From a virus: 57,863 bases of DNA. Location: positions 1 to 57,863 of IMG/VR virus record IMGVR_UViG_3300036770_002369, one strand, 5' to 3'. Shown here in pieces: positions 1-57,863 of the stretch. Both the position numbers and the translations under genes were made by a program. Each line of letters begins with the position of its first letter. Positions within the stretch are counted from its first letter, which is position 1. The notes below the pieces were generated by a model that was given only the letters and a program-made list of their open reading frames with translations, searched no databases and was not told where the DNA came from.

Positions 1-32
1 GGCTGGGGGCCTCTGAGGGCTAGCCAGGCAGG

Positions 33-81
33 CTAGGGCTCATGGGGGCTAGGGCTCATGGGGGCTAGGGCTAGGGCTAGG
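33..81. repeat. G-rich tandem repeat at window edge
   Basis: Two perfect 16-bp copies of CTAGGGCTCATGGGGG (33-48, 49-64) run into about 2.7 copies of the hexamer CTAGGG (65-81). The flanks (1-32, 82-120) are also G-rich. No ORF in the region looks like a gene. The role is unknown; it could be simple slippage DNA or part of a larger repeat that continues outside the window. Confidence 0.7.
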
Positions 82-122
82 CCGGGGGGTTCATAGGGGG
101 CCGGGTGGGGGTTTCCAAAATC

Positions 123-165
123 GGGTCAAAAAATTCGTGCAGGTTCAACACGGCATTTTTGACCC
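123..165. other. inverted repeat with A/T tracts in non-coding stretch
   Basis: GGGTCAAAAA (123-132) pairs perfectly with TTTTTGACCC (156-165) around a 23-nt loop. The A and T tracts lie inside the stem, so this does not look like a typical intrinsic terminator. An operator or a transcript hairpin is possible. It lies in the 1-373 stretch, which I consider non-coding: the short ORFs there have no ribosome binding site and no protein-like composition. Confidence 0.5.
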
Positions 166-269
166 CTGGAGCCCAACCCGAAAGTTTATCGAGCGGTTCC
201 ACTATTCCACACGGGTCACATGAACCCCTATTGTTCTTACAGGGGTGGAAGAAAACACGAGGGTTCGAT

Positions 270-302
270 CTCCCGCTGGACGAGTCCTCCGTCCAGCGGG
301 AG
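270..302. terminator. 12-bp perfect hairpin, possible terminator of the leftward operon
   Basis: CTCCCGCTGGAC (270-281) and GTCCAGCGGGAG (291-302) form a 12-bp perfect stem with a 9-nt loop. It lies about 70 nt downstream of the stop of the leftward gene at 374-700, where a terminator would be expected. The minus-strand sequence after the stem reaches a T-run (TGTTTTCTT) only about 14 nt later, so it is not a textbook intrinsic terminator. Confidence 0.4.
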
Positions 303-373
303 GGGGGATCAGAGCCTGGTTTGAGATGATGACCTGCCGGGGAGTCGAACCCGGGGGCGCTCCGCCGTGTTGG

Positions 374-700
374 TCAAGCGTTTTCGGCATCGTCATGGAG
401 CAAGTCCCCTGCGGCCTGCTCCACGTCTTGAATCATCGCCGCACAAGCGAGGTAGGACATGAGCCCGTCTACTCCGTGCTTTCGGACGATCTCCGAAAGA
501 TCGCCGTACTCTGCGCCCGCCTCGGAACTTTTCGAGAGGGCGAGAACGAACGGCGCGAACCTGCTGTAGATGACCCACTGGTGGCCATCCACCGTCTCGT
601 GGATGACCTCACACAAGTCCCGGTTGTGCTCCCGGGCCTCTTCGCTCGCGTCCTTCGCCAGACTCGCAATCTCGTCTTGGTAGTCGCTCAAGGTGATCAT
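374..700 (-). CDS. small acidic conserved phage protein (HETVDG-WVIY type)
   Basis: This is a 108-aa, acidic, mostly helical protein of unknown function. I chose the ATG at 700 because a strong GAGGGAGGA ribosome binding site sits a few bases upstream; the longer upstream reading has no such site. The central stretch HETVDGHQWVIY, followed by a VLALSKSSEA segment, resembles a small uncharacterised protein that I recall recurring in large phages and megaplasmids. That match is from memory, not a search. It has no signal peptide or membrane segment. It is the last of three leftward genes (1238, 1019, 700) that probably share the promoter at 1239-1283. A 124-nt gap containing a hairpin separates it from the gene before it, so its expression may be partly independent. 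Confidence 0.8.
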   Translation of the reverse strand: MITLSDYQDEIASLAKDASEEAREHNRDLCEVIHETVDGHQWVIYSRFAPFVLALSKSSEAGAEYGDLSEIVRKHGVDGLMSYLACAAMIQDVEQAAGDLLHDDAENA

Positions 701-788
701 CAATCCTCCCTCTGCCCCGTATACCGTATGACGCTCAGGGCGGTCAGCCCTGCTGGCTCTCAGCCAGAAGGGAGAGCACAGTACGCGC

Positions 789-817
789 AGACGGCGCCCC
801 GCGAGCAGGCGCCGTCT
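789..817 (-). terminator. GC-rich hairpin between leftward genes
   Basis: AGACGGCGCC (789-798) and GGCGCCGTCT (808-817) form a perfect 10-bp stem with a 9-nt loop, starting 7 nt past the stop codon of the leftward gene at 825. No T-run follows on the minus strand. It may be a weak or factor-dependent terminator, or an RNA-stability hairpin. A second small hairpin (CTGGCT/AGCCAG, 753-767) lies further on. The remaining spacer up to 701 holds only the ribosome binding site of the next gene. Confidence 0.45.
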
Positions 818-824
818 CGGCTTG

Positions 825-1019
825 TCAGCGGATGGTGACGATGAGCAGGTCATCGCCGTTGACGTCGGTCGTGTAGCCCGCCCACGACTCGCCGTTGCCG
901 TCCTCGTAACGCTCCCACTTGAGAGCCTTGTTGTAGGTTTGCACCCACTGCTTCGCGTCGTTGACCGTGCGGAACGTCTCCTCGACGCCGTAAGTGGTGA
1001 GGGTGAAGGTGGTCGCCAT
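825..1019 (-). CDS. small hypothetical protein, 64 aa
   Basis: This is a 64-aa protein of unknown function that looks like a small alpha/beta fold. A beta-hairpin-like start (TTFTLTTYGVEETF) is followed by a helix (VNDAKQWVQTYNKAL) and a C-terminal strand pair ending GDDLLIVTI. An AGGAGG ribosome binding site lies 8 nt before the ATG at 1019. A second in-frame ATG at 1025 is only 2 nt from that site and is less likely. It is the middle gene of a three-gene leftward operon, 21 nt after the stop of the coiled-coil gene at 1041-1238. I do not recognise the family. Confidence 0.75.
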   Translation of the reverse strand: MATTFTLTTYGVEETFRTVNDAKQWVQTYNKALKWERYEDGNGESWAGYTTDVNGDDLLIVTIR

Positions 1020-1040
1020 CGTCATGTCCTCCTCGTGCGG

Positions 1041-1238
1041 TCAGCCCTGCTGGATCTCCGCCAGGGCGGCTTCGCGGGCCTGGGCCTCCGCCCGCAGGCG
1101 CGTGAGACGCGCCATCGTCTCCTGATACGCCCGGTCCAACCGGGCGTTCGCCCGAGACCGGGCAGCCCGCTCCTGCTCCATCTGAGTCCGGAGTTCCCGG
1201 GCTCTCTCAATCTCCAGGGCAAGGCCAAGTCCGCTCAT
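1041..1238 (-). CDS. small coiled-coil hypothetical protein, 65 aa
   Basis: This is a 65-aa, almost entirely helical and highly charged protein. Arg/Glu/Ala-rich heptads run from about residue 8 to 62 (ALEIERARELRTQMEQ onward), so it is probably a coiled coil. The start is placed at the ATG at 1238, directly downstream of the promoter-like GGATAGC box, with no Shine-Dalgarno sequence. Translation may therefore be leaderless. The same frame stays open further upstream through the promoter repeat (VSIVAKP reading), but that stretch is conserved as DNA in front of genes in other frames, so I do not count it as coding. It is the first gene of the leftward operon. Confidence 0.65.
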   Translation of the reverse strand: MSGLGLALEIERARELRTQMEQERAARSRANARLDRAYQETMARLTRLRAEAQAREAALAEIQQG

Positions 1239-1283
1239 ACCTGAGCTATCCGCGAGACCCCCCGGTTTAGCCACAATCGACAC
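1239..1283 (-). promoter_or_regulatory. phage promoter-like repeat, copy 1 (leftward)
   Basis: On the minus strand the core TCGATTGTGGCTAAACC is followed by a variable stretch and GGATAGCTCAGGT, immediately before the ATG at 1238. It is one of five copies in the left arm. It forms an inverted arrangement with copy 2 (cores at about 1264-1282 and 1297-1315), giving a divergent promoter pair. Confidence 0.65.
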
Positions 1284-1296
1284 CTTCACCTGTTTT

Positions 1297-1340
1297 TGTC
1301 GATTGTGGCTAAACCAGCCACGGTCGCGGATAGGTTAGGC
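1297..1340 (+). promoter_or_regulatory. phage promoter-like repeat, copy 2 (rightward)
   Basis: The core TCGATTGTGGCTAAACC at 1299-1315 is followed by GGATAGGTTAGGC (1328-1340) directly abutting the ATG at 1341. The box TAGGTT fits a TANNNT minus-10 element 4 nt from the start codon. The transcript would then have almost no 5' leader. Confidence 0.65.
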
Positions 1341-1655
1341 ATGAACAGCAAGGTGGCGATGACGAACGACGGTGTTGAGGTGGTCCCCGGAATGGGGGCC
1401 ACCGTGTCGGTGGGTAGCGACTGCTACCCGTACACGGTGGTTGCGGTGCTCTCGCACCGCAAGTGCCTGGTGAGGCGAGACAACTTCCGCCTCGACGAGC
1501 ACCACTACGGAATCGGCTTCGAGCCCGACTTGGGGGCCGTCCCCGAGGAGGCCACCCGGTGCCGCGACGGCAGGTGGGTGGTGGGCCGGACGAAGGCGGA
1601 CGGCACCCGCCTCACCATCGGGGTGCGGCGGGCCTACCTGGACCCCCACTTTTGA
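1341..1655 (+). CDS. conserved small phage protein ending RRAYLDPHF
   Basis: This is a 104-aa protein of unknown biochemical function. An early GMGATVSVGSDCYPYTV segment and a C-terminal GRWVVGR...LTIGVRRAYLDPHF segment match a small protein family that I recall as widespread in large phages and their hosts (beta-rich, usually ending RRxYxDPxF). That is recognition from memory. The start is the ATG at 1341, right after the promoter-like box and without a Shine-Dalgarno sequence, so leaderless translation is likely. The in-frame MSIVAKP extension is the DNA of the promoter repeat. A strong hairpin follows 6 nt after the stop, suggesting a monocistronic unit. Confidence 0.8.
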   Translation: MNSKVAMTNDGVEVVPGMGATVSVGSDCYPYTVVAVLSHRKCLVRRDNFRLDEHHYGIGFEPDLGAVPEEATRCRDGRWVVGRTKADGTRLTIGVRRAYLDPHF

Positions 1656-1661
1656 GCCCGG

Positions 1662-1696
1662 TCAGGGAGGGTGTGGTTTCGGCACACCCTCCCTGA
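1662..1696 (+). terminator. strong hairpin terminator
   Basis: TCAGGGAGGGTGTG (1662-1675) pairs with CACACCCTCCCTGA (1683-1696): a 14-bp perfect stem with a 7-nt loop, 6 nt after the stop of the gene at 1341-1655. It is not followed by a T-run, but the stem is long and GC-rich, and a new promoter copy follows at 1765. Confidence 0.65.
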
Positions 1697-1764
1697 AATC
1701 CGTGCCGGTCGTAGCCGGGAGGGATCTAAGAATCCTCATGGGGTTCTTCGCCCTGGGCGGACGA

Positions 1765-1808
1765 TGTCGATTGTGGCTAAACCCATCGGGGTTCCGGATA
1801 GCTTAGAT
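1765..1808 (+). promoter_or_regulatory. phage promoter-like repeat, copy 3
   Basis: The sequence TGTCGATTGTGGCTAAACC (1765-1783) is followed by GGATAGCTTAGA (1796-1807). Downstream lies a leader that can fold GGGGG-AGCGA-CCCCC (1811-1825), immediately followed by a GGGAGG ribosome binding site (1826-1831) for the ATG at 1837. The gene is not in frame with the MSIVAKP reading of the repeat, so the repeat is conserved as DNA. Confidence 0.7.
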
Positions 1809-1836
1809 ATGGGGGAGCGACCCCCGGGAGGTTTCA

Positions 1837-2028
1837 ATGGCGGACAACACGGACAAGCTCCTCACCCTGATGTTCAAGGCCAAGAGCCCGGAAGTTCGTG
1901 ATGCGATTTGGGGCCTGATCCGGCAGAGACTTGCCGGTCGAGCGGTCGCTCCCGACGCCCGCCTAAACAAGTCGGCGGTCTACCGCCAAGCGGTCAAGAT
2001 CGCGGAGTCGGCTTCCCGCGCCCCTTGA
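1837..2028 (+). CDS. small helical hypothetical protein, 63 aa
   Basis: This is a 63-aa, mainly helical protein of unknown function, with two predicted helices (TDKLLTLMFKAK, PEVRDAIWGLIRQRL) and a basic C-terminal helix (KSAVYRQAVKIAESASR). Its size and composition would allow a DNA- or protein-binding role, but no family is recognised. The start at 1837 is set by a GGGAGG site 5 nt upstream, located directly behind a GGGGG/CCCCC leader hairpin. The same leader is repeated before the gene at 2174. It is probably transcribed alone, from promoter copy 3 to the paired hairpins at 2036-2090. Confidence 0.7.
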   Translation: MADNTDKLLTLMFKAKSPEVRDAIWGLIRQRLAGRAVAPDARLNKSAVYRQAVKIAESASRAP

Positions 2029-2035
2029 TCCGTCC

Positions 2036-2090
2036 GGGGGCTCAGGGACCGAGCCCCCTAGAACGGGACGGACGTCCCGTTCCCCCTTTT
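2036..2090 (+). terminator. double hairpin with T-run, intrinsic terminator
   Basis: The first stem is GGGGGCTC/GAGCCCCC (2036-2043 with 2051-2058). The second is GAACGGGAC/GTCCCGTTC (2061-2069 with 2074-2082) with a 4-nt loop, followed by CCCC and TTTT at 2087-2090. The second hairpin is a convincing intrinsic terminator for the 1837 gene. It ends 11 nt before promoter copy 4. Confidence 0.75.
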
Positions 2091-2101
2091 CGCACGGACG
2101 A

Positions 2102-2146
2102 TGTCGATTGTGGCTAAACCAGTCGGGTTGGTGGATAGCTTGGACA
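2102..2146 (+). promoter_or_regulatory. phage promoter-like repeat, copy 4
   Basis: TGTCGATTGTGGCTAAACC is followed by GGATAGCTTGGAC. The leader again carries the GGGGG-AGCGA-CCCCC hairpin (2148-2162) and GGGAGG (2163-2168), identical over more than 20 nt to the leader of copy 3. The downstream gene is out of frame with the repeat. Confidence 0.7.
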
Positions 2147-2173
2147 TGGGGGAGCGACCCCCGGGAGGGCGAG

Positions 2174-2392
2174 ATGGTTGAGATGGCAGTTCGGAAGTTC
2201 GGCTTCAGCGTCGTCGAGGAGGGCTACGCCCTGTTCGACGACGCCACCCGCTCGTGGTGGGTGAGCCCTGCCCGAGACGTGGCCCGTCTCGGGCAGATGG
2301 TGGAGGAGGGGGTGCCGGACGCCTACAGCGTCTGGTGCTCGGAAACGAGCGCCCGCGAGATGCCGTCGGGCTGGACGCCCGACGAGGGCTGA
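2174..2392 (+). CDS. small hypothetical protein, 72 aa
   Basis: This is a 72-aa protein of unknown function. It starts with a beta-like stretch (VRKFGFSVVEEGYALFDDATRSWWV), followed by a helix (ARDVARLGQMVEEG) and an acidic tail. The ATG at 2174 is 5 nt from the GGGAGG site; a second ATG at 2183 would be 14 nt away and is less likely. The composition suggests a small soluble alpha/beta protein. It precedes the FGE-fold gene by 55 nt of hairpin-forming spacer and could be cotranscribed with it, since no further promoter-like box is seen before 2448. Confidence 0.7.
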   Translation: MVEMAVRKFGFSVVEEGYALFDDATRSWWVSPARDVARLGQMVEEGVPDAYSVWCSETSAREMPSGWTPDEG

Positions 2393-2394
2393 AC

Positions 2395-2430
2395 GCCCCT
2401 TTCCCGTAAGGGGCTCTGATCTAGGAGCCC
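2395..2430 (+). promoter_or_regulatory. overlapping alternative hairpins before the FGE-fold gene
   Basis: GCCCCTT/AAGGGGC (2395-2401 with 2408-2414) and GGGCTC/GAGCCC (2411-2416 with 2425-2430) share bases, so only one can form at a time. This could be a terminator or an attenuator-like switch between the 72-aa gene and the FGE-fold gene. A ribosome binding site, AGGAGAG, follows before 2448. Confidence 0.4.
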
Positions 2431-2447
2431 GATGGAGTAGGAGAGAC

Positions 2448-3014
2448 ATGATTGAACGAAAGATGATCCGCATCCAGGGAGGCACCTACCTGATGGGCGC
2501 CTCCCCCGACGACACCGAGGCGTTCAATTCCGAGCGCCCCCAGCACGAGGTCGCCGTGGGCGACTTCGAGATCGAGAACCTGCCCGTGACCAACGGGCTC
2601 TGGTTCGAGATCATGGGCGGCGACGAGCCCTTGCCCGAGGAGCGGGATCTGCCCAAGGTTTACGTTTCGTGGGTCGAGGGTGCAGCGTTTATGAACGCTC
2701 GGAGCGAGCGTGAGGGGCTGAAGCCCGTCTACAGCTTCGCCCCGGACGGAACCGTGACCGAGGATTCCGAGGCGGACGGCTACCGCTACCCCTCCGAAGA
2801 GGAGTGGGAGTACGCGGCTCGGGCCGGGACGACGACGCCTCGCTACGGCAAGGTCGAGGACATCGCCGGGGTCGACACCAACTCGACCCCGCCCGTCGGG
2901 ACGAAGCAGCCGAACGCCTGGGGGCTCTACGACATGCTCGGTCTCGTCTGGGAATGGACCGGGACCGTGTACGAGAGCTACGCGGAAAAGATCAAGCGGC
3001 GAGGTGCGAAGTGA
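2448..3014 (+). CDS. FGE-sulfatase / C-type-lectin-fold protein lacking its C-terminal segment
   Basis: This 188-aa protein of the formylglycine-generating-enzyme (SUMF1) fold begins with the family hallmark MIRIQGGTYLMGAS, then ERPQHEVAVGDFEI, PVTNGLWF, YRYPSEEEWEYAARAGT, and NAWGLYDMLGLVWEWTG near residue 165. In this family the last approximately 40 residues normally read RGGSW...R...GFRxAR. Here the frame stops just before that element, and the element is supplied by the next ORF in the -1 frame (GTGA overlap at 3011-3014). Phage members are usually not enzymes but ligand-binding proteins, and the missing segment is where diversity-generating retroelements diversify them. The AGGAGAG site lies 5 nt before the ATG. 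It could be a genuine split protein, a substrate for frameshifting, or a truncated gene. Confidence 0.85.
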   Translation: MIERKMIRIQGGTYLMGASPDDTEAFNSERPQHEVAVGDFEIENLPVTNGLWFEIMGGDEPLPEERDLPKVYVSWVEGAAFMNARSEREGLKPVYSFAPDGTVTEDSEADGYRYPSEEEWEYAARAGTTTPRYGKVEDIAGVDTNSTPPVGTKQPNAWGLYDMLGLVWEWTGTVYESYAEKIKRRGAK

Positions 3015-3145
3015 TCTACTACATCCTGCGGGGCGGTTCGTGGTTCAGTCAACCCTCGTATGCGCGTGCGTCCTACCGTAACAGTCACACGCCCGCGTAC
3101 CGCGTCGAGATCGTCGGCCTCCGCTGCGCTAGGAGGGCGAGATGA
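3011..3145 (+). CDS. variable C-terminal FGE-fold cassette 1 (44 aa)
   Basis: This 44-aa ORF starts with GTG overlapping the stop of the previous gene (GTGA). A GAGGT ribosome binding site 5 nt upstream lies inside that gene. It encodes the FGE-fold C-terminus: ILRGGSW at 5-11, seven variable residues, RAS at 19-21, one variable residue, R23, four variable residues, P28, R31, then GLRCARRAR at 36-44. Most of the variable codons end in C or T, as expected if they derive from AAC or AAT codons in a DGR template. It could act as a separately translated complementing peptide or as a -1 frameshift extension of the upstream protein. Its terminal AGG AGG codons form the Shine-Dalgarno of the next cassette. 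Confidence 0.75.
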   Translation: MIYYILRGGSWFSQPSYARASYRNSHTPAYRVEIVGLRCARRAR

Positions 3146-3276
3146 TCCCCTACATCTTGCGTGGCGGTTCGTGGGACTTCATTCCCATGTTCTCGCGCGC
3201 GTCCGACCGTTTATGGGGCGTGCCTGCGAAACGCTACGTTGGCGTCGGCCTCCGATGCGCTAGGATGGCGGGGTGA
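3142..3276 (+). CDS. variable C-terminal FGE-fold cassette 2 (44 aa)
   Basis: This is a second copy of the same 44-aa module, starting at an ATGA overlap with cassette 1 and preceded by AGGAGG at a 5-nt distance. Its framework matches cassette 1 position by position (ILRGGSW, RAS, P28, A29, R31, V35, GLRCAR), with no length change. The differing residues fall at 12-14, 16-18, 22, 24-27, 30 and 32-34, plus residue 3 and the last three positions. That is the pattern of DGR variable regions. The DNA ends are nearly identical between the two cassettes, whereas the middle differs at first and second codon positions. It ends in RMAG rather than RRAR. Confidence 0.75.
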   Translation: MIPYILRGGSWDFIPMFSRASDRLWGVPAKRYVGVGLRCARMAG

Positions 3277-3491
3277 CCCCTTCTATCTTGCGCCCCAAGT
3301 CGGGCCGAGACCGAACCTGGGCCAACGTCCCCCGAAAGGCCCGGGTCGTCTACCGGACCCTGAAGCGTGTCTTTCGGGGCGGAAGCTCCCATCTCGCACC
3401 TCACGCTTTCAGCGTGTCTAGTCGAGGTAAGGCACCCTCTCCAGAAAGCAGCGTTTACATCGGCCTCCGGTGCGCCCGTCGGGCAAGATGA
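3273..3491 (+). CDS. divergent third FGE-fold cassette with N-terminal insertion (72 aa)
   Basis: This ORF starts GTG within a GTGA overlap with cassette 2. The first seven residues (MTPSILR) match the start of cassette 2 (MIPYILR), but about 28 unrelated basic residues follow before FRGGSS, a variable stretch, and GLRCARRAR at 64-72. From RGGS to GLRCAR it has exactly the same length as cassettes 1 and 2. Several framework residues are changed (W to S, RAS to SVS, conserved P and R lost), so it looks like an older or decaying copy. Its own ribosome binding site is weak. It could be a pseudogene-like donor or a functional divergent version; I cannot tell which. Confidence 0.6.
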   Translation: MTPSILRPKSGRDRTWANVPRKARVVYRTLKRVFRGGSSHLAPHAFSVSSRGKAPSPESSVYIGLRCARRAR

Positions 3492-3573
3492 ACCGCAGCC
3501 GCTCGCTACACAACGACCACCCGAGCCCCCTAGATCGAAAGAACTGGACGTTCGCCCCTTCCCGCACGGGCGA

Positions 3574-3617
3574 TGTCGATTGTGGCTAAACCAGTCGGGT
3601 TGGCGGATAGGTTAGAC
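3574..3617 (+). promoter_or_regulatory. phage promoter-like repeat, copy 5
   Basis: TGTCGATTGTGGCTAAACC (3574-3592) is followed by GGATAGGTTAGAC (3605-3617) abutting the ATG at 3618. There is no leader and no Shine-Dalgarno sequence, as for copies 1 and 2. Between 3492 and 3573 no convincing gene is seen. Confidence 0.7.
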
Positions 3618-3986
3618 ATGACCAACCTCGCCAACCTCGCCAACCTCGCCAACCTCGCCAACTTCACCGGGCTCCGCGTGGACGTCCTCACCGTCGCGGA
3701 GATGAGGCTGATGTTCCGAGTCCTGCGGAACATCAGCATCAACAACGGGGGGGTCGAGAGCCCCCGAGAGTTCGAGGAACTCTGCCGCCTCTGGATCCCG
3801 GAGGGGGACGAGTCCCCCTCCGCGTGGGTTCACGCGGCCTACGCGGTGGCGCTCCTTACCCGCCGCGTGGAGGACGAGCCTGAGTTTGAGGACGACGCCG
3901 AGGACGAGGCCGAGGACGAGGCCCGGTGGGCCGAAGACGCCGCCCTCCACGCCGCCGAGCAGGCGGCTCGCCGCACGGGCGAGTGA
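3618..3986 (+). CDS. hypothetical protein with Asn-Leu-Ala repeats and acidic tail, 122 aa
   Basis: This is a 122-aa protein of unknown function. Residues 2-16 are repeated Asn-Leu-Ala triplets encoded by a 9-bp tandem repeat. The middle (RVDVLTVAEMRLMFRVLRNISI) looks helical, and PSAWVHAAYAVALL is a second helix. The tail from about residue 80 is strongly acidic (EDEPEFEDDAEDEAEDEA). Such a tail could mimic nucleic acid or bind basic partners, but this is only composition. The start is the ATG abutting promoter copy 5, probably leaderless. It is followed by a long-stem hairpin at 3999-4043 and faces the convergent sigma gene. Confidence 0.7.
   Translation: MTNLANLANLANLANFTGLRVDVLTVAEMRLMFRVLRNISINNGGVESPREFEELCRLWIPEGDESPSAWVHAAYAVALLTRRVEDEPEFEDDAEDEAEDEARWAEDAALHAAEQAARRTGE
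3624..3668 (+). repeat. 9-bp tandem repeat (AACCTCGCC) in coding sequence
   Basis: Four perfect copies of AACCTCGCC (3624-3659) and one degenerate copy (3660-3668) encode Asn-Leu-Ala repeats at the start of the 122-aa protein. Gain or loss of units keeps the frame, so length polymorphism without inactivation is expected. Confidence 0.85.
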
Positions 3987-3998
3987 GCCGCCCCCCAA

Positions 3999-4043
3999 GG
4001 ACTCAGAGACGTTCAGTAAGGTTAGCCCTGCGTCTCTGAGTCC
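3999..4043 (+). terminator. 13-bp stem hairpin after the rightward gene
   Basis: GGACTCAGAGACG (3999-4011) pairs perfectly with CGTCTCTGAGTCC (4031-4043) around a 19-nt loop, 12 nt after the stop of the 122-aa gene. No T-run follows. It lies between convergent transcription units. Confidence 0.6.
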
Positions 4044-4147
4044 CTCCTCGTCGTGAAGTGCGATCTGGCCCCCAGTGGGGAAGCGACGTGAGCCCTGGCG
4101 CCCGTATCCCACCTGTAAGAAATCAGGTACTTACGAGACGCTATTCG

Positions 4148-4187
4148 GAGTGGTCAAAAACCAGCCTCCCAAGACTTCTGACCGCTC
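4148..4187 (-). terminator. terminator-like hairpin downstream of the sigma gene
   Basis: On the minus strand GAGCGGTCA pairs with TGACCACTC (one wobble) around a 22-nt loop that ends in TTTTT, beginning about 12 nt after the stop of the sigma gene. Between 4044 and 4147 I see no gene; smaller repeats (ACCTG/CAGGT, GTAAG/CTTAC near 4110-4135) are present. Confidence 0.5.
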
Positions 4188-4199
4188 TGTTCAGTAGTC

Positions 4200-5096
4200 C
4201 TATTGGACCCAGCGGGCAGCTTGCTCCTTGAGGAGTGCCAATGCTCGGGAGACGGTGCCCTTCGGAAGATGAAGCTGGGCGGCGATCTCGATGCGGTTCA
4301 GCCCCTGATGGACGAGCGGCAAAATCTGGATGGCCACCCCCAGGTCCGGCCCCGAACCCGAAGCCCGTAGATGACGCAAGAAATCAGCCTCGGCATCCAC
4401 GGACTCCGTCATCCTCGGGTCCGACGAAGCGACCTCCCCTACGTCCTGGTCCTCACCGTCTGCTGCCGGTAAGCCCACCTGCTCTACCTGACGACGCCGA
4501 TTCTCCCGACGATGGAAGTTCGACAGGATGCACGAACAGACCATGTGGACGTAGTGGCCGAACGACGACTTTGAGGCGTCCCAAGCGCACCGACCCGCGT
4601 TCCTCGCCAACAGCCCCCGGTACACCTCCTGAAGCACGTCCTCCGGATCGTAGCCCGCTGCGAAGATGCGCGTCCCGAACCCGGCGAAGAGGAGCTTCCG
4701 CACCTCGTCCGCCCGGTTCTCCAAGTCGATGCCCGTAGGCCCCTTGGACGGCACCACGGTGAGCCCAGGACGCAAGACCGCCCCCGTGGAGGGAGGAGCG
4801 ACCGTCAGCCCCTCAGAAGCCGTCGTAGGTGCTCTACGGCATATCTCCGTGAGACTCGCCTCCGGCACCACCGAGCGACTCGACCAAGCCCCCAGTCGAA
4901 AGTAGCGGTCGAACGTCCAGTTCTTACGACCCCGACCCGCGACCGAGTCCAGCAGCGAGCGTACCGACGTGTAGATCGGGCCTGCCTCACCTACCTGGTA
5001 TCCGAACGAAAGAACCTCGACCCGACGACCCCCGTCCTCGTGTCGTGTGTATAGGACGGCGGGCTTTCCCGTGCTGATCTTCTGAACAGAGTGCAA
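4200..5096 (-). CDS. phage sigma-70-family factor with unusual N-terminal domain
   Basis: This 298-aa protein resembles an ECF-type sigma factor with a long N-terminal extension. Region 2 spans roughly 127-202 (YDPEDVLQEVYRGLLARN, then SSFGHYVHMVCSCILSNFHRRENRR). A region 4 helix-turn-helix lies at about 250-293 (LNRIEIAAQLHLPKGTVSRAL). The two are joined by an acidic linker. ECF factors are typically about 200 aa; the extra approximately 120 residues include the motif NWTFDRYFRLG near 59-69, whose function is unknown. The start is TTG at 5096, supported by a GGAGGT site 6 nt upstream. It would direct RNA polymerase to phage promoters, and the recurring GATAG boxes are plausible targets (inference). 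It is transcribed leftward from a near-consensus promoter at 5224-5252. Confidence 0.8.
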   Translation of the reverse strand: MHSVQKISTGKPAVLYTRHEDGGRRVEVLSFGYQVGEAGPIYTSVRSLLDSVAGRGRKNWTFDRYFRLGAWSSRSVVPEASLTEICRRAPTTASEGLTVAPPSTGAVLRPGLTVVPSKGPTGIDLENRADEVRKLLFAGFGTRIFAAGYDPEDVLQEVYRGLLARNAGRCAWDASKSSFGHYVHMVCSCILSNFHRRENRRRQVEQVGLPAADGEDQDVGEVASSDPRMTESVDAEADFLRHLRASGSGPDLGVAIQILPLVHQGLNRIEIAAQLHLPKGTVSRALALLKEQAARWVQ

Positions 5097-5223
5097 TCCC
5101 TACCTCCATTTTTGTGTAGGTTTGATCTTTTTCGGTTGTCGCCCAAACCGACCCAGGGTTACCCCACCCCACCGAATCGACCGAAAGATGGGCTCTGCCC
5201 GACTTCGTCGGGGCCTCGCCGGT

Positions 5224-5252
5224 CTTATACCGCTTATGTCTCGTCAGGTCAA
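5224..5252 (-). promoter_or_regulatory. near-consensus sigma-70 promoter for the sigma gene
   Basis: On the minus strand TTGACC (5252-5247), a 17-nt spacer and TATAAG (5229-5224) form a textbook host-type promoter about 130 nt upstream of the sigma gene. It is unlike the GATAG-type boxes used elsewhere. The rest of 5097-5487 is purine-rich on the plus strand and shows no convincing gene. Confidence 0.7.
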
Positions 5253-5487
5253 TCGGGGTCGTGAAGGGGTTTGTATTGGACCCGAACGGGTAGGTGTACT
5301 TGGGGGCTTCGATCTGGGGGATCGGTCCTTAGACCTCAGACAGAGGGTGTTATGGGGTCTTGGACGTCACTCGACATCGAAGGGGGGTCGAGGGGGTCGT
5401 TCTTGCTTGGACTGGGGGAGGGGAGGGAGGGGGTGGTACATCAAGGCCCGAGGAGGGGAGGGCTTTGATGTTTGTGAGGCAAGGTCG

Positions 5488-6255
5488 TTAGGCGGGGACT
5501 CCGGGGGCCTTCCACTTACCCGACATGACCGGACCTTCGGATCCGTCCCATTTGCCTCCGACGATGACGGCAGTTCCGCCGATCTGGGCTTTGCCGGTGA
5601 CGTGGGCATCGCCAGAGACTTTGGCATCGCCAAAGACATGGGCTCTGCCGGAGATGTTCGTATCGCCGTAGACATGGGCTCTGTCATAGACCTCGGCGTA
5701 GACGGAGATATGGGCGTCGCCGTAGACCTTGGCGATTTCATAGACCTTGGCGTTGCCGGAGACCTTGGCTTTGTCATAGACGTGGGCTCCGTCGTAGACC
5801 TTGGCGTCACCGAAGACCTGGGCGTTGCCGAAGACATGCGCTTGCTCAAAGACCTTGGCATCGCCGTAGACCTCGGCATCGCCATAGACCCATGATCTAC
5901 CGTAGACCTGGGCGTTTCCAGAGATTGCGGCGAGTCCGAAGACCTTGGCGAAACCGTAGACCTTAGCGTCGTCAAAGATTACGGCTTTGTCGTAGACATC
6001 GGCGTGGCCGTAGACCTCGGCGTGGCCGTAGACCTCGACTTCGCCGTAGATTTGTACGGTGTCGTAGATCGTGGCGCTGTCGTAGACTTGGGCATCGCCG
6101 TGGGCGTAGGCATCACCGTAAATGTGTTTTCCGTAGACGTTGACTTCCCCTCTAGCCCTACGGCTCAGGGAGGCAAGAATAGCCCTTCTCTCAGGATGCC
6201 CTACGGGAAGGGAGGCAGCTTTACGGATCAGGTGGGAACGAGCGGTTCGGTTCAT
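5488..6255 (-). CDS. hexapeptide-repeat left-handed beta-helix protein, paralogue A
   Basis: This 255-aa protein has a short basic N-terminal tag (MNRTARSHLIRKAASLPVG, to about residue 35). Roughly 30 consecutive hexapeptides of the type AKVYGD/AQVFGN follow (about residues 37-228), and it ends GSEGPVMSGKWKAPGVP. The six-residue periodicity with small residues at the inner turn predicts a left-handed parallel beta-helix. No acyltransferase catalytic residues are evident, so a structural or binding role is more likely. A close paralogue in inverted orientation lies at 56864-57649, with nearly identical ends and shuffled middle repeats. A GAGAGGA site precedes the ATG at 6255, and the conserved promoter-like block lies at 6284-6311. 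The opposite strand also has long open frames, an artefact of the repeats. Confidence 0.85.
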   Translation of the reverse strand: MNRTARSHLIRKAASLPVGHPERRAILASLSRRARGEVNVYGKHIYGDAYAHGDAQVYDSATIYDTVQIYGEVEVYGHAEVYGHADVYDKAVIFDDAKVYGFAKVFGLAAISGNAQVYGRSWVYGDAEVYGDAKVFEQAHVFGNAQVFGDAKVYDGAHVYDKAKVSGNAKVYEIAKVYGDAHISVYAEVYDRAHVYGDTNISGRAHVFGDAKVSGDAHVTGKAQIGGTAVIVGGKWDGSEGPVMSGKWKAPGVPA

Positions 6256-6283
6256 GGTGGATTCGGTCCTCTCGCTTAGGGGA

Positions 6284-6311
6284 GGGCTATCGAAAGCCTA
6301 GCGGGGGTCAG
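6284..6311 (-). promoter_or_regulatory. CGATAG-type promoter-like element upstream of beta-helix gene A
   Basis: On the minus strand CTGACC, a 16-nt spacer (CCCGCTAGGCTTTCGA) and TAGCCC lead to TAAGCGAGAGGA, which contains the ribosome binding site. It is nearly identical to the elements at 56221 and 56819. The rightward structural module starts 20 nt away at 6331 with its own GATAGG (about 6323), so this intergenic region is divergent. Confidence 0.65.
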
Positions 6312-6330
6312 GGGGCGGTAAGATAGGGGG

Positions 6331-6939
6331 GTGGCGCTTTCACCTCCCGTTCTGTTCTCGGCGCTTCAATCGTCTCGTGGGGTCGGTGTCTTTCCTCTAT
6401 TCGGGGTCAGCTATGATCGACTGGCGTTGGCTTTGAGCGAAGCGGTCGCGACTTGGGCTTTAGGTCAGCCTCAGAACTTGGCTTTGACGGGGGCGGTCGT
6501 GGGGGTCTCAGGTACGGGGGCGGTCAATCCTGTTCTCTCTCGTCTTGTCATCCCCCCTTCTATCCCGGTGATGGTTGGTGCGTTGACGGGAGCGGGGGCG
6601 ACGGGTCCGGCGGCTTCGAGTCTAGGGGCAGCGGTCGCTACAGGCATGGCTTCGGCGTTCACGGCTTCGGGTCAGTTCACGGGTCCGGTCGTCGGGGTGG
6701 GTAACGGGGTCAGCACGGCGAGGGTGACGGTCGCGAATCCGGCGACGTTGGCTGCGGCTTTGTCGGGGGTTCTTGGTCCTCTGTTCGGGGCGGGTCCGGC
6801 GGTGTCGATTTTCGTAGCGGGCCTATCGCAAGGGATATGTGGAGTCCTCCTTTTAGGTACGGGTACGGGTCAGGTCGTAGGCGTCCCTACGGTCCCTCCG
6901 GTTCCGGCCTCGACGGTCGCTATCCACGCGGTGATCTAA
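6331..6939 (+). CDS. hydrophobic Gly/Ala/Val-rich protein at head of structural module, 202 aa
   Basis: This 202-aa protein of unknown function is rich in Gly, Ala, Val and Thr. Hydrophobic stretches (VGALTGAGATGPAASSLGAA, VSIFVAGLSQGICGVLLLG) alternate with turn-rich GTGTG motifs. It lacks a clear signal peptide. Short proteins of this style often precede baseplate genes in large phages, so a small virion component is plausible. The GTG start at 6331 directly follows AGATAGGGGG, which could serve both as a promoter box and as a G-rich ribosome-binding region. Its stop is 1 nt before the ATG of the 3753-aa protein, so the two are translationally coupled. Confidence 0.7.
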   Translation: MALSPPVLFSALQSSRGVGVFPLFGVSYDRLALALSEAVATWALGQPQNLALTGAVVGVSGTGAVNPVLSRLVIPPSIPVMVGALTGAGATGPAASSLGAAVATGMASAFTASGQFTGPVVGVGNGVSTARVTVANPATLAAALSGVLGPLFGAGPAVSIFVAGLSQGICGVLLLGTGTGQVVGVPTVPPVPASTVAIHAVI

Positions 6940-6940
6940 G

Positions 6941-9900
6941 ATGAGCTTCGATTTTTCGGGTTACGTTCTTCGGTCTGCTCAGGTTGCTCCGTCCAATGCC
7001 CCTACGACGGCGGAAGCCACGACGGGTGTGGTCAGGGACGTCCGTCCAGTCCCAGCGGTGTATACGTTGCAGCCTGGTGGTGGTGCCGGGTCGCCTCCCG
7101 ATTTCGTGGATGCTGCTGCCGACCAGTATCGGGCGGCGGTTTTGGGCGCTCGGGGTACGAGTTCGACGGAATACCTCTTGTGGGCTCAGAACACGTCTCA
7201 GCTAGGTCTTGTCTCCGACCCTTCGTGGTGGGCGAACTTGGCGGACGGACTGGGTTCGATCCCTTCGGGTACGCTCACGGTCACCGATCTTGATCCCCCG
7301 GACCTCGACCCTCCGCTCCCTGCCGGATACGGGTTCTTTTACGATGGGACCGACCGGGTCATCGTCACGGATCGTGGGAACCGCAGTCTCGGGATCATTT
7401 ACCGGCTGGTGGTCGCTCGCGGGGACGTCGAGTACGACGATGACGGTTGGGAGCGGGTCGGCGGGCAGATCGACCCCATCAACGGGAATCGGGAAGGCAG
7501 TCCTCCGTACCTCGTTTTGGACATCGATCCTTCAGATCAAGATCCGGTCTCGGGGGTCGTCCGTCTTACGTCGGCTCAGTTGATTTTGCTCCAGGGCGGT
7601 CTTTCTCAAAGTCGTGGGGACCGGGTCATCGAGGTCGTGTACACGGTAGCTCCGGCTCGTTTCTGGTGGACGCGGAATGACCGTTACGGTCTACGCTTTG
7701 GGTGGAACGGAAAGACTCGAAGGTGGGAGCCTTTCAAGGGTGGAGCCCCTAAGAACTTGGGGCCGCTTCAGTTCGACTCCGCCTATCAGTTGGACCCTCG
7801 GTTCGGAAACCTGCCGATCAACGCTTATCTGCCGGGCGACGCTCTGACTCCGGACTCGTATGCGATGATCCGTCTGGGGACTTCGCCGGGGTCTTCCAGT
7901 CTTCCGGTCGCTGCCGACGGCACATTCACGGGGATCCGGATCAAGGCAGACGCGGATGTCGAGGCGGGCTTTGATTTCTCGACGGACGCTTCGGTCTCGG
8001 GGGTCTTGGGTCAGTCGAACGGTCTTCTGGTCTTCAATCCGGCGTACACCGAGCTTCATGCGGGCAAGACCATCTGGTACGTCTATCAGGATTTCCAGGC
8101 GGACTCGAATGGTGTTCTTGGTCCTTTGAAGAACGCCGACGTGACCCCTCTGTTCCTCGCCCCTATCCCTGGGGCTTTGGATCACCCGTTCGTCCGCATT
8201 GGTTCTCGGCGTCCGTTGACGCCGACTTTGGTCGAGACGGATGCGGCTTTGGAGTCGGCTTCCTCTCCGGGGGAGGGGGAGGTCATCGTCTCTCTTTCGA
8301 CGGGTCGGCTTCGGTTCAGTCCAGGGGACATTGGGAAAGCGGACCCCTCTGGGCCTTTGTTCGATCTCCAGTTCCTTGGGGCGTCGGTCATCTATGACGG
8401 TCTGGCACTCAATGCGGTGCCTCAACCGACTCGGGCTCCGGTTCCTTTGCTGAATTCCTCTGGTGGGGTCGCTTCCGTCGGTCTAGGGAACGCGCTGTTC
8501 ATCCCCAACGCTTCTTATCTTCCGACGACGGCGAGCGGTTCGGACCCGTACCGGGGTCTCGGTCGTTCGGGCATCTTGGACGCTCCCGACGGTACGGGTT
8601 CTCTTCCCGATCAGGTCGGTGTCGAGGCGAGTGTTCGTCCCGGAGGGGACACGGTCGGGGCGACGACCACGGGTCGTATCCGTCAGGTCACGGACGGCAT
8701 GGGGGACGCTTTCCTGTTTTCCCGTGCGGGGGCTTTGCTCCAGATCGTCACCGTGGACAATCCGGACGATCTTCCCTCGTCTTCGGACGTTCCTCGGGGG
8801 GTCGCCTATGTATGCAAGCAGGCGGAAGCCCTTGGGGGTGGTGCGGTCGGGTCGAGGGTTCAGATCAGCCGGGAGGATCGCAAGGCTGCGCGCGACAACC
8901 CTTTGTATTTCCTCCAGTCGGTTTTGACTCCTTCCGCGTACACGACGCAGGCCCGGGTCTATTCCAAGGTCCGCAAGGTCTTTCGGTTCAATGGTTCGGA
9001 GGTCTTGTACTTTGCCATCGACGGGGTGGTGCAATCTTGGGCGTCCGCCATCTTGATTGCTGCCTTCCCGGACTTGGATTTCTTTACGGCAGAGCAGGTC
9101 GCTGCGAGCATCGACTCTGTCCTCACGGTCGGTCAGTCGCGAGCGATCAACGGGAGCGTCCTGCTGGAGTCATTGACCAGCGGGTCGGTCGAGATTGGTT
9201 TTGGGACCGGGGGGTCTCGTGACCTGTCCGGTGCAGCGGCACTTGGTTTTCTCCCGGGCTGGCGGGTGGTCGAGGGTATCGACAACTGGCTACCAGACTC
9301 GGGGGCCAGTTACGGTCTCTATCGGAGTCCGGTCAATCTTGACCGTTCCGGTGCGACCGCTGATTTCAATGACGTGGATCGGCTCTCGGGGGCTGTGCTT
9401 CAGGAGAGCATCTCGCCCAACCCCTTCGTGTTTTTGGACAATGTGCCCCTACAGGATGTTGCGGGCTATGACGACGGGGTCTTTTTCCAGTTCTCGAACG
9501 TGATCGTTGAGGGGGAGACGGTTCAACTGGTGAACCGCCCGTTGAAGAACTACCAGGACGTCCTCTACGGGTTCGGGGATGGCAAGTTCAACTGGCTAGA
9601 GCAGGACATCGCGACCACGACCCTTCAGCAACCTACGTCCACGTTTTCCCTTGGGCGCACCAGCATTGTCCCGGAGTCCATGTTCGGCATCCCTGGCTTG
9701 GCTGGAGGTCTCTATGCTGCCGATCTGGATTCTTCATCCAGCGGCAGTTTTACGCTCCTTGACCCCGACACGCAGTACGTCCTCCCGCTCGCGGGCCAAA
9801 CGGGCGAGGTCATCTTGATTGACCGCTTCGGGGACCGGGCGACCTTTGGTTCCCTTGGCGCTTTTGCTGCCGACACCACGACCTTCACCGATTCGGGTGC

Positions 9901-12900
9901 TTCCTTCACCACGACCGTTCAGCCGGGCTATCGGCTGAAGATCACCTCGGGCGAGGCCCAAGGGTCTTACACGGTCATCAACGTCCTCAGTAACACCCAG
10001 CTTGAGGTCGCGCCTCCGTTCCTGTTTTCCTCGGTTCGATCAACACCTTGGGAGGCTTTCCGGGGATTCACTTCAGCGGTGTATGACCCCGGACTCGTGG
10101 CTGATGTTCTTTACAAGGACTTCAACCACCTCTCCTCGGAGCCCTTTGTCATCCGGGTGCTCACACTTCTCGGTCTCACGCCTCCGAATCCCCCTAGCGG
10201 GCCTCGGCTCCGCATCCCCAGTCTTGCGGCCATCGAAGCGAGCGGTCGGCCTATTCAGATCCGGTTCGGTCTATCCGCCCCTACCGCAGCGAACACGGCT
10301 TCTCTTCTGGCCTTGAGTCAGTCGAACCAGGGGGTGCTCGCCAACTACCTCACGCTCCCGGATACGGCACGTCTCGACTCGGGGGCTTTTAGCGTCCGAC
10401 TCGGGACGACCACGTTCACGGCGACTCCGGTCACGAGCTTCAGTCCCGACCCGGGGGGCGGTACGGGCATCGAATACCTCACCGTCTTGGCGAACACGGA
10501 CGGTCAGCTTCGCCCTCGGGGGACGCTCAAGTTCGGGACGCAGCTTCTCTCGGAGTACGCTTCGGCTCCCGTCTGGTATGTCGAGACGTTCCAAGGGGCG
10601 GCGGCTTTGTCCTCTGGGGTGGTCGAGTATGACCGGGAGACGGGTGATCTGAACTTCTCTCAGGCGGACCTGATCTCCCATGTGGATGAGAAGGTCTACC
10701 TGGTCGAGCAGATGATCACCACGGGTCGCAAGGACGTGGCGATCAACCCGGTCGCGGGTTCGTTCACGTTCAACGAGCCCCTTCAGTCGGGTCAGTCGGT
10801 CGAGGTCGAGTACTACCGGGCGAACGCAGAAGGGCGGCGGTTCGGTGACCTGATCATCGAGTTCCTCCCTGTCTACATCAAGAACGAGGTCGCGATCCAG
10901 CAGGCGTCCCCCGATACCTTCTTGTTCAATCCTGCGAACCGGACGGTCGATCAAGGCTTCGAGCCTGTCGTCTACATCGGCCCGGTGCAGCAGAACTTCG
11001 GGGGTCAACCGGACTACGTTCTCGATTATCCCCCGGACCTCAATGGCCAGGGGCGCCTTCGGTTCTCTCGGGCCATTCCCAGCTACGTTCCGGTCAAGGT
11101 CACCTATGCGGTCTTCGAGGCGGCGGGGGGCGAGACGTCTTATGACACGAGCCAACGCCCTGTGTATCGGCCTCCGTTCTTCATCACGGCGAACCAAAAC
11201 AAGTTCGGGCTACGGGGTGACCGGACTTCGGAGTTCCAGCCGGGCCAGCTTCTCCGCATCGGACGGGAGTGCTTTTACGTCCGGGGTACGCAGTACTTTC
11301 CGCCGACGTTGACGGGCGGAGACGTGACCTCCGTCCTCATCTTCCCTTCGACCACGTTGGAGGTCGGTAGCCGGTCCCCAGGTAACGACACCTTGACCTT
11401 CATCACGGAAGGTCCGGTCACCACGGTCGTCGATCCTGACGGCCCTTCTCCAGTTCCGACGACGGCTGACGCTGGGTTCATGCAGCCCCTTCCGATAGAC
11501 GTCTTTCCGTTTGAGCCGGTCACGCGAGGCCAAAAGAAAATCACCTTCAAGGGCAATCTGATGACCTTCGCGGTCGCGGGTCATCTCCTGGAGGTTGGTG
11601 GGCGTCCGTTCACGATCACGCAGTCGGAGTTGAGCGAAGACGGTAGCCGGACGATCATCACGGTATCGGCCCCGTTCAATGCGGCGGTCACGACGGGATC
11701 GAATCCGACGGTCAAGCTCTCCTACCGACCTGTCTATCCGCCCTCGGTTCGGGATCTGATCGGTGTTGGCCCTGTTCTGGACTCAGAACCTGTCGAGCTA
11801 GTCCTGTTCGGTGAAAAGGACCAAGCAAACCAAGAAAAACCAGGTCGGACGCTCATTCCCGACATCGAGTACCGGCTGGACCCAGACTCGGGTTCGATCA
11901 AGCTCTTGGAGCCTCTCCAAGCACCATTGGCAAGTGACCAGCGGCTTCTCTTGTCTTTCACTCGCAGGCGCGTTGTTCAGCCGTTCCTGAAGAATGGTGT
12001 CCTCGTGGAACCCAGGATCCATGCGGATTTTCGGTACACGACCCTTCCCAGTGCTCAGAACGGGCTTCTGGGGGGTCAGCTTGCGGCCACCTACACGTTC
12101 GCTTCACCGGATAGTTTCTACTTCCGCATGGTGCCCTTGGCGCAGTTCCTCGGGGAAGCGGCGAAGGAGGCCCAGGCGGAGATCAAGGCCAAGCAGCCCG
12201 CAGGCGGAGCGATCAAGCTCGGTACGGCTTCGACGAATAACTGGGATCGGGGGAATGAAGGGCTCTTGGCCCAGCGTCGTGATTTGCTCGACAAAGATCG
12301 GGCGGCGCGGACGTTCCTCGGCTTCTACAATGAGACCGTCCTGACGTTTGAGCAAGTCTTGGAGACGATTTCGGGTCGCCTCATCGGAGATCAGGACGGC
12401 AAGTTCCGCTTCTGGGTCGGCAAGGGCAAAGACTACGCTCCCCCGGGCTACGAAGACGAGATCACGGGGCTCTTGAACCCCCGGCTCCTCTGGAACCAAG
12501 TCTTCAATGAGGCTGCGCCGGATGCGGACATCTGGGTGCTCGAATCCGACTGGCTCGTCAAGCCGTTGACGGCCACCCTCGTGGACAAAGAGGTCGAAGG
12601 TGACTCGCCGGATCCGGATTTCCTCGACCGGCTCGTTGTCCGTCAACTCAAGCTCGTCCAAAACGATGTTGATGACCGGATCCTCATCGCGCGCGGCCCC
12701 GATGAAGCCGGTTGGCTCGCCCCCTACAGATCGAAGGGTGTCTATGCTCGCATGAGCGACCCCCAGCCCTACTCCCGGTTGTTCCCGCAGCGGACCCGGG
12801 CTTTTTTCTTCACCTATCCGGGCATCGGGGCCGATCCAGCAACCGGCGACCCTGGCATCTATACCTGGGGCCGAATGTTTGGCGGAGAAGACTCTTCGAC

Positions 12901-15900
12901 GAACGGAAAGCCCATTGGCCGCTTGAAGAACCCTGTTCTGGGGAACATTGAGAACGTCAACACCGCGACGCTCCTCAACCGATATTCCCGAGCGCGTGTG
13001 TGGGGTTACTTCCCGAACGGGATTCCGGCCAACTCGTTCCCGGGACAGGTCGCCCCTATCGTAGAACCTTGCCTCATCGCGACCCCCGCTTCATTGAGCG
13101 ATTTTCCGCTTGATCCCGAGACGGGCTACCCGGATCCCACAAAACTCCTCTCCCAAGGAGGGTCGGTCATTGATCTCGTGACCGGAAACCCCGACCTTGC
13201 GACCCCACCTTTTGCCGTTGGGCAACAGATCGGATGGGGCAAGCCGGACGGGAAGTCCTATCAGGCAGCGACCAACTCGCTCCTCTCAATCTTCGGGACA
13301 CCCGGCTTGGAGGGGCTCTATGTCCGGGACGTGCAGTACGGGTGCGTCCTGCGCTTCGCTAACTATGGGGGGACGCCCATCAACAGCCCCGACCAAGTGC
13401 TCGTGTCCGTCACTCCCGGGTCCGGTGTGCGTGCGGAGGTGTTCCCCATCGAACAGGGCGACACCATCTACGTCGTCCCACCTGTAGGGGCCTCTAGTTA
13501 CCCTCCCCCCGGCTTCTCAGACCCGCCAACGGCGGAGGAACTCGCGCAACTTGCAGATCGACTCCCCGCATACCGCACCGGATTTGACGTGGAGATCCAG
13601 GCGGACGGTCAGGTGATCGACAACACCTGGCCCTCCTTCTCGGACCCGTTCTTCTTCGGCCTCAAAGAAATCTTCGGGCAGCGTCCGCCGCGACCCCTCT
13701 CACCCCTGGAAGGTGTCGTCCAGTTCAGCTATCTGAAACAGAACCCGCTGAACATTCCGGCCCTACAAGGCTTGGATAGGGATGATGCAGGCGATGAGCG
13801 CATCCCTTACCTCGCGACCGGGAACACCGAGCTAGACCGCTTCGATCAGCTATCCACGGTGTCCTCGGAGGTGATGACCGCCCAGAACGGGGCGCTCACC
13901 CTCTACGTCTATCCAGACGAGATCCCCGCCGACGATGGTTCTACGGTCGTCGCCGTGACCCCCTGGGTCGGAGCCGTGGACCGCGAACCCGCCGCCTTGA
14001 TGACCGATCAGGACGTCGAACCGAACACGGCGGGTCATGCGAGCTTCGGGGAGCCCGGTATTGGGAACGTCGAAGGCTTTGACCTTCTTCTGGTCCAGGT
14101 CGATGACGCCGCCACGAACGTCCCGCTAGGGGCTCAGGGCATCTTGACTGTGGGGGCGGTCGAGACCCGGAACCTCGGCGGCACGTCTTACGGGAGCCTC
14201 GTTGAACCTCCTCGGTTCATCACGCAGACGACGCCTCCCGCTGGACCCGGAAACTCGACGGGCTCGCCCGTCCGGTATTTCTTTGGGAACGCTCAGGCGT
14301 TCACCAATCCCCCGTATCCGGTAGATCCTCAGATCAGCCCTCCCGACGGCATTTACATCGTCGAGGATACGGCAGCAGGGCTCACGATTCTCGACCTGTC
14401 CTCGGTGACGGTCACGCTCAACAACGGCCTTGCGGTCGGTACGGGAAACCTGAACGACATCTGGGCCGCATCCGCGAACAACATCATCACCCTTCGGCTC
14501 TACGCTCGCCAGGATCCGAACCGGGCTCCCGGCTTTGATCCCGCAGCCGGGACCGTCTTGCTCACCCTGGTCATCGAGGGCTTGAACCTCGCCGTGACGG
14601 ACTACCTGGGGGTGACGAACAACTTCGTGTTGACCGGGCCTCCGGTCTTCGGGACGCATCAAGTACCCTTCGCCCCTGTCGATCAGAACCGGCAGATCCA
14701 CTTGCCGATCCTCGGGGCCATTCCTTTCGTCGGGCCTACGCCCACGAGCGGCCCTATCCCGTACTCGGTGGTCGATCCGGGCGGGCCAAACCAGATCATC
14801 AGTTCGCTCTACGGGTTCGAGTATTCGCTGTCCCTGGATACTTGGTCGTCCTCCGGCCAGTCGGACACCGCGTACATCGCGGAGGACCGGCTGACCTTTG
14901 CGGAGGTCATTGACTTCCGACTTGCCAAGGTCCGGGGCTATACGCACCCGGCGAACCCCCTGACAGACCTACAGGCGAACCTCGTGGTGTTCGAGGTGAC
15001 CATCGGAGGTCAGTTCTCAGCCATCAATGCAGTCGCCAACGGAGTCGGATTCTTTCCGTCCCCCTTCACGTTCCTTCATCGGTCCAACGCCGCGAGCGTG
15101 GACGACGTGGGCGGGACGTGGACGAACGCAGTAGCCCTGGCCTCCTCGGAGATCGGGACGATCCGGGTTCCCGCCTTCGAGGGCTGGTTCAACACCCCTA
15201 TTGAGATCGGCGGTTCGCCCCTCTCGGACGTGGTGTTCTCGGCGGTCCCTTCCTGCCCCGACGTGAAGAACGGTTCGACCATCTGTCTGGGAACGGGGAC
15301 GACCGAAAGCGCGTACTCGGGGCTTCCGGATGCCGTACAGCGGGACAATCGTATCAGGGACGTATCCGTAGTATCGGGAGACTTGGGGCTCATTGAGAAG
15401 GGAGACCTTCTCATCATCGATCAGGCCGATCATCCAACAGACCGGGCGACGACCAAGGCAGGGACGTACTTGGTCCGCTATGCCGTAGAAGCGGATCCCG
15501 GGCAGCAATACGGTCAAGCTACGGCAGACGCAAGTGCGGCGTACTCGGGTTGGACCCCCACGGTTTTTCCTTCGGTCATCTCCTACAATAGCGGGACCGG
15601 AGTTCTCACCGTGGATGGCCAATGGGGGCTCTTTGGCTGGGGCTCGCGCGCCTATGTCGTCTCGTCCATGAGCAAGCTCTCCTCGACGAACGTGATGACC
15701 TACCGGGAGGGGTTGATCAGCGCCAACATTCTTGGTGTGGTTCCCGTCGGTGGTGTCTATCAGGTCACCCTCGACACGACGACCCTGACCTATGCCAATG
15801 GCGACTCCCTGACGGCGGTCCAGGCAACACCGTTCATCCAGCCTGGGATGCTCGTCTCGGGCATGACTTCGCTTCCGATCACGGTTCGAGGAGGCAATTT

Positions 15901-18202
15901 CCCCGACGACCCCAGTCTGGTGGGCTGGAACGACGCCAACGCCATCTACGGCTTCAATCAGATCACGGCCACCTCTCCTGTGAACCCTGCTCAGGCCCCC
16001 GTGGTCTTCTCGGCAACTCTTGGGACTCTGGTCCTGGGGACGCCTGGGCCAGCTCTGGTCTCTCAGCTCGGAGTAGATCCCGGAGCCGTCGCCCCGACTC
16101 ATCTATATCAATCTGACCCCGATGCGGTCATCTACGAGGATGTCCCCCGGACCTTGTATTTGGCCTTGATCCCCTCTGACTGGGCGCAACTCAACCTCAA
16201 TGTCTCCCTGGTCATCCCTGCTCCTGTGATCGACTGTTTTCTTCCCGGGACGACGCTCACGGCGGTCTTCCGGGCTCAAGCAGGCATCTTCTTGGAGCCG
16301 ACCTTCCCCCGCTCCACGACCAACTTGGGGGCGGCTCAGGCCCACGTCATCGACGCCGGTCACAACTTGCCGGACCCGACACCTCTTTTCGACTTCGACC
16401 GAGAGGTCGGCATGAGGGACTTCAACACCTACTCCCTGGTCCCTTCCGTTGGGCCGGAGCCGGTTCAGTTCCGTGTCCGACGCATCCGCCGATTCCACGA
16501 CGTGAACGAAGCGATCCAAGGGAACCTGCTCCCGCTTCGCTACGCCTACGAGATCCGGCGAGGTCGGTTCACCGCCGAACCCAGCTTCGACCCCAAGCAG
16601 TTCTGCACGATCACGGCTTCCGGGTTCATCATGGACTGGGAAGCGACGAAGCCCGTCGGTGCCCCCAAGGCCCCCGACGTCTGGGATGACGGCGACACCT
16701 ATACGGGGACCAACCTTGGGGCCTTCGATAACCCGGATGTCAACATCAACTCGGGGGACACTTTGCGCGTCCTCGACGAGTACGGCGACTTGGTAGAAGA
16801 GGCCGAAATATCGGCGGTCCTGGACTCCAGTCAGATTCGACTTGCGCCTCCGGGCCTTCGCGCCCTCGGGTCGTACACGGGGGTGCGCTTCGAGGTCTAC
16901 CTCAAGCAAGCACCCGTTCCGCACGAGCAGTCGAACGAGCAGCTACTCGACCTTATCACGGATCGCCGGGTGACCCGGACCTTTGCCGACTATGCGACGA
17001 ACGAAGGCGGCTACGTCCCGGAGATCGCTCTTGGCGACACCTATGCGGACACGGCCAACCGCTTGTACGATGACCTGAACGCCTCCGGGGTCGGAGGGGC
17101 GACCTTCGCCGCTCTCGGGGTCCGTCGAAACGACATCGTCCTCGTGGACCCGGCGGGCAAGATTCCGCGTATCGGAGGACTGCCTGCGGCTCAGGAGCGA
17201 GGGGTGCGGCCTATCGGAGACGAGGGGGTTATCGAAAGAACGACTCCCGGTGTCTATGTCGCAGGACGCCCCAACCAGTTCGACGACAACCGGGGCTTCT
17301 ATCGCGTCCTGTCCGTCGTAAGCACTCCGACACCTCACCTGGAGGTCACGGGGGTCTCGACGTTCTCGGGAGATTTGGCGACTCCGGTGGTCTTCCCGGA
17401 AGACTCGACGCAACGGGCGACCTTTGGATACACGGTGTACCCCACCGTCCACGACTCCTTGTTGAACCTTCCTTCGGGCGAGGAGGGGCAGATGGATCTC
17501 CGGCCTACGGAGGTCCGCGATCCGGTCACGCAGTCGTTCGCGGGCCACTTGAACTCCATGCGCCCGTTTTCTTATCGGGTCATTCGACCGTCGAACTTGT
17601 TCACCCAGGAGGCGGTCGACTTGGTTTTGACGATGCGCGAGAGGATGCTCTCGTGGATCGAAGAACTTCGGGGGCCGATGTCCGGTCGGCGGAGCGGGTC
17701 GTACTACGTCTTTCAGCGGGACCAGCACATCGACGAACTGACGAACCCGACCGACCCAGAAGTGGGTCTAGGGATCTTCGGGAACCTCTTGATCCGGAGT
17801 CTCATCGGACGTCTCGGGATCGTGCCTTTCGCCAATACGTCGGACGCCTTGTCTTTCCTCGACCGGCGTTTCTGGATCCGGGATCAGCGGCTCGACACGC
17901 TCACGACGGATGGTCCGGTTTCCATGCGTAGGGTCGCCCCTGGGGATGTCCCGTACACGGCTTATACGGACACGCTAGGAGGGGGTGACTCAGTACTCCC
18001 GGTGTTGCCCGACCGCGTGGACCTTGTCCTCGACCAGTCGGACAGGTTCCGGGCGCTCCGGTACGTCTGGTTGGCTTACCGGACGCACCGGATCCTCGGG
18101 ACGCTCGCGGCCATTGAGCGATTTGATGCCGAGCTTCCAGAACGTCTTGCAGAAGAGCAGCAGGCTCTCTTGATCCAAGCCTCGGTGGAGAAGGTGGGCT
18201 GA
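6941..18202 (+). CDS. giant virion protein, 3753 aa (putative baseplate / tail structural)
   Basis: This uninterrupted 3753-residue protein of unknown function is overwhelmingly beta-strand and turn rich, with many short repeated-style modules (for example VIYDGLALNAVPQPT, VEVEYYRANAEG). A charged helical insertion occupies about 1740-1830 (EAAKEAQAEIKAKQPAGGA and on to FEQVLETISGRL). Helices return near 3566 (ERMLSWIEELRGPMSGRR) and at the C-terminus (3704-3753, IERFDAELPERLAEEQQALL). There is no signal peptide or obvious enzymatic motif. It lies at the head of a same-strand cluster with gp25-like and Baseplate_J proteins and overlaps the next gene by 1 nt (TGATG), which argues for a baseplate or tail-tip component. 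It is not a tape measure, which would be largely helical. The start at 6941 has no strong Shine-Dalgarno and probably relies on coupling. Confidence 0.8.
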   Translation: MSFDFSGYVLRSAQVAPSNAPTTAEATTGVVRDVRPVPAVYTLQPGGGAGSPPDFVDAAADQYRAAVLGARGTSSTEYLLWAQNTSQLGLVSDPSWWANLADGLGSIPSGTLTVTDLDPPDLDPPLPAGYGFFYDGTDRVIVTDRGNRSLGIIYRLVVARGDVEYDDDGWERVGGQIDPINGNREGSPPYLVLDIDPSDQDPVSGVVRLTSAQLILLQGGLSQSRGDRVIEVVYTVAPARFWWTRNDRYGLRFGWNGKTRRWEPFKGGAPKNLGPLQFDSAYQLDPRFGNLPINAYLPGDALTPDSYAMIRLGTSPGSSSLPVAADGTFTGIRIKADADVEAGFDFSTDASVSGVLGQSNGLLVFNPAYTELHAGKTIWYVYQDFQADSNGVLGPLKNADVTPLFLAPIPGALDHPFVRIGSRRPLTPTLVETDAALESASSPGEGEVIVSLSTGRLRFSPGDIGKADPSGPLFDLQFLGASVIYDGLALNAVPQPTRAPVPLLNSSGGVASVGLGNALFIPNASYLPTTASGSDPYRGLGRSGILDAPDGTGSLPDQVGVEASVRPGGDTVGATTTGRIRQVTDGMGDAFLFSRAGALLQIVTVDNPDDLPSSSDVPRGVAYVCKQAEALGGGAVGSRVQISREDRKAARDNPLYFLQSVLTPSAYTTQARVYSKVRKVFRFNGSEVLYFAIDGVVQSWASAILIAAFPDLDFFTAEQVAASIDSVLTVGQSRAINGSVLLESLTSGSVEIGFGTGGSRDLSGAAALGFLPGWRVVEGIDNWLPDSGASYGLYRSPVNLDRSGATADFNDVDRLSGAVLQESISPNPFVFLDNVPLQDVAGYDDGVFFQFSNVIVEGETVQLVNRPLKNYQDVLYGFGDGKFNWLEQDIATTTLQQPTSTFSLGRTSIVPESMFGIPGLAGGLYAADLDSSSSGSFTLLDPDTQYVLPLAGQTGEVILIDRFGDRATFGSLGAFAADTTTFTDSGASFTTTVQPGYRLKITSGEAQGSYTVINVLSNTQLEVAPPFLFSSVRSTPWEAFRGFTSAVYDPGLVADVLYKDFNHLSSEPFVIRVLTLLGLTPPNPPSGPRLRIPSLAAIEASGRPIQIRFGLSAPTAANTASLLALSQSNQGVLANYLTLPDTARLDSGAFSVRLGTTTFTATPVTSFSPDPGGGTGIEYLTVLANTDGQLRPRGTLKFGTQLLSEYASAPVWYVETFQGAAALSSGVVEYDRETGDLNFSQADLISHVDEKVYLVEQMITTGRKDVAINPVAGSFTFNEPLQSGQSVEVEYYRANAEGRRFGDLIIEFLPVYIKNEVAIQQASPDTFLFNPANRTVDQGFEPVVYIGPVQQNFGGQPDYVLDYPPDLNGQGRLRFSRAIPSYVPVKVTYAVFEAAGGETSYDTSQRPVYRPPFFITANQNKFGLRGDRTSEFQPGQLLRIGRECFYVRGTQYFPPTLTGGDVTSVLIFPSTTLEVGSRSPGNDTLTFITEGPVTTVVDPDGPSPVPTTADAGFMQPLPIDVFPFEPVTRGQKKITFKGNLMTFAVAGHLLEVGGRPFTITQSELSEDGSRTIITVSAPFNAAVTTGSNPTVKLSYRPVYPPSVRDLIGVGPVLDSEPVELVLFGEKDQANQEKPGRTLIPDIEYRLDPDSGSIKLLEPLQAPLASDQRLLLSFTRRRVVQPFLKNGVLVEPRIHADFRYTTLPSAQNGLLGGQLAATYTFASPDSFYFRMVPLAQFLGEAAKEAQAEIKAKQPAGGAIKLGTASTNNWDRGNEGLLAQRRDLLDKDRAARTFLGFYNETVLTFEQVLETISGRLIGDQDGKFRFWVGKGKDYAPPGYEDEITGLLNPRLLWNQVFNEAAPDADIWVLESDWLVKPLTATLVDKEVEGDSPDPDFLDRLVVRQLKLVQNDVDDRILIARGPDEAGWLAPYRSKGVYARMSDPQPYSRLFPQRTRAFFFTYPGIGADPATGDPGIYTWGRMFGGEDSSTNGKPIGRLKNPVLGNIENVNTATLLNRYSRARVWGYFPNGIPANSFPGQVAPIVEPCLIATPASLSDFPLDPETGYPDPTKLLSQGGSVIDLVTGNPDLATPPFAVGQQIGWGKPDGKSYQAATNSLLSIFGTPGLEGLYVRDVQYGCVLRFANYGGTPINSPDQVLVSVTPGSGVRAEVFPIEQGDTIYVVPPVGASSYPPPGFSDPPTAEELAQLADRLPAYRTGFDVEIQADGQVIDNTWPSFSDPFFFGLKEIFGQRPPRPLSPLEGVVQFSYLKQNPLNIPALQGLDRDDAGDERIPYLATGNTELDRFDQLSTVSSEVMTAQNGALTLYVYPDEIPADDGSTVVAVTPWVGAVDREPAALMTDQDVEPNTAGHASFGEPGIGNVEGFDLLLVQVDDAATNVPLGAQGILTVGAVETRNLGGTSYGSLVEPPRFITQTTPPAGPGNSTGSPVRYFFGNAQAFTNPPYPVDPQISPPDGIYIVEDTAAGLTILDLSSVTVTLNNGLAVGTGNLNDIWAASANNIITLRLYARQDPNRAPGFDPAAGTVLLTLVIEGLNLAVTDYLGVTNNFVLTGPPVFGTHQVPFAPVDQNRQIHLPILGAIPFVGPTPTSGPIPYSVVDPGGPNQIISSLYGFEYSLSLDTWSSSGQSDTAYIAEDRLTFAEVIDFRLAKVRGYTHPANPLTDLQANLVVFEVTIGGQFSAINAVANGVGFFPSPFTFLHRSNAASVDDVGGTWTNAVALASSEIGTIRVPAFEGWFNTPIEIGGSPLSDVVFSAVPSCPDVKNGSTICLGTGTTESAYSGLPDAVQRDNRIRDVSVVSGDLGLIEKGDLLIIDQADHPTDRATTKAGTYLVRYAVEADPGQQYGQATADASAAYSGWTPTVFPSVISYNSGTGVLTVDGQWGLFGWGSRAYVVSSMSKLSSTNVMTYREGLISANILGVVPVGGVYQVTLDTTTLTYANGDSLTAVQATPFIQPGMLVSGMTSLPITVRGGNFPDDPSLVGWNDANAIYGFNQITATSPVNPAQAPVVFSATLGTLVLGTPGPALVSQLGVDPGAVAPTHLYQSDPDAVIYEDVPRTLYLALIPSDWAQLNLNVSLVIPAPVIDCFLPGTTLTAVFRAQAGIFLEPTFPRSTTNLGAAQAHVIDAGHNLPDPTPLFDFDREVGMRDFNTYSLVPSVGPEPVQFRVRRIRRFHDVNEAIQGNLLPLRYAYEIRRGRFTAEPSFDPKQFCTITASGFIMDWEATKPVGAPKAPDVWDDGDTYTGTNLGAFDNPDVNINSGDTLRVLDEYGDLVEEAEISAVLDSSQIRLAPPGLRALGSYTGVRFEVYLKQAPVPHEQSNEQLLDLITDRRVTRTFADYATNEGGYVPEIALGDTYADTANRLYDDLNASGVGGATFAALGVRRNDIVLVDPAGKIPRIGGLPAAQERGVRPIGDEGVIERTTPGVYVAGRPNQFDDNRGFYRVLSVVSTPTPHLEVTGVSTFSGDLATPVVFPEDSTQRATFGYTVYPTVHDSLLNLPSGEEGQMDLRPTEVRDPVTQSFAGHLNSMRPFSYRVIRPSNLFTQEAVDLVLTMRERMLSWIEELRGPMSGRRSGSYYVFQRDQHIDELTNPTDPEVGLGIFGNLLIRSLIGRLGIVPFANTSDALSFLDRRFWIRDQRLDTLTTDGPVSMRRVAPGDVPYTAYTDTLGGGDSVLPVLPDRVDLVLDQSDRFRALRYVWLAYRTHRILGTLAAIERFDAELPERLAEEQQALLIQASVEKVG

Positions 18203-18426
18203 TGACACCCGAAGAAATCCTTGCGAAGTTTGCAGCCTTGGGGATCCGGCCTAACCAATGGGAGAAGGTCGAGGAGCACACGGCGACCCCCTCTCAATTC
18301 GAGGAGGTCGCGGAGGGTCTCAAGAAGCTCAAGGATGCCCTTGAGGCGGTCGCACAAGAGGACCGCCAAAAGATCGTCGAACTGAAGACCCAGATCCGTC
18401 AGATGACCCGTGGGGGAGGACGCTGA
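18202..18426 (+). CDS. small helical protein, 74 aa
   Basis: This 74-aa charged protein is predicted to be almost all helix, with a coiled-coil second half (FEEVAEGLKKLKDALEAVAQEDRQKIVELKTQIRQM). Its start and stop both overlap the neighbours by 1 nt (TGATG), placing it tightly in the baseplate operon between the 3753-aa and 989-aa proteins. It could be a small trimeric clamp or chaperone for one of them; that is inferred from context only. No family is recognised. Confidence 0.8.
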   Translation: MTPEEILAKFAALGIRPNQWEKVEEHTATPSQFEEVAEGLKKLKDALEAVAQEDRQKIVELKTQIRQMTRGGGR

Positions 18427-21395
18427 TGACGACTCCTATCCAGGTCGATCTTCCGGCCCCGCTGGAGCAGTTGTACCAGCAGTGGGGGACGCTCAAGATC
18501 GACTTCCCCGACTTCCTGGATGACGTTCGGGAGGGAATCAACGATGTTGCTGAAGTCGTCATCACCTTCATCGACATCGGGGTGACTATTCTTCAGACGA
18601 TCAAGTCCCTCGCCCTCGCCCTCATCAATCCTATTCAGGCAATCATTTCGGCTCTGGTCGATCAGCTTCGCAGGATCTTGGAGGACATTCGGAACATCGG
18701 CGTGTACCTCACGTCGGACTGGCCTCTGTTGAGGTTTCCTTTCGACAAGGTCCAAGGGGGGTTCGCGGAGTACGAGCGGCGCATGATCGGTCGTCTCACC
18801 GACCGGACGGACCCGACTCGGCCTGATGTCACGGGCAACACGAAGACCCTCGCGATTTTCTTCTACCTTTCCGTGGACATTTCCGAGATCGTCCGCCTCA
18901 TCGAACTGGTAGACAAGATCCTCAAGTTCTTCAACCTGAACCTCGACACGCCAGGAAGCCAGCCCATCCCGACCATATCTGCCGCTCGCTACGGCTATTC
19001 CGCCGCAGGCCCCGTCGCAAGTTTGGCGGCTGCCTTCACGGCGACTTCGACGCCTCCAAGTATCGCAGAGGTCACTTGGAGCCTGTCTCCAGTCTCAGGG
19101 ACCGTTCCTACCGTGCCCATCATCCCCGCCCAGCCTGGGGGTTTCGTAGTCACCGTCTCCACCCTTCCCGAAGGCATCAACCTCGTCTACGACCGGGTCC
19201 AAAAGAACACCGGAGAGGCACCGAGCGCGACCAATCCTTCTGTGCGTGTGCCCCCTCGGGAGTTCGGGCCGGTCCTCGATCTCGGGACGAATCAGCCCGT
19301 CATCTTGTACGGCGGCTATGACACCGTGAAGCTCGACTCCAGCCTGGCCTACAATGAGTCTTTTGACACGGACGGCACGGTCAAGCCGGGCTATGCTCGG
19401 GTCTATGGCCTCCGCGATTTGAACGATGAAGCGGCCATCCCCCTGGAGCAACTCAAAAAGGGGGACACCTATTTCTTCCAGCGGACCTTCTGGATGCCCA
19501 CCGGAGTGACCTCCGCCGTGAACTGGGCTACGGGCGGCTTCACCTACCGGCTACGGCGGGAGGACATGCCGCATGACGCTCAGATCGTTCGGGATCCCAG
19601 CACAAACGAGGTGACTCTGGAGGACTTGGGGATCGCGAATACCTACTACGTTCGCATCGCTTCGTGCTCCAAGGACATCATCGCAAACAAGTCTTTCCAG
19701 TACGATTTTCCCACCCTGGCAAAACAGATCAACACCCCCGGGTTGCCCGTGAAGGTCCCCTTCATCGGGGGTGTCCGCAACGCTGTGAGCGTGTTCTCTG
19801 CTCCCTTCAACGTGGTGTTCCCGACCGAAAACATCGACGACTACCTGACAGCCCTGGAGACCGCTCTCGCGGTGCTAGTTCTCAGTCGTGCCGACTTGCC
19901 TACCCTCGTGAGCCTGAACATCTCGGAGCAGGACAAGAGACGCGCCAGGGCAGGACAAAAGATGATCCCAGGGGTCGCCCTTGACCCGACGGGTTTGGAG
20001 AAACTGTCCTCTCTGATCAAGAGCCTGTACGACGATTTCGACCAAGAAACCAAGCGGAAGGGGCAGTCGGCCATCGAGTTCCGCGCCGACCTGAAGAAAC
20101 GTATCCGTAACCTCGCCCTCAGTATCTATGACCGCACCGGCCCCATGCCAGACATGGAACGGCTCGTATTGCGGGAAACCGAAGACCTGCGGAACGTCAC
20201 CTGGGATCAGCTACTCACCGAAGCAGAAGAACCAGGTCTCGCCAACTTCGTCAAACCCTACAAGATGACCATACTTGGGGCCATCGACACGTCAGCCCCC
20301 GGGAACGTGAACAGCGCCCTGTTGGACGATTTCGGTGTCGGTATCAGCCCCTATGGAATCGGCCTGAACACCGAGGTCGTCCAGGAGATCCTGCGCTCCA
20401 AGCAGTCGAATCTCATGGTCCGGGGTCGCGAAGGGACGTTCCTCACCCAGAAGGTCGGAGGGTCTAGTCCCAAGGTGGTCCAGAAGGCCACCAAGGATGA
20501 GCTTGCCAAGCTCCTCGACTCCAAGGACACCCCCGATTTCCTCAAAAAGTTCTACCAAGGCAACATCAAAAAAGACGGGTCTCTCGAAGTCCCCGATGAC
20601 AAGTATCAGGCGATGGTCGCCCAGTTGGATGTCAGTTGGCTTGAGGGGTCGGCAGATGAGAGCCCTGTGTTCTTCGCAGGATTGCCCGCTCTCAAAAAGC
20701 ACGACCCCAACTACTTCGTGGCCCAGTCAGCGTTCCAACAAAACCTGGGGATCGGTTTCAACACACCCTCAGGCATCGTCTACTGCCGGTCGATCTTCGC
20801 CAAGGCGACCGACAACCGGATTTACCGGCAAGCGGCGCTTGTCCTCAGTGTTGCCGCTTCGGTCACGAAGAACGACGGTCCCGGCCAGTGGTTCGCCTTC
20901 CGCTTCTTTGACTCGTTCCCCGGCATGGAGGGGCTGTTTGATGTCATGCTCGGTTTCGTCGAAGCCATTGATGCTGCCATCAAGGGCATCGTCGATCAGA
21001 TCGTGAGGTACATCGAGTTCTTGGAGTCGCGCCTGGTCGAGATCCAGCAGCTAGTCCAGCGGATCAACGCCTTCCTCCAGTCGCTCCTGAACTTCGCTTT
21101 CCAGATCCCGGCGTGCTCCGCCCTGATGCTCTTCTCAAACGGGACCGGAGGAGTCTTGGGGGATCTCGTGACCGCCCAGAACAAACCTAGCGATAGCCCC
21201 CTGGCCTATGGGGCAGGGGTCGCTGTGGTCATGCCCCTTCTTCCTGGAGTCCCCATTGAGTTTCTTGCCAGCCTGTTCAAGCCCTCCGCAGATCCCATCG
21301 CGGGTAACCTGGGAACTGAGCCTGTAGGTCCGATCATGGGGATCGAAGACCTTCCCGCACCGGCTTCGCCGGGCGATGAACCGGACGTGCTCTGA
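18426..21395 (+). CDS. 989-aa baseplate-region protein with amphipathic helices at both ends
   Basis: The N-terminus (about 35-85) is a long hydrophobic to amphipathic helical stretch (VAEVVITFIDIGVTILQTIK, SLALALINPIQAIISALV). Residues about 195-420 look like Ig or FN3-type beta modules (VTWSLSPVSGTVP, VTVSTLPEGINLVYDRV, GIANTYYVRIAS). The middle, about 475-800, is mixed helical. A C-terminal helical block at about 840-905 (VMLGFVEAIDAAIKGIVDQI, IEFLESRLVEIQQLVQRINA) precedes a hydrophobic segment (AVVMPLLPGVPIEFLASLF). There is no signal peptide. The pattern would suit a baseplate protein that contacts membrane or bundles around the central hub, but this is inference. TGATG overlaps on both sides show tight coupling. 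Confidence 0.75.
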   Translation: MTTPIQVDLPAPLEQLYQQWGTLKIDFPDFLDDVREGINDVAEVVITFIDIGVTILQTIKSLALALINPIQAIISALVDQLRRILEDIRNIGVYLTSDWPLLRFPFDKVQGGFAEYERRMIGRLTDRTDPTRPDVTGNTKTLAIFFYLSVDISEIVRLIELVDKILKFFNLNLDTPGSQPIPTISAARYGYSAAGPVASLAAAFTATSTPPSIAEVTWSLSPVSGTVPTVPIIPAQPGGFVVTVSTLPEGINLVYDRVQKNTGEAPSATNPSVRVPPREFGPVLDLGTNQPVILYGGYDTVKLDSSLAYNESFDTDGTVKPGYARVYGLRDLNDEAAIPLEQLKKGDTYFFQRTFWMPTGVTSAVNWATGGFTYRLRREDMPHDAQIVRDPSTNEVTLEDLGIANTYYVRIASCSKDIIANKSFQYDFPTLAKQINTPGLPVKVPFIGGVRNAVSVFSAPFNVVFPTENIDDYLTALETALAVLVLSRADLPTLVSLNISEQDKRRARAGQKMIPGVALDPTGLEKLSSLIKSLYDDFDQETKRKGQSAIEFRADLKKRIRNLALSIYDRTGPMPDMERLVLRETEDLRNVTWDQLLTEAEEPGLANFVKPYKMTILGAIDTSAPGNVNSALLDDFGVGISPYGIGLNTEVVQEILRSKQSNLMVRGREGTFLTQKVGGSSPKVVQKATKDELAKLLDSKDTPDFLKKFYQGNIKKDGSLEVPDDKYQAMVAQLDVSWLEGSADESPVFFAGLPALKKHDPNYFVAQSAFQQNLGIGFNTPSGIVYCRSIFAKATDNRIYRQAALVLSVAASVTKNDGPGQWFAFRFFDSFPGMEGLFDVMLGFVEAIDAAIKGIVDQIVRYIEFLESRLVEIQQLVQRINAFLQSLLNFAFQIPACSALMLFSNGTGGVLGDLVTAQNKPSDSPLAYGAGVAVVMPLLPGVPIEFLASLFKPSADPIAGNLGTEPVGPIMGIEDLPAPASPGDEPDVL

Positions 21396-22273
21396 TGACG
21401 ACTTTCGCGAAGATGGCCGTGTGGCCGACCGGATACTTTCGGGCCTACTCTAGCTGGCTTCTGCGAAACCGGCGAGACGTGGTCACGCAGATCAGTACGA
21501 TCTCTGCCGAGATCCAGCGGATCGGTTTCATTACGGTGTCTTATCAGACCGCCGAGGTCAATGGTCAACAGCGAGCTACTGAGCAGCGCGTCGGATTCGG
21601 GGTAACGACCGGCTCCAGCTTGGCCCGACTTTGCCAAGCGTACATCGCCAACGGGGGCAACCCACTCGACATCTCGCCGTTCGCCTACCCGGACGGTATT
21701 GAGATCGTGGGCGAAAACGGTAACGGCGAACCCATCGTCATTGAGCGTTACCCTCATGGGGGTGTAGCAGCGCCGATCTCCGTGGAGTCCTCGAACCCCG
21801 GAGGAAAACCGAACGGGACGGGCTACGAAGGCTATGAAGGGGGCTGGCTACGGACAGATCGGTATTACCCGGCTCGCCAGAACGGGCGTCGGGACCGAGG
21901 AGCCTTCGACAGCGACAGCATCGTGCGGCACATGCACGCCATACGCGGGTGGGCCAACCAGATCATCAAGGAACGGCTCCAGAACATCGAGTGGCAGATC
22001 ATCAAGCTATGCGACCTGCGAGAACAACTCGTGACCGAGCGCGACGAGATTCTTATCCAAGCGTTTGGCGGGACGCTCAATGGGCTCGACGACTTCGACG
22101 AAGCCCGCTTCTCTCGGGGGCTTCGGGTCCAGTCTCTCGTGACCGACATCCAAGACCTGATTTACGAGAACGACGCCGCTAAACAGAGCTTCCGACCTAG
22201 CGTCCAGATCGGTTTCCTCGACTTCACGTTCCCCGATGCCGTGTCCGAGGACCGAGAACCGCTCGGCTGCTAG
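21395..22273 (+). CDS. baseplate-cluster hypothetical protein, 292 aa
   Basis: This 292-aa protein of unknown function starts by a TGATG overlap with the 989-aa gene. A helix near the N-terminus (WLLRNRRDVVTQISTISAEIQR) is followed by a beta-rich stretch to about 175. A long C-terminal helical pair (VRHMHAIRGWANQIIKERLQ, NIEWQIIKLCDLREQLVTER, from about 175) follows, and it ends in a short strand (VQIGFLDFTFPD). The length and helix-beta-helix pattern suggest a structural adaptor. It is the last gene of the first rightward block; the opposite-strand gene at 22319-22768 interrupts the cluster after it. Confidence 0.75.
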   Translation: MTTFAKMAVWPTGYFRAYSSWLLRNRRDVVTQISTISAEIQRIGFITVSYQTAEVNGQQRATEQRVGFGVTTGSSLARLCQAYIANGGNPLDISPFAYPDGIEIVGENGNGEPIVIERYPHGGVAAPISVESSNPGGKPNGTGYEGYEGGWLRTDRYYPARQNGRRDRGAFDSDSIVRHMHAIRGWANQIIKERLQNIEWQIIKLCDLREQLVTERDEILIQAFGGTLNGLDDFDEARFSRGLRVQSLVTDIQDLIYENDAAKQSFRPSVQIGFLDFTFPDAVSEDREPLGC

Positions 22274-22318
22274 ACTTCCGTCCGAAACCGGCGAGAAAAG
22301 CGCGACCTTTTCAAACCG

Positions 22319-22768
22319 TCAGAGGATAGAAACCATATACCCGAAGCGGTCGAATACGCTCGACTCAGCCGCCTCGATCATCTCACGAGTCAATTTCTTT
22401 CGACCTACGACCTTCACGGTCCCTTCTACGTTGAAGGTGATGCTTCCGCCTTCGACGCCAAGGAGGACGTATGCGCTAGAGTCTGCCAAATCTAGCGGGA
22501 TCGAAACACCCTCGCTCAGTCTACTTACGAACTTTTCCAGAGAGTCGCGGGTCTTTAGTCCCATCCCCGGCATTTTTTCTACCGCGAGACCTACAGGACT
22601 GAACGACTGGGAATAGTAGACCTTGAACCCGCCGGGAATCATCCTTAGCGTCGCTTTTCCCTCGCGAGGGAAAGCTGCTTCTTTGATTAGGGGCAGCAGG
22701 TGGTCCCGAAGCTCAGGACGCTGGTTGGCAAGACGGACGATCTTGGAACGTAGGGTACGATCAGACAT
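22319..22768 (-). CDS. small tagged protein inserted antisense between baseplate genes, 149 aa
   Basis: This is a 149-aa protein of unknown function. It begins with the tag LRSKIVRLANQRPEL...HLLPLI (residues 6-28) shared with the protein at 56276 and, more loosely, with both beta-helix proteins. The remainder is beta-rich (GGFKVYYSQSFSPVGLAVEK, YVLLGVEGGSITFNVEGTVK) with a helix at about 120-138 (KLTREMIEAAESSVFDRF). The ATG at 22768 is preceded by GAGGAGCC. A TTATAGG-type promoter-like box sits about 20 nt further upstream. It is the only leftward gene within the structural module, so it is likely a separately regulated insertion (moron-like) rather than a baseplate subunit. Confidence 0.8.
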   Translation of the reverse strand: MSDRTLRSKIVRLANQRPELRDHLLPLIKEAAFPREGKATLRMIPGGFKVYYSQSFSPVGLAVEKMPGMGLKTRDSLEKFVSRLSEGVSIPLDLADSSAYVLLGVEGGSITFNVEGTVKVVGRKKLTREMIEAAESSVFDRFGYMVSIL

Positions 22769-22785
22769 GGTAGGCTCCTCACCTA

Positions 22786-22812
22786 GTCCGAGCCTATAAG
22801 CTCTCAAACGGT
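22786..22812 (-). promoter_or_regulatory. TTATAGGCTC promoter-like box for the antisense gene
   Basis: On the minus strand GTTTGAGAGCTTATAGGCTCGG precedes the 149-aa gene, resembling the GGATAGGCTCG box at 49786. Further upstream, CGGTAT/ATACCG (22809-22827) forms a small hairpin between the divergent genes. Confidence 0.45.
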
Positions 22813-22850
22813 ATCGCCCCTATACCGGACGGGGGTAGAGGGGCGACGTC

Positions 22851-24026
22851 GTGAGCAGGGATTTTCAGATTGCCTTCCCTTGTCCGCATACGACCGTCGA
22901 AGAGGTCGTCCGTCTAGGGGCTGACCGACAGTCCCTGGCTTGCCGTCAACCCGTGGCCTCGGGAAACACCGTTCGTATCCTCGTGAATGACGAGTTCTTC
23001 ATCCCCCAGAGCGGGCTTCTCACGCCCGCTTCGGTCTATGGCACCGTGTCCGGCCCCTTCGACCTCGTGGAGAACGAGAACCTTTTGACGGTCGAGACGC
23101 CGCTCGGGTCGCAAACGGTCGTCTTCCCTGTCACCGGAACGTCGAGGATCAGTTCGGAAGAAGCCGTCAAGATCATGCTCACTCAGGGCTTCGATGTGGC
23201 CCTCGTCAGCCAACTGAACGGACACCTCTTCTTTACGGAGACCTCTCGCGTCGGCCCGACCTCCTTCCTTCGAGTTCGAGGGTCCGCTGCCGGAGCCCTC
23301 GGATTCGGAAGCCCGGAGAACGGTCGCCAGTGGGGTGCTCTCGGACGCCAGATTTACCCCTCGTGGGGGCTCTACCTGCGACCGGATACGATCACCAATC
23401 GCTTCCCTCGCTTCAATGAGGTCATCCGTGGAAACCCTGTTTTCAAGGTGACGTACACGGTGCCGCCCCAGCGGTGTCTTCGGTGCGGGGGCTCGTACAT
23501 CGAGAACGACCTTCGGTACAACGAGACAGGGCAGAACGTCCTCATCGAAAATGAGGACCTGCTTTACCAGGCTTGCTTGAAGTTGCTCCTCACCGACCGG
23601 GGCTCCAACGCTTACCACCCCTGGTACGGGACGACCATCCGAGACAGGATCGGGTCCAAGGCTCTCGGGACGGTTGCGGCGCTCATCAGCGAGGACGTTC
23701 GCCAGTCCCTAGCGAAGCTCCAAGCCCTTCAGCAGTCCCAGGCGAAATACCAGCAGGTCACCTTCCGGGAACGAATCTACTCAGTTCTTTCCGTCAGGGT
23801 GTCGCCGCACTCGCAAGACCAGACTACGTTTCTTATCGACGTGGTTGTCCAGAACGCCTCAAGTGAGCCCATCGAGCTATCCATCGTGTTCACGGTCCCC
23901 AGCGTCGTGGCCCTCATGGGAAGCAACGGGCTCATGCTTGACGGAAACCGATCAGGCTTGACCCGGGGGACGACCCAAAGCCTTTTCTCTAGTCTCAACC
24001 CTCTAGCTCTCACGGACGGTACTTGA
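22851..24026 (+). CDS. gp25-like baseplate wedge protein
   Basis: The C-terminal part of this 391-aa protein, from about 234, reads LLYQACLKLLLTDRGSNAYH followed by PWYGTTI and a helix (DVRQSLAKLQALQQSQAKYQ). It then has strands with the SVLSVRVSPHSQDQTTFLID pattern. This is the layout of the T4 gp25 / GPW baseplate wedge family (LLLT..G.....P.YG..). The N-terminal approximately 200 residues are an extra beta-rich domain. Near 208-211 there is a CLRC pair in RCLRCGG that could bind metal. gp25 proteins are usually 100-150 aa, so this is a long version. The GTG start at 22851 has AGAGGGG upstream. The Baseplate_J gene begins 1 nt after its stop, the classic wedge neighbour, which supports the call. 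Confidence 0.8.
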   Translation: MSRDFQIAFPCPHTTVEEVVRLGADRQSLACRQPVASGNTVRILVNDEFFIPQSGLLTPASVYGTVSGPFDLVENENLLTVETPLGSQTVVFPVTGTSRISSEEAVKIMLTQGFDVALVSQLNGHLFFTETSRVGPTSFLRVRGSAAGALGFGSPENGRQWGALGRQIYPSWGLYLRPDTITNRFPRFNEVIRGNPVFKVTYTVPPQRCLRCGGSYIENDLRYNETGQNVLIENEDLLYQACLKLLLTDRGSNAYHPWYGTTIRDRIGSKALGTVAALISEDVRQSLAKLQALQQSQAKYQQVTFRERIYSVLSVRVSPHSQDQTTFLIDVVVQNASSEPIELSIVFTVPSVVALMGSNGLMLDGNRSGLTRGTTQSLFSSLNPLALTDGT

Positions 24027-24027
24027 T

Positions 24028-27000
24028 ATGCCGGGCACCACTCCTAAGTTCCGGGGCCTCGACAACGTCTTCCGAGAGAATCAAGTCCTCTCGACAGACA
24101 GCCCCTACAAGTTTTTTGAGGGGACCATCGACCCCAACACCGTAGATGTCCAGGTGTCTATCCGGGGTGCCGGGTTCACCTCGGACCCTGATCTGGTGGT
24201 CTTTGAGGGTACGACTTTCACCATCCCGAACCCCTCCGCTTATCCAGAGGGGTTGCACTTGTTTCCGGGCGACAATGTCATCCGCGCCAAGTCGGTTTTG
24301 ACCTCGGGGGACGCGACCCCGTGGGCCACCGTCAACGCTCGCCTCTCCTTGGAGCGAGACGTACAAGCGGACGCCCTTCCTCCGACCGGCGTGTTCATCG
24401 AACGCAAGGACCGCGTGGTCACCATCAACGTCGAGGGGATCGACGATGAGCGGATCACGGGCTATCACTTCTATGCCTCCACCTCGCCGGGCGGGGGCAC
24501 GGTCGGTTACTACAGGATCAATCCGGCCCTCGTCATCACGGGAGCCTCTCAAGAAGAAGTCTCACCCCTCCAGACCTTCACCTCAGATTCCGATACCGCC
24601 CTGACTCCGGCAGGACTTCCTGCCGCAGATCCCCTCCTGTTCAACCTTGTCGGGAACCAAACCGACTCCACCGGGAACATCATCGAGGCGGAGTTCAACG
24701 AGAACGTCACGATTCCGGAGACGGTCACCCGGTTCCGTGTAGACGTGTCGCTCTCGTCCGTTCGCACCTTCCAGCGATTTTCTTTCACGCACGACCGGCT
24801 TGCGACGCTCAACTCGATCAACAATCCCGCTATCCCAAACGCAGAGTTCAACTCGATCCTGACGACGGACCCCCTGTACTACGTCGTGACCGCCGTCTAC
24901 AACATCAACGGGACCGAGTACGAATCGGAGTTTTCACCAGAGGTCTCGGGCGCTCCGATCATTTTGAGCCCGACCATCGGCACCCTTCCCTCGGTCACCC
25001 GGCAGCAGATCGTCCGAGACACGGTTCTTTCGATCCAGCGGTCGCAGCCTAACATCGACGTGAAGCCGGGGTCCGTGACCCGCGACGTGTTCATCGACCC
25101 CTTCTCCTCGGAGGCAGAACGCATCCGGTTCATCGTGGATTTTCTCCACAAGGCCCAAGCCTTTTCCTCCCTCCTGGAGATCGACGACCCGGGCAACACG
25201 GGCTTCTCCATCCCTGTGAGCCAGTCGAGCTACAAGACGGCGCTCAAGTACGCCTTCTTTTTGACGGGAGACGCAGACGTTCAGACGGTCATCAACAACG
25301 CCTTTGACCACCTCGCCGCTCGCCGGGGCGTTACGCGCCTCTCAGGTAAGCGCGCCCGGGGCGAGATCACCGCCTATACGACGACTCGCCCGACGACTAC
25401 CCGGGTCATTCCTATCGGAACCGTCGTACTGGGAGGGGCCGTGAACTTCCGGACGACCTCCGCAGGACAGATCAGCACGGGCGGAGCGGGTGTCTCGTAC
25501 AGCCCCTCTACGGGCCGCTACTCGACTCGCGTCTTCGTCCAAGCAGACGCCCCCGGAACAGCAGGGAACATCGGTCCTGGGGCCGTCCAAGGCTTCCAGA
25601 ACGGCCCTTCGGGTGTCCTGGCAACCAATGAGTCCTTCATGTTCGGCGGAACGAACACGGAGACGAACCGAGAGCTTGCGACTCGTGCCGATGGCGTTCT
25701 TTCCTCGGTCGATAGCGGGACGTATCGGGGCTACACGCAAACCGCGACCTCGGTCCCCGGCGTCAGTCAGGTCAACGTGGTCGATGCCGGTCACGCCCTC
25801 ATGCTTCGGGACATCGACCCCGCGACGGGCCAGCATCTCGGTGGCATGGTGGACATCTGGCTCAAGGGAACCAACCTGGCGACGGTCACCGACGTCTTCG
25901 CTTTCTCCTTCGAGATCAAGAAAGCCATTCAGTTCGAGCCTATCGGGGACCTCGCAGACCTCAAGTTCCGCGCCGTGGACCCCGACCTGAGCGCATCGAA
26001 CCCGATCATCGAAATGCTCGACTATCCGGCCTACGGGTACGAGTTCGAGAACATCACGACCGGGCAAGTCCTCGACCTCACCGACGTGATCATCCTTCCG
26101 CCGGACGGGATTCAGCTTTCGGCGGACTACAACGACCCCATCAACAATCACATGGGGGACATCTTCCGGGGGTCTTACCGCTATCGCACGAGCGACAAGT
26201 ACGTCTTCCCGCGCCAGCCCGTTCGGTCCATTGTCTCCCTCACCGGAGACCCCACCCTCACGAATGTCGTGAGTCCGACCCTGTATAGCCTGTTCCACCC
26301 GGAGAGCCCTCTAGGGCGAGGTCGATCTACGGTCGCAGGCGACTACCTACAGGTCGTTTTGCCTGTGAACAGCACCCTTCCGACGATTCCCTCGGGAGTC
26401 CCGGTTCAGGTCACCAACGAACCCCATGTTCTTCTCGGGGGTGTCGAGTACCTGGAGAACCTGGGCATCAACCCGCTTTCCGTGGTCATCACCAGTACGG
26501 ACGGGACCATCACTTACGTCAGCCCCTACGATCCCAGTGTGGCGGGCGGAGCGACCCCTGATTACGTCTTCACGGACGAATCCGGTTCGACCCCTCTAGG
26601 CTTTACGCTTCCCACCGGGTCTCAGCTTGCTGTGGGGGACGAGGTGCTCGTCAGCTACCTCCATGATGAGAACTTCACTGTCGCCTACACGACCAATCTG
26701 CTCGTGACCGTCGCGCAGGATACCGTGAACAAGACCCGTCATGCGACGGCGGACGTCCTCACGAAAGAAGGTATCCCGGTCGCCGTGGACATCTACGCGA
26801 CCATCGTGGTGCGTCGGCGGCAAGACCCCGCCCAAGTGGACAGTGCCGTCCGCTCGGCTCTCGCTCGACTTGTAGGGGCTTTCGGTTTCGGCGTCCCTCT
26901 TCGACAGAGCGACGTGATTGCCGCCATCGAGAACGTGTCGGGAGTCTCTTACGTTATCGTCCCCCTCACGAAGTTGACGCTCGCAGACGAGTCCATGATC

Positions 27001-27552
27001 GTCCAGGAAGTCCTCTCGGCAGGGTCCGGGGAGACCTTCTACGTCACAAACTGGTCGCAGGGTCCGCTGGTAGACGTACACTTGCTGGAGACACCCCTTG
27101 ACTTCGCCACCTTGGACGGAGGCGGGCCAACCAACGAATTTCGGGGCGTGTTCCGCAACGATGTGGTTTTGACGAACTACGAGACGCCGCCAGACATCAA
27201 TGGCGTCCCCTTGAAGAACACCCCCTCTTCGGCGTTCATCATCGGGAACCAAGGGCTCTGGATCCCCGGCTATAGCGACGATGCGACGTTGACGGCGAAG
27301 TACCCCTTCGCGACCCCTGCGGAGATCGCCGCTTATCGGACGACCCTCACGGCCAACCGGGTTCTTCTCGCTTTGCCGAAGGGCGAGACCCCCCAGGACG
27401 CCTCGTATACGGCGACGTATTTCGTGGCGGGCGACAACGGGGTCAAGAGCATCGAGCCCGGACCCGTGGAGTACATCGTCCTCGGGACGCTCGACTTCAC
27501 CTACGATGAGGACACCGACTTCCAAGAGCGCCTCGTGGGTCGGCGGAGGTAG
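24028..27552 (+). CDS. Baseplate_J-like baseplate wedge protein, 1174 aa
   Basis: This is a Baseplate_J-type wedge protein (P2 gpJ / T4 gp6 relatives). The family body begins near residue 319 (TLPSVTRQQIVRDTVLSIQ, then a PGSVTRDVFIDPF segment). It continues with a helix pair, GVTRLSGKRARGEIT, IPIGTVVLGG, FRTTSAG and the characteristic GTAGNIGPGAV region, and then ELATRADGVLSSV. Around 892-988 lies a second hallmark, VTVAQDTVNKTRHATADVL with VRSALARLVGAFGFGVPLRQSDVIAAIENVSGV. The first approximately 300 residues and the last approximately 170 are extra beta domains, making it two to three times longer than P2 gpJ. It assembles with the gp25-like protein in the baseplate ring. Ribosome binding is weak and coupling to the preceding gene is likely. 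Confidence 0.9.
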   Translation: MPGTTPKFRGLDNVFRENQVLSTDSPYKFFEGTIDPNTVDVQVSIRGAGFTSDPDLVVFEGTTFTIPNPSAYPEGLHLFPGDNVIRAKSVLTSGDATPWATVNARLSLERDVQADALPPTGVFIERKDRVVTINVEGIDDERITGYHFYASTSPGGGTVGYYRINPALVITGASQEEVSPLQTFTSDSDTALTPAGLPAADPLLFNLVGNQTDSTGNIIEAEFNENVTIPETVTRFRVDVSLSSVRTFQRFSFTHDRLATLNSINNPAIPNAEFNSILTTDPLYYVVTAVYNINGTEYESEFSPEVSGAPIILSPTIGTLPSVTRQQIVRDTVLSIQRSQPNIDVKPGSVTRDVFIDPFSSEAERIRFIVDFLHKAQAFSSLLEIDDPGNTGFSIPVSQSSYKTALKYAFFLTGDADVQTVINNAFDHLAARRGVTRLSGKRARGEITAYTTTRPTTTRVIPIGTVVLGGAVNFRTTSAGQISTGGAGVSYSPSTGRYSTRVFVQADAPGTAGNIGPGAVQGFQNGPSGVLATNESFMFGGTNTETNRELATRADGVLSSVDSGTYRGYTQTATSVPGVSQVNVVDAGHALMLRDIDPATGQHLGGMVDIWLKGTNLATVTDVFAFSFEIKKAIQFEPIGDLADLKFRAVDPDLSASNPIIEMLDYPAYGYEFENITTGQVLDLTDVIILPPDGIQLSADYNDPINNHMGDIFRGSYRYRTSDKYVFPRQPVRSIVSLTGDPTLTNVVSPTLYSLFHPESPLGRGRSTVAGDYLQVVLPVNSTLPTIPSGVPVQVTNEPHVLLGGVEYLENLGINPLSVVITSTDGTITYVSPYDPSVAGGATPDYVFTDESGSTPLGFTLPTGSQLAVGDEVLVSYLHDENFTVAYTTNLLVTVAQDTVNKTRHATADVLTKEGIPVAVDIYATIVVRRRQDPAQVDSAVRSALARLVGAFGFGVPLRQSDVIAAIENVSGVSYVIVPLTKLTLADESMIVQEVLSAGSGETFYVTNWSQGPLVDVHLLETPLDFATLDGGGPTNEFRGVFRNDVVLTNYETPPDINGVPLKNTPSSAFIIGNQGLWIPGYSDDATLTAKYPFATPAEIAAYRTTLTANRVLLALPKGETPQDASYTATYFVAGDNGVKSIEPGPVEYIVLGTLDFTYDEDTDFQERLVGRRR

Positions 27553-27554
27553 AC

Positions 27555-28895
27555 ATGACGGATAAGCCTTCCTCCAAAGACCTACTGCCTTCGCTGATCG
27601 ATCAGAACCCGGCACCTGACGACACCAACAGTCAGGATCGTATCAATGCCGTCCGGTCCCAGGTAGACCGGATTCTTTCGGTCTTCCTCCAGCTACTCCC
27701 GTCGAACTATGTCTCGACGGTCCCGGGTCCCGCGTACACGCTTCAGTACCAGGCCATCGCAGAGCGTATCGCGGATTTCCAAGTCACAGCCCAAGAAGTT
27801 TTTGCGGACTCGGCCTATGACTACACCAGATCCGAATTCCTGTACCGGATGATCGGAGCCTTGGTCTTTCCGGACGCTCAGACCCAAGGCTATCCAGAGA
27901 TCGACGGTGACCTGAGCTACCGCGAATTCCTGCGGCGCATGATCGTCTTGCTCCTTCAAGGGTCCACGGCGATGACCCTCAAGGAAGGCGTCGAGCTTCT
28001 CACGGATGCTGACGTCGAGGTGATCGAACGGGCGGTCATCGCTCGATCCATGCCCCCGGGCTCGACCCCTTGGAGCAGCCCTGAGAACCAGCACGTCATC
28101 GAGATCAATGTTTCCGAAGGTGGGGGGACCAGGTTCCCAGAAGACCCTTTTCGTCTCCAGCGGAACGTCCTCCTCGTTTTGCGGGCACTGAAACCCGCCC
28201 ATGTTCTTTACGACTACCGGCACTTGATGAAGGACTCCTTCGGCCCTCTGTTCGAGGCCGAAGTCTCCTACCAGTGGCAGAACTACTACTACGATGACCT
28301 TCGCCGCTACTGGTACGGGGCGCGAAGCCTTACCGGAACGGCGGGCGTGACGCGCACCGACCGGACTCTGTTTTCGGATGCGACCCGGAGCTTTTACTCC
28401 ATTCGGCCCGGCTGCGAACTCACCGTTTTGACGGGGCCGAACTCGATCAACGCCTCAGTCTCTGACGGGGGGTACGTCGGTCGTTACCGGGTCGTGGACG
28501 TTTTGACCTTCCCGGTTTCGGTGGACAACATCCCTCGCCCCTATACGACCAGCCCCTCGGGCGGAAGCGGAACCGCGACCGTCAATAACGGGACGGTCGA
28601 AGACCCCCTACAGAACTGGGCTTCTTTCGTGGAAGGGGAGATCCTGACCTTCACCTCGGGACCGAACGCGGGGAGCTACCGACTCAGCACGGTGCTGGGG
28701 AACAATGGCGGGCCGCTCGGAACGGCTCCGGGGCCGGGAACCCGGTGTCGAGTCTCACCGGGTATTTTGAGAGTGACCCCCCGTATGAGGACGGTCGCCA
28801 CGGGCCAGTCGTATGAGGTCACCGTGGATCGCCTCGGTGTCCAGACGAATCAAGCGGTCCTTCAAGAGAACGTCTCGATGTTCTTCCTCCCTTGA
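27555..28895 (+). CDS. wedge / tail-protein-I-position protein, 446 aa
   Basis: This 446-aa protein immediately follows Baseplate_J (2 nt), the position taken by P2 gpI-like or T4 wedge proteins. The N-terminal half is helical (DRINAVRSQVDRILSVFLQL, LPSNYVST, YQAIAERIADFQVTAQEVFA, YREFLRRMIVLLLQGSTAMT), followed by a VLLVLRALKPAHVLYDYRHL segment. That combination of LLPS..Y and KPAH is reminiscent of tail protein I and related wedge proteins. The C-terminal half is beta-rich. I infer a baseplate wedge subunit linking to fibres; the exact family was not verified. The ATG at 27555 lies 12 nt downstream of a GGCGGAGG site (27541-27548) that spans the upstream stop codon, so the spacing is long and coupled initiation is likely. 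Confidence 0.65.
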   Translation: MTDKPSSKDLLPSLIDQNPAPDDTNSQDRINAVRSQVDRILSVFLQLLPSNYVSTVPGPAYTLQYQAIAERIADFQVTAQEVFADSAYDYTRSEFLYRMIGALVFPDAQTQGYPEIDGDLSYREFLRRMIVLLLQGSTAMTLKEGVELLTDADVEVIERAVIARSMPPGSTPWSSPENQHVIEINVSEGGGTRFPEDPFRLQRNVLLVLRALKPAHVLYDYRHLMKDSFGPLFEAEVSYQWQNYYYDDLRRYWYGARSLTGTAGVTRTDRTLFSDATRSFYSIRPGCELTVLTGPNSINASVSDGGYVGRYRVVDVLTFPVSVDNIPRPYTTSPSGGSGTATVNNGTVEDPLQNWASFVEGEILTFTSGPNAGSYRLSTVLGNNGGPLGTAPGPGTRCRVSPGILRVTPRMRTVATGQSYEVTVDRLGVQTNQAVLQENVSMFFLP

Positions 28896-28900
28896 GGCGG

Positions 28901-28936
28901 CGTTGAAGGGTCTATAGGAACGGGCTTCTGAGCCCG
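28901..28936 (+). promoter_or_regulatory. CTATAGG promoter-like box plus tetraloop hairpin
   Basis: GTTGAAGGGTCTATAGGAACG (28902-28922) resembles the other ATAGG boxes. It is followed by the hairpin CGGGCT-TCTG-AGCCCG (28921-28936) and an AAAAGGTGA ribosome binding site for the ATG at 28957. It may start a new transcript for the adhesin block, or the hairpin may partly terminate the baseplate transcript. Confidence 0.45.
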
Positions 28937-28956
28937 CAAAGAAAAGGTGAACCACG

Positions 28957-29355
28957 ATGGCTAACGTCCTATACAACCAGGCCCGGGAAGCATTTGGAAC
29001 GGGCTTGATCGACATGACCTCCGACGACATCCGGGTTCTTCTCGTGGACTCCGGATCGTACTCCCCCAACTTCAACACGGATACCTTCGTGGTCGACGTT
29101 CCTGCGCTCGCTGTGGTGGACCGATCCACGCAGCTTCAGAACGCGGTGATGCCCCTCGGGGTCTTTGACGCCGACGACATCACGGTGACCGGCGTCCCGG
29201 CGCAGAACATCGACCGCCTGATCATCTATCAGAACACGGGCGTTGACGCGACCTCGCGGCTTCTCGTGTACATCGACACCGGCACTGGTATTCCGGTGAC
29301 CCCCTCGGGAGACGTCGAGATTCAGTGGAGCGCCTCGGGAATCTTCCGTCTCTGA
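28957..29355 (+). CDS. small conserved virion protein, 132 aa
   Basis: This 132-aa beta-rich protein has the pattern N-terminal YNQAREAFGTGLIDMTSDDI, then VLLVDSGSYSPN, VFDADDITVTGVPAQNIDRLIIYQNTGV and a terminal IQWSASGIFRL. Small phage proteins with this order (Y...F..G.IDLTSD.I...LLD...Y.P, then FDADD, then VIY.DTG) are common beside fibre genes in many phages, and I recognise it as that uncharacterised virion family. It probably decorates or caps a tail or fibre protein. It has a strong GAAAAGGTGA site 6 nt upstream, and the next gene, a 2059-aa fibre, starts 33 nt downstream. Confidence 0.75.
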   Translation: MANVLYNQAREAFGTGLIDMTSDDIRVLLVDSGSYSPNFNTDTFVVDVPALAVVDRSTQLQNAVMPLGVFDADDITVTGVPAQNIDRLIIYQNTGVDATSRLLVYIDTGTGIPVTPSGDVEIQWSASGIFRL

Positions 29356-29388
29356 TCAGGAGCCCTCGGAGGAGGTGAGGGGTACGTC

Positions 29389-32300
29389 ATGGCCGACTGG
29401 TTTCTCACCGCTACAACTCCGATAGGCTTCAGCGACTCGCATTGGCTACGGGCGGCTCCTGGCGCGTACAACCAACTCAACGTCAATACCTTCGGGATCG
29501 CGATTCGCTTTCGGATGACGAGCTTGTCCGAGAGCGGATACCTGTTCGTCACGCCTCACGCGCACATCTCGATTGATACGTCGGGAAACATAACCGCTTC
29601 CGTAAGGACGTCTTCCGCATCAGGATTTGCAGCCTACTCGCGCACGACGAGCGTCTCGCCTGTTTCGCTAGGGGTCTGGAACACGGTCGTCCTCGCGAAG
29701 ACCGTACTCGGAGATCCGAACCCCTCTCGGCTCTACCTCAATGGTGTGGACATCGGGAGCGTGTGGGACTCCACCGTCGGGATCCCAGCCACGCCGCCCA
29801 ACTACGAACTTTCAATCAAGAGCCGAGGCTGGACCACATCGGGACTCATGGGGCCGCTCCCCGGGTCGCTTCCCACGAACCAGTCTTTTTGTGGCGACCT
29901 GAACGATGTCGCCGTCTGGAGGAACACGTCTCTCTCGGCGGCGGACGCACTGAGCCTTCATGGTGCAGCATCGGGAACCTGGGCGAGCGTCGTCGCAAGC
30001 CCGACGGACTACTGGGACTGGGACAATCAGAACACGACGGACTCCGGTTCTTTTGGAGCCGTGACCTCTACCTGGCGAGGTTTTTTTCCCCAACTCCAAG
30101 GCACTGATGTCTCCCTGTATGGGACCGACGATTTCGCGGTTAGCCCCGTCAACCCGGAGGTCTTCCGTTATCAGACCGCGTACTCGCAGGTTTTCACCGC
30201 ATACAACGGTGGTGCGGGTCCCTATACCTGGAGCATCTCGGCAGGGTCGCTACCTCCCGGAATCACGCTCGGGGCCTCTTCGACCTCGACGGTCACGGTG
30301 AGCGGAACCACGACCGCGATTGGCCTCACTTACAACTTCACGATCCAAGTTCAAGAAGGGCTGAGTACGGGGACTCAAGCCTATTCCATGACGGTCAACC
30401 CGGGGCTGATTCTCGTAAGCGCCATACCCCCCGGGGCCGTGAATCCCCCCTTTGGCACTCCGCCTCCCCCAGCGGTCGCCCCTTATTCTTTTGCCTTGGT
30501 CGCAACGGGCGGGACCGGACCTACCTCATGGTCACAGTCGGGGACGCTCCCCACGGGGATCACGTTCGATGCGCTCACGGGCACGTTTTCGGGAACGCCG
30601 ACCAACTGGTTGACGACGTCCTCGATCACCGTCACCGCTACTCGCGAAGGGGGTAACTGGTCCTCGGGAACCGTCACCTACGGGATCCCCTTCGACCAAT
30701 TCAATCCGAACAGCCACGACTACTTTTACATCAGTCAGTACAAGACGGAGTTTTCGCCGGGCGACACCTACGACACCCCGGCAACAACCTACGCGCTGCC
30801 CAACGGGGCCGTAGGCGTACCCTACTCAGAACCCGTATTTGTAGCGGTCCTTCTCGAAGATGTGGTCTATCGATCCGGGCTTCTTGATAACTACGGCTCG
30901 CTCCCTCCGGGCCTTTCGGTCACAGGTTTTATCAGTTCTTGGACCATCTCCGGCACCCCCACGACCCCGGGAACGTACACCTTCGCCTTCTACTACGTCG
31001 GGCTTTCGGGGGACCCCATTGAGAGCGGCTATCAAATCTACTCTATTACGGTCCCGGCATCTCCGCTCGACGTGATCGAGCCCGACTTTCTTGACTCGGA
31101 TGCCCTCGTCTACAGCCCGACCGTCCTCGCAGATTCGGCCATCCTTCCGGACTTCTTGGACTCGGACGCCGTCGTCTACAGTCCGGCGATTCTTGTAACC
31201 GCGATCCTCGCGCCGGACTTTTTGGACTCAGACGCCGTCGTTTACAGCCCGTCGCTTCTGGTCTTTGTCCAGCCGGACTTTTTGGATTCGGATGCCGTCG
31301 TCTACGAACCCTCGATTGCAGGGACTTTCGTACAGCCGACCTTCTTGGACTCGACGGGATGGGTAGCCCCTCCCAACATCTCGACCACGGCGGTCATCTA
31401 TCGGGATCGCTTCCTGACCCAGCGGGGTCCGCTCGTCAAAGACTGGGGCGACTGGACTCCTGCGACCCCCCAGGACGTAACGGTCACCGTCAACGGAGTC
31501 GAGGTCGCCGTCGCCTCGGTCAACCCGTACCACGGCGAGATCGTCCTGGCGAGCCCCATCGCCGCGAACGATCCGGCCATCGACGTGCGGGTGGACTACC
31601 AGTGGTTCCCGACGCCTATCATGGGACTCCGGCTGAACGTCCGGGGACTAGGGCTCAACAAGGCCGACCATCGTCGAGGACTCGGAAAGAATAGCTCGAC
31701 CCCCAGCCTCACCTACGGGTCGAACTTGCTAGGACAGGGCTATCAGAGCACCCCGGCGAACGGCGACCAGATCCAGACGCCGACGAATCCAAAGGGCGCC
31801 GTTCGCACCAGTCGGTTCCCCATGACCGTCGTCATCGGCGGACCTCTCGTCCGACCGAAGCCCCTTCTCATCGGCCATCGGTACACGGGCTTTCAGAAGG
31901 GCTACTCGGCGGTCCTCAATAGCCCGACTTCGCTCCGCCTCAACAACTCCCCGAACCGGGTCGCCAAGCCGGGTTTCACAAGAAATCCACAGGGTGAGGT
32001 CTCTGCCTATGAAGGTGAAGTGACCCCCTCAAATGACTGGTTCGAGGAGGGTGACGATTCCGGGTACGTCAATCTCAACCAAGGGACGTACACCCTGATC
32101 GATGCCCAGTCGGGCGCGTTCCTTCCGACCAGCCCTAAGACAGCGTTCTACTGGCGCCGCATCGACCTGAGCTTCCCCGCATCTGTCTACGTCGTGGGGC
32201 GCTTCCAGATCGAGTCCTCAGGCTACCCGTTTAGCTCGACTGACACCAATATCCTGAGTCCAGACGGGGTATTTACGGGCGTAGGTTTCGGTATCCACAA

Positions 32301-35300
32301 CCAGCTTCGGATGTGGTTCGCAGGCGCGCTCGTCATCAACGGCTTGAAGCACGTCGGCCTGCTTGTAGATTCTTCGCGACCCGATCTCGTGACCTCTTGG
32401 AACGTAGGACCTTCCTCGACTGCGGTCATCCAGAGTCGCACCTCGATGTCCGTCATTACTGCCCAAGTCCCGATGGACATCCGACCTGGTCACCGCTTCC
32501 AAGTTCTCACGGGAACCCAGGCGGGCGTCTACACCGCGACCCAAGTTGTTCGCCAGACAGACGGGACCACCACGTTCACCACGAGCCCCGCGTTTCCCGC
32601 TGACTGGAAACGCTATGGGAACCAGTACCCCCAAGTGATCTGGGAGACGCATTGGGACAAGAGCCTGGTGACCTACCGGCTCGAAGTCGCGCCCGAACAG
32701 AACCTCGCGAGCCTCAAAATCTCGGGCTCCACGACTGGGACTGTCGCAACGCTCACTACAGCGGTCTCGATGCCCGACCCGGCAAGTGCGACGTTCTTGT
32801 TTCCAACCGGGGACAATGACCCCCCTCGGTCCTTGTCCTCAGATCCCACCAAGGGTCAGGTCTTCTGGGGGTCTTTCAGCCCTCGGGCGACCAGCCGGAG
32901 CAAATGGTCCTTTTTCCGATATGGTGTCGTACCGGCGTTCCACACGCTGCGGTCCAGTTCGCAAACTGTCGCGGCGGAGATGGACATCCTGCCGGATGAA
33001 GAAACGTACAACCCTTGGTTCGTCACCGAAGACTTCGGATATGCCGTCGCCAGCGGGAACCTGCTGCTCAAATCGACCTCGCAGCACCCCGACCTGGAAT
33101 TCACCTACGGCTATGAACGAACCGAACCCTTCCTTCTACCCAGTGCCTACCTGGACGCTCAGATTAGCCTGAGCGTGGAGTCCGGTGTCCTCGGAACGGG
33201 CGATGCTCAGGTCATCGTGCAGGACACCCAGCGCAAGGTCGTCCTCTCGACACTCCTGTTCATCGAACAGGGAACGGGCCTCAACTACCGCCGCTTGATT
33301 GATCTTCCGTGCGTCTCGCTCAATGGGACGTTCACCCCGGACTTTCAGGACTGGCTCTATACGGGCTCCAGCACCCTCACCTCGGAGACCCGGGGTCCGG
33401 TGCTTCACGTCGAACAAGGGGATGGCGGGCTCTTCTACAACGATGTCGATCTCTCAGGGCTCTCCTATGTGCCCTCCGAAGGTCGCATCTTCGAGGCCCG
33501 TTTCGCGGTTCTTTCGTATACAGCCTCTGGTAACGAAACCAGCATCAGGGTCCGGGCCGAAGTCGATGGGCGGGTCATCCAGATCCGTCTATGGGCAGGG
33601 GTCAGCCCGGCGGTCCACCTCCTTGATGAAACCGGGGCAATAGTCCAAGCCTACAGCTTCGACTGGACGGACGAAGAACCTCATACCTATCGCGTGGTCG
33701 CAGATGCGGATGGGAACACGGTCAGCCTGTCGATAGACGACACCCTACAAGCGCCCACGCTTGCCCTCACCGCTTTTGCTTCCGGCGCAGGGAACACACA
33801 AATCGCCTTCGGGTTGACCTCTCCCGCGATCAACTCGACCGATAGCGTGACCGAATGGTACTCGGTGTCCTATCAGGTGATGCCGCCTTCTACGGCTCGC
33901 CGGACCCTCGGTATCTACAAGGGCGGGGACTCCGAAGAAGATTACAACAACATCAACTTCTGGGAGATCCCGCGAACGGATACCTCGACCGCACCGAACT
34001 CGGCGCAGACCGGCCCGGTCGTCGAGGAAATGGACTGGCGCTCTCCGATGGAGATCCGCTTGTTCCGGTCCCCGACGTGGGGCGTGACGCTGTATCGTCC
34101 CGACCTTCCCTTGCCCCCCTACTATGACCCGGAAGTCTACGGGATTCCGGGGACGGGCTTTGCGACGCAGACGACCGAACCCTCGGCGGGTTGGATCAAC
34201 GTCGAGACGGCCAATCTGCCCCGCGCCTCGAACCTGTTTGGCTCGATTTCTTTTGGTGCTCTTGACAGCCGGTCCTTGACCCAACAGCGGTGGGATTGGG
34301 TCCGCTACCGGCTGTATCGCCCAGCTACCGCAAGCCACATCGCCCCGCAGGGCATGGTCCTGAACCGGGCTAACGTGGTTTCGAGCGGCGACATCTACCG
34401 CGACATCCACCTGGAGACCGTCACGGTCCCGGTGATCGATTCCAAGTCGGTTTCGATCTGGACGGCTCATCAAAAGGCCGAAGAGGTTTTCAAGATCCTC
34501 GACGGGACCACGGCTTACGTCCGCGACGCTTGGACGTTCGACAAGACCACCCAGGTCGTCACGCTCAAGACGGCCAGCTTCGTCTCCGATGAGGTCACGG
34601 TCATCTTCGTTCCCGGTCGCCCGAGCACGACGACCTATCTAAGAAATCAGCCGGTTCTCGACGGGATGACCCGGCTGAACGAGGGGACGCCTCCGGTTCC
34701 CAAGAACCAGACGATCAAGCACTTCCGCGAGCAGTCGCTCATGGACAATCCGACCGACGTGCCCGGTCGGTCCACGGTCCCGGCCTATTCGCCCAACGAC
34801 CCTGCCGGTATCCCGAACTCGACGGCCTACGCGGCGGCAGACACGAATACCCTCGCGGACTTCACGGTCCCGGCTTCGGTCCTTTACGAGAAGATGACAT
34901 TCATCGAAGTCCCTGACGACGGTGAACAGGGGCTCATCGCTCTCGCGACCGATTACGATGACCTCTTGCCTCAAGGCTTTTCCGGCTACGAGAGCATCGG
35001 CGGCGACCCCATCTACGATTCGATTGGGGCGTCCATCGGCGCCGTCGGTCGGGCTACGGGCGCTCGCGTCCTTGCGATGGGCGGGACGTGGACGCTCGAA
35101 CAGAACGTCCTCTACAGGCCCCCTTACGATCAAGGCGGAGGCTTGCCCGGGAGTTTCTTCATCCTCGGAGGAGGGTCGTACCTCGGGCCGGTTGTCAACA
35201 ACGCTGGTCAGGTTACCGGAGCGGCCTCCCTCGGGTCCGTGCTCGGAACCTCGAATCTGCTGTACCCTAGTCACCCGACAACGCCCCAGACCCTTTGGAG

Positions 35301-35568
35301 CGGGCAGCTAGCCTACGACGATTCTTATGGGCTTGTTGACGATGAGCTTATTGCGGTAGACTACTCCTTTGAGCTTCTACCTGGAGCAAGCGCCACCTTC
35401 ACGCACGCCTTCCCCTACCCCCCGATTCCATCAGTCTGGAAAGATGTTGGGGGGATTTGGGTGGACGCCACCGGGACATACAACCTGTCCCACAACTTGA
35501 CGTTCACCTCCATCACCATCACCAACACGACGGCCTTCACCTTGACCTACTACGTCCACTTGTACTGA
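29389..35568 (+). CDS. 2059-aa adhesin with LamG-like, Ig-like and PDFLDSD repeat domains
   Basis: This is a very large modular adhesin or tail-fibre protein. Residues 1-190 form a LamG / concanavalin-like domain (GIAIRFRMTSLSESGYLFVT, SRLYLNGVDIGSV, GDLNDVAVWRNTSLS). Three putative Ig-like (He_PIG-type) modules follow at about 260-340 (YTWSISAGSLPPGITL), 360-435 (TSWSQSGTLPTGITFDALTG) and 466-560 (GSLPPGLSV, WTISGTPTTPGTYTF). About 564-664 holds five approximately 21-aa repeats around PDFLDSDAVVYSP. The rest is long beta-rich fibre with a domain starting near 670 (VIYRDRFLTQRGPLVKDWGD). It probably binds host surface glycans via the LamG end. The start is supported by GGAGGTGAGG 11 nt upstream. 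Confidence 0.8.
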   Translation: MADWFLTATTPIGFSDSHWLRAAPGAYNQLNVNTFGIAIRFRMTSLSESGYLFVTPHAHISIDTSGNITASVRTSSASGFAAYSRTTSVSPVSLGVWNTVVLAKTVLGDPNPSRLYLNGVDIGSVWDSTVGIPATPPNYELSIKSRGWTTSGLMGPLPGSLPTNQSFCGDLNDVAVWRNTSLSAADALSLHGAASGTWASVVASPTDYWDWDNQNTTDSGSFGAVTSTWRGFFPQLQGTDVSLYGTDDFAVSPVNPEVFRYQTAYSQVFTAYNGGAGPYTWSISAGSLPPGITLGASSTSTVTVSGTTTAIGLTYNFTIQVQEGLSTGTQAYSMTVNPGLILVSAIPPGAVNPPFGTPPPPAVAPYSFALVATGGTGPTSWSQSGTLPTGITFDALTGTFSGTPTNWLTTSSITVTATREGGNWSSGTVTYGIPFDQFNPNSHDYFYISQYKTEFSPGDTYDTPATTYALPNGAVGVPYSEPVFVAVLLEDVVYRSGLLDNYGSLPPGLSVTGFISSWTISGTPTTPGTYTFAFYYVGLSGDPIESGYQIYSITVPASPLDVIEPDFLDSDALVYSPTVLADSAILPDFLDSDAVVYSPAILVTAILAPDFLDSDAVVYSPSLLVFVQPDFLDSDAVVYEPSIAGTFVQPTFLDSTGWVAPPNISTTAVIYRDRFLTQRGPLVKDWGDWTPATPQDVTVTVNGVEVAVASVNPYHGEIVLASPIAANDPAIDVRVDYQWFPTPIMGLRLNVRGLGLNKADHRRGLGKNSSTPSLTYGSNLLGQGYQSTPANGDQIQTPTNPKGAVRTSRFPMTVVIGGPLVRPKPLLIGHRYTGFQKGYSAVLNSPTSLRLNNSPNRVAKPGFTRNPQGEVSAYEGEVTPSNDWFEEGDDSGYVNLNQGTYTLIDAQSGAFLPTSPKTAFYWRRIDLSFPASVYVVGRFQIESSGYPFSSTDTNILSPDGVFTGVGFGIHNQLRMWFAGALVINGLKHVGLLVDSSRPDLVTSWNVGPSSTAVIQSRTSMSVITAQVPMDIRPGHRFQVLTGTQAGVYTATQVVRQTDGTTTFTTSPAFPADWKRYGNQYPQVIWETHWDKSLVTYRLEVAPEQNLASLKISGSTTGTVATLTTAVSMPDPASATFLFPTGDNDPPRSLSSDPTKGQVFWGSFSPRATSRSKWSFFRYGVVPAFHTLRSSSQTVAAEMDILPDEETYNPWFVTEDFGYAVASGNLLLKSTSQHPDLEFTYGYERTEPFLLPSAYLDAQISLSVESGVLGTGDAQVIVQDTQRKVVLSTLLFIEQGTGLNYRRLIDLPCVSLNGTFTPDFQDWLYTGSSTLTSETRGPVLHVEQGDGGLFYNDVDLSGLSYVPSEGRIFEARFAVLSYTASGNETSIRVRAEVDGRVIQIRLWAGVSPAVHLLDETGAIVQAYSFDWTDEEPHTYRVVADADGNTVSLSIDDTLQAPTLALTAFASGAGNTQIAFGLTSPAINSTDSVTEWYSVSYQVMPPSTARRTLGIYKGGDSEEDYNNINFWEIPRTDTSTAPNSAQTGPVVEEMDWRSPMEIRLFRSPTWGVTLYRPDLPLPPYYDPEVYGIPGTGFATQTTEPSAGWINVETANLPRASNLFGSISFGALDSRSLTQQRWDWVRYRLYRPATASHIAPQGMVLNRANVVSSGDIYRDIHLETVTVPVIDSKSVSIWTAHQKAEEVFKILDGTTAYVRDAWTFDKTTQVVTLKTASFVSDEVTVIFVPGRPSTTTYLRNQPVLDGMTRLNEGTPPVPKNQTIKHFREQSLMDNPTDVPGRSTVPAYSPNDPAGIPNSTAYAAADTNTLADFTVPASVLYEKMTFIEVPDDGEQGLIALATDYDDLLPQGFSGYESIGGDPIYDSIGASIGAVGRATGARVLAMGGTWTLEQNVLYRPPYDQGGGLPGSFFILGGGSYLGPVVNNAGQVTGAASLGSVLGTSNLLYPSHPTTPQTLWSGQLAYDDSYGLVDDELIAVDYSFELLPGASATFTHAFPYPPIPSVWKDVGGIWVDATGTYNLSHNLTFTSITITNTTAFTLTYYVHLY
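31078..31380 (+). repeat. five approximately 21-residue PDFLDSD repeats within the adhesin
   Basis: Five units of the form PDFLDSDAVVYSPxxL are separated by short hydrophobic linkers. Four are near-identical; the last is degenerate (PTFLDSTGWVAPPN). At DNA level they share gactt(c/t)ttggactc(g/a)gacgccgtcgt-type blocks. They form a spacer stalk between the Ig-like modules and the fibre body. Confidence 0.85.
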
Positions 35569-35581
35569 CAAGATTCTTTGA

Positions 35582-35625
35582 GCGGGTATCTTGGATCCCG
35601 CCCGTACCCGGTAGGCTTCCTATCC
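35582..35625 (+). promoter_or_regulatory. hairpin followed by TAGGCTTCC promoter-like element
   Basis: GCGGG-TATCTTGGAT-CCCGC (35582-35601) forms a terminator-like hairpin after the 2059-aa gene. It is followed by CCCGGTAGGCTTCCTATCC (35607-35625), which resembles the CCCGCTAGGCTTTCGATAGCC element upstream of the beta-helix genes. An AGGTGAGG ribosome binding site precedes the ATG at 35660. Confidence 0.45.
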
Positions 35626-35659
35626 CCCAGCCCGAAGTAGGGGTCCAGGTGAGGCAAGC

Positions 35660-36310
35660 ATGAATTTCAAGGATACCATCAAGATGGGCAAGCAAGGTGT
35701 GACCATGAACCTGGGCCTCACGCACGTCGAGACCTCCGGCCTAGCTCCGGTTTCGGGCCAGGTTTTCATCGAAGCTCGGGATGCCCAGTCGGGCGAGATC
35801 GTCGCACAGTACGATCTGAAGAACTTGATCGTCCGGGATGCCGGGATTGCCGTCGCTCGCCTGCTGCGGAACAGCAACTACCCGATCTCGGGAACCAACA
35901 ACGGACTCCGGATGCTCGCCGTCGGAACCGGCGCTACGGGAAACATCCTCTCGCCAGATGCCCCGACCATCGGCCAGCGCAGGCTCAACAGCGAACTCGC
36001 TCGAAAGGCGTTCGCCTCGACCCAATACCGGGACGCCAACGGTTTTGCCGTCTCCTACGAGACGAACATCGTGGACTACACCACGGTCTTCTCGGAGGCG
36101 GAAGCGGTCGGTCCTTGGAACGAGATGGCTCTTCTTCTCCCCGCGTCGAACAATCCGGCGGTCACCAACCCGATTCCGAACGGACCCGGAAACTATGACC
36201 CCACTTTTGACGTGACAGGGTACGACCTGATGCTGAACTACCTGACGTTCTCGGTGATCTCAAAGCCGAGCACGGCGGTCTTCTCGGTGACCTGGCGGAT
36301 CACGACCTGA
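35660..36310 (+). CDS. tail-associated protein of the NLIV / AVGTG type, 216 aa
   Basis: This 216-aa beta-rich protein contains GQVFIEARDAQSGEIVAQYD, LKNLIVRDAGIAVARLLRN and LRMLAVGTGATGN. The combination of a conserved NLIV, a G..xLARLL helix and an AVGTG motif recurs in small proteins encoded next to phage fibres, whose function is not known. The C-terminus (LTFSVISKPSTAVFSVTWRI) resembles fibre-base strands. AGGTGAGG lies 7 nt before the ATG at 35660; a second Met at residue 16 is a less likely start. It lies between two giant adhesins and probably forms an adaptor at a fibre attachment point (inference from context). Confidence 0.7.
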   Translation: MNFKDTIKMGKQGVTMNLGLTHVETSGLAPVSGQVFIEARDAQSGEIVAQYDLKNLIVRDAGIAVARLLRNSNYPISGTNNGLRMLAVGTGATGNILSPDAPTIGQRRLNSELARKAFASTQYRDANGFAVSYETNIVDYTTVFSEAEAVGPWNEMALLLPASNNPAVTNPIPNGPGNYDPTFDVTGYDLMLNYLTFSVISKPSTAVFSVTWRITT

Positions 36311-36337
36311 TCGTACTATCCGTCGAGGGCTAATCCG

Positions 36338-39300
36338 ATGGCAGTCAGAGACCTCACCAAGTTTTTCGCGGGCCTCAACACGACTGGCCCCGTTTTGCCG
36401 ACGCCGAACACGGTGTCGCGTAACCTGCGAACAGGCGACCGGGCCTTTGAGTCCGTCGTGGGCGAGTCCGGTAAGCCTTACCTCGACTCAGAGGTCAATC
36501 TCGGGCAAGACGCCTCCTGGTGGGAAAACTTCTTGCTCCGTCGCTGGCAAGTCCCTTCGGGCTGGCTCCGGGGCCAAAGCCGTTCCGATGCCTACGCGGA
36601 CTACACGACCGTGACCGCCCCGCCCGGCCTCGTGGATAACACCCCCGGTGGCGGCGGATGGTCTATCGGCGGATCCATCGGCTCCATCGGCGGATCCATT
36701 GGGTCCATCGGCGGCGGTCCTGATTCGGCGGGCATCAACCCGGACGGGACGCTCATCAACGCCTTCGTCCTCCCCCGCCTCGAAGCCGTCGTCGCCGGGC
36801 ATCCGGTCATCGTCGAGTACACGAACACCGAGACGACCGGCTACAACCTGATCACGCTCGACCCCCCTCGGGTGTACGACGGCACGTCGAACACCGTGAA
36901 GCGGACAGACTTCGTTTTCTTGGAGGTGTGGCGAGCCCTCGTGGCCCCCAGCGTCCGGTCCTCGGCCTACGTCCAGATCGTTGACGCCTCTTCTCTGGTC
37001 GCGGGCGACCTTATCACCATCAACGGGGTCAATCTCACCGCGAGCCTCGCGAGCCCGGCCCCCGCAAACAGCTACACGATCATCCCAGGGAACAACACCC
37101 TCACCGCAGCGAACATCGCGGAAGCGATCAATCTTTCGACCAATAGCTTCGATGCGATGGTCATCGCTCGGGCCTACAACGACACCGTGATCCTGACGGC
37201 GGTTCTTCCGGGTGTCGGATCAGCGGGCGTTCCGAATACGGGCAACTTCATCACCCTCTCGGTTACCAACGCCGTCGTAGGGTCTACGGTCCCTTCCGGC
37301 CCGCTCTTCACCGGAGGGGCCGACCGACCCTGCAAGCCCTATTCGGCCCAGGATCAGCTTTACCGGCACGGCAACGTCCTCTCTCCTAGCCCCACCTGGT
37401 TGCCGGACGAACTCGTGGACCCTGCCCTGGTCAACACGGAGTCTACCCAAAGAATCCAGATCCAGTACCGGATTCGAGTCACCGGGACGAACGAGAACGT
37501 CAACCCAAAGATCCACCCGGACGGCTTCTCCAACCTCGTCGGAGCGCCCCCCGCCCCGGCGATATTCGCCCAAGGCTCCGGGCCGACCCCGGTATTCGGG
37601 GTCCGCAGCTACCCCTTCGTCCCGGCGGACAACTCGACCACTTGGCTTGATTCTTCGGCTCCCGCCTACGGGATCGAAGATGACGGCCTTTTCATCGCGG
37701 GCGACGGAACCGAACAAGCGGCGGAAGACCTGGGGACCGTAGACGGCTTCGTTTACGCCATCCCGATCTGCTTCGTCCACCGGCACAACGACGCCTCGGA
37801 CGCAACAGCGGCGATCCAAGGCTTCGATCCGCTCAACAACATGAACGGAGCCCCCACCTATACGCACGGGGGTTATCTCGGCGTCCTGGGGCTCATTCCT
37901 GCGGGCGTCTCAGATCGCCCCGACGGGGAGTTTTGCGACGTCATCACGCAGAACAGCCTGCTAGACCTTCGGCGCCACGTCACCTTCCCTGGGGTCGAGG
38001 TTTCTTCGGAACTGACCTACCAGATCCAGTCGCTCCTCGACGGAAGCCTTCGGACGTGGTCCGTGGACTCGGCCTCCAAGTACCCGACGATGGGAAATGG
38101 GTCCGGGGATGTCTCGACCCGTTTCCTGATCTGTAACGAGATCGGTCGAGCAGATCCGGAGGGTGCCCCGAACATCTCAGGGACTACGACCCGGGGCGAG
38201 TTCATCCGGAACTTTGACCACATCGCTCGTCGCTTCGGGGATCAGTCGGTCATCGAGCGCGTCGTCATCGCCTATCTGCCGACGGACGAACAAGGGTCGA
38301 TTGGCGACCCCTTGTCGGGAAAGTGGGTCGAAAAGAACCCCGCCGACCCTTTCCGCTGGTATCAGGGTGACATCCTCCACCTCGACCTCGACGAGATGGA
38401 CGCTACGACCCTGGGGGCTCTCTTTCAAGGCGGCTACAACATCCTCACGGGTAGCTCGGGAACGGGCCTCGCGGATCCTTCGGTCGGACACTTCGCCCCT
38501 CCGAATTCGGTCGTCACCGACGTCCTGAGCATCTACCACGACGACGGGCACTACACGACCGCAGTCGATCAAAGGGTCGAAGCTACGCTGATCGAAGGTC
38601 TCGGGACTCGACACCTCACCGTGACCCTCGACGCTAACCGGCGAGTCGTCAACGGCGGAGATTCCGGAAACTCGAACTACTACATGACCGGCTACACCGA
38701 CAGCGGTGGGACGCCGAACACCGACGGTTCGCCTCGACGCATCTTTCTTGAGGTCGAGATCACCTATCCGATGGGCGTCGGGACCACCGATACGCCCAAC
38801 TTCCCGGTCACTCCCGACTCGGTCCTCTATGATGGAACGACCGGCCTCGGAGAAGGTCCGGTCATCGAATCGACCGCCGGGACGCTGGGTCCGAGCCAAA
38901 GGCCGGGAGACTTTGAGAAGCTCCTCGCTCCTCGCTTCCGGTCGGGCTACCGCGAAGTCCAGCTAGAGTACGTCGCAAACGACACCCGGGCCGTGGCCGG
39001 ACCTTTTGAGGCAGGTCAGCCGGTCGGTGCGGTCACTCCGGAATACCTCGTCAGCCGGAACCAACTGAACCTGTACTTCCCTCGGCGGGTATACAGCGAG
39101 GCGGGTTCGATTGGGTCCGTCGGCTGGACGGGCCTTACGCGCGTCGTGGACATGGTGGATTCTTTCGACCGCCCCGTGGACGAGCCCAACACCGAATTCG
39201 GTTCGAGCAGCCGTCACGTCGTCCTCACCACGCCCCTCTCGGGAACCGGGCAGACGTTGACCCGCATCGAGTACTTCGCTCAGGACGCGATCCCCAACTA

Positions 39301-40012
39301 CGGTGTCCTCGGCGGAGGCTACCAAGTCGCCGTCTATTACCGGGCTTCGGCCCCCCAGACGGCAGGCGTCAAAGAAGGGACGATCACCACGACCACGGGC
39401 GGAACGCTCCCGACCGTTTTGCAGGTCGAGCCCCTCGCGATAGGAAATCCGTGGACGGGTCAGGTCGGGATGGGCTCGGTGGACCTCGCCTATCCGTATG
39501 AGGCTCCCCTGGAGCAGATTCCGGTTCTGGACGCGACGGTCACGACTCAGGAGTGGTTCTTCTGCGCCTCCGCCAACGTCTCGGTAGGGGACTTTGACGC
39601 GGCGACGGGCCTGCTTCACCTCCACCCCTTCGTTCAGGGCGACATCCAGAACGTACTCACTCTCGGAGGCCCCGCCGTGGGTCAGCCTCCCACGAAGGAT
39701 GCGGAGTTCCGGGCGCTCTACCCTTACGCGGACGCGAACGCCTATCGGCCCACGACGATGTCTCAGCCGCTCTCGGGAGCGGTGAGGCACAAGGTCTTTT
39801 TCCCGATGCTGGTCCGGGCCACGGAAGATTCTCCGGGGGTTTCGGGTGGGCTTTTGTTCCGGCGGAACGAGCTTCTGCTGGTAGTCGTGACCCGGTTTGC
39901 TGAACTGGACGAAGACAACACCGTCCGCTTCACCGACGTGGATAACCGAACCTGTGCTGCCGTTTATCGCACGAGAAACCTGCTTTTGATCGCAGGCCCC
40001 AAGGGGAGTTGA
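36338..40012 (+). CDS. 1224-aa fibre/adhesin, paralogue of the protein at 49812
   Basis: This large beta-rich virion protein has an N-terminal segment KPYLDSEVNLGQDASWWENF...PSGWLRG that parallels PPLDSEFNLMSQMDWERLR...PSGF in the 2060-aa protein. The FVFLEVWRALV, YRHGNVL and RIQIQYRIRV segments also have counterparts there (VFLEAWQV, YKYGNTK, RIQVQYRLRV). The two are therefore paralogues over the first several hundred residues. A Gly-Ser-Ile rich hinge (SIGGSIGSIGGSIGSIGGG) sits at about 109-128. The C-terminal half has fibre-like modules and ends NRTCAAVYRTRNLLLIAGPK. The start is supported by GAGGG before the ATG at 36338. It is likely one of several parallel adsorption fibres. Confidence 0.75.
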   Translation: MAVRDLTKFFAGLNTTGPVLPTPNTVSRNLRTGDRAFESVVGESGKPYLDSEVNLGQDASWWENFLLRRWQVPSGWLRGQSRSDAYADYTTVTAPPGLVDNTPGGGGWSIGGSIGSIGGSIGSIGGGPDSAGINPDGTLINAFVLPRLEAVVAGHPVIVEYTNTETTGYNLITLDPPRVYDGTSNTVKRTDFVFLEVWRALVAPSVRSSAYVQIVDASSLVAGDLITINGVNLTASLASPAPANSYTIIPGNNTLTAANIAEAINLSTNSFDAMVIARAYNDTVILTAVLPGVGSAGVPNTGNFITLSVTNAVVGSTVPSGPLFTGGADRPCKPYSAQDQLYRHGNVLSPSPTWLPDELVDPALVNTESTQRIQIQYRIRVTGTNENVNPKIHPDGFSNLVGAPPAPAIFAQGSGPTPVFGVRSYPFVPADNSTTWLDSSAPAYGIEDDGLFIAGDGTEQAAEDLGTVDGFVYAIPICFVHRHNDASDATAAIQGFDPLNNMNGAPTYTHGGYLGVLGLIPAGVSDRPDGEFCDVITQNSLLDLRRHVTFPGVEVSSELTYQIQSLLDGSLRTWSVDSASKYPTMGNGSGDVSTRFLICNEIGRADPEGAPNISGTTTRGEFIRNFDHIARRFGDQSVIERVVIAYLPTDEQGSIGDPLSGKWVEKNPADPFRWYQGDILHLDLDEMDATTLGALFQGGYNILTGSSGTGLADPSVGHFAPPNSVVTDVLSIYHDDGHYTTAVDQRVEATLIEGLGTRHLTVTLDANRRVVNGGDSGNSNYYMTGYTDSGGTPNTDGSPRRIFLEVEITYPMGVGTTDTPNFPVTPDSVLYDGTTGLGEGPVIESTAGTLGPSQRPGDFEKLLAPRFRSGYREVQLEYVANDTRAVAGPFEAGQPVGAVTPEYLVSRNQLNLYFPRRVYSEAGSIGSVGWTGLTRVVDMVDSFDRPVDEPNTEFGSSSRHVVLTTPLSGTGQTLTRIEYFAQDAIPNYGVLGGGYQVAVYYRASAPQTAGVKEGTITTTTGGTLPTVLQVEPLAIGNPWTGQVGMGSVDLAYPYEAPLEQIPVLDATVTTQEWFFCASANVSVGDFDAATGLLHLHPFVQGDIQNVLTLGGPAVGQPPTKDAEFRALYPYADANAYRPTTMSQPLSGAVRHKVFFPMLVRATEDSPGVSGGLLFRRNELLLVVVTRFAELDEDNTVRFTDVDNRTCAAVYRTRNLLLIAGPKGS

Positions 40013-40015
40013 GAC

Positions 40016-43000
40016 GTGGCTCGAAAGGTCAACCCAGGTTCCATTCGCGTCGGTCCCGGCTCCTCTTCGCCCTCGGGGACGTCCGACCCGCTTGTTCTCA
40101 TCGGGTCCGGAATGGCGTCGAGCATCAGCGTCGGCCAGCTTGGGAACATCCCCGTGGGCGGGAGCATCGGCGCCGCCGAAGCCGGTCTTCCTCCCGACTC
40201 GCCTAGCCAGTCTTTCGCGGATCACGTCCAAGACCCGGCTAACGCGCACATGGCGACGGCTATCGGTTTCGTGGCCCCGCCCCCCGGACTACCGGCGGAC
40301 AACGTCCAGCAGGCGATTGACGCGCTTACCGGAGCCGTCATCGCGGAGCCCCCCAAAGTCGGGGAATGGAAGCCTTCGACTTCTTTCTCAGGTATCCCCG
40401 ACTGGGGGATCCTGAAGCTGACCGACGGCGATCTACAGGCTCGGGGTCTTTTGACTTCCGACAACGATTCTGACGAAATCTACCCCTATTACTACGTCGC
40501 GCCCTCTCCGGCCAAAGACCCGGAGTTCACGATTCCGGGTAACGACCCTGAGACGGACCCTCTCTGGAACAGCGGATTCTCTTCCGTTTTCCCTTTCAAC
40601 CAGATCACCTTGCCGGGCGCAGGAACGGGTTTCACGTTCTCGGGAGCCTTCACTCGGGACGGGTCCGCCGTCGATCAGCCCGTCATGCGGACGGCCCGGC
40701 TCATGCCCCGACTCGAAGTCGCGGGGACGACCTATCGAATCCCAGCGGTCGTCTCAGGCTCTTTCTATCCGGCAGATCGCGGAGTCTTGGCGCTCATCCA
40801 TTGGCCCTCGGGCGGGACGATGGCTTCTTTTCTCGCCCAGCCGCTTCTTGACCGCTGCATCGCGGCGACCCTCTGCGGCCAAGGGGTCATGGGAAGCTCG
40901 TGCTTCAAGTACGGCGAAGAACCGGCTCCCGGCGACGGAGATCCTGGTGGGATCTTTGCGGTCGGACGCAAGGCGGACGGCTCCTACGACCCCTTCGCTT
41001 TTCCGGGTCGGGCTTCCGGCCAGTACGATCTGCGCGAGATCGTGAACGGCGTCGCGACCTCGGACGGGTCGCCCCTCGTGGCCCCTTGGGACGATTGGGA
41101 TCAAGACGGAGTAGCGGGTGCTCGTCGATTCGTGGATACCTTCGTCCCCGGCCCCGGTCAGGTTCGCCTCGGAACCGTTCCCGAAGCCGACAACGATCTC
41201 AACAGCGCCCCGGTCCAGCCTTATGGGATCCCGGTCCTCGGAGGTAACGCGGACCTCTATAGCCCGATCCCGGCGACCCTCTATACGGGATACCTGGGAA
41301 TCAACTACCGCATACTGGAAGGGGTGGGCGGAGTCGCTAACACGGTCATCTGGAATACCGGGGAGGACCGAAACTTCTTCGGATACCGGCTTCCAGTTTT
41401 GAAAGACTACTCTCCGACGACCGGCCTACGATTCACCCCCCGGGGCGTGAACGCCCTTTCGACCAAGGAGTCCGTCCGCTTCTTCAACCCCAAGACGCCG
41501 AACTCTGGTGTGGGGCTCGTGAGCGGGAATCTCGCTTCGGCGGGAAACTATCCCAACTTTGACGAAGACTTCTGGACGTGGCAGGTCGGGCGCTACCGGC
41601 ACACTTTCCTTCTGCCGGATACTGAGGTTCCGGGGGCTCGCGAAGAGGTCGGAACCTATCACATACTCCACTTCAAGCGGGAGTCCGACTTCGAGGCTTT
41701 CGTCCGCGACGGCATCGCCCCGAACGACCCCGTCAACGGATACTCTTTGTACGGCTCGTACCTGATCGATTCCGTCCCCAGCAATCCGGAGACGGACGGG
41801 AACGTCGCAAACCAAGAGGTCAGCGCCAACGCCTTCGCCCCTGCGGGACCGGCGCCCGCTTACGGCTACGCCGCAGAGCCCTATCATACGCTTCGGTCCA
41901 CGATGATCCTAGACCCGGATTGGATGCTACAGCCCGGAGACATGGACGGCGGAATCGTGGACGCCAACTGGACCTGGACGACGGACTCGACCGCTCTCGA
42001 CCCTCACGTCATGTGGGTCTCGGGTGTCCGCTATCTGCTCCCCCGGCGAGTAGATACAGGGGCTCAGTCCTTGTCCGTAGACATCAGCGTTCTCGGCGCG
42101 GCGGGGATCTTCTGGGGGACGTATCGGACGAACGACAACCCGCTCACGGGTAACCCGGGCGTAGCTCCGGCGGTCATCTCCAGCCCGAACCCGATGCTCT
42201 TCGGAGTGGCCCCCTTCAGCTTCGAGAGCGTCGCCAGCGTCCCGACCTATGACGTGAATACGGTCACGGATTCGCGAGGAACTCGGAATCAAAGGTTTGA
42301 GCTTCCCTACACATACATGGGGTCGAACGGCTCCGGACCCTTCTCGGAGGTGAACGGCCCAGGGGACGCAGACCTCATCAGCGTAACGGGAACTGGATTT
42401 GAGTTCTTTGGCGATCTCGATAATCCCTCCTTCTCGTCTCACGCTCGGATGCGAGCCTTTACCCGGCGACCTCTCGCCTATCGTGCGGCGAACGGCGTAG
42501 CCTTGCCTTTCGACTCGGCGGACGGTCACGGCGAGCCCCTGATTCGTTTTGCGGCTCCCTCTGAGCGAGTGCTTTTCCACTCAGTCCGGTTCTCTTCGGC
42601 TGGGACCAAGGGGTCTTTCGGGAACTTCCTTACGGGGCCTGGACCCGGACCCGTTCTCGGGTACTCGGATCTCTTTGGTTTTCTGAAGGACGGCTGGGAG
42701 AAGTTCCTCGACGAGTCTTACCGTTACCGGGGAGACTTCGGCGTAGCCTCCCCCTCAGTTCCGGCGGCGCAGACGGCTAACCTGAACGGCCCTGGTATGG
42801 CCGGATGGGCGGGAGGGTTCATCCCCGTTCCTGTTCGTGCGGGGCTCACTTCTGAGCCCGGATGGGAAATCGCTTCTTGGCTCCAGATGTTCGTCCACGA
42901 AGACGATCTCGGAACCGTGATCCCAGACTCGCTCCAAGTCGCAGGACTCCCTGAAAGAAATCCCCCGGCCTCGGACGGGTCCAAGTACCCCTTTCCTTCG

Positions 43001-43702
43001 GCGGGCCTTCTTCTCTATCCGCAGATCGATTACACGACCGACTATCGTCCCTCGGATACGGACGGCGACATCCCCTCGGCGCAGCCTGACTACTCGGGCC
43101 TCCCTGGGACCGGAGGAAACCGGACGTACCTTCGAGCTTTCGATGCCGCGTGGTCCCATTCGGGAAATCCGGCGGACGTCGCAGGTCAGCCTTTCTTCAC
43201 GATCCGGATCGACGGCTTGACCTTGGCGGACTTTGCGTACTCGCCAGGCGGACCTGGGGCTCTCGGCGTGACGGGCATCGCCATCATGGTCAAGGTTCCG
43301 GGGCTGACGACGTGGATGGACCTCGGTCGGCGCGACGGGACCGGACCCTCAAAGCAGGACGCAATCCTAGACGGTGCCGGATGCCTTGTCCTTGGCCCTG
43401 AGACCTTTGATGACATCGATCCCGAAACGGGAGTCGTATACAGTCAGGTCAGGGTCAACGTCGGACCTTTCGTGAACCTGACCCCGGTTCTCGACCCCTT
43501 GCTCCCTTCCCAGCTAGGGGAGGTTCCGATTCTCGTGAAGGTCATCCTATCGGAAGTCGCGGCGGACTACACCTTTGATCGCGAGGCTACTGGTCCGGGG
43601 ACGTTCGCGGGCTTCGCTGGACCGGGAGTGTCCTCAAACGACGTCCGAGGGATCGTCGGAATCCGGATCGTCCGGACGGACGGTCAGATCACCGGGCCGT
43701 GA
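40016..43702 (+). CDS. 1228-aa putative tail fibre / virion protein
   Basis: This GTG-started protein has GGGGAG 8 nt upstream and lies 3 nt after the preceding stop. Residues 1-105 are a flexible Gly/Ser-rich N-terminus (PGSSSPSGTSDPLVLIGSG, GQLGNIPVGGSIGAA) leading to the motif ADHVQDPANAHMATAIGF and LPADNVQQAIDALTG. In phage fibres that motif often marks the junction between a baseplate-binding N-terminus and the shaft. The rest is beta-rich with many aromatic YxxDxDGxP-like loops. No enzymatic or depolymerase motif is recognised. It is probably a structural fibre or fibre-network component. Confidence 0.7.
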   Translation: MARKVNPGSIRVGPGSSSPSGTSDPLVLIGSGMASSISVGQLGNIPVGGSIGAAEAGLPPDSPSQSFADHVQDPANAHMATAIGFVAPPPGLPADNVQQAIDALTGAVIAEPPKVGEWKPSTSFSGIPDWGILKLTDGDLQARGLLTSDNDSDEIYPYYYVAPSPAKDPEFTIPGNDPETDPLWNSGFSSVFPFNQITLPGAGTGFTFSGAFTRDGSAVDQPVMRTARLMPRLEVAGTTYRIPAVVSGSFYPADRGVLALIHWPSGGTMASFLAQPLLDRCIAATLCGQGVMGSSCFKYGEEPAPGDGDPGGIFAVGRKADGSYDPFAFPGRASGQYDLREIVNGVATSDGSPLVAPWDDWDQDGVAGARRFVDTFVPGPGQVRLGTVPEADNDLNSAPVQPYGIPVLGGNADLYSPIPATLYTGYLGINYRILEGVGGVANTVIWNTGEDRNFFGYRLPVLKDYSPTTGLRFTPRGVNALSTKESVRFFNPKTPNSGVGLVSGNLASAGNYPNFDEDFWTWQVGRYRHTFLLPDTEVPGAREEVGTYHILHFKRESDFEAFVRDGIAPNDPVNGYSLYGSYLIDSVPSNPETDGNVANQEVSANAFAPAGPAPAYGYAAEPYHTLRSTMILDPDWMLQPGDMDGGIVDANWTWTTDSTALDPHVMWVSGVRYLLPRRVDTGAQSLSVDISVLGAAGIFWGTYRTNDNPLTGNPGVAPAVISSPNPMLFGVAPFSFESVASVPTYDVNTVTDSRGTRNQRFELPYTYMGSNGSGPFSEVNGPGDADLISVTGTGFEFFGDLDNPSFSSHARMRAFTRRPLAYRAANGVALPFDSADGHGEPLIRFAAPSERVLFHSVRFSSAGTKGSFGNFLTGPGPGPVLGYSDLFGFLKDGWEKFLDESYRYRGDFGVASPSVPAAQTANLNGPGMAGWAGGFIPVPVRAGLTSEPGWEIASWLQMFVHEDDLGTVIPDSLQVAGLPERNPPASDGSKYPFPSAGLLLYPQIDYTTDYRPSDTDGDIPSAQPDYSGLPGTGGNRTYLRAFDAAWSHSGNPADVAGQPFFTIRIDGLTLADFAYSPGGPGALGVTGIAIMVKVPGLTTWMDLGRRDGTGPSKQDAILDGAGCLVLGPETFDDIDPETGVVYSQVRVNVGPFVNLTPVLDPLLPSQLGEVPILVKVILSEVAADYTFDREATGPGTFAGFAGPGVSSNDVRGIVGIRIVRTDGQITGP

Positions 43703-43752
43703 TGCCCTCCAATGCGACGACCCAATACTGAAGAAACTGGGAGAAACGGACG

Positions 43753-46700
43753 ATGACCGAGAAGGACATTCGATCAATCCTTGAGAACAAGGCGGTCACG
43801 CCCTCGACCCGTCAGCCTTGGCAGGATTTCTTGGACCGAAACCCCTCGGTCCCGGCCTCGAAGTCCTTGGAGGCGACTCCGGCGCTCGAAGGCTTCGCGG
43901 GCTCGTGGGCGGCATCCTACGCCAACGGCATAGGATCGCAGTCCGGCGTCGGATCTCCCGTGGCGGCGAACACGCCTGTCCGGGTCAACAAGCTCGGTCA
44001 GCCCGGACTACCGGAGATCAACTTCGTCCCCTACTGTTACGGGACCAACCGCTTCGGGGTCAAGGGTCCGTCGCTCATCGGACACCCGATCTCGTTTTCC
44101 ATCGTAGGCCCGACGCTCAAGTCCCCCTACACCCTTTGGCAGTGGATCGTCACCGATAACAGCGCCACCCCAGGAACGGGAGACACGTTGGAGATCGACG
44201 CGACCGATAGCGTCCTCTCCCCTCTCCCTCCGGCGGTGACGACCGTTTCTGAGGCTTACGGGATTTCTTCGCCGGTCGCCAACTACAACGGCGGACTCTA
44301 TCTCGTCATCTCGCAGACGGGCTTCGACGGCTCTCTGGATGGAGGGTCTATCGGAGGTCTTGGTGACGGCTTCGTCGCTCCTGGCGCGAACAACGCCCCC
44401 TTGGAGGCTTTGGACGAAACGTCGAAGTTCGAGATTTTCCGTATCGTAGACATCACGGGCGGAATCATCACGCTCGATCCCGCCAAGCGTCTCGCGGCGT
44501 ACTTCACGTTCCCCGGAGGTGGCGACACCCCGGTCATCCGAGGCGTCACGATTCTTCAGCCGAAAGCGTCCCGTCTCGTCGCTGTTCCCGGGTCGGGTCC
44601 TGCTACGGGTCGCGAACGGGTCTTTGTCGCAGTCCCCCCAGAGACGGGAGCAAACTCCGATCTGCTGCCCCCTTACGGGGACATCATCACGGCGAACACT
44701 TGGCTCGGAGGCGGCGTAGATCCTTGGGATCCGAACTCGGTTACGACGGGACTCGCCGGGTCTTACAACGAGGATGTCCCTCTTCCCGTCCCGGTCCCTC
44801 TGGAGACTCGGACGGCTCGCGCTGAATCGAACGTGCCCCCTAACGCGGGCGTCGTCCCGGCTCTCGGTTACCTCAACCTTGTCGATCTCAGCGGGAACAT
44901 CTCAGCGGATGACGTCGGAAGGATCATCCGGGTATTTCGAGCCGAGACCCAAGGGACTGTGGTGTTCCCGGTGTCCCCCTATGACGGGTCGCCCGGCGTC
45001 ACCCCTGAAGATTTCTTTGGCTGGTACGAGATCGATAGCGTAGACCTCATCACCTCTCGTTACACCCTACGACGCATCGCGGAGGTCGATCCGAACTCGG
45101 GACGACTTTCCTACGGGCTAGGCTCGGCGTACATCGTAGACATTTCTTCGAGCGCCGACGCTCAAGTCACGTTCACGTTCACGCTCCATAACCCGATCAG
45201 CAGCCTCTTCTCGGGCGGCTTCGACGCCGATAAGGTGTCCGCTTCGCGCCTGACCAACCTGATCGACCCCTCTCTGGTCGAGCGGTCGGCCAAGACGCCG
45301 GGACTCATCCCTGGTATCTCGGCGGCTCGGCCTGACCGGGCCGTCTTCGACACCTCGGTCAGCGCGGGAGGGGACTTCGCCAATCCGGGGAGCCTTCTGG
45401 ATCTCGGTTTCCGGATGGTCCTTTTCCCGGCGCAGGATGTCGGCGGAGCCTTGGTCCCGAACTTCGATAGGCCCATCGACTCCCGGGAGGTCGTCCTCGA
45501 CCCGACGATCACGGACGAATCCCAGTACGTCAGCGTAGATTACTCGGCGGGGACCGTGATCTTGTCCCATGCTCCGGACCCTGGAACGGGCTGCGATGTT
45601 GCCCCGGACGGGGTCATCCTAACTCCAGAGAACCCTCGCGGAGAACTGGTTCTCTTCGCCTCCTTCGTTCCGTACTCGATGGAGGAAGGTCAGAAGGGGG
45701 CCTCGATTCGCGTCACCGGGGCCGTCCCTCCGGTCAGCCCTCTCGCTACCTACACGCAGGTAGACGTCTTCAGCGAACGGGTCTCGGTATCCGTTCAGCC
45801 TGGACAGACGGTCACCAGCGGCTCCGGTTACGGGCAGACGCTAGACCTCGAAGATGATGGAGGAGTCCTCCCTCAGACCGGCTTCTTTGAGTTGATCGAG
45901 GGCGGTCGCGATTCGACGGGTGACCCGGCGTTCCTTCACAGCGGTCAGCGTTCCTCAACCTTCGGCTACATCTTCAAGACGACGGAACCCGGTCCCATCA
46001 CTCGCCTCCACGGCGTTTATGGGGGCGGGGCCACGGGAACGACGATCTCGACCGGCGCTTCGGTCGGAGAGTACGTTGTGGTCCTTCGGCGGGACGTACT
46101 GCCGACGCAGATAGGTTTCCCGACGGTCGATTACCAGCAGGACTCCACTTACGGCTCTGCGAAGAGGTCAAGCACGGTACGTTTTCTTCACGCCGACATC
46201 GCCCCGCAGGCAGACGGATCCGTTACCGTAGATTTCAATCTGCCGGGAGCCTCGCCAGTCCTCGCCCGATTGTTCCGGTCCTGGGTTCTTTCGGACGGAA
46301 TCGTCACGGGAACGGCGGTCGCCCTGAACGACAACTACATCGACGTCACGGAGACGGTCGTCCTCTTTCGGGGGCGCCGATACGTCCTCGATGCGGGGAC
46401 TCTAGGGCCGTTCCCGAACGCGGCGCTAACGAGCACGGACTACTACGTCTACGCGGACTCGACCAGTAACCTCGCCTACGCGACAGTAAACACCCTCCCG
46501 CTACCAGAGGAAGACGACATCCTCATCGCGAAGGTCACGGTTCCCTCTGTCGGTTCGTTCTCCGCTGGCCCGCTCGACGTCATAGACCTCCGCAGCATCT
46601 TGGCGAAGGTCGATAAGCGGTGGGACATCGTCGTCGGCACCTTCCCGAACGGCTGGACCGGCTACAACGTCCCCCACTTCGAGACGCTCGGTGAAGCGGT

Positions 46701-48876
46701 CGCCTACGCCTCGGAGATCATGTCCCCGACGGGTACGGGGTCCGATTCGGGACCGCAGATCACGATCAAAGTTCTTGGAGGGACGGTCGAGACGCAGCCG
46801 ATCCAAGTCCGAGCGGACGGCATCGTGATCGAAGGGGCGACTCGGGCCGAAGGGGTCAGCGGCGACGATACGACGATGGCGATCAAGTGGGCGTTTGACG
46901 GCCCCCTTTTCCTTCTCAACGGCCACTCGGATCTGGTGTTCCGCGACCTCTACTTCTACTACAACAACGCGGCCCCTTCGGCCTTCGCTTTCCCGACTCG
47001 GTATGTCTTCTTCAACCAGACCGAGACGTGCGAGCGCCTGGTCATCGACAACTGCACGGCTACCGGAACGCTCCTCGAAGGCTTCCTGTATAGCTCATAC
47101 AGCGGCGTTCTTCCCGCCACGAGGGTCGTCCTTAGCGACGCCCATATCACCCGGAATCACGTCACGGCTTCCGACTTCGGGATCTATCTCGACGATGGAA
47201 GCGAGTCGGTCAACTGCCACATCGAAAACAACCGGATTCTTTCGACGGGTTTGCCCGTAACCAGCATCGAAGGTGTAGGTCTTCGGCTGTCCCCCACCGA
47301 TCCAGCGGCGACCACCAACGTCGCCAACCACTTTCGAGGGAACTTCATCGGGAGTCTCTCGGGTACGGGCTTCCGGTACGGGATCGTCGCCTACGGGCGC
47401 GAAGACATCGTGACCGAGAACTACATCTCGGACACCGAACGAGAAGGGGTCATCACCGTTTGTGCGGGCGACCGGCCCATCATCTCCAACAATCACCTCA
47501 TCAACGTCCACGTCGGAGGAAATCCAATCTGGAAGCCGTCTACTGACGTTGCCGCTCCGGGCTTCACGATCCCCGCCGTCGGGGCTACCGTGAACATCCC
47601 CGTCGTGGACACGGCAGCTACCTCGCCCGCCATGTACGTCGGTCAGGTCATCTACGTCACGGGAGGCGGGGGTTACTTCATCATCACGGCGGTCGCGCCG
47701 ACGACTCAGATCACGGCTCGAAACCTGGGGTACGCGGAGAACGCGGCGCCCGGAACTGTCATCGCGGCGGGGACGGGAATCTCGTACACGTTCGCTAAAG
47801 AAGGGATCTTCGCGACGAACACGAACGGGTCCGGGGTCAATCACGGGATCTTCGTGGAGTCGAACTTCATCACGATCTCCAACAGCACCTTCGTCCAGAG
47901 CGACCTCGGGGTCCATGTGATCTCAAACGACTCCAAGGCGACCATCCGGAACAACCGAATGGACAACGGTTCCGGAGTCGCCAACTCCGGAATTCGAGTC
48001 GCGAGCGAGTACTCCTGGGTCGATGGGAACTTCGGGCTGCTCCTGACCCCCACTAGCAATTCAAGGGTTACCAAGAACATAGCCCTGGCTCTCGTGGACG
48101 ACAACGCCTCGGTCGTAAATACGCTAGTCGCGAACAACTACCTAGAACTGGGCGTGTACGGAGAAGACGCGACCGATCCTTTCGACGGGTCGTACATGAT
48201 CTTCGCGGAAAACGAGGTCACCTCCGGAAACGACATCCTCGTCTCCGGAACTGGAAACCTCTTTCGACACAACGTCGTCGGCGGAGAGATCGTCATCACC
48301 GGAGCCAGCAACAAGTTCTTCGGGAACACGATCTCAGGAAACCTGACCGCAGCGTCGGGGACGCATGAGGTCGTAGGAAACACGGTCGGCGGGGACTTGA
48401 GCGCCGGAGCTTCTTCGACGATCACGGACAATCGGATCACCGGACACATTTACGTCGGTTCGTCTTCTCGTATCGCCAACAATCAGGTAACGGGATCGAT
48501 CCGCACCACGGCTGCTGTTACCGGGGTCCAAGTGATGAACAACCGGGCGACGAGTATCATCGGGACGGGGGCCTCTGGAACCGGAGGAAACTTTGAAGGT
48601 TCCACTAGTTTCTTTACGTCCAATACCCTTTCGGGAGACCTGAACCTCGAAGGGACGGACAATCAGATCCACAGCAACATTCTTACGGGCCACATATCGC
48701 ACGGAATCGGTTGCATCCTCGTGGGGAACATCTGCAACACGATCCGAAACGTCCTTGCCCCCGGAACGACGACCCAGCCAACCAACTCCATAGCCGTCGG
48801 GAACCGCTTCGGGATCGCCCCGAACCAAATCTGGGGCTCAAACAACCACAACAACGATCACAACGCTCAGACTTGA
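43753..48876 (+). CDS. 1707-aa tail spike with right-handed parallel beta-helix
   Basis: The N-terminal approximately 950 residues are beta-rich anchoring domains, with an early INFVPYCYGTNRFGVKGPSL segment. At about 959 a pectate-lyase-like start appears: NVPHFETLGEAVAYASEI, then ITIKVLGGTVETQPIQV and ADGIVIEGATRAEG. From there to about 1680 come parallel beta-helix coils rich in N-x-(I/V) turns, such as NCHIENNRIL, ISNSTFVQSDLGVHVISN, KATIRNNRMDN, HEVVGNTVGGDL and SRIANNQVTGSI. This is the classic phage spike or depolymerase scaffold. Catalytic residues could not be identified, so enzymatic activity is unproven. A GGGAG ribosome binding site precedes the ATG at 43753. Confidence 0.8.
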   Translation: MTEKDIRSILENKAVTPSTRQPWQDFLDRNPSVPASKSLEATPALEGFAGSWAASYANGIGSQSGVGSPVAANTPVRVNKLGQPGLPEINFVPYCYGTNRFGVKGPSLIGHPISFSIVGPTLKSPYTLWQWIVTDNSATPGTGDTLEIDATDSVLSPLPPAVTTVSEAYGISSPVANYNGGLYLVISQTGFDGSLDGGSIGGLGDGFVAPGANNAPLEALDETSKFEIFRIVDITGGIITLDPAKRLAAYFTFPGGGDTPVIRGVTILQPKASRLVAVPGSGPATGRERVFVAVPPETGANSDLLPPYGDIITANTWLGGGVDPWDPNSVTTGLAGSYNEDVPLPVPVPLETRTARAESNVPPNAGVVPALGYLNLVDLSGNISADDVGRIIRVFRAETQGTVVFPVSPYDGSPGVTPEDFFGWYEIDSVDLITSRYTLRRIAEVDPNSGRLSYGLGSAYIVDISSSADAQVTFTFTLHNPISSLFSGGFDADKVSASRLTNLIDPSLVERSAKTPGLIPGISAARPDRAVFDTSVSAGGDFANPGSLLDLGFRMVLFPAQDVGGALVPNFDRPIDSREVVLDPTITDESQYVSVDYSAGTVILSHAPDPGTGCDVAPDGVILTPENPRGELVLFASFVPYSMEEGQKGASIRVTGAVPPVSPLATYTQVDVFSERVSVSVQPGQTVTSGSGYGQTLDLEDDGGVLPQTGFFELIEGGRDSTGDPAFLHSGQRSSTFGYIFKTTEPGPITRLHGVYGGGATGTTISTGASVGEYVVVLRRDVLPTQIGFPTVDYQQDSTYGSAKRSSTVRFLHADIAPQADGSVTVDFNLPGASPVLARLFRSWVLSDGIVTGTAVALNDNYIDVTETVVLFRGRRYVLDAGTLGPFPNAALTSTDYYVYADSTSNLAYATVNTLPLPEEDDILIAKVTVPSVGSFSAGPLDVIDLRSILAKVDKRWDIVVGTFPNGWTGYNVPHFETLGEAVAYASEIMSPTGTGSDSGPQITIKVLGGTVETQPIQVRADGIVIEGATRAEGVSGDDTTMAIKWAFDGPLFLLNGHSDLVFRDLYFYYNNAAPSAFAFPTRYVFFNQTETCERLVIDNCTATGTLLEGFLYSSYSGVLPATRVVLSDAHITRNHVTASDFGIYLDDGSESVNCHIENNRILSTGLPVTSIEGVGLRLSPTDPAATTNVANHFRGNFIGSLSGTGFRYGIVAYGREDIVTENYISDTEREGVITVCAGDRPIISNNHLINVHVGGNPIWKPSTDVAAPGFTIPAVGATVNIPVVDTAATSPAMYVGQVIYVTGGGGYFIITAVAPTTQITARNLGYAENAAPGTVIAAGTGISYTFAKEGIFATNTNGSGVNHGIFVESNFITISNSTFVQSDLGVHVISNDSKATIRNNRMDNGSGVANSGIRVASEYSWVDGNFGLLLTPTSNSRVTKNIALALVDDNASVVNTLVANNYLELGVYGEDATDPFDGSYMIFAENEVTSGNDILVSGTGNLFRHNVVGGEIVITGASNKFFGNTISGNLTAASGTHEVVGNTVGGDLSAGASSTITDNRITGHIYVGSSSRIANNQVTGSIRTTAAVTGVQVMNNRATSIIGTGASGTGGNFEGSTSFFTSNTLSGDLNLEGTDNQIHSNILTGHISHGIGCILVGNICNTIRNVLAPGTTTQPTNSIAVGNRFGIAPNQIWGSNNHNNDHNAQT

Positions 48877-48888
48877 TCAGGAGCCCTC

Positions 48889-49770
48889 ATGCGAATCCTC
48901 GTGGATCTAGCCAGTCACTTGTCGGCTCCCCTCGCCGGGACTCCGCTCATCACCCAAGTCGAGCAGAACCCCCCGCCCGGAGTCGAAGGTCAGACCGCCA
49001 TCAACGGGCGGTACAGCATCCCCGTCCCCAAAGGTATCTCGTTCCCCGTCGATACCAGTTCTTACGTCCTCAACGGAGCGGGATTGAACGACGGCGGGGA
49101 CGTCGTGAGCCAGGCGTTCGCCCACCTGCTCGCCTCGTACCCGATGTACGGGAACATCTACTTCAACCCGCTGCTGACCGATTTGGACGTCGCAGAACTG
49201 GATCTCACGGCGACCTTCAAGGACTCGACTGACCCGAACGCCCCGGCATACCTCCCGACGCGCGTCCAGACGGGTCGGGCGGCGAGCAGCCTCGGACCCG
49301 CAGCGGGGTGTATGCCGACTCATACGGCCATCCTGGCGGCGAATACGGCGGCTCCTGCGGACCCCGGAACCTTCGTCCTCATCGGCGGAAGCCCGAGCCA
49401 TCCGGGCATCCTCGTGACCGATAACATCGACATCGGCCCGTACACGCTGGACGCTTATGGGAATCCGGTCGGGACTGACGACTTCGTCGTCTACTGGAAG
49501 CTCTACGCCTTTGACGTGACCCAGGATGTCGCGACCGATTACGGGGCGCTCGCGGGACAGAACGAACCCGCCCTGCGGTATCTTCAGGAGACGGACCAAG
49601 AACCCCCTGGCTTCCGCGTCTACATATCGCCCGACGATGGGGCCAACTGGTGCGAGGTCGGGCTTCTGGAGCCCGTCGCCTTCGGCGCCAAGACGACCAG
49701 CTTCCGTCTCGCGTTCCGGAACGACGGGGCCAACAAAGTCTATCTGGCTCAGTTCGCGGTTCTTTTCTAA
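48889..49770 (+). CDS. 293-aa putative fibre-associated virion protein
   Basis: This 293-aa beta-rich protein starts MRILVDLASHLSAPLAG and ends with ISPDDGANWCEVGLLEPVAF and YLAQFAVLF. The WxVY...RVYISPDDGANW pattern resembles the C-terminal tip modules of phage fibre proteins. Its size would suit a fibre tip or an adaptor between the beta-helix spike and the following 2060-aa protein, but no family was verified. The CAGGAG ribosome binding site 6 nt before the ATG is part of a 15-nt sequence (TGATCAGGAGCCCTC) also found before the 2059-aa gene. Confidence 0.7.
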   Translation: MRILVDLASHLSAPLAGTPLITQVEQNPPPGVEGQTAINGRYSIPVPKGISFPVDTSSYVLNGAGLNDGGDVVSQAFAHLLASYPMYGNIYFNPLLTDLDVAELDLTATFKDSTDPNAPAYLPTRVQTGRAASSLGPAAGCMPTHTAILAANTAAPADPGTFVLIGGSPSHPGILVTDNIDIGPYTLDAYGNPVGTDDFVVYWKLYAFDVTQDVATDYGALAGQNEPALRYLQETDQEPPGFRVYISPDDGANWCEVGLLEPVAFGAKTTSFRLAFRNDGANKVYLAQFAVLF

Positions 49771-49774
49771 GCCC

Positions 49775-49800
49775 CGGTTTTCATCGGATAGGCTCGCAGG
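49775..49800 (+). promoter_or_regulatory. GGATAGGCTC promoter-like box
   Basis: GGTTTTCATCGGATAGGCTCGCAGG precedes the 2060-aa gene. It contains the same GGATAGG as the left-arm promoter repeats and nearly the same GATAGGCTCG as the element upstream of the antisense gene at 22768. A GGGATAAGG ribosome binding region follows. Confidence 0.5.
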
Positions 49801-49811
49801 GATAAGGCACT

Positions 49812-52800
49812 ATGGCGACTGATTTCGGCCCGGGAGTTTCCCGCACGCTCAACCCTGTCTGGCGGCAGTTCAGCGCCGTCGTTTGGCAGCAGGACGCGCC
49901 TCCCCTGGATTCTGAGTTCAATCTGATGTCCCAGATGGACTGGGAGCGGCTGCGTCAGGCCGTCAAAGCCGCGATGCCCTCCGGGTTCATCATGGACCCG
50001 ACTCGCGCCCTCAACGAATACCAGTTCAACTCTCAATGGGTGAACCAGTTTTCTTTGGGACGCCCCAAGACCGGCGAAGAAAATCCGGTCATCTGGGCGA
50101 ACGTAAACGGCTGGATCCTTCCGGTCGCCGGTACGGACACCGTCGAAGGGGATCTCCAGAACATCATCCGCCTGTATCCGCCGCCCGGAACGGACGGTCG
50201 AGTCGATCTGGTCTTCCTCGAAGCCTGGCAGGTCCGCATCGACCCGAACCCCTCGACGGCCAGCAAGCCCACGGCTTCGACCCTCTACAAGTACGGCAAC
50301 ACCAAGTACGGCGGGGTCAACCTGCCGGACGACCTCGAAGATCCGGCCATCGGTTACGAAACGACGGGCCGGATCCAGGTCCAGTACCGCTTGCGAGTCT
50401 TTGGCTCGGGCGGCGGTCTAGGGGCGGGCGTTGCCATCGCTAATCACCCGGACGGTCTGGACGACCCGAATATCCTCGGACAAGGGGCTTCCGCTTCGCC
50501 CATCGGAGGCTTCACCTGGGTCAACATGAGGGAGGCTCTCGGAGATCCTAGCCTCTGGCGAGCGGGCGACGGGGATCCGAACAATGCTCTCGGGACCGTG
50601 GACGGCTACACCTACGCGATCCCGGTTTGCGCCGTGTTCCGCCGCAACTCGAACCCCTATGTGGCGGTCACCGACGCGGGCAACCCGAACCAGAACGGCG
50701 CTTTCCTTCGGACGCCGAACAACGCTTTCTTGCCGGATCCGCTCGCGGGATGCCGCCTTCTCACGACCGCTACCCTCACGAGCAACCTGAGCCCTACGGC
50801 GACCGGGACGGTCAACATCACCGGACTCAACGGGTCCGGCTTGGAAGACCCCCAGCTAGTTCTTTCGAGCACCTTCCTCGTGATCGACGATGAGATCGTA
50901 GGGGTCTCGGCGGTCAACCTCATCGGCTCGACGATCACCATTCCGGTAGGGGGCCGGGGTCGCTACGGTACGGCGGGCGTCGGTCATCCGGCGGGGACCG
51001 TGGTCCGGTTCTATAACACGCGCCCGGACGGCCTGTACGCCGATCAGGTGGCGATGACGGACATCCTTGACCTTCGTCGGGCGGTCAACCCGGGCGACTG
51101 GGATTTCCAGCGGCTCCTCCAGCACAACGTCGCCTCCCTTGCAAAGAATCAGCTTCGCTCGACGTGGAAGGTTTCGGGGGCCGGGGACACGGAAGGCGTC
51201 ACCGTACACGAGGTCGATGACCTCTATGCAGGCGGGACGACTCACCCGAACCATACGGACCCGGTCGATGGAACGGACGGCATCCGCACGGTCTTTTCGG
51301 ATGCAGCGGCGATCCAGCCGGAAGTCAACCTTCTCCTCGACAACGAGGCGACGCTGGACGCGACCAACTTCACGGCGGACCAGTTCGACACGACGGTCGC
51401 CTGGGATACTGGACCCGATTTCCACCCCATCGGGTTTATGAACAATGGCAACGGGACGTCGCTGGCGATCACCGATAGCGGCTTCTCGAACGGCTCGACC
51501 GTCCTGATGTTCATCGGCGGAGCGAATGGCTCGGAGGGCGCTCGCGGGACGTTCCGCGACGGCTCGGATCGGGCTGTCCGGTTCGTGATGCCGAAAGAAT
51601 ACTGGAGAGCGAATTTCCCTGAGGCCGACGTAAACCAGGGAAACCAGTATCCGATCCAACTGCGGTTCATCGACCAGCGGGCTTTTGAGCCCGCCCCCGC
51701 TCCGATGCCCGCGACCGAGGCTGCTCGGCACGTCGGTCCCATGTACCCCTGGAGGGATCAGAACTTTGAGCGTCCCTTCATCGCTCTCGGAGGAATCCTC
51801 AACTCGTCCCTCCGGCTCTCGCGAGCCGTGACGAACCTGACCGAAACGGGCGGGGTCTTCGAGATCGATCTCGGAATCAACTTTGAGACGGCAGGACTGA
51901 CCTTCTCGAAGGACGCCGAAGGCAACTTCGAGAACAACCCGGCGCTCGTCTCCCTGCCCCTTCTACGGGCGCAGCGGACCCTCTACGGGATGATGACGGA
52001 CAACGGGCGGGACCAGACGGGAGCCTCGTCCGAGGTCTATCTGGTCGTCTACGGCGACCCGGATTCTTACCAGAACAACGGGGCCTTCAAGGTCATCGGA
52101 GCCGGACGAAACCCTTCGGCGGGCGGAGCCGGGTTCACGAGCAACTTCGCCTCCAATGCGACCAGCGTCGTCGTTCAGCCTCTCTCTGTAGACTGTACGA
52201 CCTTTGACTCGGCCACGGGCAACAGCGTCGTGATCGAGTTCCGGTCGCCCTACCACAACGCTGAAGACACCTCCGATTTCGCCACCCGGGTTGCGGATCT
52301 CGCCGTCGTCCTCACGGACATCGGCGGACTCTCCAACACTCCTTGGGCGCGAACGGCGCTCGGGTACGGCGAGACCTATGACCTCTCGATGCCCGAAGTC
52401 ACGAGCGGCCCACTGTCCCGGGCAGACGTTCCGTCGAAGCTCCTGATCGATCTGACGCTCATGTACCACCCGGGTCGCGGAGCCACGGCTCGCGTCCCCG
52501 ACGAGGTCGTCCGCTTCTCCATGCGGGGCGGCGTCACCAACACCATCGGAGCCTATCTGCGGCAGTCTCCGGCGGTGCGGGATACGACCTTCCCCGCAGC
52601 GTCGGGAGCCCCGGACAACGAAGCCTTTTGGGATTTCGCGCACGTCTCGACGTGGAACCGGCTACCGGCTTTGGGCTGGAACGCGCCGCTCGCCCCCAAC
52701 TACGGTGGCAACGTCGTCGGGTTCACCGAGATGGACCGGGAGCATGAGCTTTTCTTGGACCGTGGGTCGAAGACCGTCATCTTCCGGCCTTTCCGCGACC

Positions 52801-55800
52801 GTGGGATGACCCTTCATTCTTTGTCCTTCACGGGGGGCGAGCTTGGGTCGGACTGCCTACTGGGACCGTACTCGTATCCGGAAGTCCCACCCGTCCCGAA
52901 AGACTCGATGGTCCTGTTCACGGGAACCTCGACCAGCGGCAAGCAGATGGGCTTCGCGGTCCCCCGCGAGTACATGCCCCGATTCGGTCGGCAAGACATC
53001 CCGTACTGGGTGGACACGACCAACGGAGCAGGCCCGTTCCTTCCCGGGATCAATCACCTGTTCCGGGATTCCTCGACGCTCAACGAGCCGGTGTTCAACG
53101 TCATCGGCGGCGAGTCGAACATCTCGGGGGGTACGCAAGTCCTCCCCTTGTTCCTGGCGACCGGGCAGCCTAACTTGTACGGGCACTCGGGAACGATCAT
53201 CGACCCGCTGAACAACCGGCCCTTCTACGCGGCCCGGAAGACGACGGACATCAATCCGTCTGCCTTGTACGCGCAGGGGATCATTGACCGGCTAAATGAA
53301 GTCCAGTCTTCGGACCTTGGGCACGGGCTCCAAGGGATCCAGCTTCCCCCCTATCTGGGGATCGCACGTCTTTATGGCGTCTACGAAGCCAGCGATTATG
53401 TCGCTCGGGGTGGTCAGACCTTCCAAGTCAACCGCTACACTCCGGCGGCGAACCCGGCAAGAAACCTGATCCGCGAGGATGCTGACCAGCAGACGCTCTT
53501 CATCCTCCAGAACGGCGCTCAGGATCTCACGCAGGCAGAAGGCGACCACACCTATATCATTCCGTCGAACGTCCTCGACCTGACCCGGATCCCGGGCTAC
53601 GTCGCAGGGCAGGGCTTCGGGGACTTCGATTACGTCATCGAAGCTACGGTCTTTGGTTTCAGCCGAGGCTTCATCGACGAGAACAACTACGTCCTCGTCC
53701 GCCGCTACAACGGCGAGGGACGGGGTGCTCTCGGGGGCCTGGAGAACACGGACGGAGACGTGATCGAGCTTGAGGATGTCCACATGGTCATCCCTTGCCC
53801 GGCGGCTTCCAACGACCACTTCTACGCCGCGTACAACCGCACCGTCTACCAAGGCGACCCCTTTATGACGAGGGCGGGGAACACGCTGACTACGTCGGAC
53901 TACGAAGCCCGATACGGTCAGATCCCGGTCAACGCGCAGTACGCGCTTCGGACCCCGATCCAGCAGTTCGACGCGAACGGGAACTTCCTGATCCAGACGC
54001 CGAACGCTCGGGCCTTCGAGGTTCTAGCGTCGATGGATTTCTACACGACGCTCGGGACAGGAAAGGTCGGCGGGGCGATGTTCCCCGGGACTCCGCTCGA
54101 CGTGGGCTTCACGACTCCGGAAGGGGCGAGCCGGATGCCGAATTCGGCCACGACTCCGCCTTGGCGCGTCCTCACGAGGGCGTACACGGAAGGTCAAAAG
54201 AACAACGAGAACCGGGCTCGACTCGACCTACAGCTACTGAACAACGGGGTGAGTCTTCCGGCTCTGAACCCCTCTTTGGGTTCGTCGGCGGTCGTCCGGG
54301 TGACCCGGCTCGACGGCGAGGCTATCGACCTCTACGCTACGACGCAGGCGAACTACGCCGCTTACCAGGCTGCACCGTACAACCTGCCTGCGAGCGACCT
54401 GTTCCTAGTGGACACGACATCGCAAACGGCGACGTACTCTGCGACCGCGACCGCGCCTTTCGCAACGGTAGCTCCTGGGGCGATGGCGACCGCAAGCGTT
54501 ACGGTTACAGGGGCTCAAGTCGGAGACGTCGTTACCGTGAACCCTAGCGTTCACACGAACGGGGTTCTGTATCAGGGACGAGTTTCTGCGGCGAACACGG
54601 TACAGCTTGCCGCGCATTACACCCAACCGGACGTTCCTTTCGAGGTTTTGGCGGCGGGAAATGAAGTCCGTCCTATGACGGTGAACTTGCTCGGCCCGGT
54701 CGCTCCAGGGGCTACCGGCACCGGAACTTTGACCGGCGGAGACGCGACGGGAGTAGCTATCGGTGACGCTCTCGTTGTAAACGTCCCGAGCACGGGAGGT
54801 TGGATCTATCCGACTTGGGCGTATGTCGATGGAGCCAACAACATCCAGTTCCAGTGGCACAACACTACTGGGGTCCCCCTGACCCCGGGACCAACGACTT
54901 TCAACGTCGCGATCATTCGCGAGTCTACTTTGGCTCCGGTAAATATCGCGGGCGTGAACTTCGCCGTTCAGGTGACTCGTCTCGCAGGATCGCTGAACCT
55001 CACGGCTCAGAATCTCGCAGCGACGATCAACGCCCATCCGGACCTCACGGGGACGATCACCGCTTTGGCCTCGGACGACACCCGGGTGACGATAGAGGCA
55101 GTCCCGGTAGGGGAGCAGGGTAACGGGATTCGGGTTTCGGTGCGCCACACCGGAGCCCCGACCACGCTCATCCAGAACGCGATCCGCGTACTGGTTCCCT
55201 ATAACAACGCCCGTCCGGTCGGAGCCGTCGTCACGGCTTCTTACCTCATGGGCGGTAGGGACGAAGCGGTCAACGCGGGGAACGGGACCACGCCTCTGGC
55301 GCTCGTCGGGATGACGGAACGCCTACCGCTAGGGATCCTGCTCCAAGACTCGGACTTCCTCTGCGAGAATCCCCTGAACGACGAAGCCTCCGCGATGAAC
55401 TCGCGGATGTCCGGCCCTCGTCCGGTCCAGACGATCCTCCCGCTCACGACGGGCGGCGAGGAATTCGATAGGTTCCTCGGAGAGCCCGGCGAGCTTGTCG
55501 CGATGGCAGACGGGGCCATCCTCCAGTACGTCGGCTACACGACGGCGACGCCTACGGGCACCCGGCGCTTCCGCTTGTACCGGGGTGGAGGGTCGGCGTT
55601 CGTCCTTTCGGGGACGAACCCGGGCGGACCCGTGGATTGGGTATCGGAGAGCTTTGAGGCGGATCTCAGGCCCGTGCTGAAAGGCGGTGCTCTCGTCTGC
55701 CGAGCGATGCTCGTGCGAGACTTCTTTGAGGAAGCCTTCCCGACGGACGTCGTCCGGTCGGAAGGTGACGAGATCCAGATGGTGATCGTCACCTACGGTA

Positions 55801-55994
55801 TCCTGGGGACGCCGGAGACGACGCGAGAAGGGGTCACGCTGAAGGGGGTCATCAGCCCGACCGGATACGGGGAGGGCTACGCGGCGGCAGACCGCTACAG
55901 GCTCAACGGCAAGCCCATGTTCCTGGGTCAAAGCCGCGAAGTCAGGGATCCTGCGAACGTGACGTTGGCCGTGTACCCAACCCGGCGGAGGTGA
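49812..55994 (+). CDS. 2060-aa fibre/adhesin, paralogue of the 36338 protein
   Basis: This giant virion protein opens PPLDSEFNLMSQMDWERLR, with PSGF, VDLVFLEAWQV, YKYGNTKYGG and RIQVQYRLRVF. These match the order of motifs in the 1224-aa protein, so the two share an attachment-type N-terminal region of roughly 350 residues. The middle is beta-rich. At about 1540-1700 there are two to three repeats of a GDxVxVxPS...V..ANTVQ fibre module (VGDVVTVNPSVHTNGVLYQG, IGDALVVNVPSTGGWIYPTW). The C-terminus (FRLYRGG, YVGYTTATPTGTRRF) resembles fibre tips. No catalytic motif is seen. It is the last large gene of the module and overlaps a short downstream gene region at a GTGA. Confidence 0.75.
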   Translation: MATDFGPGVSRTLNPVWRQFSAVVWQQDAPPLDSEFNLMSQMDWERLRQAVKAAMPSGFIMDPTRALNEYQFNSQWVNQFSLGRPKTGEENPVIWANVNGWILPVAGTDTVEGDLQNIIRLYPPPGTDGRVDLVFLEAWQVRIDPNPSTASKPTASTLYKYGNTKYGGVNLPDDLEDPAIGYETTGRIQVQYRLRVFGSGGGLGAGVAIANHPDGLDDPNILGQGASASPIGGFTWVNMREALGDPSLWRAGDGDPNNALGTVDGYTYAIPVCAVFRRNSNPYVAVTDAGNPNQNGAFLRTPNNAFLPDPLAGCRLLTTATLTSNLSPTATGTVNITGLNGSGLEDPQLVLSSTFLVIDDEIVGVSAVNLIGSTITIPVGGRGRYGTAGVGHPAGTVVRFYNTRPDGLYADQVAMTDILDLRRAVNPGDWDFQRLLQHNVASLAKNQLRSTWKVSGAGDTEGVTVHEVDDLYAGGTTHPNHTDPVDGTDGIRTVFSDAAAIQPEVNLLLDNEATLDATNFTADQFDTTVAWDTGPDFHPIGFMNNGNGTSLAITDSGFSNGSTVLMFIGGANGSEGARGTFRDGSDRAVRFVMPKEYWRANFPEADVNQGNQYPIQLRFIDQRAFEPAPAPMPATEAARHVGPMYPWRDQNFERPFIALGGILNSSLRLSRAVTNLTETGGVFEIDLGINFETAGLTFSKDAEGNFENNPALVSLPLLRAQRTLYGMMTDNGRDQTGASSEVYLVVYGDPDSYQNNGAFKVIGAGRNPSAGGAGFTSNFASNATSVVVQPLSVDCTTFDSATGNSVVIEFRSPYHNAEDTSDFATRVADLAVVLTDIGGLSNTPWARTALGYGETYDLSMPEVTSGPLSRADVPSKLLIDLTLMYHPGRGATARVPDEVVRFSMRGGVTNTIGAYLRQSPAVRDTTFPAASGAPDNEAFWDFAHVSTWNRLPALGWNAPLAPNYGGNVVGFTEMDREHELFLDRGSKTVIFRPFRDRGMTLHSLSFTGGELGSDCLLGPYSYPEVPPVPKDSMVLFTGTSTSGKQMGFAVPREYMPRFGRQDIPYWVDTTNGAGPFLPGINHLFRDSSTLNEPVFNVIGGESNISGGTQVLPLFLATGQPNLYGHSGTIIDPLNNRPFYAARKTTDINPSALYAQGIIDRLNEVQSSDLGHGLQGIQLPPYLGIARLYGVYEASDYVARGGQTFQVNRYTPAANPARNLIREDADQQTLFILQNGAQDLTQAEGDHTYIIPSNVLDLTRIPGYVAGQGFGDFDYVIEATVFGFSRGFIDENNYVLVRRYNGEGRGALGGLENTDGDVIELEDVHMVIPCPAASNDHFYAAYNRTVYQGDPFMTRAGNTLTTSDYEARYGQIPVNAQYALRTPIQQFDANGNFLIQTPNARAFEVLASMDFYTTLGTGKVGGAMFPGTPLDVGFTTPEGASRMPNSATTPPWRVLTRAYTEGQKNNENRARLDLQLLNNGVSLPALNPSLGSSAVVRVTRLDGEAIDLYATTQANYAAYQAAPYNLPASDLFLVDTTSQTATYSATATAPFATVAPGAMATASVTVTGAQVGDVVTVNPSVHTNGVLYQGRVSAANTVQLAAHYTQPDVPFEVLAAGNEVRPMTVNLLGPVAPGATGTGTLTGGDATGVAIGDALVVNVPSTGGWIYPTWAYVDGANNIQFQWHNTTGVPLTPGPTTFNVAIIRESTLAPVNIAGVNFAVQVTRLAGSLNLTAQNLAATINAHPDLTGTITALASDDTRVTIEAVPVGEQGNGIRVSVRHTGAPTTLIQNAIRVLVPYNNARPVGAVVTASYLMGGRDEAVNAGNGTTPLALVGMTERLPLGILLQDSDFLCENPLNDEASAMNSRMSGPRPVQTILPLTTGGEEFDRFLGEPGELVAMADGAILQYVGYTTATPTGTRRFRLYRGGGSAFVLSGTNPGGPVDWVSESFEADLRPVLKGGALVCRAMLVRDFFEEAFPTDVVRSEGDEIQMVIVTYGILGTPETTREGVTLKGVISPTGYGEGYAAADRYRLNGKPMFLGQSREVRDPANVTLAVYPTRRR

Positions 55995-55996
55995 TC

Positions 55997-56215
55997 GTGC
56001 CCTTCATTCGACGTAGCCAGATTGACCCTAGCGTGCGCCAGCAGTTCGAGGTCGCCCGCAAGGCGCACCTTCGGCAGTCCTTGTTGGACCCGTCTTTGAC
56101 CTCGACTCAGGTGAAGAAGATCCGGGCAGAGATCCAGATGCTTGGAAGGGACCGGGTTTACGACGGCCAGTCGAGTCCGAAGGCGGGAGCCATCCTGTTC
56201 TCGACGACTTCTTGA
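55997..56215 (+). CDS. small basic helical protein at end of structural operon, 72 aa
   Basis: This 72-aa protein of unknown function is basic and helical in the middle (VRQQFEVARKAHLRQSLLD, STQVKKIRAEIQML). I prefer the GTG at 55997, which has GGAGGTGA immediately upstream. An alternative GTG at 55991 overlaps the preceding stop (GTGA) and would add two residues. The tight coupling to the 2060-aa gene suggests a dedicated small partner or chaperone. The sequence after it (56216-56275) carries the CGATAG-type promoter-like block of the next gene. Confidence 0.7.
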   Translation: MPFIRRSQIDPSVRQQFEVARKAHLRQSLLDPSLTSTQVKKIRAEIQMLGRDRVYDGQSSPKAGAILFSTTS

Positions 56216-56220
56216 GTGTC

Positions 56221-56262
56221 TTGACCCCCGCTAGGCTTTCGATAGCCTTCCCCTAAGCGAGA
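56221..56262 (+). promoter_or_regulatory. CGATAG-type promoter-like element with conserved ribosome binding site
   Basis: TTGACC (56221-56226), the spacer CCCGCTAGGCTTTCGA and TAGCCT (56243-56248) give a TTGACC-N16-TANNNT arrangement. TAAGCGAGAGGA, containing the ribosome binding site, follows. The block is nearly identical to the minus-strand element at 6284-6311. Confidence 0.65.
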
Positions 56263-56275
56263 GGATCTCACTACC

Positions 56276-56812
56276 ATGTCCAATCTACGATCTAAAATCG
56301 TCCGCCTCGCCCATCAGAATCCGGAACTCCGGCCCCACTTGCTTCCCCTGATCAGCCGCACCGCTGCGGGAAAGCATCCCTTGAACCCCGAAGAATCCAT
56401 GATGACCTTCGTCCTGGTACTCGAACAGGACGTTCTCGCGAACTCCGCTGACGAAGGTGATGAACTCGCTATCGAAGTCCAAGAGAATGAGAAAGCCCTC
56501 GAAAGACTAGAGGAAGATGCTCTCAGGAAGCTCTCCTCCATGTTCGGTGTCAAGATTGATAACGAGGGCATGGGACCCCAACACGGTCTGATCTGCAAAT
56601 TCTCCGTGGATTCGTGGAATGACGTGGCCCGAGTGAACAAGGCCATCAATCAGAACCGCATCGGTAGCGGTGACAAGATGGATACTGATGTCCCCTTCTT
56701 TGCCGCCCGGGGTTTCGTCCTCTACCCCGAAGGCATCAACGGACCCCGCTATGGCAAGACTTCTAGGGCAGTCGGTGATCTGGACCAGTGGCTCAGGGAT
56801 AACAAAGAATAA
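56276..56812 (+). CDS. tagged acidic hypothetical protein, 178 aa
   Basis: This 178-aa protein of unknown function begins with the tag LRSKIVRLAHQNPEL...HLLPLI (residues 4-26), almost identical to the start of the antisense protein at 22319-22768. The rest is alpha/beta with an acidic helical stretch (EVQENEKALERLEEDALRKL), a strand GLICKFSVDSW and a C-terminal helix (VGDLDQWLRDNKE). There is no membrane segment. It is expressed from its own promoter-like block, apart from the structural operon. The shared tag suggests that it goes to the same place as the other tagged proteins, which cannot be determined from sequence. Confidence 0.8.
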   Translation: MSNLRSKIVRLAHQNPELRPHLLPLISRTAAGKHPLNPEESMMTFVLVLEQDVLANSADEGDELAIEVQENEKALERLEEDALRKLSSMFGVKIDNEGMGPQHGLICKFSVDSWNDVARVNKAINQNRIGSGDKMDTDVPFFAARGFVLYPEGINGPRYGKTSRAVGDLDQWLRDNKE

Positions 56813-56818
56813 CCTCTC

Positions 56819-56854
56819 CCCGCTAGGTTCCCGATAGCCCTCCCTAAGCGAGAG
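56819..56854 (+). promoter_or_regulatory. CGATAG-type promoter-like element upstream of beta-helix gene B
   Basis: CCCGCTAGGTTCCCGATAGCCC (56819-56840) followed by TCCCTAAGCGAGAGGA repeats the block found at 6284 and 56221. The minus-35-like hexamer here (CCTCTC) is poor, so the conserved part is the TAGG...CGATAGCCC region plus the ribosome binding site. Confidence 0.6.
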
Positions 56855-56863
56855 GACTATCCG

Positions 56864-57649
56864 ATGAACCGAATCGCACGATCCCACCTGATCCGTAAAG
56901 CCGCCTCCCTTCCCGTAGGGCATCCTGAGAGAAGGGCTATTCTTGCTTCTCTGAGCCGTAGGGCTTCCCAGGAAGTCAACGTCCGTGGGGTACACATTCA
57001 AGACAACGCCCAAGTCCTCGATCAAGCACAAGTCTTCGACAACGCTAAGGTCTTCGGCAACGCCAAAGTCTACGGGAACGCCAAGGTCTACGATATAACC
57101 GCCGTCTACCGCAACGCCCAGGTCTACGACTTCGCCAAGATCTACGGCAACGCCCAGGTCTACGACAAAGCCAAGGTTTTCGACCAAGCCGAAATCTATG
57201 ACAAAGCCCAGGTCTACGACAACGCTAAGGTCTTCGAGGGTGCCAAGGTCTACGGCCACGCCGAGATCTATGGCGATTCCCAAATCGGCGGATCCGCCGA
57301 AATCTACGGCGAAGCAAAGGTCTTCGGAAACGCCGAGGTCTCCGGAAAAGCCCAGGTCGGCTACAAAGCCGAAATCAGCGAAGGGGCCAAGGTCCACGGC
57401 AACGCTAAGGTCTCAGGCAAAGTCCAAATCTACGGCGACGCCGAGGTCTACGACGACGCCAAAGTCAGCGAAGGAGCCAAGGTTTTCGGAAAAGCCGAGG
57501 TCTTCGGCGGAGCCAAGGTCTGGGGCAAAGCCGAAATCTACGGCGAAGCCCAGATCGGCGGGACTGCGATTATCCTTGGAGGCAACTGGGATGGATCTGA
57601 AGGCCCGGTCATGTCCGGTAAGTGGAAGGCCCCCGGAGTCCCTTCCTAG
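56864..57649 (+). CDS. hexapeptide-repeat left-handed beta-helix protein, paralogue B
   Basis: This 261-aa protein has the N-terminal tag MNRIARSHLIRKAASLPVG, about 33 hexapeptide rungs (AKVYGN, AQVYDK, AEIYGE and similar, about 37-235) and the end GSEGPVMSGKWKAPGVPS. It is a paralogue of the leftward 255-aa protein. The first approximately 35 and last approximately 30 residues are almost identical, while the repeat core differs in order and content, as expected for unequal recombination among 18-bp repeats. The fold should be a left-handed beta-helix; no acyltransferase site is visible. GAGAGGA lies 7 nt before the ATG. Its stop overlaps the stop of a convergent gene on the minus strand. Confidence 0.85.
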   Translation: MNRIARSHLIRKAASLPVGHPERRAILASLSRRASQEVNVRGVHIQDNAQVLDQAQVFDNAKVFGNAKVYGNAKVYDITAVYRNAQVYDFAKIYGNAQVYDKAKVFDQAEIYDKAQVYDNAKVFEGAKVYGHAEIYGDSQIGGSAEIYGEAKVFGNAEVSGKAQVGYKAEISEGAKVHGNAKVSGKVQIYGDAEVYDDAKVSEGAKVFGKAEVFGGAKVWGKAEIYGEAQIGGTAIILGGNWDGSEGPVMSGKWKAPGVPS

Positions 57650-57863
57650 TCCCGAACCTCGATCCAAGCCCGACCCCCTACCGCGTCGTACACCCCGATC
57701 ACACCCCCCCGTCGCCCCTCCCGAGTCATCAGTCCTAAAAGACGGTCGCTCTCCGCGATCAACCGAGACCGGACGACGTGGAGAATCCATACGCCCCCCT
57801 CCCGACCGATCACCTGAAAGCCGAAAGAACTGAACCAAGCCTCCCGACCCTCGACCCCCCGAC
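57646..57863 (-). CDS. partial leftward ORF entering from the right edge
   Basis: This frame on the minus strand is open from the window edge to a TAG whose bases overlap the stop of the beta-helix gene (57646-57648). About 72 C-terminal codons are visible. They encode a plausible beta/alpha protein (EAWFSSFGFQVIGREGGVWI, LHVVRSRLIAESDRLLGL, GGVIGVYDAVGGRAWIEVRD). The protein-like hydrophobic pattern favours this frame over the Pro/Ser/Arg-rich alternatives on either strand. Start, length and family are unknown because the gene continues outside the window. Confidence 0.55.
   Translation of the reverse strand, partial: RGVEGREAWFSSFGFQVIGREGGVWILHVVRSRLIAESDRLLGLMTREGRRGGVIGVYDAVGGRAWIEVRD

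Follow-up and report, generated by a model that had tools for sequence, protein, structure and literature searches.

A gene of the FGE-sulfatase (PF03781) type is divided, in the window analysed here (a linear virus record of 57.9 kb, taken at its full length), into a body that stops short of its variable segment and a row of three small ORFs, cassettes 1 to 3, that encode this segment separately. In our judgement the chances are about even that the locus specifies a split binding protein of the C-type-lectin (CLec) fold, FGE subtype, whose body and cassettes would be made separately from one mRNA, assemble non-covalently and present several binding faces at once. The locus lies within a block of small genes close to the left end of the window, which holds only this one FGE locus and no intact full-length FGE gene.

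The body (2448–3014, + strand, 188 aa) matches positions 3–197 of the 255-position PF03781 profile (E 7e-30) and lacks the C-terminal variable segment. An AF2 model of the body alone has a pLDDT of 85.7 and a pTM of 0.80, with the last 20 residues weaker. Its best match among solved structures is TvpA (2Y3C, E 3e-9), the variable protein of a Treponema diversity-generating retroelement (DGR); human FGE was also matched. The missing end of the profile is found in cassettes 1 and 2, both 44 aa and on the + strand. Cassette 1 (3011–3145, VIYYILRGGSW...GLRCARRAR) covers positions 214–255 (E 1.2e-5; 50.8 bits with our C-terminal HMM) and cassette 2 (3142–3276, MIPYILRGGSW...GLRCARMAG) positions 215–255 (E 0.0018; 46.3 bits). 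In profile coordinates, the split between body and cassette falls exactly at the boundary of the variable region. FGE-type CLec proteins of DGRs carry a variable region of 40–45 aa at the extreme C-terminus, and in the DGR CLec fold the N- and C-terminal strands are paired and the final residues invariant (PMC6328139). Each cassette therefore corresponds to one variable region together with its last strand. Cassette 3 (3273–3491, + strand, 72 aa) is different: it has a 28-aa N-terminal insertion and a degenerate framework (FRGGSS...YIGLRCARRAR, with RGGSS and an R to S change), scores only 7.5 bits with the C-terminal HMM and has no match in a Pfam search. It is partly decayed, with the GLRCARRAR end intact. 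The coordinates and architecture that the earlier note gave for 2448–3491 are thus correct, and its statement that the FGE ORF ends before its C-terminus, which three following ORFs encode, holds for the body and cassettes 1 and 2 and more weakly for cassette 3.

All three junctions are 4-base stop-start overlaps (GTGA at 3011, ATGA at 3142, GTGA at 3273; all + strand), and each cassette therefore lies at −1 relative to the preceding frame. A Shine-Dalgarno sequence precedes every overlap: GAGGT(G) with a 5-nt spacer between body and cassette 1 (3001–3014), AGGAGG with a 5-nt spacer between cassettes 1 and 2 (3131–3145), and a 4-mer only, AGGA, with a 7-nt spacer between cassettes 2 and 3 (3262–3276). 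The signals expected for translational coupling, a stop-start overlap with an upstream Shine-Dalgarno sequence, are thus present with a 5-mer at two of the three junctions and a 4-mer at the third; a 5-mer 4–9 nt ahead, as at cassettes 1 and 2, is found at just 2.8% of the RTGA sites in the window. Across the whole unit cassettes 1 and 2 share 71% DNA identity, and since this homology runs exactly from overlap to overlap, the duplicated unit includes the following copy's ribosome-binding site. A sequencing or assembly indel that split an ordinary full-length FGE gene would need to be only one base long at the junction of body and cassette 1, but it would leave cassettes 2 and 3, the identical type of overlap at three junctions and the Shine-Dalgarno sites unexplained, and we regard it as highly improbable.

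The locus appears to form a transcription unit of its own. The repeat TGTCGATTGTGGCTAAACC-N-GGATAGCTTGGACATG occurs in five exact copies in the window, all inside 1264–3592, where 0.02 would be expected. One promoter-like copy (2102–2165, + strand) probably drives the FGE-cassette operon, and the next (3574–3637, + strand) marks the operon boundary. The unit between the copies at 2102 and 3574 comprises a 72-aa ORF with no family match (2174–2392, + strand), a presumed member of the operon, followed by the FGE body and cassettes 1, 2 and 3. Within 1264–3592 the TGTCGATTGTGGCTAAACC copies are followed by a GGATAGsTTrGayATG-like sequence, and one pair is divergent. The repeats probably serve as a promoter, specific to the phage, of small accessory genes. 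Nearby on the opposite strand (4200–5096, −) is the gene for a protein of 298 aa that weakly resembles HTH domains and the sigma factors of phage RNA polymerase (phrog_1740, E 1.7e-4); it might read the repeated promoter.

We infer from the sequence that the peptides would be synthesized, would complete the fold non-covalently and would yield a ligand-binding product. In such an arrangement the 188-aa body would contribute strand β1, the helices and most of the core, and a cassette (44–72 aa) would add the segment that binds ligand and, as the last strand, β5, which pairs with β1 in the CLec fold. The cassettes would be translated from the mRNA of the body by stop-start coupling (Shine-Dalgarno sequence plus GTGA or ATGA), each serving as an alternative variable end, so that one message could give several combinations of body and cassette with different binding faces. 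The array would grow as a 131-nt unit is duplicated in tandem, each unit bringing along the ribosome-binding site for the copy that follows. In favour of a split protein count the position of the split, the coupling signals at cassettes 1 and 2, the repeat unit that begins and ends at the overlaps, the conserved framework beside variable codons that all differ, the confidently modelled, TvpA-like body, and the arrays and cassette exchange in other phages described below. Peptides of 44 aa may be unstable on their own, which speaks against a split protein, as do the partial decay of cassette 3 and the fact that no close relative was found in IMG/VR in which to follow turnover or selection.

Variation between cassettes 1 and 2 was analysed at the positions of the 12 Asn codons in a genuine DGR template (accompanied by its reverse transcriptase, in L039/L040), which aligns with both cassettes without gaps. 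All 12 codons differ at these positions, with 26 of 36 nucleotides changed against 10 of 69 elsewhere (Fisher p 8.5e-9). Among the remaining 23 codons only three change the residue and five differ synonymously. The framework of cassettes 1 and 2 thus looks constrained and the variable sites look close to saturation. In the 12 variable codons base 1 differs in 10, base 2 in 9 and base 3 in 7, and because of the third-base differences the two cassettes are unlikely to be recent copies of a single AAY template. In other arrays, bases 1 and 2 are highly variable and base 3 is nearly constant (95% C or T), a clear adenine-type signature, and for this reason the cassette modules probably arose by DGR-type diversification, either long ago in the present phage or elsewhere. 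Such mutagenesis would then have set the hypervariable codons at some earlier time or within a donor, and recombination between phages would have altered them afterwards. The earlier note was right that most differences fall at variable positions and that variable codons often end in C or T (19 of 24, against about 60% in the genes of the phage), but the counts above do not agree with its claim that the changes lie mainly at the first and second bases.

These patterns bear on the possibility that the locus is a decayed tandem duplication, in which a frameshift broke the FGE gene, its 3′ end was duplicated and the remains are now drifting. Cassette 3, with its lost framework residues and its insertion, would fit such a course, as would the finding that none of 36 related phage records contains an FGE gene, so that the locus is dispensable cargo. 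Against it stand the apparent constraint on the framework beside near-saturated variable sites in cassettes 1 and 2, repeat boundaries placed exactly on start-stop overlaps with Shine-Dalgarno sequences, and the recurrence of a similar architecture in unrelated phages (see below). We therefore consider drift after duplication rather unlikely.

The related records were found through the giant tail ORF (35 loci) and the sheath initiator (3 loci). The nearest relative has 75% identity at the sheath initiator and its record stops before reaching the locus; the 485-kb huge-phage record LR745208 is distantly related to the window. No close relative of the locus itself was found in IMG/VR, the best match to the body being about 40%, and a scan of IMG/VR with the cassette sequences gave nothing close.

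Neither of the DGR components that we looked for was detected at the locus. RVT_1 searches found no reverse transcriptase in the window, in contigs G001–G004 or in 23 array-type contigs. Nor was one found in the 36 related records, which include LR745208. The best match to the cassette framework in the window outside cassettes 1 and 2 is 59%, namely cassette 3, and template searches in G061 and G064 were negative. This agrees with the earlier observation that the window shows no reverse transcriptase or template repeat; as the records searched are mostly fragments, a reverse transcriptase located elsewhere or acting in trans is possible. Of the proposal that the locus is a cassette version of a DGR target, what stands is the detachment of the modules from the scaffold, their arrangement in an array and the TvpA-like body, whereas the lack of a reverse transcriptase and of a template in these searches and the third-base changes count against it.

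Detached cassette arrays of 2–15 copies occur in several other, unrelated phage contigs; the loci came from scanning IMG/VR and, once, bacterial genomes with protein queries and were screened with the C-terminal HMM and a body HMM. The arrays support the view, already put forward in the earlier note, that variable modules have been detached from a CLec scaffold and arrayed. In G001–G004, 5–9 cassettes surround a body that likewise stops short of the segment, and several of these cassettes have GGAGG and an ATGA overlap. Cassette arrays with Shine-Dalgarno sequences and ATGA or GTGA starts are found in L138–L141, L196 (8 cassettes) and L197, with smaller sets in L153 and L173. Phage-type genes are present in G002, L142 and L144. 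In L197 (2717–5567) 15 tandem variable cassettes, many of them separate ORFs, lie upstream of the body, and the body ORF has a cassette in frame at its N-terminal side, as it does in L138–L141 and L144. The order of cassette before body is possibly a circular permutation; a model of the permuted cassette and body of L197 left the position of the cassette uncertain (pLDDT about 30), which also speaks against a split protein.

Comparison of closely related arrays gives some indication of how they change. The bodies of G001, G002 and G003 are 93–100% identical per 100-bp block, yet G002 and G003 have the downstream array in common but differ in most of the upstream one, and for G001 and G002 it is the other way round. 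Since bodies are conserved while arrays differ, the cassettes are the exchanged module. In the near-identical phages L154 (5540–5990) and L155 (583–900), L154 has one additional exact tandem copy of a cassette, a difference that shows array expansion or contraction. Cassette 1 is identical in L156 and L162, and their second cassettes differ at 18 first or second bases, at no third base, in 12 variable codons, a pattern of substitutions that is a DGR-like signature. Observations of this kind, the differing arrays beside conserved bodies, the extra copy in L154, the partial sharing between L156 and L162 and the 15 cassettes of L197, would also suit an archive of silent cassettes, from which recombination would bring variable ends up to a body or fuse them with it, as in the vls and pilin systems, and for which it would be of little consequence whether the detached copies are translated. 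Such a store has no need of translation signals, but every cassette in the window has its own start and an exact overlap, the first two with a good Shine-Dalgarno sequence, and the window offers no full-length FGE gene as recipient. We consider an archive unlikely. Three roles were considered at the outset (archive, alternative C-termini or complementing peptides), and the way in which translation is wired agrees better with the latter two than with an untranslated store.

A sister class of loci carries signals for −1 frameshifting. In 17 gene loci (L142, L147, L148 with two genes, L150–L152, L154–L156, L160, L162, L167, L198, L211, L392 and L144) the frame of the body stays open beyond the first cassette, itself in the −1 frame. 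The next cassette is back in frame 0 in 14 of the 17 (pattern ‘20’); L154 has the pattern ‘201’, L144 five −1 cassettes and then one in frame, and L147 a single −1 cassette. In nearly all of these loci a further cassette terminates the open 0 frame. Immediately before the first cassette, all 17 loci, many of them interrelated and thus not independent events, have G GGA AAG, A AAA AAG or G GGG GAG in the frame of the body, and 13 have an SD-like 5-mer 6–16 nt upstream of the heptamer (in practice 9–10 nt, mostly GGAGG or GAGGG). Among 198 FGE junctions that are in frame, three have a heptamer and none a heptamer with a Shine-Dalgarno sequence. No stop interrupts frame 0 across the −1 cassette in any of the 12 distinct cases, compared with 60 open frames in 106 G+C-rich controls. 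A downstream hairpin can be folded in many of the loci, with mostly unremarkable z-scores. In E. coli, both G GGA AAG and A AAA AAG are very prone to frameshifting (PMC5009743), and the shift in dnaX uses an upstream Shine-Dalgarno sequence and a downstream stem-loop (PMC6787027). G GGG GAG is a weaker slippery candidate, in which only the P-site codon would re-pair well. The sister class thus apparently uses programmed frameshifting between alternative hypervariable C-termini.

Frameshifting of the same kind in the window would fuse the body to cassette 1 and to the cassettes beyond it. Cassette 1 does sit at −1, like the first cassette of each of the 17 loci in the sister class, but a search of the junction found no slippery heptamer, the stop codon of the body lies inside the overlap and permits no reading on, and the Shine-Dalgarno sequence is at initiation spacing. 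We consider frameshifting here improbable and, for want of a heptamer at the junction, assign the locus to the coupled class.

The fold, the C-terminal variable segment of 40–45 aa and variable sites in the register of the L039 template connect the split locus with the FGE/CLec variable proteins of DGRs (TvpA, 2Y3C; TaqVP, 5VF4; Mtd). In the latter the variable region is fused into one ORF and rewritten by reverse transcriptase from a template, whereas in the window it stands apart as several small ORFs, and neither a reverse transcriptase nor a template was seen. In the vls and pilin silent-cassette systems and in shufflons, gene conversion or inversion alters one expressed gene. They resemble the window locus in purpose and in having many alternative copies of a variable segment beside a constant part; the wiring differs in that the copies in the window have their own translation signals. 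The sister class resembles the −1 frameshifting of dnaX and lambda gpG-T (Shine-Dalgarno sequence about 10 nt upstream, A AAA AAG or G GGA AAG and often a predicted downstream hairpin), but it would choose between hypervariable C-termini rather than add or remove a fixed domain, and it is absent from the window. In the open-access literature we found no report of split, arrayed or frameshifted CLec variable segments.

On balance we lean towards the view that phages have evolved, more than once, a choice at the level of translation between hypervariable ends for one CLec scaffold from one mRNA, either through stop-start coupling, with exchangeable split peptides as the product, as in the window, or by dnaX-like −1 frameshifting, with cassettes shuffled between phages and adenine-type mutagenesis in some lineages. 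Known variable CLec proteins are single chains rewritten by reverse transcriptase. A split or cassette design that recurs across phages, with no reverse transcriptase detected, would mean that the wiring of translation can also keep diversity in store and present it side by side during a single infection. The window locus would then be a natural case of split-protein complementation, and the sister class one of programmed frameshifting that chooses between binding specificities.

The window as a whole is a fragment of a tail module, with giant structural ORFs and a sheath-initiator/baseplate protein. At both ends of this module lie repetitive proteins with runs such as VYGDAKVYGHAEVYG (5488–6255, − strand, and 56507–57397, − strand), the second of which matches LED_rpt with an E value of 4e-4.
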